IMG/VR virus record: IMGVR_UViG_3300028840_001905
Coordinates: 1 to 35,379 of that record
Reading direction: 5' to 3' (one strand)
DNA length: 35,379 bases
Source: a virus
Shown here piece after piece: positions 1-35,379 of this stretch (position 1 is its first letter; every line of letters begins with the position of its first letter). The notes under the pieces were generated by a model. The model saw only the letters and a list, made by a program, of their open reading frames with translations. It searched no databases and was not told where the DNA came from. Both the position numbers and the translations under genes were made by a program.

Positions 1-144
1 GCAGTGGGGCATAGTTGAGAAAGGAGATCTGAGCAATGCAGATTGTAAAGCCTCATCGAAAGAAAAGTAGGGAAGCAACAGAAGCAGACATACCAAGAAT
101 AAAAGAGCTTGCAAAAGGCATGGCAGAGCTTTGCAATAAGCGTC
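1..144. repeat. Terminal direct repeat, left copy (144 bp)
   Basis: Positions 1-144 are identical to 35236-35379, compared base by base. Either the contig is a closed circle of 35,235 bp with an assembly overlap, or these are true short terminal repeats of a T7-like linear genome. The repeat runs through the end of one gene and the start of the deformylase gene. That is an unlikely place for a packaging end, so I favour circularity. Confidence 0.95.
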
Positions 145-464
145 ATGGGAATTATCCGGGAGCTTATGCGATAGCTCATTGCCAGGTTGAGGAAAAGGAT
201 CCTATACGCTTCTTTGTGCTACGAGAAGGGAATGTCTTCATCAATCCCCGGATCCTAGATCATACCAAGGCAACTGTTGATTCAAAAGAGGGCTGCATGT
301 CCTATGCAGACAAGCCTCAAAAGGTAGTGCAGAGGCACAACAAGATCAAGGTTGTTATTGAGGTTGTTGGAAAAGGCGAGCAAATCTTGGAGCTGAACGG
401 AAGGATTGCGAAGATCTTTCAGCATGAGATCGATCATTTTGAAGGGAAATACATTTATGATTAG
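36..464 (+). CDS. def: Peptide deformylase
   Basis: Metal-dependent peptide deformylase, which removes the formyl group from the N-terminal methionine of new proteins in the cytoplasm. The 142-residue protein has motif II EGCMS (Cys87) and motif III HEIDH (His130, Glu131, His134), so the metal ligands and catalytic Glu are intact. Motif I is degenerate: the usual GxGxAAxQ appears as GAYAIAHCQ with Gln50 kept. There is no C-terminal extension, as in other phage deformylases, which are short. ATG 36 has an AGGAG about 9 bases upstream. On the circle, the upstream gene overlaps its first 35 bases and the next small gene overlaps its end. Phage deformylases are known from marine phages; a role in keeping host proteins maturing during infection is inference. 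Confidence 0.92.
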   Translation: MQIVKPHRKKSREATEADIPRIKELAKGMAELCNKRHGNYPGAYAIAHCQVEEKDPIRFFVLREGNVFINPRILDHTKATVDSKEGCMSYADKPQKVVQRHNKIKVVIEVVGKGEQILELNGRIAKIFQHEIDHFEGKYIYD

Positions 465-621
465 GGGCAGTGCTTTGCAGGTGGCCACTGCCCCACAACT
501 TGCACAGAGGATCAAAAGGATCCTGAAAAAGAACTTACCAGCATGGACATACATCAGGAAGTCGGATTTCATAGTTGGGGAAATAATGAATGAGCTTAAA
601 AAAGAGGCAAAAACCATTTGA
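457..621 (+). CDS. Small hypothetical protein (54 aa)
   Basis: A 54-residue basic protein that I do not recognise. It begins at an ATG overlapping the deformylase stop, so it may be translationally coupled to it. A GAAGGG lies roughly 12 bases before this ATG. The sequence is soluble-looking, with a Lys/Arg-rich middle (IKRILKK) and an acidic-to-basic C-terminal helix. A longer in-frame ORF reaches back into the deformylase gene, but the overlapping ATG is the sensible start. Its end overlaps the next small gene, which fits a compact operon. No function is proposed. Confidence 0.55.
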   Translation: MIRGSALQVATAPQLAQRIKRILKKNLPAWTYIRKSDFIVGEIMNELKKEAKTI

Positions 622-793
622 TGTTTGCAGTAAATGTGAAAGGGGGATATATTACGGAGACCCGTTCAGGTATGAAGGGCAAAAGAGAGTTCATGTTTAT
701 TGCAAGGAAAAGATAAAGAAAAGGAGATGCGAAGATGCTCGAATGGCTAAGGAAGAACGCGATTCTCGTGCTGTTGGTGATTGTAGCAGTTGA
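590..793 (+). CDS. Small zinc-finger-like protein
   Basis: A 67-residue basic protein with a CSKC pair near residue 13 and an HVYC group near residue 37, separated by a short beta-rich stretch (GIYYGDPFRYEGQKRVH). This looks like a treble-clef or zinc-ribbon fold of the kind common among small phage proteins. The start overlaps the end of the upstream gene, with GGGG just before it, and the C-terminal 20 residues overlap the next gene. A DNA- or protein-binding role is inference from the cysteine pattern alone. Confidence 0.6.
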   Translation: MSLKKRQKPFDVCSKCERGIYYGDPFRYEGQKRVHVYCKEKIKKRRCEDARMAKEERDSRAVGDCSS

Positions 794-968
794 CTTTGTC
801 TATGGCATAGCAAAGGATATTCATGTAGCGTTTAGTTATAAAACAGAACACAGGCAGCTTACCAGTGAGTATAATGAGTTAGCCAGGATTCATCACAGAC
901 TTTATCGAACGCTATATGGTTTTGAATTAGGAGAAGAACACAAATCAAAATACGGGGAGGAAAAGTAA
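735..968 (+). CDS. Single-pass membrane protein (77 aa)
   Basis: A 77-residue protein with one N-terminal hydrophobic helix (about residues 9-26, NAILVLLVIVAVDFVYGIA) after a short basic start, then a polar, helical tail. The topology is a signal anchor with a periplasmic tail, as in inner-membrane spanins or small holin-associated proteins, but no family is recognised. AAGGAG sits at a good distance before the ATG. It follows a zinc-finger-like gene with a 59-base overlap and ends directly before the next start. A lysis or superinfection role is possible but unsupported. Confidence 0.6.
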   Translation: MLEWLRKNAILVLLVIVAVDFVYGIAKDIHVAFSYKTEHRQLTSEYNELARIHHRLYRTLYGFELGEEHKSKYGEEK

Positions 969-1223
969 ATGGCAAGATACGTTAAAAGGCCGGTTGTTGT
1001 AGAGGCGATTCAGTGGGCAGGAGATAACATTGAAGACATAAACAAGTTCACCGGAGGCGGCATTGTATTCAGGGCTGACGGAAAAATATCGATACCAACA
1101 CTTGAAGGAGACATGCTTGCGAACAAAGGAGACATGATTATTAAGGGAGTAAAGAGCGAGCTTTATCCTTGCAAGCTGGACATATTCAAGAAAACCTATC
1201 AAAGGATACCAGACAAAGCATGA
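969..1223 (+). CDS. Conserved phage protein (PGDxIIKGVKxExYPC type)
   Basis: An 84-residue protein of a small family seen in many unrelated phages. It is marked by an N-terminal RPVVVEAIQW strand, a short TLEGDM element and the C-terminal sequence KGDMIIKGVKSELYPCKLD. The molecular function of the family is not known to me. A GGGGAGG ribosome site precedes the ATG. The stop codon overlaps the start of the large terminase gene, so the two are probably co-translated. I am confident that it is a real gene and uncertain about any role. Confidence 0.75.
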   Translation: MARYVKRPVVVEAIQWAGDNIEDINKFTGGGIVFRADGKISIPTLEGDMLANKGDMIIKGVKSELYPCKLDIFKKTYQRIPDKA

Positions 1224-2566
1224 AGCAAAAAGAGCTAAAACTCCCCTTGCTTACGTTGAGAAAATACCAGGCTAAGCTTTGGGCAGAGTGGTTTGCGAAC
1301 GCGAACAAGAATAAGCGCATGTCTTTGGAGTGGATGAGGCGAGCTGGTAAGGATCTCTTTTGTTTAAACATCATGATCGCAGAGGCCTTGCGCGAGATTG
1401 GCAACTATTGGTTCATTCTTCCGGAGTCTCAGCAGATCCGAAAGGCTATATGGGAAGGGATCACAAAAGACGGGGTGAGATATTTAGAGTTCTTTCCGGA
1501 AGCTTTAATCCTCAAAAAAGACGAAACCACAATGACGGTCAGGTTGAAGGATCCCAAGAGCCCCAACAAAGTGGGAAGCATTGTTTCCTTTGTTGGAGGA
1601 GATCGATACGACAAGAGGGTGGGAGCCGGATTAAAAGGTGCGGTAGTGTCTGAACATTCTTTACAGAAGCCGAACCTTTACGACCTTGCCCTGGAACCAA
1701 TGCTCAAAGAGACCGGTGGATGGTGTATATTCAATTACACGCCAAGAGGCCAGAACCATGCGACGGATATGTTTGATTACCTTCAAAGCAAGCCGGAAAA
1801 GTATGTTGTCTCTAAGCTGACAAACGACGAACTTCATCTCATTTCAGAAGAAGACATCAACGAGGAACGAGCAAGAGGAAAGCCAGAGGAATTGATACAG
1901 CAGGAATATTATTGCTCACGCGAAGGCGCTCTTGTGGGATCCTATTATGGCGACATGCTCAAAAGGTATATCGATCACGTTGGAAAGTATTCATACGACT
2001 CAGGTTATCCGGTTCACACGCTTTGGGATCTCGGAATATCAGACTCAATGGCAATTTGGTTCTTGCAGTTTATCGGCAGAGATATTTACATCATCGATTA
2101 TTACGAGAACACAGGATATGGGCTTGGACATTATGCGAGCGTCTTGCAGGGAAAGGGCTACATGTATGCGACACATCATCTTCCGCATGATGGCAGAAAG
2201 CGTGAAATGACAACGAGCGAGAAGGCAGTAACTATTGAGCAACAGTTGAAGAATTTGGGCTTGGAGTCAATAAGGGTGCATGAAGCTCGGCATGATATTT
2301 ATGGACTGATACAGCGAGTAAGGACAATGCTTTCCCGGTGTTATTTTGATAAAGAGAAAACAAGAGACGGATACGAAGCGCTCAAACAGTATCGCAGAGA
2401 GTTTGATGAGAAGCGCAATCGGTTCCGGGATACACCTTTGCACGACTGGACTTCGCATGCAGCCGACGCGTTCAGCATATTGCCAAACATCGAAAGCTCG
2501 GTTGTAAGAAAGCGAAGGCCTTTGAAGTCAAAGCAATTTACGGGGAGCATAAGGATAAGAGTATGA
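1220..2566 (+). CDS. terL: Terminase large subunit
   Basis: ATPase-nuclease that pumps phage DNA into the prohead and cuts it. The 448-residue protein has a Walker A-like RRAGKD (residues 40-45, Lys44), the form usual in podovirus terminases, and a Walker B-like AVVSEHS (Glu145). A coupling motif NYTPRG follows at 172-177. The RNase H-like nuclease domain shows Asp270 (LWDLGISD), Asp294 (IIDYYE) and Asp416 (SHAADAF). The start chosen overlaps the stop of the previous gene; a longer in-frame ORF would overlap that gene by 50 bases. The small subunit lies about 1.9 kb upstream on the circle rather than adjacent. Confidence 0.95.
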   Translation: MKQKELKLPLLTLRKYQAKLWAEWFANANKNKRMSLEWMRRAGKDLFCLNIMIAEALREIGNYWFILPESQQIRKAIWEGITKDGVRYLEFFPEALILKKDETTMTVRLKDPKSPNKVGSIVSFVGGDRYDKRVGAGLKGAVVSEHSLQKPNLYDLALEPMLKETGGWCIFNYTPRGQNHATDMFDYLQSKPEKYVVSKLTNDELHLISEEDINEERARGKPEELIQQEYYCSREGALVGSYYGDMLKRYIDHVGKYSYDSGYPVHTLWDLGISDSMAIWFLQFIGRDIYIIDYYENTGYGLGHYASVLQGKGYMYATHHLPHDGRKREMTTSEKAVTIEQQLKNLGLESIRVHEARHDIYGLIQRVRTMLSRCYFDKEKTRDGYEALKQYRREFDEKRNRFRDTPLHDWTSHAADAFSILPNIESSVVRKRRPLKSKQFTGSIRIRV

Positions 2567-2970
2567 GTCTTGCAAAAGTTATTGAGTATTGGGTAAACAT
2601 AATTCAGCAAGAGCTTGGAAGCTTTACGGATCCAAAGCGTGTTGAGGAATTGATGCTCTTGTTTGATAAAGGCGATCAGCTTAGATATTTTGAGATTGAA
2701 GACACGGGCGTCTTTGCTTACTTGATAACAGATGACTTCAAGGGCGGCAAATGTCTCAGCGAGATAATTTTCTATATAAGGCCGGAACACCGAGGGGCAG
2801 TTAAGCTTGTGAAAAAGTATATAAACAAAGCGGAGCAAATAGCACTTGAAAATGGCTGTAATTGTGTTAAGATAGGCGCAAATATCGGGTTTAAGGATTC
2901 GAGCCTGATAAAACTTCTGAGACGGTGGGGATACGAGTATGACACCGTTTCTAAGCCTTTGGGGGGATAA
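2563..2970 (+). CDS. GNAT-like acetyltransferase family protein
   Basis: A 135-residue protein overlapping the terminase stop by ATGA. The order of elements fits the GNAT fold: a central strand EIIFYIRPEHRG (about residues 67-78), a long helix of the VKLVKKYINKAEQIALENG type and a strand CNCVKIGAN, followed by a C-terminal strand region. Genes of this type commonly sit between large terminase and portal in podoviruses. The usual acetyl-CoA loop (Q/RxxGxG/A) is not obvious at the EHRGAVKLV segment, so the fold may serve a structural or regulatory role. The substrate is unknown. Confidence 0.7.
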   Translation: MSLAKVIEYWVNIIQQELGSFTDPKRVEELMLLFDKGDQLRYFEIEDTGVFAYLITDDFKGGKCLSEIIFYIRPEHRGAVKLVKKYINKAEQIALENGCNCVKIGANIGFKDSSLIKLLRRWGYEYDTVSKPLGG

Positions 2971-2973
2971 TTT

Positions 2974-3291
2974 ATGGCTGCATTGACTACCATCGCAACA
3001 GTTGCCGGCGCTGTCGCCACTGGATACGCCGCTATTAAAGGCGCAGAAGCCGCACAAGAACAAGCCGAGGAAATGAAAAAGCAACAGAAACGCGAAAGAA
3101 AAGCAATCGCAGAAGCAAAGGCAGCCGCACTCGAAAAAAGAAAAACACTCATAAAAGAAAAGCGACGACAGATTTTTGGAGCAGGCGATGATGCAGGAGA
3201 TCGTTATAGAATCGGTCAAACAGGAGCAATGGGGGTATTGGGTGAGCCGCCAGAGGTAGGCGAAACGTTGACCGGAAGGGCGTTGGGATAA
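2974..3291 (+). CDS. Small Ala-rich coiled-coil protein before portal
   Basis: A 105-residue protein with a small-residue, hydrophobic N-terminus (ALTTIATVAGAVATGYAAI), then a long charged helix with heptad character (about residues 28-68) and a flexible tail rich in Gly and Glu. It lies between the GNAT-like gene and the portal and shares the A of the portal start codon. Proteins of this shape occur at the same place in related podoviruses and are probably minor virion components, but I know no defined function. Confidence 0.6.
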   Translation: MAALTTIATVAGAVATGYAAIKGAEAAQEQAEEMKKQQKRERKAIAEAKAAALEKRKTLIKEKRRQIFGAGDDAGDRYRIGQTGAMGVLGEPPEVGETLTGRALG

Positions 3292-4922
3292 TGAAACTTA
3301 CAGCCAAAGAAATTATTGAAAGGTATAACAGTGCATATTCAATAAAGACGAGCTGGGACACTGAGTATCGAAATGTTTTTGAATATTGCATGCCTTCAAG
3401 AGACGGTTATCAAAAAGCAGTGTCAGCAGAAAAAGTTCTTCCAGACTTTCAAGATCGCAGAGAAAATCTTTATTCCTCAGTAGGCGAACAATCAGCATCA
3501 GACTTTGTAAACACAATGCAAGAAGTATTGTGTCCTCCGCAAGGCGATTGGATTTCTTTAAAGTCCGGGAGCAGGATTAAAACAGACGACGCCAAAAAGC
3601 TTGATGTAGAGCTTGGCAAGATTTCTGATCTTGCGAACGAGCATAAAAACATGTCGACCTTTGACATGGCATTTTCAGAATTTTGTTATGACGTTTTTGC
3701 CGGCACAGGCTGTATGCTTATATTGCCAGGCAAGAATCCGACACAGCCAATATCTTTCCGGGCAATTCCTTTAAGGCAATATTGCATTGAGGAAGGCGCT
3801 TACGGAGAAGTCAGGGCTGTTTATCGAAAGTTCACAATGAAGCGAGAGCTTGTGAAGTATCAGTGGAAAGAACTCAAAAGCATGAAGGTTCTTTCGTCTG
3901 ACGCTTGCAAGGACATGAACCTTATCGAATGTACTTACTACGACTATGATCTTCATATCTTCCATTATCAGGTTATCAATCAGGATGAGGAAATGGAACT
4001 TGTTGCAAGAGAATATAAGACAAATCCTTTTGTGGTTCTACGCTGGAACAAGATGGCCGGCGAGCCTTATGGTCGAGGCGTAGGCCTGACAGCTCTGAAC
4101 GACATAAAGACTTTGAACCTTATTAAGTATTACGGGTTAAGGAACCTGGCTTTTAACACGCCTCCGCTTCTTGTGCAAGAGGACGACATGTTGGATATTG
4201 ACGGGCTTACACTTGAACCCTGGAGCTTGAACGTTGTTCCGGACACCGACTCCTCAATCGTTCCGCTTCAAATAAACACGAACCACAACATCGAGTCATT
4301 TAGGGTTAGAGAACTTACAATGGACATTAAGCGAAACACTTTTGCAAGCACTCTGCCAACAGAGGGCGCAAGGCAGTTGACAGCAACAGAGATAATCACT
4401 CGTAAGAAGGAATTGCAGAGAGCGCTCAACAGTGTTTTCGGAAGGCTCATTTCAGAGTTTCAAATTCCTTTGATAAGAAGGATTTTTGATGTTCTGATAG
4501 ACACTAAGGTTATCAAAGCTCCGAACCCAGAAACAGGAGAGCAAGGGTTTGATGTAGCAAAGATCAATGGTTTCATTTATAAGGTCAACATCATCACCCC
4601 ACTTGGCAGGATCGTAAAACAGGGCGAGGCACAGGCGTTGCTAAACATTGCGGCAACTCTTGTGAACTTTGATCCAAGTGGTCAAGTATTGGCAAACTCA
4701 ACAGACTTACCGGGAATGATTTCAAGGTTCTTAGAGCTTGAAGGATTGCCGGCTAAGTTTATAAAGACTCCGGAGGAGATTAAGACAAATGCAACAGAAG
4801 CGGCAAGGGCGCAGGGACAAGCAGCGCAGGCGGCCGCAGAAGCAGATGTGGCAACAGCAAATGCAAAGGAAATGGGAAAAGCAGGGGCGAAAATAGTCCA
4901 AGAGGAGGCGACCCGTGGCTAA
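3291..4922 (+). CDS. Portal (head-to-tail connector) protein
   Basis: Portal protein, expected as a dodecamer at one capsid vertex through which DNA is packaged and to which the tail attaches. The 543-residue length matches T7-type connectors. Features of that family are visible: an N-terminal region ending in TSWDTEYRNVFEYCMP, a central NPFVVLRWNKMAGEPYGRG segment followed by ALNDIKTLN, and a long C-terminal helix ending in an Ala/Gln-rich tail (about residues 500-530). It overlaps the preceding gene by one base and the next by eight. Context between terminase and capsid supports the call. Confidence 0.92.
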   Translation: MKLTAKEIIERYNSAYSIKTSWDTEYRNVFEYCMPSRDGYQKAVSAEKVLPDFQDRRENLYSSVGEQSASDFVNTMQEVLCPPQGDWISLKSGSRIKTDDAKKLDVELGKISDLANEHKNMSTFDMAFSEFCYDVFAGTGCMLILPGKNPTQPISFRAIPLRQYCIEEGAYGEVRAVYRKFTMKRELVKYQWKELKSMKVLSSDACKDMNLIECTYYDYDLHIFHYQVINQDEEMELVAREYKTNPFVVLRWNKMAGEPYGRGVGLTALNDIKTLNLIKYYGLRNLAFNTPPLLVQEDDMLDIDGLTLEPWSLNVVPDTDSSIVPLQINTNHNIESFRVRELTMDIKRNTFASTLPTEGARQLTATEIITRKKELQRALNSVFGRLISEFQIPLIRRIFDVLIDTKVIKAPNPETGEQGFDVAKINGFIYKVNIITPLGRIVKQGEAQALLNIAATLVNFDPSGQVLANSTDLPGMISRFLELEGLPAKFIKTPEEIKTNATEAARAQGQAAQAAAEADVATANAKEMGKAGAKIVQEEATRG

Positions 4923-5268
4923 GGAAAATGTTAAGCAAGTAGATCAGAACGAGAAGCCAAAGCCAGGATTTCAGCAAGCGAGACATAACCTTGAAAAGAT
5001 GGTTATTGATCCAAAGATTGCGGCAAAGCTTAAAGCAAATCAGGTTGATCTCATGCGAAAGTTTGTTTTGGTTTTTGGATCTCCGGCAGGAAAAGAAGTT
5101 TTAGACTACCTTGACAAATACTCTCACAGGAATTTTCCAAACTACGGAAACGGAGAAAATATGGACGGGATCAGCGCTGTTCTTGCGACTTACTCAAAAT
5201 GCGGAGAGCAGGCGCTTATATCTCACATCAGAGACGTTTTAAATACAGCAAGAAAGGCAGGTGAATAA
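4915..5268 (+). CDS. Bbp19-like phage protein
   Basis: A 117-residue protein starting at a GTG that overlaps the portal gene. The central pattern VFGSPAGKEVLDYLDKY (about residues 54-70) resembles the Bbp19 family named from Bordetella podovirus BPP-1, in which a short conserved helix pair follows the portal gene. The N-terminus is polar and Lys-rich. The family has no firm function. Position and likeness together tie this phage to the BPP-1-like podoviruses. An AGAGGAGG lies about five bases before the GTG. Confidence 0.7.
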   Translation: MAKENVKQVDQNEKPKPGFQQARHNLEKMVIDPKIAAKLKANQVDLMRKFVLVFGSPAGKEVLDYLDKYSHRNFPNYGNGENMDGISAVLATYSKCGEQALISHIRDVLNTARKAGE

Positions 5269-5269
5269 A

Positions 5270-5605
5270 ATGAGCGACGGAATACCAGAACAGGTAGTTC
5301 TTATCAACGATGTTCAGAGGAGCAACATAAAGAACAGCAACAAACCCTTAGTTTGCCAGTTTATTCAGGATGGGTATAAAAAGCTTCAAGAGGTTGGAGC
5401 GTTCAAAAGCACAGACGAGAAAAACAAAGAGGCTTCAAAGGCAGCGGATAAGCTGAAAAAAGAAGCGGAGAAAGCGGCAAAGAAAGAAGCGAAGGAAAAA
5501 GAAGAAGCAGACAAGAGGGCAAAGAAAGCAAGAGAAGACAGAGAGAAGGCCGCGAAGAAGGCAGCGGAAGACGCGAAGAAAGAGATCGAAGAAAATAAAA
5601 AATAA
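5270..5605 (+). CDS. Ala/Lys/Glu-rich helical protein
   Basis: A 111-residue protein with an ordered N-terminal third (about residues 1-45) and a C-terminal two thirds made almost only of Ala, Lys and Glu, predicted to be one long charged helix. I chose ATG 5270 rather than the in-frame GTG at 5261 because it clears the upstream stop codon. Its place between portal and scaffold suggests a head-assembly or virion-internal role. The helix is low complexity, so similarity searches will be unreliable. Function is not recognised. Confidence 0.6.
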   Translation: MSDGIPEQVVLINDVQRSNIKNSNKPLVCQFIQDGYKKLQEVGAFKSTDEKNKEASKAADKLKKEAEKAAKKEAKEKEEADKRAKKAREDREKAAKKAAEDAKKEIEENKK

Positions 5606-5616
5606 GGAGCGAAGCT

Positions 5617-6594
5617 ATGACAGAAGATAATAAAAATAAAGGCAATCCACAAGATAACCCTCCTATGCTTCATCAAGAAGGCAATGACAATGGGGGAGAT
5701 AAGGGGGGCGACAAAGGCGGCAATCCAGGAGAAAAGCCTCCGGAAGGTGGCGACAAGGATCCAAAGCTATCTAAGGAAGGCGGCAAGCCTGGTGATGGGC
5801 TTACTGATGTTCCTGATTTTAAAGTGGCTGAAAATGAGAAACATGAGTTTGATCCAAGCTTCTTTAATGAGGACGGGTCTCTTAACAAGGAAGGGATGAA
5901 GACCTACATTAAAGACCGAAAAGAGTCTGATGAGAAGTATGAAAAGCGTATCCTTGATCTAAGGCGCAAAGTATCAGATGGAAAAGCTCCGAATGAAAAA
6001 GAGGAGTATTTCCAGGACTATGCGCCGGCTGAAAGGTTTATGAAGTATTTTGATGCGGCTGCTCCTGATGCTCCGTTGATAAACGAGTTTAAGGAAACCC
6101 TTTCAAATACTTACATGGAAGCCGGGCTTACAAAGAGGCAGGGCGAAGACGTCAGCAATACGCTTTTGAAGGTTCTTGAAAAGATTGGTGTTCTTGACAC
6201 AAGAACAAAGCAAGAGAAGTATGCTGACAAACAGAAGTGGATTGAAACACAAAAGTCAGAGCTTGGGGCGAACGCTGATAACATAATCAGAGAAGCAAGA
6301 ATATTTATTGAGAGCGCTCCGATCTTTGCAGCCAAGACAAAGAACCAGCTTATTGAGTTAATGGAAAGCCTCGGTGCGCCTTTTGTTGATACGATCTATC
6401 AGCTTAAAGAGGCTTACGGAAATGGCACTGGTGGTGTTCCGTCGACAGTTTCAGGTCTTGCCGGATTGAAGTCGGATGTTGAGCTGTTGGATGAATATAA
6501 GGATCCAAAGACGTCTGACATGAGAAAGCAGGAGATCATCATACAAAGACACAGGGCAGGCCGAAAAGGTAATTTGTTTGATGCCAAAGTTTAG
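5617..6594 (+). CDS. Probable scaffolding protein
   Basis: A 325-residue acidic protein just upstream of the major capsid gene, the usual place of the scaffold that templates prohead assembly and then leaves. It has a disordered, Gly/Asp/Lys/Pro-rich N-terminus with short GGDK repeats (about residues 24-60), then a long helical region. The C-terminal end is basic (RHRAGRKGN), as expected for the helix-loop-helix that contacts capsid in known scaffolds. There is no catalytic motif for a maturation protease. AAGGAG precedes the ATG, and a capsid promoter begins three bases after the stop. Confidence 0.75.
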   Translation: MTEDNKNKGNPQDNPPMLHQEGNDNGGDKGGDKGGNPGEKPPEGGDKDPKLSKEGGKPGDGLTDVPDFKVAENEKHEFDPSFFNEDGSLNKEGMKTYIKDRKESDEKYEKRILDLRRKVSDGKAPNEKEEYFQDYAPAERFMKYFDAAAPDAPLINEFKETLSNTYMEAGLTKRQGEDVSNTLLKVLEKIGVLDTRTKQEKYADKQKWIETQKSELGANADNIIREARIFIESAPIFAAKTKNQLIELMESLGAPFVDTIYQLKEAYGNGTGGVPSTVSGLAGLKSDVELLDEYKDPKTSDMRKQEIIIQRHRAGRKGNLFDAKV

Positions 6595-6596
6595 GC

Positions 6597-6624
6597 TTGA
6601 CAACAAATGTGTTTGTGATAAAAT
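6597..6624 (+). promoter_or_regulatory. Sigma70 promoter for the capsid gene
   Basis: TTGACA at 6597-6602 and TAAAAT at 6619-6624, separated by 16 bases. This is a perfect -35 box and a five-of-six -10 box, lying immediately after the scaffold stop and about 130 bases before the capsid ATG. Transcription would start near 6631. Confidence 0.75.
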
Positions 6625-6666
6625 GGCGTAGGATGTAGATTTTGATAATCCCGATGCTAGGGCTTC

Positions 6667-6719
6667 ACAACTTTAATAGTTGTCCCCAATAAAGCAGAGG
6701 CCTCATTAGAGAAATCTAA
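6667..6719 (+). promoter_or_regulatory. Structured 5' leader of the capsid mRNA
   Basis: Two small hairpins lie in the 120-base leader. One is ACAACT/AGTTGT (6667-6672 with 6678-6683), flanked by GGG and CCC runs. The other is TTAGA-GAAA-TCTAA (6706-6719), closed by a GNRA tetraloop. A palindrome GAGGCCTC (6697-6704) lies between them. A role in mRNA stability or translation of the capsid gene is inference. Confidence 0.5.
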
Positions 6720-6752
6720 GAGAATCTGTATTTATAAAGGAGATGAGCTATT

Positions 6753-7583
6753 ATGGTAATGGCAGCAACGGCGGTATTTATCGATTCGTTTGACGCCGAG
6801 GTCAAACTAGCATACCAGGGGATAAAATCCCTTCGCGAATCCGTCCGCGTAAAAACTGGAGTTATCGGTTCCACACACAGGTTCCCAAAAGCAGGTAAGG
6901 GTGTAGCAACACAGCACAACAGAGGAAACGATGTTGTCGCTATGAACGCTGGCCGTAGTAAGGTAACGGTTACTCTTTCTGATTGGGACGCTTTCGACTA
7001 CGAAGACATCCTAGACATCAACAAGCTCAACTTTGACGATAAGAAGATTATCGCAGAGAACACAGCAAAAGCTATCGGTCGAAGGGAAGACCAGCTTATT
7101 ATTGATGCTCTGGATGCCGGGTCTACAAATACGATCGGAAACGGCACAGCAGCTTTCTCAGTTGACTATGTCCGTCAGGCCGCTCAGTATTTAGACAACA
7201 ATAACGTTCCGGGCGAAGATAGATACCTTATCTATTCTTCAAAGCAGAAGGAACAGTTCCTCAGCGAAACTGAGACAACTTCTTCTGATTACAACACCGT
7301 AAAGGCGTTGGTTCAGGGCGATATTGATACTTTCTATGGCTTCAAATTCATCATGATCGGTTCAAGGACAGAAGGTGGCCTTCCAAGACCAGCAGGTGTT
7401 GAGCAGGATTGTTATGCTTACCACAAGCAGGCAGTAGGCTTGGCCATTGGTAAGGAAATGACGACTATGGTGGATTGGGTTCCGCAGAAGACTGCATGGC
7501 AGATCGGCTGCGTATACTCAGCAGGTGCAATAGTTATCGACGCAGAGGGCGTAACAACTATTCATACTGACGACATTCCGTAA
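6753..7583 (+). CDS. Major capsid protein
   Basis: HK97-fold major capsid protein of the podovirus type, 276 residues. It has the N-terminal region LAYQGIKSLRESVRVKTGV, a long-helix segment INKLNFDDKKIIAENTAKA (about residues 90-108) followed by IGRREDQLIIDAL, and an A-domain near the C-terminus (GLAIGKEMTTMVDWVPQK). Length and order agree with capsid proteins of BPP-1-like and related podoviruses. AAAGGAG is ten bases before ATG 6753; a second ATG two codons on is possible. It is the only gene in a short unit bounded by a promoter and a strong terminator, which fits very high expression. Codons are noticeably richer in C-ending forms than in neighbours. Confidence 0.9.
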   Translation: MVMAATAVFIDSFDAEVKLAYQGIKSLRESVRVKTGVIGSTHRFPKAGKGVATQHNRGNDVVAMNAGRSKVTVTLSDWDAFDYEDILDINKLNFDDKKIIAENTAKAIGRREDQLIIDALDAGSTNTIGNGTAAFSVDYVRQAAQYLDNNNVPGEDRYLIYSSKQKEQFLSETETTSSDYNTVKALVQGDIDTFYGFKFIMIGSRTEGGLPRPAGVEQDCYAYHKQAVGLAIGKEMTTMVDWVPQKTAWQIGCVYSAGAIVIDAEGVTTIHTDDIP

Positions 7584-7587
7584 TTTT

Positions 7588-7626
7588 AAAGGGTAGCTGG
7601 ATTTCTAGTCTGGCTACCCTTTTGTT
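7588..7626 (+). terminator. Rho-independent terminator after the capsid gene
   Basis: A ten-base perfect stem, AAAGGGTAGC (7588-7597) pairing with GCTACCCTTT (7613-7622), with a 15-base loop and a following T-rich run. It starts five bases after the capsid stop codon. No new promoter is visible before the next gene, so read-through must express the decoration-like gene at a lower level. Confidence 0.85.
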
Positions 7627-7660
7627 TCTGTTTCAAATAAGTTATAAGGAGGAATCAATC

Positions 7661-7912
7661 ATGGCTTATAATCAGGAGAACCTAACCATATTTTCTGGCA
7701 ATGTCAAATCCGGTGTTGTCCCAACTTGGTGGGCTTACTGGAATGAAGACAATGACACGGTTACGACCGCTGGTTTCTTTGTTGATTACAGACTTGTAGT
7801 CGGAGACCAGATCTTTGTATTGGCCAACGATTATGCTGCATGGCTTCCATATAAAGTAACTGCGGTTACTGATGGAGCTGCAACGGTTGTTGCGTCAACT
7901 ACACCGGCCTAA
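7661..7912 (+). CDS. Capsid decoration-like protein
   Basis: An 83-residue, beta-rich protein with no catalytic residues, directly downstream of the capsid gene, where head-stabilising or cement proteins are encoded. ATG 7661 follows a strong AAGGAGG; a longer in-frame ORF begins inside the terminator and is rejected. Its N-terminal 35 residues match the N-terminus of the tail fibre encoded at 21977: both carry N7, L8, G13, K16, G18, V20, Y26, D32, V34 and T35 at identical positions without gaps. The two therefore share a small fold that probably docks onto capsid or tail. A decoration role is inferred from position. Confidence 0.65.
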   Translation: MAYNQENLTIFSGNVKSGVVPTWWAYWNEDNDTVTTAGFFVDYRLVVGDQIFVLANDYAAWLPYKVTAVTDGAATVVASTTPA

Positions 7913-7935
7913 CTGTTTTTAAGTATTTTCGGGTT

Positions 7936-7971
7936 TACCCTGGTTGGTTTCATTGTTCTCCAGCCAGGGTA
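7936..7971 (+). terminator. Hairpin, possible weak terminator
   Basis: A 12-base stem with one G-T pair: TACCCTGGTTGG (7936-7947) and CCAGCCAGGGTA (7960-7971), with a 12-base loop. The T run after it is poor (TTCCT). It may be a partial terminator or may protect the 3' end of the capsid-decoration message. Confidence 0.55.
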
Positions 7972-7995
7972 TTCCTACAAAGAGAGGTATAGACA

Positions 7996-10245
7996 ATGGC
8001 AACAGGCAGTAATTTTCCTACGAGCTTAGACTCTTTTACGGATAAGGTTGACGGCGTTGATGATATTCTTTCTGTTGAAACAAATACCCAATCTTCTGCT
8101 CTTGAAGCATTAGAAGCAAAGGTTGGCGTTGATAATTCTGGGGTAGCAACTTCACACGATTACAAAATATCAACCCTTGAAGATATTCTTGATGCAAGTG
8201 CCGCTTTGGATGGTTGGGTTCTTATGGTTGACTCCGGAGAACCGAACAATCTAAAATTCGCAGCAAACCCGGCTGGCTTCCCCGATCCGACAACCACTCG
8301 TGGCGACCTTATTTATCGCAACGCTTCAACAACAACCAGGCTTCCCGTAGGGTCAGCCGGTCAAGTTCTTACAAGCGACGGCACGGATCCTGTTTGGGCT
8401 GCCGATCCTTCAAGCCTTATCGGTCATTTCAGAACGAATTTCAGTATTGACCAGAAAGAGGATACAGAGGGAACTGAGTTTGATGTTCAGCAGATGTTCC
8501 AGCAAATTGCTTTTGGAACGATCTTTGACAGTGTTACAGAAGCAGAAACTTTCTTGCATAGTATTGATACGGTCTTGGTTCCAGCAGACTCACATGAAGC
8601 AATTTATACAGGAACATGGCTTGATTTTGATGTTGCAAGCTTTAAGTTTGGAAGGGCAAGAAGATCAGTAACCGCAGGAGATACCGTATATCTTGATTTT
8701 ACTGGCGTGAGTTGTGGAATTGGTTTATCTTGGGATAACATAAACGGAGCTATCAAAGCAGAGCTTTCCAGGGATGGCGGTTCAACTTGGGAGCAGCCTC
8801 TTATCTTTACAGGCAAGCAAACAAGTGCGACCGGGACTTATGGAAAGGTTTGTAGTTTATATTCAGGCCTTCCTTTTGGGGATTATCGATTAAGGCTTAC
8901 TGTTATTGAGCCGACAAGCACGCAAGGCTTTGTTCTTGAATACTTCTATTACACCACATATATGAACCAGAGGCCTATTACGCAATGGGCTGATACAGCC
9001 GGGGGCGCAGCTTCCGTAGCTGATGTTCCTCCAACAACTTCGCTGCTTACTGGAACATGGATTTATAAAAACAGACAAAGGATTGAAGGCTGGAATAATA
9101 CTTATCAAATAACGGTAGCAGATGGAGCATATTTAGAATTTAAGTTTTTTGGTTCAGCTTGTTGGGTAAATGTTGAGTGGGCGCCCGAAGACATAACCAT
9201 AGGAATTTTGATTGATGGATCAACGGCAAAAGTAAAGACAACTCCGTTTTCAATAGAAACTCCTTCTAATACCTCATCGGCTTGGGTTCGTCTTGATGAT
9301 GGAACGTTGGCAGAGGGCTGGCATACTGTAAGGATAACAAGAACAACAGGGGCAACTGGAAGCGACTATCTTGGAATTTATGGGGTTGGATATTATTCTG
9401 GAGATCAGTCAATAGATACGACTGTAAAGCGAAGTTTGATTTGTGGGAAAGAGAGCTATCTTGTAGGAGTAGACGATGCCGGCTTTGCCTTTACAGGAAC
9501 ATGGAATGGCAATACAGATAACTCAGAGTCTCTTTTAAAGAGGCAAAATTACACAGATACTCAAAATGATTATGTAACAATTACAACTCCGAATAACGCA
9601 AATTTGAAAGCGATCTACCTTGTTACGAAGACTTTCAATACAACAGCAGAAGGTGAAAGAAAAATATCTCTTGGAGGTGCAAGCTCCAACCTTAGATATT
9701 TGAATGGAGCAGCAGACAACTACGAACAAGATTGTCTTGTTCAGCTTCTTTATGACAAGGTTGCAGATGGGGTTGATCTTCATAATAAGGAACTCCGGAT
9801 CGTGAACAACACGGCTGCAAGGCTGACTATTGAAGGCGTCATTTTTGAAATAGGCAATACAACCGAAACAGATTATATCAAGTGCATGCCAAAATGGACA
9901 AGATATAATGATAGCACAAACCCAAAACCGCCTGTTTCAACTTCTCACAGGCTTGATGTTTATGGAGCCAAAACAGACAAGAGAGACGGCAGAAGGCCGA
10001 TGGTTCATAGTGGTTGGATAAATGGAACTGAACCATATTGGAGACATGGACTTGGAGTGTCTGTAAATGAACTTGGCTTTGATTGTGGTTGGAATTACGA
10101 TGGCGTTCCTCACAACGGAAACCTTCTTCACCCGGCATCCGGGGGGCTAAGAATGAACTCCAACGGCGATCCCGGAGCAGCGAGAATAGATGATGCAGCC
10201 TCTCATTGGTGGAAAGCGTTCTTGTATCCAGCAAGGCCTATATAG
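7996..10245 (+). CDS. Fibre-like virion appendage with three tandem beta modules
   Basis: A 749-residue protein. The N-terminus (1-60) is coiled-coil-like with ALEALEAKVGV. Then comes a segment typical of phage fibres (TTRGDLIYRNASTTTRLPVG, about 97-116). Three beta-sandwich-like modules follow, each opening with TGTW at about residues 205, 352 and 500, so about 147 residues apart. A fourth, different C-terminal domain (about 640-749) is rich in Trp, Asn and Gly. There is no chaperone or lyase motif. It lies between the capsid block and the tail adaptor, so it may be a head fibre or a tail fibre; receptor or glycan binding is inference from the modular beta design. Confidence 0.75.
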   Translation: MATGSNFPTSLDSFTDKVDGVDDILSVETNTQSSALEALEAKVGVDNSGVATSHDYKISTLEDILDASAALDGWVLMVDSGEPNNLKFAANPAGFPDPTTTRGDLIYRNASTTTRLPVGSAGQVLTSDGTDPVWAADPSSLIGHFRTNFSIDQKEDTEGTEFDVQQMFQQIAFGTIFDSVTEAETFLHSIDTVLVPADSHEAIYTGTWLDFDVASFKFGRARRSVTAGDTVYLDFTGVSCGIGLSWDNINGAIKAELSRDGGSTWEQPLIFTGKQTSATGTYGKVCSLYSGLPFGDYRLRLTVIEPTSTQGFVLEYFYYTTYMNQRPITQWADTAGGAASVADVPPTTSLLTGTWIYKNRQRIEGWNNTYQITVADGAYLEFKFFGSACWVNVEWAPEDITIGILIDGSTAKVKTTPFSIETPSNTSSAWVRLDDGTLAEGWHTVRITRTTGATGSDYLGIYGVGYYSGDQSIDTTVKRSLICGKESYLVGVDDAGFAFTGTWNGNTDNSESLLKRQNYTDTQNDYVTITTPNNANLKAIYLVTKTFNTTAEGERKISLGGASSNLRYLNGAADNYEQDCLVQLLYDKVADGVDLHNKELRIVNNTAARLTIEGVIFEIGNTTETDYIKCMPKWTRYNDSTNPKPPVSTSHRLDVYGAKTDKRDGRRPMVHSGWINGTEPYWRHGLGVSVNELGFDCGWNYDGVPHNGNLLHPASGGLRMNSNGDPGAARIDDAASHWWKAFLYPARPI

Positions 10246-10254
10246 GAGGAAGAA

Positions 10255-10548
10255 ATGATAAAATATTATGATCCTTTTGACAATGAAATAGCATCGGCTC
10301 CTAAAAAGGCTATCACTTTTGCTCATTGCAAATATGCAAAATATTTAAAGGTGAATGACGGTGCGCCTGTTCAGAACCCGGACTTTGACGCTTCAAAGTT
10401 CAATAAGGTGCAACAGCGAAAAAGGATTGCTGAATATAAGGACGTTACAGATAGGCTGGCGTTCAAATTCCTTGCCGGTGAGATTACCAAGCAGGAATGG
10501 TTAGATGCAAGACAAGCAATTAAAGACAAATATCCAAAGGTGGTATAG
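10255..10548 (+). CDS. Small hypothetical protein after the fibre-like gene
   Basis: A 97-residue protein with a tyrosine-rich N-terminus, a basic helical middle (VQQRKRIAEYKDV) and a C-terminal helix pattern EITKQEWLDARQAIKDKYP. That C-terminal pattern resembles short DUF-type helices in other phage genes near fibres. AGGAGG lies before the ATG, and the gene sits nine bases after the fibre-like gene and two before the tail adaptor gene. A fibre-assembly or minor structural role is possible, but I do not recognise a family. Confidence 0.55.
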   Translation: MIKYYDPFDNEIASAPKKAITFAHCKYAKYLKVNDGAPVQNPDFDASKFNKVQQRKRIAEYKDVTDRLAFKFLAGEITKQEWLDARQAIKDKYPKVV

Positions 10549-10550
10549 GA

Positions 10551-11171
10551 ATGGCAAAATACGGAATATCCACTTATGGGGCAGCAACAGGCTTTACAGC
10601 AGCGCAGATAAAAAACCTTGCTTTGTTTGAGCTTGGCTTCCCGGATGAGATCGATTTTACAGACCTTACAAACCCGACCGTTGAGAAGGTAAACAGGGTT
10701 TATGCGACGGTGTTGCTCGCAGAGTTAAGCAACTATCCCTGGATATTTATTCTTAAAAGAGAAGAACTGACAAGCCGCTCAGATGCAACAGACGTCAACA
10801 AATACAAATACAACTTTGTCCTGCCGGCCAACATGCTCACAGTCAGGAAAGGATATTATGACCAGGACTATCTTTCTCCGATCAGAGAGTATGAGGCCAA
10901 CTTAAAGAACTTCAACACAGACGCGCAAAAGGTTTATCTCTGGTATTATTCTCTGGTTGATGAAGAAGAATTTCCGCAATACTTCATAAACTACTTTAAG
11001 TATAGGCTGGCTTTTGAGCTATGCTTTAATTTAACAGGAGATACAGAGCTTGAAAACAAGCTCGCGGAATTATCGCGCTTCTTCTTAAAGAAGGCGAAGA
11101 ACATTGACGCTAAGCAGCTTCCAGGAAAAACAGTTCTATCCTCCCCATTCACGAACATAAGGGGGAGATAG
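10551..11171 (+). CDS. Tail tubular protein A-like (gp11-type adaptor)
   Basis: A 206-residue protein matching the size and features of T7 gp11, the adaptor ring that joins the portal to the tail nozzle. It shows the N-terminal helix (QIKNLALFELGF), then VEKVNRVYATVLLAELSNYPW (about residues 44-64), the LPANML strand and a C-terminal helix (YRLAFELCFNLTG). It is followed at once by the gp12-type gene, the standard pairing. The ATG has an AGG-rich ribosome site within the preceding gene's end. Confidence 0.85.
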   Translation: MAKYGISTYGAATGFTAAQIKNLALFELGFPDEIDFTDLTNPTVEKVNRVYATVLLAELSNYPWIFILKREELTSRSDATDVNKYKYNFVLPANMLTVRKGYYDQDYLSPIREYEANLKNFNTDAQKVYLWYYSLVDEEEFPQYFINYFKYRLAFELCFNLTGDTELENKLAELSRFFLKKAKNIDAKQLPGKTVLSSPFTNIRGR

Positions 11172-11173
11172 AT

Positions 11174-13879
11174 GTGCGAACGAAGCAGAAGAAGTATAAA
11201 TTTTCAAAAGGTGAAATAAACCCAAAGCTTCTTGAAAGACAGGATTTACCTGTCTTAGAGTCTTCTGCAAGCTATATCAAAAACCTTCTCTCAACTCCTT
11301 ACGGATCTATCCGGACAAGAGGCGGCACGCAGAACATTGCAAAGGTAGCGACAAACATTACAGCCATTGCAACGCCGACCATAACAAATAACATGGGAGG
11401 AACGGGCGCTAACCTTTACAACCTTACAGCCTTGTTTGAGTCAACGGGAATAGAAAACCTCACAGAGCTTTTCAGGTATGATTTTGGGGGATCAACAACG
11501 ATCTATAAGGTCTACACTGAAAACGTTTATTTTGCTTTTGAACAAGCGACACTGGTTCCTGTTGTTACAAATGGTGTAATAACTTCTGTTCAGGTTTCAA
11601 ACGGAGGCAAAGGTCTTAATAATGTTACGCTTACTGTAACAGACGTTCTTGGCACAGGAGCAACGCTTACCCCTGTTTTAAACAACGAAGGCACAATTAC
11701 ATCTGTTACCGTTGGTGCCGGAGGCTCAAATTATTCCAACCAGACAAGAATAACAGTAAATTACGATGAGCCTACTGACAGCATCAAGCTCCAAGGTAGC
11801 TTAAACGGTAGCTCATGGACAGACCTTGCTACATACACAATAACGAAAACAGCTCAGGATCTTGTAACAACAGTTTCAGCAGATTACAGGTATTTAAGAT
11901 GGCTAAGCACAGGCGCCCCGGCAACTGAGCTGAACATGTATTATTGCCGGGCTTATAGCTCAACTCCGGAAGCGGATACGATCAAGCTTGCTGATTTTGT
12001 TTTTAACCAGGATCAAAAATACGTTCTTGTTTTGAAAGATGAGGAAATTGAGATATATGAAGATGACGTTTTGCTTGATACAGTTACAGCAACGGGCTTG
12101 CTTGACACTTATTTTTCAACACTGAAATTCACACAGGCAGAAGACACGATGGTCTTTACTCATCCGGACATGGAGACAAAGCAGCTTGTGAGGTCTTTTG
12201 CTTCTGAGCCTTATACGAACGATCCGGCAGCCGGGTCAAACATTGTTTTGACAATGGCTGACACTTCTATTTTTACGGTTGGCAATGTTGTTACTGTTTC
12301 ATCGTCAGCAGGTCGAGAGCTTGCAACGATCAATTTGATTGTTCCGAATACGTCTATAAGGGTCGATTCTTTGAGCTTAGATCACACAACGACCGATCCT
12401 TTGGTTACGTCTTCAACAATTATTGATTGGACATGGAGCGCTTTTCCTTTTATAAACATTCCGAAAGATCCTTTTGGAAATGAGTCTACGTCTAACCCGG
12501 CGCAGACATTAACTCCAAGTGCGACAGAAGGTTCAATAAAGCTGACAACAGGTGGCGCGGTTTGGACAGCGGATAGTGTCGGACAGCTTGTTGATGGTGG
12601 TGGCGGCCGTGTAAGGATTACAGAATACGAGTCAACAACTGTTGTTTACGGATATACGATTATTCCTTTCTACACAACGGATCCGATAGCTTCCGGAACA
12701 TGGGATTACATAACCGGATATGAAAATGTATGGTCTTCAACAAGAGGTTGGCCGACAACCTGTCTTTTTTACGAACAAAGGCTTTGGTTTGGAGGATCCA
12801 AGAGCAAGCCAAACACGATCTGGGCTTCAAGGGTTGCTCAGTATAATGACTTTGATAATGTTGGAAATTACAACAACGACGCGATAAACGCAACAATATC
12901 TTCTGAGCAAATAGATCAGATTGTAAACATCTATGCAAACAGGGGAATACAGGTATTTACCGCTGGTGCAGAGTGGATCGTGCCGGAAGGCGCGACAACG
13001 CCAAACCTGTTTTCTGTTACAAAAAATACTTCCAACGGAAGCCTTGACACTGTTTTCCCGGTAGATATTGCAGGAACAACTTTATTCATAGAAAAGAACG
13101 GAAAGAGCTTGCTTGGCTTTGTTTATACAGAGTCTCAAAATGCTTATATAACAAGCTCTTTGAGTTTGCTTACCGACCTTGTGCAAAGTCCTGTTGGAAT
13201 AACGGTCGATTACAATTCCTCACAGGACGTTGGAAACTTTATGTATATGGTCATGGCTGACGGCACAATGGCTGTTTGGTGCGTGGTCTTGGATCAAAAG
13301 ATTGCTTCTCCTGTTCGCTTTGAGTCTGCAAAGGGAGGTCTCGTCAAAGACGTAATAAACGTAGCCGGAGATACATATATCCTGGTAGATCGCAAAGACG
13401 TTATTTACCTAGAAAAGATCTCGGAAGACAAGGTTGACATGGCGACAACTGATAGTTCGTTGTCTGCAAACATTACAGGGTTGAGCGATTACACCGGAGA
13501 CTTTGTAAGGGTTTATAACTCTGCTGACGGTGATTTTGGATTGTTTTATGTAATAAACGGCGAGATAACTCTTGGCAGCACTCCAACAGCGGCAGTTACT
13601 ATCGGCTTTGAATTTGATTATTCTTTAATCAGCAACAAGATTGCGATTTCTGGTCAGACTGACAACATTGAAAAGAGAATTGCGAAGGCGACTGTTGTAA
13701 CAAAAGACACTCCGCAACTGACTTTTGAGAACCAGGAGATTTCGCAAACTGATGACAGGTATGATTTTTACGGAGTAACTGCTTTCAGCAGGGATTGCCG
13801 TTTTAACATAACTGGTTTATCATACGATTACATTGAAATTTTGAGCATTTTGCTCAATATCAATTACGGGGAGAAATAA
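11174..13879 (+). CDS. Tail tubular protein B-like (gp12-type nozzle)
   Basis: A 901-residue beta-rich protein that forms the distal tail nozzle in T7-like phages. The family signature opening is present: FSKGEINPKLLERQDLPVL, then a STPYGSIRTRGGTQ segment (about residues 40-53). Later hallmark segments include WPTTCLFYEQRLWFGGSKSK and NRGIQVFTAGAEWIV. It is longer than T7 gp12 (794 residues) because of an insertion near residues 110-265 with Gly/Thr repeats such as VSNGGKGLNNVTLTV and VGAGGSNY, likely an extra surface domain. Translation starts at GTG 11174 after AGGGGGAG. Confidence 0.88.
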   Translation: MRTKQKKYKFSKGEINPKLLERQDLPVLESSASYIKNLLSTPYGSIRTRGGTQNIAKVATNITAIATPTITNNMGGTGANLYNLTALFESTGIENLTELFRYDFGGSTTIYKVYTENVYFAFEQATLVPVVTNGVITSVQVSNGGKGLNNVTLTVTDVLGTGATLTPVLNNEGTITSVTVGAGGSNYSNQTRITVNYDEPTDSIKLQGSLNGSSWTDLATYTITKTAQDLVTTVSADYRYLRWLSTGAPATELNMYYCRAYSSTPEADTIKLADFVFNQDQKYVLVLKDEEIEIYEDDVLLDTVTATGLLDTYFSTLKFTQAEDTMVFTHPDMETKQLVRSFASEPYTNDPAAGSNIVLTMADTSIFTVGNVVTVSSSAGRELATINLIVPNTSIRVDSLSLDHTTTDPLVTSSTIIDWTWSAFPFINIPKDPFGNESTSNPAQTLTPSATEGSIKLTTGGAVWTADSVGQLVDGGGGRVRITEYESTTVVYGYTIIPFYTTDPIASGTWDYITGYENVWSSTRGWPTTCLFYEQRLWFGGSKSKPNTIWASRVAQYNDFDNVGNYNNDAINATISSEQIDQIVNIYANRGIQVFTAGAEWIVPEGATTPNLFSVTKNTSNGSLDTVFPVDIAGTTLFIEKNGKSLLGFVYTESQNAYITSSLSLLTDLVQSPVGITVDYNSSQDVGNFMYMVMADGTMAVWCVVLDQKIASPVRFESAKGGLVKDVINVAGDTYILVDRKDVIYLEKISEDKVDMATTDSSLSANITGLSDYTGDFVRVYNSADGDFGLFYVINGEITLGSTPTAAVTIGFEFDYSLISNKIAISGQTDNIEKRIAKATVVTKDTPQLTFENQEISQTDDRYDFYGVTAFSRDCRFNITGLSYDYIEILSILLNINYGEK

Positions 13880-13882
13880 GCT

Positions 13883-14509
13883 ATGGTCGAATTTATGCCG
13901 ATGCTAACCGGGACAATGTATGCTTTCAAGGCCTACCAAGACCTTGTTGCGCCTGATATTGATTATGACATTTTGAACATTCAGGCAGAGGCAAAAGAAT
14001 TGAGGGCTGAGTATATCAAGAACCAGGTTGAAGAAGAAGCCAATATGATAAGACAGGAGTTTAACGAAGCGATTGGAGCGGCTCAGCATGCAGCCGCAAG
14101 GCGTGGCGTAAAAGTGGGCGAAGGAAACGTTGCTCAAAACATTGAGAAGTCTTCAAAGGCAATGGGCGAAGATGTTCAGACAATGAGAGAGAACGCAGAG
14201 TTTAAAGCTCAGCAACTTGGCGCACAGGCTTCAAGGCTGAGAAAAGGTGCGGTGGCCGCAAGGGATATAAGCGCGTTCGAGAAGATCGCAAACGTTACTA
14301 CGGGTGCAGTAAAAGCATACGAGGCCTTTGAAAGCGCTTTTGGCGCGCAGTCCGGAGAGGCTAAGGCTTCAAAGGAAATGGAAGGATTTACAATGGATCC
14401 AACGAAAAAGAAGAAAAAGAAAAAGAGAACAGCCGGGATAATTACAGATTTCAGCGCTCAAAGCGGTGGCATTTATAGGCCGATAGGCTTGTCAGGAGGG
14501 ATAGCATAA
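13883..14509 (+). CDS. Internal virion protein, gp14-like
   Basis: A 208-residue helical protein in the place of T7 gp14, the first of the ejected core proteins. A hydrophobic N-terminal stretch is followed by a long charged helix (about residues 30-130) containing GAAQHAAARRGV, a motif often seen in gp14-like proteins. Near residue 175 is a run of eight lysines followed by Arg, encoded by an A-rich tract (14404-14426). The C-terminus is Gly-rich. Its stop overlaps the next start by one base. The gp14 assignment rests on size, composition and position. Confidence 0.7.
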   Translation: MVEFMPMLTGTMYAFKAYQDLVAPDIDYDILNIQAEAKELRAEYIKNQVEEEANMIRQEFNEAIGAAQHAAARRGVKVGEGNVAQNIEKSSKAMGEDVQTMRENAEFKAQQLGAQASRLRKGAVAARDISAFEKIANVTTGAVKAYEAFESAFGAQSGEAKASKEMEGFTMDPTKKKKKKKRTAGIITDFSAQSGGIYRPIGLSGGIA

Positions 14510-16044
14510 TGGCTCAAATTTATAAAAGAAAAGTAAAGACAGTAAGAGAGCCGAGTGTTCCTGATACAGGGCTTATGACTGCTTTTGAGAAAAAGAGAGC
14601 TGGCGCAGTAGAGGCGATCGGCAAGACAGCCGAGACAATAGAGAAGCGTTTGCAGAAGCAGGAAGAATCGATCTTTGATCTTCTTGAAGCAAAGGCGCTT
14701 CAAATTTACAAGAACGGATATGATTTATACAACAACAACGTTGATGAATACAACAAGTTCACAACAGAGGAGCTTCAAAAGTTGTATGAATCAGTTCCGG
14801 ACTCAGACGCAAAAAACAAGGTCATGGCAAAAGTGGCCATTGCAGGATCGGGCTATGATGCAAAGGTAACTCGTAGGCATTGGGATCAGCAGGAAAAAGT
14901 TGCGAACATGCGGTTTAAGGATGCAACCTTCACGGCCATAGACTCTGCAACAGAGGGGCTTGGAAGCTTGTTTGCAGCGAGCGACAACAACCTGACTGAT
15001 GAACAAAAGCGCGAGCAGATGCAGGCTTTCTTAGATGCCCAAATTCCTTTGTATACAGCTTATGAAAACAGGCTTGCAACTGACAGCAACAAGAACCCGA
15101 TCTTTTCAGCAGCAGAGAAAAAGGTGATTGAAGACAGATGGGAAAACCGAGGAAGCTATGCGTTGCTTGACTATGCCGGGGAAAACATTCAGACTAACAG
15201 GGAAGGGGTCGTTGCTTTAAGGCAAAGGCTTGTTGAAAACAAGAATGAGTTTCAAGAACAGCTTGGCATAGACGATAAGGCTTATGCGAAGACTCTTAGT
15301 GATCTTGATAAGATTATCAGTGGACAGACAACCGCACATGATTTGAAAAATGCCGAGATTGCAAAGATCGTAAACTCGGCAACCGTTAAGGACATGGAGA
15401 TTGGTATTGATGGAGACGTCGGAAACAAAAAATACAATAATATTGATACTACCGTTGGTATATACAGACAACTTGAACAAGCGGAGCGAGAAGGTGCTTA
15501 TACTTCCCGTGCCGATAGGGAGAAACTAGCGGCCGAAAAAGGTAAGGTTGCGCGTGCGGTCATTAAGCAGATTGAAGACGAGGTTGGCTTAAAATACAGA
15601 AAAGGCAAGAGACATCGTGCTTTGGAGATCACGACTCTTGGCATGTATAAATACAGGCCAAACATCGGAGAGACGGCAGTTGCAGAAGTGAATAAGAACC
15701 TGGGCAAGCTTGAAACCTCTTTGCTTTATCAAGACCTTACAGATGATGAAAAGGCACAGGTAAAAGCGAACATGTATATTGATGTTCTGGGCGGCCTTAG
15801 AGAAGCGGAAGGGATTGAGCTAAGAGACAGTAGCAGTCCAAAAGGAACAGAGCTTGCAAAGAGAGTTGCAACAGGATCTTATTACAAGCAGATTGAATCT
15901 CTTGTAGGTTACAAAGTGGTAGCAGAAGACCCGAATGATCCGGCGTCTGTAAAGATTGCATACGATAATGCTTTGCTGCAATATGACAACAAAACAGCTT
16001 TGGATGCAATAAGAAACAGGTTGCAACTAAAAGCGAGGCCGTAA
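14509..16044 (+). CDS. Internal virion protein, coiled-coil (gp15-like position)
   Basis: A 511-residue, almost wholly helical, highly charged protein with no visible enzymatic motif. It sits between the gp14-like protein and the giant internal protein, the position of T7 gp15, which forms part of the tube ejected into the periplasm. An N-terminal region of about 70 residues is basic and coiled-coil. The middle is a regular series of amphipathic helices, and the C-terminus contains repeated Ala/Tyr/Asp helices. Sequence likeness to T7 gp15 is not evident by eye. It shares one base with the gene before. Confidence 0.7.
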   Translation: MAQIYKRKVKTVREPSVPDTGLMTAFEKKRAGAVEAIGKTAETIEKRLQKQEESIFDLLEAKALQIYKNGYDLYNNNVDEYNKFTTEELQKLYESVPDSDAKNKVMAKVAIAGSGYDAKVTRRHWDQQEKVANMRFKDATFTAIDSATEGLGSLFAASDNNLTDEQKREQMQAFLDAQIPLYTAYENRLATDSNKNPIFSAAEKKVIEDRWENRGSYALLDYAGENIQTNREGVVALRQRLVENKNEFQEQLGIDDKAYAKTLSDLDKIISGQTTAHDLKNAEIAKIVNSATVKDMEIGIDGDVGNKKYNNIDTTVGIYRQLEQAEREGAYTSRADREKLAAEKGKVARAVIKQIEDEVGLKYRKGKRHRALEITTLGMYKYRPNIGETAVAEVNKNLGKLETSLLYQDLTDDEKAQVKANMYIDVLGGLREAEGIELRDSSSPKGTELAKRVATGSYYKQIESLVGYKVVAEDPNDPASVKIAYDNALLQYDNKTALDAIRNRLQLKARP

Positions 16045-16046
16045 TT

Positions 16047-19000
16047 ATGGCAGAGCCAACAACATTTAAACCAACGTTTGAGCAGTGGTATTCTATACAA
16101 GCTGACACTTACGGATTAAAACAAAATCCAGAAGACGACCCTATGTATGATTGGCGTGCAGCCTATGAAGCTGGCGCGAAAGCTGACCGAGAAGGACAAT
16201 GGCCAAAAGAGTTTGAAACTCGCGTTGAAACAGTTGACTTGCCTACAACGGAAGTAACCAGAAGGGAAGTAACCCCAGAGGCAGCGCCGGAGCCTCCTCC
16301 AAAAGCGCCCCCTACACAGCCGGCAGTTTTTAAAAGAGATCAGCCTTTTGACTTCATGGAGGACAAAGAAAGTCCGCAGTTTGACGTTTTGTCTTACAAG
16401 AAAAGCGAAAGGGAAATTTCTGACATTGTTTATAAATTCAACAGAGGCGTATACGATAACATGACGACTGTTGCTGATCTTGACGCGAATTATTACATTG
16501 ACAAGAACAGCCTGGGCTTTATTGCATTGAAGGAAAACCCTGATCTGTTTGACGCCATAAAAGCAAAGGGGCCTCTTGGCTGGGGCGAGACATGGCAGCG
16601 CATGGATAAGTGGGGAATAGTTCCGTATGCAGGCGACGTGTCTGAGATTATTAGCACTGTCAAAATTTACAATCTGATACAGAAGAACTTACGAGGGGAA
16701 ATTCTCAGTTCAAAAGAGCAAGAAGATTTGAGCGAATTTGCCTGGGACATGATCGAAATGGATATTCGCGGTCAAGCTTGGGACGGAAAGTTCTTGCAAG
16801 GCATTTACCGCATGCCAGCTTTTGTTGGCGAGTTTATGACAACCGGGGCTGTTATGAAGCAGCTTGGCAAGACGGCCGCAATGAAAGGCGCCAAGAAGGT
16901 CATTGCAAAGGGCATGAGGAAATACCTCAGAGGAAGGATTGCAAAAGGTCTTTTCAAGGTAGGCGTTGAAGGAACAGTCAGAACTTTCTTAAACCCTATC
17001 GCATTTCGCAAGCATTATGTTCAGAGAAAGCTTCACGATAGCATTGCAGTTACAGATAGGGGTGAGGTTATTTTTAGAGAGGCCTCACAAAATCCGGCTA
17101 TGACGTTCGTTAAGGCCTTTGGGGATGTCTGGGTAGAGATGGCCTCTGAAACGGCCGGAGCGCACTTATTAACCCCTGTAGGCAAGAGAATTACGAAGCA
17201 GTTGCCAAAAGGCCTAAAAGACGCTTTTTCCAAGTTTGTAAGGAAAGAGACCGGAAAGCCTGTAAAAGGTTTGCGAAGGATGCTCGGATTTGACGGGCTT
17301 GTTGAGGAAATTGGAGAGGAAAGGATCGCAGACTTTTTACGGGTTACGCTTGACCTTGATCCAACGGAAGGATATTCATTCGATCAATACGGGCAGGCAT
17401 TATTCCCAGAATGGGAAGATCTTCTTATCGAAGCTGGGATTATTGCTACGCATGGCACAATGAGCCGATCGGTCGTTTCCCTATACAACAAGGTGAGGGT
17501 AGACAAGAAGATCTCGGATAAGCTCGAACTCGGCCGCATACTTCACGAGATTGACTCATTGAGTGAGAACCAAAGGCAAAGTATCTTGGAAGACGTTGCC
17601 GGTCGAGAGACGGCAGAGGACAAGGGCAAGCTCGCTGAGGCTTTGTCTGCATATAAAACTACAATAACAGAGGCAGGGGTTCCGGAAGCAGAGGCCGATA
17701 AGATGGTGAAGCTCTGGGATGCCTTTACAACTGTGTCAGTGTCAAAGCTCAAAGAAAAGGGCGTTGATACAACTCGTGCGAAATTCATAGCTGAGAGAGC
17801 GCCAATGATAGCTGCTGCCGAAAAAGCAAAAGGGCTGTTTCAGGCCGGGCTTGGCAGGTTTGTTAAGGATTTAGGGTTTATAGAAGAAGAAACTGATACT
17901 CAATATAAAATTGGTGGAGAATGGTATTCAAAAAGAATAATAACAGCAGATAAAATAAGCGAAAAAGCACCTACTCCAAAAGAGTTTAATGACTTCGTGA
18001 TAAGGAAAGCCGTTGAATATTTTGGAGAAACTGATAATTTTTCTGAGACAGGATACATTACAACAGATGGAAAGATGCTTGATTTGTCTGACAAAAGAGA
18101 GGGGGGGCAGCCTGGCACAAGAAGCAAGGATCATAGAGAAATAAATTTTCTTGAAGTTGCTTTTCCTCATGCTGATCCGAATTTAGGAAACTCAACTGAT
18201 ATGGTTGCTTTTATGGATATGGGCAACATAAGATTCAAGCCAGAGTCTAATGGTTTTGAGCTTCATATAAAACCTACAAATCAACAGAAAAAGGTTTTAA
18301 AAAATTACATAAATGAAATGAATGGGAACGTTATTGTTGATCTTTATACAGTTGGGAAAAGAAAAACAAAAGACTCGGTTGAATATCAGACAGGCACAAG
18401 GGCTGAAAAAATATTAAAAGACATAGATGATTTTTATGCTGGCAAGAAGATTAAGAAGTTAAGTGATGTTGCAAAATTTCATACTATGCTGGAAAAGCCA
18501 GCTTTGTATCAGCCAAAAAGAGGAGCTTATGATCCAGCAAAGAATTTGATAACATTGTTGCCAACCGCAGATCGATCTACTTTTTTACATGAATCGGCGC
18601 ATGCTTTCTTTGAATTTTATTTACGAAACATGCCGGAAGACTTGAAGGCTGTTTTCGATTGGGTTGGAATAAAGCAGAAGCCTTTAAACGAATTGACAAA
18701 CGACGAATATCGAAGGCTTCAAGAGTCTTTTGCAAAGGGCTTTGAAGCTTATATCATGGAAGGGAAAGCGCCAAACACAAGGCTTGCTGAAATATTCCAG
18801 ACCTTCTTGGAGTGGCTTCTTGAAATTTACAACAACGTTACAGGCTTGAACATCAGGCTCAGTGATCCTGTCAGACAGCTTTATCAGGACATGCTTGATG
18901 TTGAGGCTGATATTGAGGTTGAGATCGATGCCAGGATAACTCCGGAGCTTAAAGCAAAGGCCTTGACCTTATACCAGGAAGCAAAAGAACAGATCGAGAA

Positions 19001-21980
19001 ATTGAAAAAAAGGCGAAAAGCCATTATCAAGAAATACGGGAAAAAGGCAAAGGCTGATCTTGCAGAAGTAGAGGCCGACATTAAAGAGCTTGAAACCATG
19101 ACCTTTGGAGTAAGGCGCGCTGCAATGGTCAGAGAAGCGGAAGCGGTTTATGATGAACTTCCAATATCAGAAGTAATTGAGGGCAAGATAAGAATATCGC
19201 CAGCGTATGAAGCTATGATGAAGCGCTATGATATTCCGGCAAATGTCAAGACAACAAGCGCGGCCGCAAGAACTGTTGATGAATGGGCTTCTGATCTTGG
19301 TATGACTGAAACAGAAGTTCTTGATAGGGTTGCAGAGGTAAGATCAAAGAGCAACTTTGTAAACGAATACATTGCAAAAGAGATACAGGCAATGAGGGAG
19401 TTTGCGGTTCCGGAGGCAGAGATCAGAAAGAAAATGGACGATACTATTGCGAAGCTTAAAGAAGACGTCAAGAAGGGCGATGTTACTGAGCTTCAAAGAG
19501 AGGTTATCTCTACAATCCGGGACATGAATATTGATAATGCGGACAAGGTAAGGTTCCTCAGCCAGATTCAGAAGGCAAAGACTCCTTATAGCCAGCGCAG
19601 AGTTTTAATGGACATGCTTGAAATGGAACGCAGATATTGGGAAAAACAACAGCGCAATCTCTTGGATGTAAAGATCCAAAAGATGTTGAGGCAGACAAAA
19701 GCAAAGGCCGTTGCCGGGGTTACAAAGGGCAAGTATAACTACGCTGACAATAAATTCTTTACAGAGCTGAGAGACATAAATAAGCTGACTCAAAAAGAAG
19801 CTCTTGAAAAATCGGAAGCTTTTCAAGATATTCCTCCGGACGAGGTTCTTAGCAACGAGGAAGTATTGCTTAGAGCTTTCACAAATTACAAGGCCTATGG
19901 CAAGAGCAAGGGATCCCTGGAATTGTTTGAAGTTGTTTATGCCGGGCTGAACAAGGCTATCGCAGACGCCAAAGAAGCCAAGAACGAAAAGGACTTTCAA
20001 GATAAATTGGAAGCTAGGGAAAAGACAAAATCATTCTTGGAAGGGGTAAGGACAAGAAGATACAAGGGCGACTCTAAGGCCTTAACGACAAAGATATTAA
20101 ACGTCTACCGCGTAGGATCCTTAATGTCCGGCGCGAACATGTGGTCGCTGATAAACTCTATTGCAGGCAAAAAGGTAGCAGATCAGCTTAATTTGGAGCA
20201 TCCGGAATTGACAAGAGATACTGCGATCTTCCAGGATGTCAGGGATACTGTAAGGCAGTCTTTGGAGATATTAGAGCTGGAAAACGACACTGACTTTTTC
20301 AAGTTGTTAGATCAATACAACAGCGAAGAATACACGCTTGTTGAGCAGGATCCCCGATATGAAGAAGAATACATTACAAGGGAATTTTCAAGAATGGGGA
20401 TCATTGATATTTACAACGCCATTAAGAATGAAAAGACAAAGAATGATTATTACAGGGTTTACGGAGAAAACGCAGTAAACGAGCTTCTTGCAGAGCTTAC
20501 AGAAAAGGAAATGGCTTGGGCTGATATGCTCATGGAAAAGGCGCAGGAGAGTTATGAGGAAGTCAATCAGGTGCATATTAAGCAGACAGGCGTTGATCTC
20601 AGACAGGTTGAGAATTATTGGCCGGCAACTTCTGTTAAGCCGCAAGCTCTTGTGAATGATAATCTTGTCAACGAAGTTATCCTGGCTTCTTTCCAAAAGG
20701 AAAGGGTAAAGGGCGCAACAACTCCGATTCCTATGGACGCATGGAGAAAACTCAATAGCCACTTATCCGGAGCGCATCATGTCATTGATGTAATGACTGC
20801 GTGGAGAGATGTAAGGAAGATTATAGACAGCGAGACTGTTAAGAATAAGATTGAAAGAAAATATGGTGAAGGTGTTTACAAGACTTTGGTCTTGCAGACA
20901 AACGCTTTGTCCTTGACAGGGCTTAGAGATCAGTCAAATGTTGTAAGCAGCGTTACAAGGAAGATGTTTAAAAATTGGGTAAAGGCAAAGATCGCGCTTA
21001 ATCCGAGCGTCTTTGTAAAGCAGCTTATATCAGTTGTGAACTATACTGAAAACATTCCTGTCAATTATTGGATGAAGTATTTTGCGGAAGGCATGCTTCA
21101 TCCGGCGAAGACACAGAAATTCATGTTTGAAAATTCTCCGTATCTGGAAGCTCGATACAGCAAAGGTTATTCAGAAGACATTACAAGAGCGCTTTCAGAA
21201 GGCAAAAAGCTAGCAAGGGAAAAATCGATGAATAAGATTTTAACATCGCTTGTAAGAATGGGCGACATCGGAGCTATCGTTTACGGTGGTTACCCGATGA
21301 TAAGGTATTTACAAGAAGTGAAGGGATTGTCCAGGGCAGAGGCGGTAAAGCAGTTTGAGCTTTCTACCGTGAGATCGCAGCAGTCAGGCCTTGCTTCCAG
21401 CTTAGACTTGGCACAGCAGAGCAAAAACCCTTTTGTCAATTTCTTCTTTGCGTTTAAAAACACGCCAAAGCAATACATGAGAAAGATTTCAGATGCGTGG
21501 ATTATGTATTATAATGGAGATATATCAGCCGGAGAGCTGGCGAAGATCCTTACGATCTATATGGTTGTGCAGCCGGCGTTGTTCGGAGCAGTTGCCCAGG
21601 CAATGAGGCACTTGCTCTATGACGATGAGGATGATTATTTAGACGACGTATCAAGCAACATCTTGACGTCTTACACGAACGCTTTCCCGATTATCGGGGA
21701 TGTTGCAAAGTATAACGTCAACAGAATTATTGCTGATATTCAGGGAGATAGGCGCCCCTGGAAGATGTTCAGCCAGCCAATGCTTTCAGATATTGAGCGA
21801 CTGAACGCGAACGTTTATAAGCTAATGGACAAGAACTTTGACGAAATGGATATTTTTGATCTTCTCGGAGTAATGGGAACGCCGATTGAATTAGGAACTG
21901 GATTCCCGATTCAGACCTTAGAGCGTCCTTTCAAAAAGAGGCTTGCGCCTAATAAGAAGATCAAGAGGAGGACGTTATGA
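16047..21980 (+). CDS. Giant internal virion protein with HExxH peptidase-like domain
   Basis: A 1977-residue polyvalent protein, corresponding in place to T7 gp16. In order: a Pro-rich N-terminal linker (about 60-95); a helical region with hydrophobic stretch near 250-275; an AT-rich inserted block (about 611-838) containing GYITTDGKMLDLS and a TRSKDHREI motif; then FLHESAHAF with H848ESAH852, a gluzincin-type zinc site followed by AKGFEAYIMEGKAP, typical of phage HExxH domains. Long coiled coils cover about 950-1300. The C-terminal part (about 1640-1900) has KIALNPSVFVKQL and NPFVNFFFAFKNTPKQYM, as in LPD38-like ends of large virion proteins, plus a likely membrane helix. No lysozyme motif is seen. 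Probable ejection protein acting on the envelope; peptidase activity is inferred. Confidence 0.85.
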   Translation: MAEPTTFKPTFEQWYSIQADTYGLKQNPEDDPMYDWRAAYEAGAKADREGQWPKEFETRVETVDLPTTEVTRREVTPEAAPEPPPKAPPTQPAVFKRDQPFDFMEDKESPQFDVLSYKKSEREISDIVYKFNRGVYDNMTTVADLDANYYIDKNSLGFIALKENPDLFDAIKAKGPLGWGETWQRMDKWGIVPYAGDVSEIISTVKIYNLIQKNLRGEILSSKEQEDLSEFAWDMIEMDIRGQAWDGKFLQGIYRMPAFVGEFMTTGAVMKQLGKTAAMKGAKKVIAKGMRKYLRGRIAKGLFKVGVEGTVRTFLNPIAFRKHYVQRKLHDSIAVTDRGEVIFREASQNPAMTFVKAFGDVWVEMASETAGAHLLTPVGKRITKQLPKGLKDAFSKFVRKETGKPVKGLRRMLGFDGLVEEIGEERIADFLRVTLDLDPTEGYSFDQYGQALFPEWEDLLIEAGIIATHGTMSRSVVSLYNKVRVDKKISDKLELGRILHEIDSLSENQRQSILEDVAGRETAEDKGKLAEALSAYKTTITEAGVPEAEADKMVKLWDAFTTVSVSKLKEKGVDTTRAKFIAERAPMIAAAEKAKGLFQAGLGRFVKDLGFIEEETDTQYKIGGEWYSKRIITADKISEKAPTPKEFNDFVIRKAVEYFGETDNFSETGYITTDGKMLDLSDKREGGQPGTRSKDHREINFLEVAFPHADPNLGNSTDMVAFMDMGNIRFKPESNGFELHIKPTNQQKKVLKNYINEMNGNVIVDLYTVGKRKTKDSVEYQTGTRAEKILKDIDDFYAGKKIKKLSDVAKFHTMLEKPALYQPKRGAYDPAKNLITLLPTADRSTFLHESAHAFFEFYLRNMPEDLKAVFDWVGIKQKPLNELTNDEYRRLQESFAKGFEAYIMEGKAPNTRLAEIFQTFLEWLLEIYNNVTGLNIRLSDPVRQLYQDMLDVEADIEVEIDARITPELKAKALTLYQEAKEQIEKLKKRRKAIIKKYGKKAKADLAEVEADIKELETMTFGVRRAAMVREAEAVYDELPISEVIEGKIRISPAYEAMMKRYDIPANVKTTSAAARTVDEWASDLGMTETEVLDRVAEVRSKSNFVNEYIAKEIQAMREFAVPEAEIRKKMDDTIAKLKEDVKKGDVTELQREVISTIRDMNIDNADKVRFLSQIQKAKTPYSQRRVLMDMLEMERRYWEKQQRNLLDVKIQKMLRQTKAKAVAGVTKGKYNYADNKFFTELRDINKLTQKEALEKSEAFQDIPPDEVLSNEEVLLRAFTNYKAYGKSKGSLELFEVVYAGLNKAIADAKEAKNEKDFQDKLEAREKTKSFLEGVRTRRYKGDSKALTTKILNVYRVGSLMSGANMWSLINSIAGKKVADQLNLEHPELTRDTAIFQDVRDTVRQSLEILELENDTDFFKLLDQYNSEEYTLVEQDPRYEEEYITREFSRMGIIDIYNAIKNEKTKNDYYRVYGENAVNELLAELTEKEMAWADMLMEKAQESYEEVNQVHIKQTGVDLRQVENYWPATSVKPQALVNDNLVNEVILASFQKERVKGATTPIPMDAWRKLNSHLSGAHHVIDVMTAWRDVRKIIDSETVKNKIERKYGEGVYKTLVLQTNALSLTGLRDQSNVVSSVTRKMFKNWVKAKIALNPSVFVKQLISVVNYTENIPVNYWMKYFAEGMLHPAKTQKFMFENSPYLEARYSKGYSEDITRALSEGKKLAREKSMNKILTSLVRMGDIGAIVYGGYPMIRYLQEVKGLSRAEAVKQFELSTVRSQQSGLASSLDLAQQSKNPFVNFFFAFKNTPKQYMRKISDAWIMYYNGDISAGELAKILTIYMVVQPALFGAVAQAMRHLLYDDEDDYLDDVSSNILTSYTNAFPIIGDVAKYNVNRIIADIQGDRRPWKMFSQPMLSDIERLNANVYKLMDKNFDEMDIFDLLGVMGTPIELGTGFPIQTLERPFKKRLAPNKKIKRRTL

Positions 21981-24250
21981 GCTTTATTGAAAAAAACTTA
22001 GTTACGCTAGGCGGCCAGCTAAAAAGAGGCGATGTATTTCAAACGTTTGGTTACCTTACAACAGGCGACGACAAGGTAACGGTTTTGGCTTCTGGTTATT
22101 TTAACGAAGCGAAAGAGTCGCTTACCCGGAATGATGTCATTAAGGTAATAGACAAGACAGTTTCTCCGACGGAAACGTATGAGGTTATTGTAACCGCGCT
22201 TCCTTTGGTTGGAGATGTTGAGGTTACAGAGCTTATTATCGGGTCAACGGGAGGACTTATTTACCGGGGCATTATCAATGTTGCAGCAGACTTTCCTACA
22301 ACAACAGATGTTCAAAATGGGGATCTTTATGTAATTGGAACGAATGTTACAGACAATGATCCTACCAAAACAAACACCGGACAGTCTTTTCTTGCAGGAG
22401 ATGAGATCTTCTGGAATGGCACAGATTGGACGGTTCTTGGAGCAAGCGAACTTTGGAAAAGAACTGGCGATCTCTTAGAGCCTTTCAATGCTGGGGATAG
22501 GGTTCGTATAAGTCCGGCAGATGGAGCGGCAGATCCTCTCTTTTGTGTTCAGACAACAGGAACAAATCAATATGGTTTTTGTATCGAGACACTTGATTTA
22601 ACAGGTATTGGTGCAGGGAAATATCCTTATTTTAGGCCACTGACAAATGGCCTTGCTTCTAATTTGGGCGTTTTTGGTTCCCTTATAATTGGAGACTCTT
22701 ATCCGGTCGGCTTTGGGTTTGGCCAGGCTCTTGGGTTTTTGAGGGAGTCTGATGTTGCATCAATGCTTATCTCTGCAAATTGGGATGGTGGCGGCGTAGG
22801 TATTCATCAAATGGTGTTTAACGATGATGTTGTTTTTCAGCAGGATTGCACAGTAAATGGAACGTTATCGGCTGGAACATTGTCTTTGGCAAATCTTTCT
22901 ATAGGCCAGAACACATCAATAAGGCCGACAATAACTTTTGATGCTCTGAACAATGATGGGTCTTTGGTCTATCACGACTCAGGTGGTGGTGTTCCGGTAA
23001 GGTGGGAGCTTCACAGCTCAACAAATGCTTCTGATGTTTGGGTAGACAGGCATATATCAAATTACAACAACTCCTTAGAAAAAATTGGGTTTACCAACAA
23101 TAACGATGAAGGAATAATTTACACAGAATATAAAAGTAATAGGGGAAGCGAAAATCCTGACTTCACAGCTCATTCTTTCAGCATTGTAGGCACACAAATG
23201 GCCGCCAATGCTTGGGCTATGCGCATATTCCACATGAGCGATCCAGGTTATATTTTTAGGATCGATCCTTTTGGATCGCTTGTATTGGGAAGCGCCACAT
23301 CAGGAACGGATAGGGATGTTACGATAACCTTTTATGGTGGCGCAGCCGGTAACGATGGCTTGCTTACCTGGGATCAAAGCGCAGATCAGTTTGTCTTTTC
23401 AGATGATATTTTAATGAGCGGAACTGAAAGGATATATCTAAACGATGCGAATAGTTACATCTACGATGATGGCACAAGGGTTCTGATTGGCTGTAACGAC
23501 GCACAAGAAAAGATCGGTTTGGTTATGGCAAGCGGAACTGCTTATCTTGGCGTTTATCCTACTGGCGGTTGGATGAGTTTTGGCGGTGCTATTGCAGGAG
23601 TAACAGATGACAACGGGCTTCAAATTTATATTCCTCTGTCAGCCGGTGGTGATTTTTATTACGGTTATGGAGGAACTGAAAGTCATCTGTTTGGAAACAC
23701 CGGAACAGAGTTTACCATATCAAGCGCTGGTGTTCTCTCTGGATCTGGAGCTTGGTCAACAACAAGCACAATCCAGGCCACAAGCACGATCACTTCTTTA
23801 ACTGCTTTTAGATCGCAAGGCAATGACACTGTTACTGTTCCGGGTTATTCCTGGACAGGAGATACGGATACAGGAATGTATCATCCTTCTGCCGGGGTTA
23901 TCGGGTTTACTTGTAATGGCGTAGAAAAAGGGCGCTTTGAGGCGAACATCTTTAAGACAACTGTTGGCAAGGTAGAAAAGACAACAAGGCTTACGGCGAC
24001 AACAACTCTTGCTGCGTCAGATCATATTGTTTTTTGTGATACCGACGGAGGGGCTTTTACCGTGAACCTTCCAGCAGGAGTAGAAGGAACAAATTATAAG
24101 ATCATAAACTGCGGAAGCTCTGGGAATGACTTAACCGTTGATCCTAATGGAACGGAGCAGTTGTTCGGAGCTGGTGCTGGGGTTGCGTCTACGGTATCAG
24201 ATGGTGAGGTTATTGATATTCATTATAACGCAACAGAAGGATGGTGGTAA
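21977..24250 (+). CDS. Tail fibre protein
   Basis: A 757-residue beta-rich protein after the internal virion genes. Residues 1 to about 75 share a fold with the decoration-like protein at 7661, probably the virion attachment domain. The middle has Gly-rich repeats of the kind found in trimeric fibres (NGTLSAGTLSLANLSIG; TGTEFTISSAGVLSGSG). Then comes the widespread fibre signature TGDTDTGMYHPSAGVIGFT (about 631-649), and a C-terminal beta domain ends in YNATEGWW. No chaperone, lyase or esterase motif is seen. Its start overlaps the giant protein's stop by ATGA. Confidence 0.85.
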   Translation: MSFIEKNLVTLGGQLKRGDVFQTFGYLTTGDDKVTVLASGYFNEAKESLTRNDVIKVIDKTVSPTETYEVIVTALPLVGDVEVTELIIGSTGGLIYRGIINVAADFPTTTDVQNGDLYVIGTNVTDNDPTKTNTGQSFLAGDEIFWNGTDWTVLGASELWKRTGDLLEPFNAGDRVRISPADGAADPLFCVQTTGTNQYGFCIETLDLTGIGAGKYPYFRPLTNGLASNLGVFGSLIIGDSYPVGFGFGQALGFLRESDVASMLISANWDGGGVGIHQMVFNDDVVFQQDCTVNGTLSAGTLSLANLSIGQNTSIRPTITFDALNNDGSLVYHDSGGGVPVRWELHSSTNASDVWVDRHISNYNNSLEKIGFTNNNDEGIIYTEYKSNRGSENPDFTAHSFSIVGTQMAANAWAMRIFHMSDPGYIFRIDPFGSLVLGSATSGTDRDVTITFYGGAAGNDGLLTWDQSADQFVFSDDILMSGTERIYLNDANSYIYDDGTRVLIGCNDAQEKIGLVMASGTAYLGVYPTGGWMSFGGAIAGVTDDNGLQIYIPLSAGGDFYYGYGGTESHLFGNTGTEFTISSAGVLSGSGAWSTTSTIQATSTITSLTAFRSQGNDTVTVPGYSWTGDTDTGMYHPSAGVIGFTCNGVEKGRFEANIFKTTVGKVEKTTRLTATTTLAASDHIVFCDTDGGAFTVNLPAGVEGTNYKIINCGSSGNDLTVDPNGTEQLFGAGAGVASTVSDGEVIDIHYNATEGWW

Positions 24251-24252
24251 AT

Positions 24253-24828
24253 ATGAGTTTATGGAAATTATTAACGGCTCAATATAACGATGCAGGCGCG
24301 ACGGCAAGGCTAAGGATAGATGCGGCAACAAACACGTTGCAGGTGATAGAATATGAACATCACGAGATCCATGCAGAAAGCCATTATTTTTGGGAAGATA
24401 CGACAGTGTTGGCAAATGCTGCGACCTGGGATATTGCTTTCAGAACAGCGAATACGACAGAGTGGACTCACATAATTTTAAACGTTGTATCCAGCTTGGG
24501 TTCTACTGTTGAGGTTTATGAGGGCGATACGATCACATGGGATGGCACAGCAGAGACTTCGTTTAACAACGATCGCAACTCATCAAATACGAGCAACTGG
24601 CAAGAATTTGAAACAGATCCAACCATTGTAACGCCTGGAACTCTTTTGGCAAAAGCAACTCTTGGAACATCTACAAATCCTAATCAGGGATTGCCGGGAG
24701 CCGCTTCAAGGTCAAGGGAGATCATTTGTAAGCAGAACGAGAATTATAGGGTGAGAGTAACAAGCAACAACAATTCAAACGATGTTACTGTTTCGTTGCA
24801 GTGGTATGAGCATACAAATAAAAATTAG
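24253..24828 (+). CDS. Small tail-associated beta protein
   Basis: A 191-residue protein with a short N-terminal segment (EYEHHEIHAESHYFW, about residues 31-45) typical of a family that follows tail fibre genes, where a His-rich HExHEGxxF-like string precedes a beta-sandwich. The rest is Thr/Asn/Ser-rich beta sequence ending VTVSLQWYEH. ATG 24253 clears the fibre stop codon; an alternative ATG four codons upstream overlaps it. A capping or minor tail role is inferred. The His/Glu cluster might bind metal but does not form a known enzyme site. Confidence 0.65.
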   Translation: MSLWKLLTAQYNDAGATARLRIDAATNTLQVIEYEHHEIHAESHYFWEDTTVLANAATWDIAFRTANTTEWTHIILNVVSSLGSTVEVYEGDTITWDGTAETSFNNDRNSSNTSNWQEFETDPTIVTPGTLLAKATLGTSTNPNQGLPGAASRSREIICKQNENYRVRVTSNNNSNDVTVSLQWYEHTNKN

Positions 24829-24842
24829 AGGGGGTGTTGGAT

Positions 24843-25019
24843 ATGCCATTGTCATTTTTAGGAGATATTGAGGAAAAGGACGGAAAGATTTACTTGGTTA
24901 CTAGGAGAGAGATCACAAAAGAACAGCTCGCGGCTAAGAAACAGCAGATGGAAACTCAGAAGACAAACCTGGAAGCTTCCATCGCTATTGTTGACACGAA
25001 ACTAAGCGCCATAAAGTAG
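24843..25019 (+). CDS. Small coiled-coil protein (58 aa)
   Basis: A 58-residue protein. A short beta hairpin (SFLGDIEEKDGKIYLVTRRE) is followed by a helix with heptad pattern (KEQLAAKKQQMETQKTNLEA) ending in AIK. GAGGGGGTG lies before ATG 24843, which I prefer to the in-frame TTG at 24834. It lies between tail and membrane-protein genes. Small coiled-coil proteins occur at this point in other podoviruses, but no function is assigned. Confidence 0.6.
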   Translation: MPLSFLGDIEEKDGKIYLVTRREITKEQLAAKKQQMETQKTNLEASIAIVDTKLSAIK

Positions 25020-25038
25020 AGCGGAAAGGAACAGGGCG

Positions 25039-25263
25039 ATGCACGAGATCGTTAAGATAGTATACAATCACTTTCTCAACCAGCCGGCGCCAGTGGGGAT
25101 CATTGTAATTATTGTTCTGGGGTTTCATAACCAGTTCGATAAACTGCGCTGGAAGCAGCACGACCGCGAAGCCGGGGTTTTTAGAGATCGCATGGAGCAG
25201 ATGATTAAGGTCGTTGAGAAGGTTGATCGATACTTGTTAAAGCACGAAGCGGAGTATAAGTAA
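25039..25263 (+). CDS. Holin-like single-TM membrane protein
   Basis: A 74-residue protein with one hydrophobic helix (about residues 16-29, PAPVGIIVIIVLGF) and a charged C-terminal helix (DREAGVFRDRMEQMIKVVEK). Size, single helix and position at the start of a run of small membrane genes suggest a holin, antiholin or related lysis protein. AAAGGAAC lies about 12 bases before the ATG, and the stop overlaps the next start by one base. No holin family is identified, so this is a topology-based suggestion. Confidence 0.6.
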   Translation: MHEIVKIVYNHFLNQPAPVGIIVIIVLGFHNQFDKLRWKQHDREAGVFRDRMEQMIKVVEKVDRYLLKHEAEYK

Positions 25264-25508
25264 TGGAACTATTAAAAGCCATTTACAAGATGTTCTGTAA
25301 GCTGGCCGGATCACGCAAGGCCTTCTGGAACATGATAACAACCTTTGGGAGCTGGGGCTTAATCTTGATGTTTATTCTCGATTGGGTTCCACAGCACAAC
25401 CAGTGGGTTGTTTTCTATATTTACATAGCTGACCAGGTTAGCACGAACATTTATCTTGGCCTGATCGAGTTTGAAAAAATAAAACTGGAGGGCAAAATCG
25501 GAGCATGA
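25263..25508 (+). CDS. Holin-like two-TM membrane protein
   Basis: An 81-residue protein with two hydrophobic segments (about residues 22-41, FWNMITTFGSWGLILMFILD, and 48-62, VVFYIYIADQVSTNI), a basic N-terminus and a charged C-terminus. Both ends would face the cytoplasm if the positive-inside rule holds. Two-helix proteins of this size fit class II or III holins. It follows another membrane protein with one-base overlap and is followed by two more membrane ORFs. Function is inferred from topology and neighbours. Confidence 0.6.
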   Translation: MELLKAIYKMFCKLAGSRKAFWNMITTFGSWGLILMFILDWVPQHNQWVVFYIYIADQVSTNIYLGLIEFEKIKLEGKIGA

Positions 25509-25630
25509 TATACCTATTTAAGCTACTTTTTAAGTTTTTGAAATTTCTGATAGTAGGAAAGGAGGCGATGACTGATGAAGAAATTCGTGCTAGGGGTGAT
25601 GATCTGTCTAAGCGTCATCTCGACAAATAG
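25505..25630 (+). CDS. Short overlapping membrane peptide (41 aa)
   Basis: A 41-residue ORF whose ATG overlaps the previous stop (ATGA) and whose last 56 bases overlap the next gene in another frame. The N-terminal half is a hydrophobic/Lys helix (MIYLFKLLFKFLKFLIVGKE) and the C-terminal half is acidic then basic (DEEIRARGDDLSKRHLDK). A GGAG is too close to the ATG to be a good ribosome site, so translation would depend on coupling. A lysis accessory role is possible. It could also be a chance ORF. Confidence 0.4.
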   Translation: MIYLFKLLFKFLKFLIVGKEAMTDEEIRARGDDLSKRHLDK

Positions 25631-25874
25631 CTTTGCAGAGGCGATAGATTACGAAGCAAAATACAAAGAGCAGGTTGCAGTGAACATTGCTCTTGATAAT
25701 AAGCTCAACAAATGTATCCTGGAAAACACAGAGCTAAAAGAAGAAAATAAGTTTCTGAAAAAAGAAGCACGGGCAAAGAAACATTACATTTTACCTTTTG
25801 GTTTATTCGGAGTTACCGTCGACCATTTTCAGGGTTTTGTAGTTGGTGCAGTTGTTACCGTAATTATTTTATAA
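25575..25874 (+). CDS. Exported coiled-coil protein with C-terminal TM (spanin-like)
   Basis: A 99-residue protein with a clear signal sequence (MKKFVLGVMICLSVISTNSFA, cleavage probably after Ala21), a periplasmic coiled coil (about residues 40-68, LDNKLNKCILENTELKEENK) and a C-terminal hydrophobic helix (GFVVGAVVTVIIL). AAAGGAGG sits nine bases before the ATG. Signal, coiled coil and C-terminal membrane helix is the topology of a unimolecular spanin, except that Cys11 has no good lipobox (VMIC). It could therefore be a membrane-tethered periplasmic protein of another kind. It closes the membrane-protein cluster. Confidence 0.6.
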   Translation: MKKFVLGVMICLSVISTNSFAEAIDYEAKYKEQVAVNIALDNKLNKCILENTELKEENKFLKKEARAKKHYILPFGLFGVTVDHFQGFVVGAVVTVIIL

Positions 25875-25881
25875 AAAACAC

Positions 25882-25909
25882 TTGACAAGAAAATTGGCAG
25901 GTGTATACT
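25882..25909 (+). promoter_or_regulatory. Sigma70 promoter for the replication block
   Basis: TTGACA at 25882-25887 and TATACT at 25904-25909, with a 16-base spacer. It is followed by CTTTGCAA and by TTATGCAA (25927-25934) near the first gene start. It begins seven bases after the preceding stop. A strong early promoter is likely. Confidence 0.82.
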
Positions 25910-25935
25910 ACTTTGCAAAAGCGAGGTTATGCAAA

Positions 25936-26163
25936 GTGAACAATAAATTTTTAACAGCAAGTTACAAAGGAAAAGACCTACTGGAGGCTTCCGGCGCCCA
26001 CGCAAAAGCATCTCTCCAATTCAAATCTTTAATGGAAGAACTTTCCCAGGAAAAAAATAACTCATCGATTGAAAAGCAGATTTATGAATTTGCTTTTTTC
26101 ATTTATGGCGATGAGAAAAGGTCGAAGTTTTTCATGGAAAAGATTATTGAAGAATTAAAATAA
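25936..26163 (+). CDS. Small early protein (75 aa)
   Basis: A 75-residue protein that is the first gene after an early promoter. The chosen start is GTG 25936, preceded by GAGG; the longer ORF would begin inside the promoter and cannot be transcribed whole. The sequence is helical, with an N-terminal SYKGKDLLEASGAHA element and a charged C-terminus (FFMEKIIEELK). No family is recognised. First early genes of phages are often regulators or host-takeover proteins, but nothing here shows that directly. Confidence 0.6.
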   Translation: MNNKFLTASYKGKDLLEASGAHAKASLQFKSLMEELSQEKNNSSIEKQIYEFAFFIYGDEKRSKFFMEKIIEELK

Positions 26164-26182
26164 AGCAAAGCGAGGTAATGTC

Positions 26183-26971
26183 ATGGCTGGTAAAAGGTTG
26201 ATTCACAAAAACGTTTGCACGAGTAAGAAGATTGCAGCGCTCACTTGGTTTGAAGAAGTCCTCTACTACCGCATTTTAATCAACGCAGACGATCATGGAA
26301 TGTTCTTTTCTACGGCAGGATCAGTGCTTGAAATGTGCTTTCCAATTCGCAAAGCCGCCCGGAAAACAGCGTTTCCTTCAATCAAGTCGACCGAACTTGG
26401 AATAAAAAAGTTGATTTCCGTCGGTTTGATGGAATTTAAAACCATCAATGAAAGGCGAGTTCTTCATGTAAAAGACTGGAATAAATATCAATATTTACGG
26501 TCAGATCGGGCAAAACATTCATTCTTTGGTATGTCAGATGGTATACCAAGTGGTAAACCAATGGTTATACCGGAAGTTAAAGTTAAAGGTAAAGTTAAAG
26601 GTAAAGATAGTAAGGCGGTTGGCAAGCAACCGCCGTTGGTTCACGAGTTCATTAAAGCCTGGGGGGAAACATGGTCAGTAGTGGTTGGGGAGGGCAAGAA
26701 GTATCCATGTAATTTTGGGAAGGAAGGAAAACTTGTTAAAGACCTTTTGAAGGTTTATGAATACGATGATCTCAAAAAGCTCGCAGAAGCCTTTTTTAAA
26801 AGTGATGATGATTTTATCAGGAAGTCGGGATACACAATCGGTGTATTCAGGTCGATGATTCCTAAACTGATCGCTGGCAACAAGAGCCTTACTAAGGCCG
26901 GCAAGACTATTGATGCTGCAAAAGAACATTTACGGAGGATACAAAACAATGACACAAGAAAGCTTCGTTAA
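26183..26971 (+). CDS. Replication initiator protein (DnaD/lambda O-like)
   Basis: A 262-residue protein with an N-terminal winged-helix-like region (about residues 1-112; SKKIAALTWFEEVLYYRILI, DDHGMF, then HVKDWNKYQYLRSD) typical of phage replisome-organiser proteins. A low-complexity linker (about 118-152) follows, and then a C-terminal helical domain (LLKVYEYDDLKKLAEAFF, TIGVFRSMIPKLI). It would bind the origin and recruit the helicase loader encoded next. The linker DNA contains three GGTA-type boxes, a 12-base tandem repeat and a perfect inverted repeat, as the lambda origin does within gene O. GAGG precedes the ATG. No helicase gene is seen, so host DnaB is the probable partner. Confidence 0.75.
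   Translation: MAGKRLIHKNVCTSKKIAALTWFEEVLYYRILINADDHGMFFSTAGSVLEMCFPIRKAARKTAFPSIKSTELGIKKLISVGLMEFKTINERRVLHVKDWNKYQYLRSDRAKHSFFGMSDGIPSGKPMVIPEVKVKGKVKGKDSKAVGKQPPLVHEFIKAWGETWSVVVGEGKKYPCNFGKEGKLVKDLLKVYEYDDLKKLAEAFFKSDDDFIRKSGYTIGVFRSMIPKLIAGNKSLTKAGKTIDAAKEHLRRIQNNDTRKLR
26540..26634. other. Candidate replication origin inside the initiator gene
   Basis: Three related boxes, GGTATACC (26540-26547), GGTAAACC (26552-26559) and GGTTATACC (26563-26571), recur at 11-12 base steps. A tandem repeat follows with unit GTTAAAGGTAAA (26576-26606), then a perfect 8-base inverted repeat GGCGGTTG/CAACCGCC with a 5-base loop (26614-26634). All lie in the linker-coding part of the initiator gene. Origin function is inferred from the lambda O arrangement. 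Confidence 0.55.
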
Positions 26972-27245
26972 GATGTTTGCAAAGCTTTGTGTGGCTTTCA
27001 GTAAAGAATACTCTCCGGAGCAATGCGATATTTACTACGACGAACTCAAACACCTTACAGACAGAGAGGTCAGCTTGTCTATGAGGAAATGTGTTCAGTC
27101 ATGCAGGTTCTTTCCCACCGTAGCAGACATTCTTGATTCTATTCCTAAAAGCATACATGAACCAAAGAAGTTGGAAGCCGGGAATGGAGTTCCAATGCCA
27201 GATCATGTAAAGGAAATGATTAAGACAATAGGGAGGAAGATATGA
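26949..27245 (+). CDS. Helicase-loader-like protein (G39P-type)
   Basis: A 98-residue helical protein overlapping the initiator by 23 bases, with a strong GGAGG before ATG 26949. The pattern YDELKHLTDREVSLSMRKCV (about residues 28-47) followed by RFFPTVADI resembles the N-terminal domain of phage helicase loaders such as SPP1 G39P, which bring the replicative helicase to the initiator-bound origin. No ATPase motif is present. The initiator-loader pair with no helicase gene implies loading of the host helicase. The similarity is by eye and short. Confidence 0.6.
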   Translation: MTQESFVKMFAKLCVAFSKEYSPEQCDIYYDELKHLTDREVSLSMRKCVQSCRFFPTVADILDSIPKSIHEPKKLEAGNGVPMPDHVKEMIKTIGRKI

Positions 27246-27712
27246 TAAAAGAAAAAATTGCAATCAACGGAGTGGAAATAACAAGTGAAGGGAAGTGTCC
27301 TTGTTGTGGGCAGACAGTAGGGGCTTACAAAAGGAACCTTACGTCAGCGCACGCGAGGAATTTTTTGAGGATGCTTAAAGCAGGGAAAGATAATTTTCAT
27401 CATTACAAAGAAGTATCAGATGGAGAAGGAACAGATTTTTCAAAGCCGAAATATTGGGGGCTTTTAATTAAGAAGCCAAACGAAGACCCAAAAATGATTT
27501 CATCCGGATTTTGGAAGTTGACCGATAAAGCTATCTTGTTTATTAAAGGATCGATAGGCCTTCCAAAATATGCGTATGTTTATAACGACAGAGTTCTGAA
27601 ATTTTCAGATGAGGAAATAAAGTTTTTAGACTTATGGAACCAGGAGTTCGACGCTGAGGGGCTAAGAGTAGAAATTGAAAAACTGCAAAATAAAGAGATG
27701 ACATTATTTTAA
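27242..27712 (+). CDS. Conserved phage protein with CPCCG zinc motif
   Basis: A 156-residue protein with N-terminal CPCCGQTVGAYKRNL (about residues 18-32), then a helical segment and the strings YWGLLIKKP, SSGFWKLTDKAILFI and PKYAYVYND. These recur in a phage protein family usually near replication genes. One zinc site is likely, built from the two close cysteine pairs (one may be incomplete). ATGA overlap joins it to the loader-like gene. The function of the family is unknown to me. It ends the first early unit, and a second promoter begins eight bases later. Confidence 0.7.
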   Translation: MIKEKIAINGVEITSEGKCPCCGQTVGAYKRNLTSAHARNFLRMLKAGKDNFHHYKEVSDGEGTDFSKPKYWGLLIKKPNEDPKMISSGFWKLTDKAILFIKGSIGLPKYAYVYNDRVLKFSDEEIKFLDLWNQEFDAEGLRVEIEKLQNKEMTLF

Positions 27713-27720
27713 AAAAGTGC

Positions 27721-27748
27721 TTGACAAGCAAGCTGTATGTTATATACT
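27721..27748 (+). promoter_or_regulatory. Sigma70 promoter for the recombination block
   Basis: TTGACA at 27721-27726 and TATACT at 27743-27748, with a 16-base spacer, as in the promoter at 25882. TATGCAA follows at 27751-27757. CTTGACAAG and a downstream TGCAA are shared by the two promoters, so joint regulation is possible. Confidence 0.82.
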
Positions 27749-27772
27749 TGTATGCAACGAGGGGGTGAATAG

Positions 27773-27889
27773 ATGCCGAAACTTAAAGCGATTGACCGGT
27801 TGAGAGTTACGCAAACGAAGTTTAGAATTTTGAGGATATGCTTACAGTATGGAGACATACAACATTTTAAAGAGTTGAGGGGGTATTAA
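27773..27889 (+). CDS. Small basic protein (38 aa) after promoter
   Basis: A 38-residue ORF with GAGGGGGTG before its ATG, lying between the second early promoter and the putative annealing gene. The peptide is very basic (KLKAIDRLRVTQTKFRILR) and could be a small nucleic-acid binder or a leader peptide. The good ribosome site and tight spacing support translation. The recombination gene starts 31 bases after its stop. Confidence 0.5.
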   Translation: MPKLKAIDRLRVTQTKFRILRICLQYGDIQHFKELRGY

Positions 27890-27920
27890 ATTGAAAAAGA
27901 AAAACAAGGAGGCAAAGAAA

Positions 27921-28775
27921 ATGAAAAGCAAGGAAGTCGCCATTGAGCGAAAGAAGATCGCAATGCCAATGACAGGTAATGAAGTTCAACAGAGATTCGA
28001 TCTTATACAAAAGACAATGAAGTCAAGAATGAAAGACAGAGTTCACTATGGAACGATCCCCGGATGCGGAGACAAGAAGACGCTATTGAAGCCGGGATCA
28101 GAAATGCTGCTTTCAATGTTTCGTATAGCAGTAGAGGATCCAAAAGTTGAAGATCTATCAACCCCAGAGGAAGCTAAGTTCAGGGTTACAGTCAGAGGCA
28201 TATTTGCTCCAACAGGAGAGTTTGTTGGCGCAGGTATCGGAAGCTGTTCAAGCAATGAGGAGAAGTATAAATGGAGAGCAGCAAGAAGTCAGTCAGAATT
28301 TGACACAACCCCTGAGCCAAACAGAAGATATAAATACAAAAGAAGGCCGGGCTATGATGACCAGAAGATAATGCAGGTTAGAGTTGAGCCGGCAGAAGTA
28401 GAAAATACAGTTTTGAAAATGGCAAAGAAGCGCGCGCAGATTGACATGACGCTTACCGTCCTTGCTGTTTCAGACATATTCACGCAAGACATGGAAGAAG
28501 AAATGGAAGACAAACCTCTCAAAGGGAAGCCAATAGTTGAGCAGCCAAAGGCAAAAGAGCCGGAAGCTCCAAAAGAAAAGGTAGACGTTTCAAAAGAAGT
28601 CCCGGATTCAATAACGGCCAAAGGGCTTCTTGATTACGCAAGAAAGGTGAATTTTCCAATAGCAAGAGTTAAGGAAATGGCCAAGAAGTGCTACAAGAAA
28701 ACAAAATCCGAGGATTTAACAAAGAAGGAAATAATGGAGTTATTGACTTGGATTAAGCAGCAGGTGAAGAAATGA
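27921..28775 (+). CDS. Putative single-strand annealing / recombination protein
   Basis: A 284-residue protein of a family widespread in phages and mobile elements. Its marks are HYGTIPGCGDKKTLLKPGSE (residues 42-61), FVGAGIGSCSSNEEKYKWR (101-119) and NTVLKMAKKRAQIDMTL (162-178), followed by SDIFTQD (184-190). It then has a Lys/Glu/Pro linker and a C-terminal helical domain. It is encoded directly before a RecB/Cas4-type nuclease and near an ssDNA-binding protein, as RecT/Rad52-type annealing proteins are, but I cannot assign a named superfamily. ATG 27921 has an AAGGAGG eight bases upstream; a TTG start ten codons earlier is poorer. Confidence 0.65.
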   Translation: MKSKEVAIERKKIAMPMTGNEVQQRFDLIQKTMKSRMKDRVHYGTIPGCGDKKTLLKPGSEMLLSMFRIAVEDPKVEDLSTPEEAKFRVTVRGIFAPTGEFVGAGIGSCSSNEEKYKWRAARSQSEFDTTPEPNRRYKYKRRPGYDDQKIMQVRVEPAEVENTVLKMAKKRAQIDMTLTVLAVSDIFTQDMEEEMEDKPLKGKPIVEQPKAKEPEAPKEKVDVSKEVPDSITAKGLLDYARKVNFPIARVKEMAKKCYKKTKSEDLTKKEIMELLTWIKQQVKK

Positions 28776-28837
28776 AAAAAGAGCTGACCTTTAACGAGAA
28801 GTATCACTCGTATTTTTTGGGCAACCTGTTTATTCCA
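28761..28837 (+). repeat. 77-bp direct repeat, copy in nuclease gene
   Basis: This stretch is identical to 34714-34790 over 77 bases. It holds the ribosome site, start and first 22 codons of the RecB-like nuclease gene. In this copy the reading frame continues into a full nuclease, so this is the source copy. Confidence 0.95.
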
Positions 28838-29386
28838 GGTGTGTCGAGCATCTTAAAGTCTGCTGCCTTAGTGGACTTTTCTGGAATACCGCAAGACATC
28901 ATGGAAAGGGCGGCCGCCTTTGGTAAGGCTGTCCATAAAGCATGCGAGCTTGATGATACAGGGAGCCTTGATTTCAGTTCAGTTGATGAAGCTGTAATAC
29001 CTTGTTTGGAAGCATGGAGAAAGTTCAAGGTCGATAACAAGGTAGACGTTGAGGAGATCGAAATGCCGGTTTATTCCGAGAAGTGGATATACGCAGGGAC
29101 TCTTGATCGTGTTATTGAAATGAATGGCAAGAGGTTCTTGCTTGACATTAAAACATCAAAGACAGTATATCCATCAATGAAGGTTCAGCTCGCCGGATAT
29201 AAGCTTGCTTTTGAGGAGCTTCACAAGGTCAAGATAAACGGAAGAATGATCGTGAGGCTTTTAAGGGATGGGACATACGACGTAGTTGTATGCGACGATC
29301 CTCTTGACGAGCAAGTGTTTCTGGCGTGTCTTCAAGTTTACAAATTTAAAAAAAGGGAGAAAGATTATTATGCCAAGAAAAAGTGA
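28772..29386 (+). CDS. PD-(D/E)XK nuclease, RecB/Cas4-like
   Basis: A 204-residue single-domain nuclease. The motifs of the RecB/Cas4 group are present in order: GKAVH (His55), GTLDR (Asp112), LLDIKTSK (Asp125, Lys127) and QLAGYK (Gln139, Tyr143). No cysteines are arranged as in Cas4 iron-sulfur clusters. It overlaps the putative annealing gene by ATGA, so the two probably work together as exonuclease and annealing protein in recombination-dependent replication. Its first 66 bases and ribosome site are duplicated at 34714-34790. High confidence in the fold; the exact DNA end or flap substrate is unknown. Confidence 0.85.
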   Translation: MKKELTFNEKYHSYFLGNLFIPGVSSILKSAALVDFSGIPQDIMERAAAFGKAVHKACELDDTGSLDFSSVDEAVIPCLEAWRKFKVDNKVDVEEIEMPVYSEKWIYAGTLDRVIEMNGKRFLLDIKTSKTVYPSMKVQLAGYKLAFEELHKVKINGRMIVRLLRDGTYDVVVCDDPLDEQVFLACLQVYKFKKREKDYYAKKK

Positions 29387-30068
29387 TGCAATGGTAATTG
29401 ATTCGCCACAGGTTCAAGATGCAGTTTCTAATGCAGAGAGCCTGGCAAAGAAGTATTCTGGGTTAAAGATCACAACGCAAGATGAATACGACAATGCCGG
29501 GAAAGCTTTGCAGGCTGTAAAGCTAATGACAGACAGCGTTGAGATTTACAAAAAGGAAAAGAGCAAACCTTTTAAGGACAAGATCGATAAGATCAAGAAG
29601 CTCTGCGATAAGCCTTTGAAGTTTTTCAAAGAGGCCAATAATTCGCTGAGGCTTGCAAGAGCGAGTTATGTTGAGGAGCAACAGAAGATAAAAGAAGCAG
29701 AGCAGAAAAAACTTATTGAGGCGGCCAAAAAGGAAGAAGAAAAAAAGAAGAAGGCCTTGCAGGTAAAAGCTGATAAGGCAAGAGAGTCTGGGGATGAAGA
29801 TAAGGCGCGAGAGTTGGAAGGAAAAAAAGAGGAGGTGCTTGTTCATGCCCCGGTTGTAGAAAAGACTGTTGATAAAACGGAGGGGATCGGGTTGCGCGAG
29901 GATTGGAAGGCAAGAGTTGTGGACGCAAGCCTCGTTCCCAAAGAGTATTGTATGCCTGACATGATTAAGCTTGGCAAGATTGCAAAGGCCATGAAGGATC
30001 AGGCGAAGGTTCCAGGCGTTGAGTTTTATTCTGTAAAGACCGAGATCGTTAGACAAGGGTCATTTTAA
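29370..30068 (+). CDS. Coiled-coil recombination-associated protein
   Basis: A 232-residue protein. An N-terminal helical region (about residues 9-90) is followed by a very charged helix (about 95-150, rich in KKEEEKKKK). A conserved-looking C-terminal domain begins at EDWKARVVDASLVPKEY and ends KVPGVEFYSVKTEIVRQG. The C-terminal pattern, PGV plus strand plus R near the end, is common in phage proteins that accompany annealing proteins and ssDNA-binding proteins (Gam/DUF1351-like in shape). ATG 29370 after GGGAG is preferred to a longer ORF inside the nuclease gene. A DNA-end or ssDNA role is inferred. Confidence 0.65.
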   Translation: MPRKSDAMVIDSPQVQDAVSNAESLAKKYSGLKITTQDEYDNAGKALQAVKLMTDSVEIYKKEKSKPFKDKIDKIKKLCDKPLKFFKEANNSLRLARASYVEEQQKIKEAEQKKLIEAAKKEEEKKKKALQVKADKARESGDEDKARELEGKKEEVLVHAPVVEKTVDKTEGIGLREDWKARVVDASLVPKEYCMPDMIKLGKIAKAMKDQAKVPGVEFYSVKTEIVRQGSF

Positions 30069-30083
30069 AAGGAGGAAAATAAA

Positions 30084-30494
30084 ATGGGAAGACCGATAAA
30101 CACAGATTTTTCAAATACAGATGATTTTGCGTTAGCAGAAGAAGGCGTCCAGAACGTCAGGGTTGAAAAGGTTTACGAGAAGGTTTCAAAGAACGGCAAG
30201 GAAATGGTCGTGTTTGAGTTAAAGGCAATGAACGGAGGCAGGATTTTTCATAACTGCATGAATTATGAGGGTTGCCGATGGATGCTTAAAAAGACCATTC
30301 ACGCCATTACAAAGGTAAACCCGGAAAAGGGAGCGATGTCTTTTGATCCGGACGAGTTTGTTGGTAAGGAAATGAGGGTCAATGTGTTCCATGACGACTT
30401 TAATGGCCGAGTGTCTGCAAAGATAAAAGACGTTCTGCCCCCAGGATCTAAGGCTTCTGATCCTGATTTTGGAAGCATGGAGGATGATTTCTAA
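30084..30494 (+). CDS. ssDNA-binding protein, DUF669-like
   Basis: A 136-residue protein beginning with an acidic/aromatic segment and then OB-like strands (VRVEKVYEKVSKNGKEMVVF, about residues 24-43; KEMRVNVFHDDFNGRVSAK, about 96-114). It ends with an acidic tail MEDDF. DUF669 proteins in phages sit with annealing and nuclease genes and are thought to act as SSBs. The acidic, Phe-ended tail resembles the protein-docking tail of bacterial SSB. GGAGG precedes the ATG, and the stop overlaps the next start by one base. Confidence 0.72.
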   Translation: MGRPINTDFSNTDDFALAEEGVQNVRVEKVYEKVSKNGKEMVVFELKAMNGGRIFHNCMNYEGCRWMLKKTIHAITKVNPEKGAMSFDPDEFVGKEMRVNVFHDDFNGRVSAKIKDVLPPGSKASDPDFGSMEDDF

Positions 30495-30898
30495 TGGGAA
30501 ACATAGCGCCTGTATTTGGTGGAGTCGTTGAAAAGGGTGAGCTTGTTTTAAACCAGCCTGATTTGTTTGCTGGGTATTTAAGAAGCTTGTCCGGCAAGAA
30601 GGTTGTTGTTACTGTCAAGCAGGAGAGAAAACATAGAAGCTTGCCTCAAAATAATTATTATTGGGGCGTTGTGATCCCGTTGCTTATGGATCATACCGGA
30701 TACGAAAAGAACGAGATGCACGATGCAATGAGGGTTAAGTTTCTGAGCATAGAGGAAAAAGGCCTTATGATCGTGGGATCGACAACGAACCTTTCAACAA
30801 AAGAGTTCATGGAATATGTTGAGCAAATTACAAGGTGGGCGGCGCAAGAGATGGGAGTTGTTATCCCACCGCCAAACGGAGTTGATTACAATGACTAA
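30494..30898 (+). CDS. NinB-like recombination protein
   Basis: A 134-residue protein with the NinB/DUF1367-type signature RSLPQNNYYWGVVIPLL (about residues 48-64), followed by HDAMRVKFLS and STKEFMEYVEQITRWAAQEMGVVIP. Lambda NinB (Orf) is a recombination mediator that binds ssDNA and SSB. Placement just after an SSB-like gene fits this. The start overlaps the previous stop and the end overlaps the next gene, so it is part of a coupled operon. Confidence 0.75.
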   Translation: MGNIAPVFGGVVEKGELVLNQPDLFAGYLRSLSGKKVVVTVKQERKHRSLPQNNYYWGVVIPLLMDHTGYEKNEMHDAMRVKFLSIEEKGLMIVGSTTNLSTKEFMEYVEQITRWAAQEMGVVIPPPNGVDYND

Positions 30899-31067
30899 AT
30901 GGGTGAGGCGAGGGAAAATCCCAAGAAAAGACACAAAGATAAATTGTCCTGAACATGGGATGCAGCCTGTTTACGATCTTTGGGGATTAAAAAACAAAAA
31001 AGAGATTGAGGGAGTAGGGTGCATAAAGTGTTTTAATAAACTTCCAAAGAGAAAAGAGAAAAGGTGA
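30891..31067 (+). CDS. Small zinc-ribbon-like basic protein (58 aa)
   Basis: A 58-residue basic protein with NCPEHG (near residue 18) and CIKCF (near residue 46), a possible four-ligand zinc site (Cys, His, Cys, Cys). ATG 30891 overlaps the NinB-like stop; a longer ORF into that gene is rejected. Lys/Arg-rich ends suggest nucleic-acid binding. No family is recognised. Confidence 0.6.
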   Translation: MTKWVRRGKIPRKDTKINCPEHGMQPVYDLWGLKNKKEIEGVGCIKCFNKLPKRKEKR

Positions 31068-31071
31068 GCTG

Positions 31072-31257
31072 ATGGAGATAAAAAAAGGAAAAAGATACCA
31101 GGTTGTTCTAAGAGAATATAGCCGGGGAATTAACAAGGCTATTTATGGAAAGGCTTTTTCAAAGGTCGTAAGCTGGAAGGCTGCCGAAAAGGTCAAAAGG
31201 ATAATAGAGGGCATCAATAAACTTCTGGGGAAAGGAAGCTCTCATGCCGGCAAGTAA
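31072..31257 (+). CDS. Small basic hypothetical protein (61 aa)
   Basis: A 61-residue very basic protein with an N-terminal strand pair (KRYQVVLREYSRG) and a C-terminal helix (WKAAEKVKRIIEGINKLLGK). GGTGAG lies before its ATG. It overlaps the resolvase-like gene by 14 bases. No family is recognised; charge and neighbours suggest a DNA-associated role. Confidence 0.5.
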   Translation: MEIKKGKRYQVVLREYSRGINKAIYGKAFSKVVSWKAAEKVKRIIEGINKLLGKGSSHAGK

Positions 31258-31606
31258 AGTAAGCAAGGTTCAGAAAGGGAATTATTACAAGAGGAAGACG
31301 AAGAAGTGGCTCGAAGACAAAGGCTTTACCTGTGAATACATTGAGCAGTATAAAAGATACTGGAACGAGAAGCAGAATCGAGCTGGCTTTGTTAAGCGCG
31401 ATCTTTTTGGATCTGATGTTCTTGCCATGAACGGGGAGCAGGTTATCTTTGCGAACTCTGTTTTTGGCATAGAGAACATAGCCGAGCATTACAAGCGTTA
31501 CATGGAGCTTCCGTTTCCCAAAGACACGAGCATTGTTCAAAGGTGGATCGTTGTTTGGCAGCCGAGGGTGAGGGAGCCGGAGATAATTGAGGTAGGAAAA
31601 ACATGA
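31244..31606 (+). CDS. Resolvase-like phage protein (degenerate PD-(D/E)XK?)
   Basis: A 120-residue protein with an N-terminal helix (NYYKRKTKKWLEDKGFTCEY), then RDLFGSDVLAMNGEQVIFAN (about residues 51-70) and the C-terminal PREPEI-like WIVVWQPRVREPEIIEV. The order helix, Asp-containing strand and next strand resembles small Holliday-junction resolvases, with Asp58 as a metal ligand. Where an ExK is expected on the second strand it reads QVIFANS, so the catalytic pair is missing or displaced. It may be an inactive or divergent nuclease. It lies among recombination genes. Confidence 0.55.
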   Translation: MPASKVSKVQKGNYYKRKTKKWLEDKGFTCEYIEQYKRYWNEKQNRAGFVKRDLFGSDVLAMNGEQVIFANSVFGIENIAEHYKRYMELPFPKDTSIVQRWIVVWQPRVREPEIIEVGKT

Positions 31607-31926
31607 GGCCAATCCCAAAGAGGATGAGAATTGAAATGGCGCAGGATCCCTTTTACCATGTTTGTTGCTTGGCTGGGGTTTACACAGGAAGCATGGATTA
31701 TTGTTCTGGCCGGGTTACTTGGCATCATTGCTTTACGCATGCAGGCAAGCAGATCAACGAGAAGTGGGCTATTGTTCCGGCTTGTGAATATCATCACGAT
31801 CATAAACGCAAAGACTTTTTGGATCAGTTGAAGAAGGTGGCTTTATCAAGAACGATTCCGGGCGACCTTGAAAAGTATCCAAAAAAAGATTGGGATGCAG
31901 AAAAACGCAAGCTAGGTTTTAGTTGA
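31603..31926 (+). CDS. HNH-like endonuclease
   Basis: A 107-residue protein overlapping the resolvase-like gene by ATGA. Zinc/HNH elements are visible: Cys21-Cys22 and Cys34, WHHCFTHAG (His41-His42), Asn52 in INEKWAIVPACEYHHD and the final Cys61 and His64-His65. This matches phage HNH proteins in which HH, N and HH form the beta-beta-alpha metal site. The order of motifs is good, but the spacing is not that of the best-known HNH families. It ends the recombination operon, and a new promoter overlaps its stop. A branch- or nick-directed role is inferred. Confidence 0.7.
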   Translation: MRPIPKRMRIEMAQDPFYHVCCLAGVYTGSMDYCSGRVTWHHCFTHAGKQINEKWAIVPACEYHHDHKRKDFLDQLKKVALSRTIPGDLEKYPKKDWDAEKRKLGFS

Positions 31927-31950
31927 AATCAAGCAAAAAAAGAGTATAAT
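31923..31950 (+). promoter_or_regulatory. Sigma70 promoter for the amidase operon
   Basis: TTGAAA at 31923-31928 and perfect TATAAT at 31945-31950, again with a 16-base spacer. It overlaps the HNH stop codon and lies 24 bases before the amidase ATG. Confidence 0.72.
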
Positions 31951-31973
31951 TAAGCAGGAAGAAGGCGATAAAT

Positions 31974-32396
31974 ATGAGGAAAATTAAGAGCATAATTATT
32001 CATCATTCAGCCTCGCCAGAGACGACAACAACGGATGATATTTGGAAATGGCATACGAGCAGAGGATGGGACGGGATAGGTTATCATTACGTTATTTTGC
32101 CAAACGGAAAATGGGAAAAGACCCGGCCTAATTGGAAGGTTGGCATGCACGCCTACGGAAGCAACCGCAACTCTATTGGGATATGCCTCATCGGATCATT
32201 TCAAGTTTACGATCCAACAGAAGAACAGATCAAAACTCTTAAAGAACTTATTGGGCAATTAAAAGACGCGTATGGCGATAATCTTAAAGTGATTGGGCAT
32301 AGAGATACATGGCATGCAACTCATTTTAAGCCAACGCGTTGTCCGGGCAACAATTTGCATTTACGATTAAAGCAGGAAAGAATTATTCCTGTATAA
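31974..32396 (+). CDS. N-acetylmuramoyl-L-alanine amidase (T7 lysozyme-like endolysin)
   Basis: A 140-residue amidase that cleaves the bond between MurNAc and L-Ala in peptidoglycan. The zinc ligands of the Amidase_2 fold are visible: IIIHHSAS (His10/His11), IGHRD (His109) and TRCPG (Cys123). The WHTSRGWDGIGYHYVI segment (Tyr37/Tyr39) is typical. It has no signal peptide and no wall-binding domain, so release would need a holin. The short length is close to T7 lysozyme (151 residues), which also binds the T7 RNA polymerase; no such polymerase is present here. It lies 6 kb from the membrane-protein cluster. Confidence 0.92.
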   Translation: MRKIKSIIIHHSASPETTTTDDIWKWHTSRGWDGIGYHYVILPNGKWEKTRPNWKVGMHAYGSNRNSIGICLIGSFQVYDPTEEQIKTLKELIGQLKDAYGDNLKVIGHRDTWHATHFKPTRCPGNNLHLRLKQERIIPV

Positions 32397-32411
32397 AAAG
32401 GGGGTGAGAAC

Positions 32412-32756
32412 GTGAACGTTGGAGAAAAGTTATTTTGTTTTGACACAAAGACAAAGAATATCTTTGAAGCCACTTTTGTTGGAAGCTTTGTTTCTACTAC
32501 TGGCTATGAGCTTTATGCGGTTTTGAACTCAAAGGGAGAGAAAAAGTCGCTTGAACTTGTTCATTGCCATAAGACAAAAGAAGCAGCAGAGGCGCACAAA
32601 GACCGCATACTGCCAATGATGGCTGAGGGAGATAAGATCGCAAAGGAAGCAGAAAAGAAGATCGACGAAATAAGAATTAAGATAATCGGGGAGCCTGTGC
32701 ATTTGGAGCTTGCTCAGAAAATCATGGGGCTACCACCTAAAAAGGGAGGAAAGTAA
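32412..32756 (+). CDS. Hypothetical protein (114 aa)
   Basis: A 114-residue protein starting at GTG after GGGGTGAG. The N-terminal half is beta-rich (KLFCFDTKTKNIFEATFVGS) and the C-terminal half helical and charged (AEAHKDRILPMMAEG, AEKKIDEIRIKI). It begins a string of six small co-directional genes between amidase and small terminase. No family is recognised. Its stop overlaps the next start by one base. Confidence 0.6.
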   Translation: MNVGEKLFCFDTKTKNIFEATFVGSFVSTTGYELYAVLNSKGEKKSLELVHCHKTKEAAEAHKDRILPMMAEGDKIAKEAEKKIDEIRIKIIGEPVHLELAQKIMGLPPKKGGK

Positions 32757-33028
32757 TGTCATTGACAAGAGGACAGTTGAAGGCAATAGTCATGGCAATC
32801 ATGGCGCCAAACGGAACAGCGGCAAACATGAACGAACACATGTTTGGTCTTTTGTGGGGCAACGCGGAAAAGATCGTTAGCTCTTGCATGCGAGAGGAAA
32901 AGGTTCTGGCCGCAGATGATGAGAGAGTTGCCCAGGGGAAAATAAAAGAGTTGGCCAGAGAAAGGGCGAATAAAGAAGCTGAGAAGGCCAAAAAGGAGGG
33001 CGATGAAAATGCCGGTAAAGAAAGTTAA
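32756..33028 (+). CDS. Hypothetical helical protein (90 aa)
   Basis: A 90-residue helical protein with an N-terminal MSLTRGQLKAIVMAIMAPNG segment and a charged C-terminal helix rich in Ala, Lys, Glu and Arg. TAATG overlap with the gene before and a 20-base overlap with the small basic gene after it. No family is recognised. Confidence 0.55.
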   Translation: MSLTRGQLKAIVMAIMAPNGTAANMNEHMFGLLWGNAEKIVSSCMREEKVLAADDERVAQGKIKELARERANKEAEKAKKEGDENAGKES

Positions 33029-33143
33029 AGGCGGTTATCGCTGGGGATCCAAAGGAAAGGTTTATCGCGGTAAAGGCGCTAAGAAGAAAGCCGCAAAGCA
33101 AGGGCGCGCAGCCTACGCTTCTGGATACAGGAGGGGCAAGTAA
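33009..33143 (+). CDS. Small basic conserved phage protein (44 aa)
   Basis: A 44-residue, strongly basic peptide with KVKGGYRWGSKGKVY followed by KQGRAAYASGY, a pattern I recognise from very small proteins in many unrelated phages. ATG 33009 lies nine bases after GGAGG; an ATG two codons earlier is too close. It is too short to be found by ordinary length cut-offs. DNA or RNA binding is likely from charge only. Confidence 0.75.
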   Translation: MPVKKVKGGYRWGSKGKVYRGKGAKKKAAKQGRAAYASGYRRGK

Positions 33144-33463
33144 TGAAATTATCAGTAAAAGATAGGCTTGGAATACTTTCAATCTTACCAAGAGAAGGCG
33201 GCATGGTTACCCTTCGAGTGGTAAAGGATCTGAGGGACAAGCTCCCTCTTACCCAGGAAGAAATAAAGGCCTGGGGCTTTAAGGACGGCACTCTTTTAAC
33301 AAAAGAGCAGGAAGAAAAAGAGGCCGAAATTGAGATAACTCTTAAAGAAGAAGAAGTTATCGTAGCAAAGATGACAGAGCTTGAAAGGACGCAGAGGCTT
33401 CCGATAGCTCTTATGGATCTTTGGGTAAAATTGGTCGAGGAAAAGATTAAGAACAAAAAGTAA
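33143..33463 (+). CDS. Hypothetical protein (106 aa)
   Basis: A 106-residue acidic protein joined to the small basic gene by a TAATG overlap. The N-terminal strand-helix (LSVKDRLGILSILPREGGMV) resembles short proteins near phage packaging genes. The C-terminal half is helical (EEKEAEIEITLKEEEVIVA). No function is assigned. Confidence 0.6.
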   Translation: MKLSVKDRLGILSILPREGGMVTLRVVKDLRDKLPLTQEEIKAWGFKDGTLLTKEQEEKEAEIEITLKEEEVIVAKMTELERTQRLPIALMDLWVKLVEEKIKNKK

Positions 33464-33478
33464 CGAAAGGACGATGCA

Positions 33479-33790
33479 ATGCTTGGCTTTTTTGGAAGAC
33501 AGCCTAACGCTAACAAGATACGCAAGAAGTTTGATGCTTTATGGCAGGACTTGAAGAAAATTGAGAAGAAGATAGACGCCATAAAAAACAAGCATGATAA
33601 AGTCGTGTTGCATCAAGAAGGCAAAGAGGAGGAAAAAGACATGACACATTCAGTATCAAAACATTCACACCCGGCAAACGGATCCGGGATCGACACCGAA
33701 GCTCGGTATGAAAGGGAAGCGAACGAAGCCGAGCAACAGGAGAAGAAGGACAAGGAATGGCGAGAGAATTTGAAGGAGGCAAAACAATGA
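33479..33790 (+). CDS. Charged coiled-coil protein (103 aa)
   Basis: A 103-residue protein with an N-terminal helix of heptad type (about residues 11-42, IRKKFDALWQDLKKIEKKID), a His/Ser/Gly linker and a second charged helix (about 75-103). The start has GAAAGGACG upstream, and the stop overlaps the next start (ATGA). No family is recognised; an internal ATG at 33641 could give a shorter product. Confidence 0.55.
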   Translation: MLGFFGRQPNANKIRKKFDALWQDLKKIEKKIDAIKNKHDKVVLHQEGKEEEKDMTHSVSKHSHPANGSGIDTEARYEREANEAEQQEKKDKEWRENLKEAKQ

Positions 33791-34089
33791 GCATGAATAA
33801 AGGAATTGGCACAGCAAAGGCAATAAAAGAGAGCGATCGTATAATGGAGAAAATATCAAGAACTCATCAAAAGGCTATGCGGATGATTATTGGTTTAGAA
33901 ACAGTGCTTGATAGAGTGCGAGGCATGCGGCCTCCAGCCGTAACTCCAAAGGTTGAAGCTGATACGCCTTCCAATAAGGATTTAGAGGGCAGGGGCTTCT
34001 TGATGAAAGTAAATTGCGAAATTGATAAAACGTTAGTTTTGGGAGAAAAAGTAGAAGCGCTTATCATAGAATTGGATGATATTTTTTAA
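33787..34089 (+). CDS. Hypothetical protein (100 aa)
   Basis: A 100-residue protein with two helical regions (about residues 8-48 and 70-96) around a Pro-rich linker (RPPAVTPKVEADTP). ATG 33787 overlaps the previous stop and follows AAGGAGG; a longer in-frame ORF inside the previous gene is rejected. It lies just before the small terminase gene. No function is assigned. Confidence 0.55.
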   Translation: MSMNKGIGTAKAIKESDRIMEKISRTHQKAMRMIIGLETVLDRVRGMRPPAVTPKVEADTPSNKDLEGRGFLMKVNCEIDKTLVLGEKVEALIIELDDIF

Positions 34090-34104
34090 AGAGGATGAGG
34101 TTGA

Positions 34105-34575
34105 GTGGTAAAAAAGAAACGAACAAAAGCTGATAAGATATTGCCCAGAGAGGAAATGTTCTGCCGGGCAATGGCTCTTGCGCCTTCAACAGGCATGAGT
34201 CAAAGGGAGTGCTATATCAAGGCTTATATTTGCCAGGGGTGGGAGCAAAACAGCATTGATTGTGAAGCCTCAAAATTGGCCGCCAAACCAAAGATTACAC
34301 AAAGAATAAAGGAGCTTACAAAGGAGTTTGCAGACTTCTTGAATTATGATGCTAAGGCGCATTTTGACGAGCTTGAAAAGGAACACAAGATGGCAAACCC
34401 AAAGGGCAAGAGGCGCAATCCTTATATCTCACTAAGAGCCGTTGAGCTTAAAGGCAAGATGACCGGAAGGTATAAAGAGCGCCACGAACATACCGGCAAG
34501 GATGGGGAGTCTCTGTTGCCTACCAAGATACTGATTCAGGGCGTTCCGATGGATAAAGAGGAGGCGAAGCGATGA
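34105..34575 (+). CDS. terS: Terminase small subunit
   Basis: A 156-residue protein with a helix-turn-helix-like N-terminal region (LPREEMFCRAMALAPSTGMS, about residues 11-30; QRECYIKAYICQGW), the segment ASKLAAKPKITQRIKELTKE typical of Terminase_2-type small subunits, and a basic, flexible C-terminus with TGKDGESLLPT. It would recognise phage DNA and hand it to the large subunit. GTG start after GATGAGG. It is about 1.9 kb upstream of the large subunit on the circle, with the rearranged region between them. Confidence 0.78.
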   Translation: MVKKKRTKADKILPREEMFCRAMALAPSTGMSQRECYIKAYICQGWEQNSIDCEASKLAAKPKITQRIKELTKEFADFLNYDAKAHFDELEKEHKMANPKGKRRNPYISLRAVELKGKMTGRYKERHEHTGKDGESLLPTKILIQGVPMDKEEAKR

Positions 34576-34802
34576 GTAAAAAAAAGAAAGAGGAGTGCAA
34601 TGTGTTTTGTGAGTTATGCGGAGAAATGTTTGATGACGAACTTCATGCTCGCTTGAAGGACTTTAAGTATTGTCCTTTCTGCGGAAGAAAAATAAAAATG
34701 TGTGAGGCCGAATCAGGTGAAGAAATGAAAAAAGAGCTGACCTTTAACGAGAAGTATCACTCGTATTTTTTGGGCAACCTGTTTATTCCAATGGAACCAT
34801 AA
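34572..34802 (+). CDS. Zinc-ribbon protein with duplicated nuclease N-terminus
   Basis: A 76-residue ORF overlapping the small terminase stop by ATGA. Residues 1-47 carry two CxxC pairs (Cys13/16 and Cys33/36), a zinc ribbon. From about residue 48 the DNA is the 77-base repeat, so residues 52-73 are the first 22 residues of the RecB-like nuclease, in frame, then MEP and stop. The natural C-terminus of the zinc-ribbon protein may thus be lost. The copy also keeps the nuclease ribosome site and ATG (34725), which could yield a 25-residue peptide. Function of the ribbon protein is unknown. Confidence 0.65.
   Translation: MSKKKKEECNVFCELCGEMFDDELHARLKDFKYCPFCGRKIKMCEAESGEEMKKELTFNEKYHSYFLGNLFIPMEP
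34714..34790 (+). repeat. 77-bp direct repeat, displaced copy
   Basis: Identical to 28761-28837. The left join interrupts the zinc-ribbon gene near residue 48, and the right join (34790/34791) abuts the interior of a membrane-protein gene. No inverted repeats, target duplication or transposase accompany it. Confidence 0.95.
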
Positions 34803-34861
34803 AGTATATTAGAGAACACTGGCACGACTGGCTATGGGTTGAAGTTTCTCCGCAGTTTGCA

Positions 34862-35305
34862 TTGCCGAGGTTTTATTTGCCAGTTACTTTTAATAAAATA
34901 TCAGGAGCAAGGGTTTGCGTAAACTTCTTAATTGCTCCGGCTGCTCTCTTGTGGTTTTTCGTCAGCCATGCTTTTATGAATATTTGGTATGATCTCATTG
35001 AGTTAGCCGCAGAGATGAAAAGAAGTGTAATACAGAAACATTCTAAAAGGGTTGAGCCGGTGGGCAACATCATAGAGCTTGATCCTCAGAAGAAGTATGT
35101 TGCCCTTATTAAAACAAGTCTTTTAGACTTTGTGGATATTCAAGAAATTGCAAGATGCTTAGAGATAAATGGCAGCATACTTGTTTTGCCTGAATTGAGT
35201 GGTCTGAGATTTGTTGAGCATACTGGAAATTTTAAGCAGTGGGGCATAGTTGAGAAAGGAGATCTGAGCAATGCAGATTGTAAAGCCTCATCGAAAGAAA
35301 AGTAG
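34862..35305 (+). CDS. 5'-truncated membrane protein gene
   Basis: A 147-residue reading frame with only a TTG start. The same frame is open upstream to about 34750 through the 77-base repeat join. From 34791 it reads GTIKYIREHWHDWLWVEV, which looks like protein, yet no ATG or ribosome site exists. The true 5' end seems to have been replaced by the repeat. A hydrophobic segment lies near residues 18-42 of the TTG-started frame (FLIAPAALLWFFVSHAFMNI), followed by a soluble domain (YVALIKTSLLDFVDIQEIARC). Its end overlaps the deformylase by 35 bases. Probably a remnant or weakly expressed. Confidence 0.6.
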   Translation: MPRFYLPVTFNKISGARVCVNFLIAPAALLWFFVSHAFMNIWYDLIELAAEMKRSVIQKHSKRVEPVGNIIELDPQKKYVALIKTSLLDFVDIQEIARCLEINGSILVLPELSGLRFVEHTGNFKQWGIVEKGDLSNADCKASSKEK

Positions 35306-35379
35306 GGAAGCAACAGAAGCAGACATACCAAGAATAAAAGAGCTTGCAAAAGGCATGGCAGAGCTTTGCAATAAGCGTC
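35236..35379. repeat. Terminal direct repeat, right copy (144 bp)
   Basis: Exact copy of positions 1-144; see the left copy. It contains the end of the membrane-protein gene and the first 109 bases of the deformylase gene. Confidence 0.95.
35271..35379 (+). CDS. def: Partial peptide deformylase (window-end copy)
   Basis: The first 36 codons of the deformylase gene, cut by the window end. It is the same gene as at 36-464, seen twice because of the terminal overlap, not a second gene. Confidence 0.85.
   Translation, partial: MQIVKPHRKKSREATEADIPRIKELAKGMAELCNKR

Follow-up and report, generated by a model that had tools for sequence, protein, structure and literature searches.

Does the linker of this phage's replication initiator gene also carry the origin from which the genome is replicated? 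The DNA analyzed here (the window, 35,379 bp) comprises an entire virus record; its ends share a direct repeat of 144 bp, which allows a circular reading of about 35.2 kb. The initial annotation had placed an origin candidate in the part of the initiator gene that links its DNA-binding and partner domains, and family-wide evidence at the DNA level strongly supports this placement. Judging from sequence, we propose that positions 26526–26634 are the phage's theta-replication origin, embedded in the initiator gene, and we assign this reading, with the mechanism proposed below, a probability of about 0.85. It draws on the anatomy of the element, on a statistical excess that coding does not account for, on homologues that keep layout, place and gene order, and on the match to known origin-bearing genes. 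The gene and the parts of the element are as follows.

26183–26971, + strand: initiator gene, 262 aa, with a winged-helix N domain (aa 1–111), a disordered linker (aa 112–179) and a helical C part
26526–26571, no strand assigned: iteron array of one half box and three dyad boxes, recognized by box occurrence and codon shuffling
26526–26532: half box TTGGTAT
26539–26548: dyad box 1, TGGTATACCA
26551–26560: dyad box 2, TGGTAAACCA
26562–26571: dyad box 3, TGGTTATACC
26572–26615, + strand: C-free, weakly paired tract with a 6-bp period, the proposed unwinding element, recognized by its C-free run, stability and lag-6 repeat
26614–26634, no strand assigned: GC-rich perfect 8-bp hairpin with a 5-nt loop, recognized as an inverted repeat and by DNA folding

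The domain boundaries of the initiator were taken from an AlphaFold (AF2) model built from 42 aligned sequences, in which pLDDT was about 90 across the N domain (1–111) and below 50 at 112–179, with helices beyond. Foldseek matched this model to winged-helix DNA-binding proteins, none with an E-value below 0.001. The ORF showed weak PHROG matches to phrog_5708 and phrog_1408 (replication initiation, E about 1e-5), which are not an O-like family, and no Pfam match, so that an O-family identity was not found; PDB sequence searches with single proteins returned nothing useful. The coding content of the DNA element corresponds to aa 115–151, within the predicted disordered linker.

The three GGTA-type boxes described initially, at steps of 11–12 bases, were located at 26539, 26551 and 26562, with steps of 12 bp and then 11 bp. 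Each has the dyad-symmetric form TGGT(N2–3)ACC. On the + strand of the whole genome (35,379 bp), the sole TGGT-N2-ACC sites are those at 26539 and 26551, and the sole TGGT-N3-ACC site is the one at 26562, so the search for further boxes on this strand returned no others. In synonymous-codon shuffles, which hold the encoded protein constant while the DNA statistic is recomputed, the repeat/dyad count of the box segment was reached in 3 of 1000. The plain lag-11 repeat statistic was not significant in the window (597 of 1000 shuffles reached the same value). Because the boxes differ by an insertion, they are better called dyads than exact 11-bp repeats.

The adjoining tract contains the hexamers GTTAAA, GTTAAA, GGTAAA, GTTAAA and GGTAAA in an unbroken run (26576–26605), within which GTTAAAGGTAAA occurs twice in tandem, confirming the tandem repeat reported for the linker. 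This tract is both the top lag-6 and the top lag-12 repeat of the entire genome, and the two values were reached in 2/1000 and 3/1000 synonymous-codon shuffles, respectively. Its C-free length of 44 nt is the second-longest C-free run of the genome. For weakness of a 40-bp duplex, it lies at the 99.9th percentile genome-wide, a level that similarly weak stretches elsewhere, for example at 25507, also attain. A K/E-rich coding repeat at 5464–5600 is the only stretch of the genome whose generic repeat count exceeds that of the origin candidate.

Downstream of the tract, the perfect 8-base inverted repeat was likewise found, as GGCGGTTG-gcaag-CAACCGCC at 26614–26634. It is the strongest perfect GC-weighted hairpin of the genome (loop 3–10), with a DNA fold of −10.4 kcal/mol (z −4.0). 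It was reached in 21 of 300 codon shuffles (7%), which is not significant alone. By itself, the 8-bp hairpin is weak evidence; what counts is its location 8 bp past the genome's best tract. A stem-loop this stable could also be an RNA element, either a transcription terminator or a translation-control structure. However, a terminator was rejected, as no T-run follows the hairpin and the list from the terminator scan does not include it. Moreover, the hairpin sits mid-gene and goes together with the boxes and the tract, in homologues too, and we consider an RNA role extremely improbable.

Protein and DNA searches found no close relatives in the collections searched, and for this reason conservation could be assessed for the layout only and not for the window's own box sequence. 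Profile scans yielded 143 distinct initiator genes, including that of the window; most of those found in genome records come from Clostridia. The linker of most homologues carries dyad boxes at 10–11-bp steps, followed by a simple tract of 5- or 6-bp units, such as (GAATCC)n. Across about 128 non-redundant homologous initiators, periodicity at 5, 6, 10, 11 and 12 bp was above that of codon shuffles (+1.9 to +4.0, SE about 0.24), and the same test on 361 neighbour genes gave no excess. The best tract begins within 75 aa past the N domain in 126 of the 143 genes, compared with 42 expected. Hairpin strength in the homologues also exceeded codon shuffles on either side of the tract (+2.5 ahead of it, +2.4 behind it); this clear result came from the region-specific test only, the best hairpin per gene giving mixed positions as a family marker. 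Layout, place and gene order are kept in distant homologues.

Among the homologues, AATCC is 12 times as dense in the linker as elsewhere and is found in all three codon phases, with all three occurring together in 74 genes. The 13-mer CCCGTAATCCAAT is read in two frames by different homologues, giving PRNPIQ (35 genes) or PVIQ (13 genes). Since a protein-level cause fails to explain conservation across frames, selection appears to act on the repeat DNA and not on the protein.

Two homologues show multiplied units. The L014 initiator linker (3929–4696) contains the box-plus-tract cassette twice in tandem, which suggests that this element can duplicate as a unit. In the L187 linker, the box unit is present three times in tandem and encodes CNQMISDDIN-type peptides; here, the boxes may multiply as DNA, with the peptide following.

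Furthermore, a blind search of viral contigs was performed using the DNA pattern (GKTAAA)4 only. Of the 56 stretches obtained, about 16 lie within initiator-like ORFs, typically at aa 120–155, and most of these carry box-like dyads directly upstream (e.g. AGGGGCTA...TAGCCCC). PHROG assigns many of these tract-bearing ORFs to replication-initiation families, and four matches also match the N-domain profile of the window's initiator family. The remaining stretches are in short, structural or other ORFs, and a tract by itself would accordingly not make an origin.

These matches also bear on whether the linker is simply a low-complexity protein segment, a flexible KVKGKVKGK spacer grown by slippage that perhaps binds DNA via its lysines and has no role at the DNA level. 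The linker is predicted to be disordered, and some tract matches are unrelated phage proteins that likewise contain KGKGKG stretches, as such a spacer would allow. However, a repeat of this kind is rare when codons are shuffled under a fixed protein, homologues retain the DNA while peptide and frame vary, and the tract is flanked by boxes and a hairpin. We regard a purely protein-level origin of the repeat as unlikely.

The surroundings of the initiator gene add two features.

25882–25909, + strand: promoter-like site TTGACA-16-TATACT, located upstream of the replication genes and in agreement with the consensus at 11 of 12 positions
26949–27245, + strand: G39P-like helicase-loader gene, 98 aa, recognized by family profile and fold; its ATG at 26949 overlaps the 3' end of the initiator gene

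The loader-like gene that had been noted next to the initiator is thus G39P-like. A profile of the loader and its homologues matches PDB 1NO1 (SPP1 G39P) at 4e-6, and PF11417 is matched by 18 of 25 members of the loader family, although the window protein itself has no Pfam match. Foldseek ranked 1NO1 first for the loader model (2.2 Å over 66 residues), with weak E-values. In homologues, a G39P-like gene likewise directly follows the initiator. Lambda P in complex with DnaB came second among the structural matches of the loader model (E 0.2), hinting that a helical fold may be common to the G39P and P loaders. No DnaB-type (G40P-like) helicase gene was found among the scanned ORFs, which lie outside 11174–13879 and 16047–21980.

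The promoter-like site at 25882 would drive transcription across the putative origin. It is immediately followed by an inverted repeat, ACTTTGCAAAA/TTATGCAAAGT (25910–25937), which is a possible operator. A second promoter-like site at 27721–27748 has identical hexamers and spacing (TTGACA-16-TATACT). The dyad boxes, taken alone, would also fit an operator, that is, a site bound by the initiator for autoregulation or as a replication switch and not as a start site; in SPP1, G38P does bind a second site, oriR (PMC6316719). However, the boxes lie 350 bp into the gene, with about 630 bp separating them from the promoter-like site, no second box cluster exists elsewhere in the genome, and the adjoining weak tract would be needless for an operator. 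This makes a regulatory site that is not also the start site quite improbable.

A GC-skew minimum near 26.6 kb, proposed initially as a check, was not observed. G exceeds C across the entire genome; after detrending, the skew reaches its minimum at 14.0 kb and stays flat to about 29 kb. The + strand carries all recognized genes, among them a peptide deformylase gene at 36–464 (PF01327, E 1e-20). As this coding-strand bias dominates, the skew is uninformative and speaks neither for nor against the origin.

From this anatomy, we infer how the initiator would bind, how the strands would open, how the helicase would be loaded and what the hairpin would do. The winged-helix domain of the initiator would bind the dyad boxes, probably in dimeric form and in phase with the helix, and the resulting nucleoprotein complex would open the adjoining 44-nt C-free hexamer tract on supercoiled DNA, perhaps aided by transcription from the promoter-like site at 25882. 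The hairpin may mark or stabilize the distal end of the bubble. Helicase delivery would then fall to the initiator's C-terminal part and the G39P-like loader; the replicative helicase is probably the host's, as none of the scanned ORFs was recognized as a phage helicase gene.

We further favor, with more reserve, a broader interpretation. In a broad and varied class of phage initiators, dipeptide-repeat linkers (ESES, NPNP, KGKG, VKGK) would be by-products of a DNA element, namely a 5/6-bp-periodic, strand-asymmetric unwinding tract located after dyad iterons and before a hairpin, and conserved as DNA whatever the frame. Its periodicity may arise because the initiator or the loader binds single-stranded DNA there, much as with DnaA-trios. 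Origins in initiator genes have been described, and a frame-independent hexamer tract has not, as far as the openly accessible literature searched here shows. If correct, this interpretation would account for the odd dipeptide-repeat linkers of phage initiators as DNA-driven and would provide a rule for locating origins in many uncultured phages by sequence alone: an initiator linker with dyad boxes followed by a hexamer tract. The analysis also yields a testable candidate origin in a phage that is unclassified, and synonymous recoding offers a simple way to probe what the periodic tract contributes to helicase loading.

An origin inside the initiator gene is a known kind of arrangement, and known examples responded to the repeat statistic used here. 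Its maximum falls at aa 102–103 in lambda O and 80alpha gp20 and at aa 112 in the window initiator, and in all three it exceeds every one of 60 codon shuffles; the lambda O record has annotated iterons, and the 80alpha gp20 record an annotated putative origin. In 80alpha, deletion of ORF20 was not complemented in trans, from which the authors infer that ori lies inside the gene (PMC5499656). Like the window's initiator, ORF20 has a linker with dyad boxes, a periodic AT-rich tract and a GC hairpin, whereas its loader, ORF21, is DnaC-like and not G39P-like, and the box and tract sequences differ.

In lambda, the origin opens at an AT-rich region adjoining the iterons in the middle of gene O, with the loader gene next (PMC5043065, PMC7466680). 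The window shares this order of dyad iterons and then an AT-rich tract in the initiator linker. In contrast, the lambda iterons are 18–19 bp long at 20–24-bp steps, its tract has no hexamer period, and no sequence relation between the O protein and the window initiator was detected. The "lambda-like" label given initially therefore stands for the layout (iterons, AT-rich tract, linker position and adjacent loader) and not for the protein families, as the initiator has no O-family match and the loader is nearer to that of SPP1.

SPP1 carries oriL within gene 38, with direct repeats and an AT-rich DUE (PMC6316719). As published, its G38P/G39P/G40P module has the origin inside the gene of the origin-binding protein, with the G39P loader next (PMC6316719). 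The window matches this module in the G39P-family gene directly after the initiator and, by sequence layout, in the repeats and weak tract inside the initiator gene; unlike the window's scanned ORFs, SPP1 also encodes a DnaB-type helicase, G40P. By its loader gene, the closest known system is thus G38P/G39P of SPP1, with lambda an analogy in layout only.
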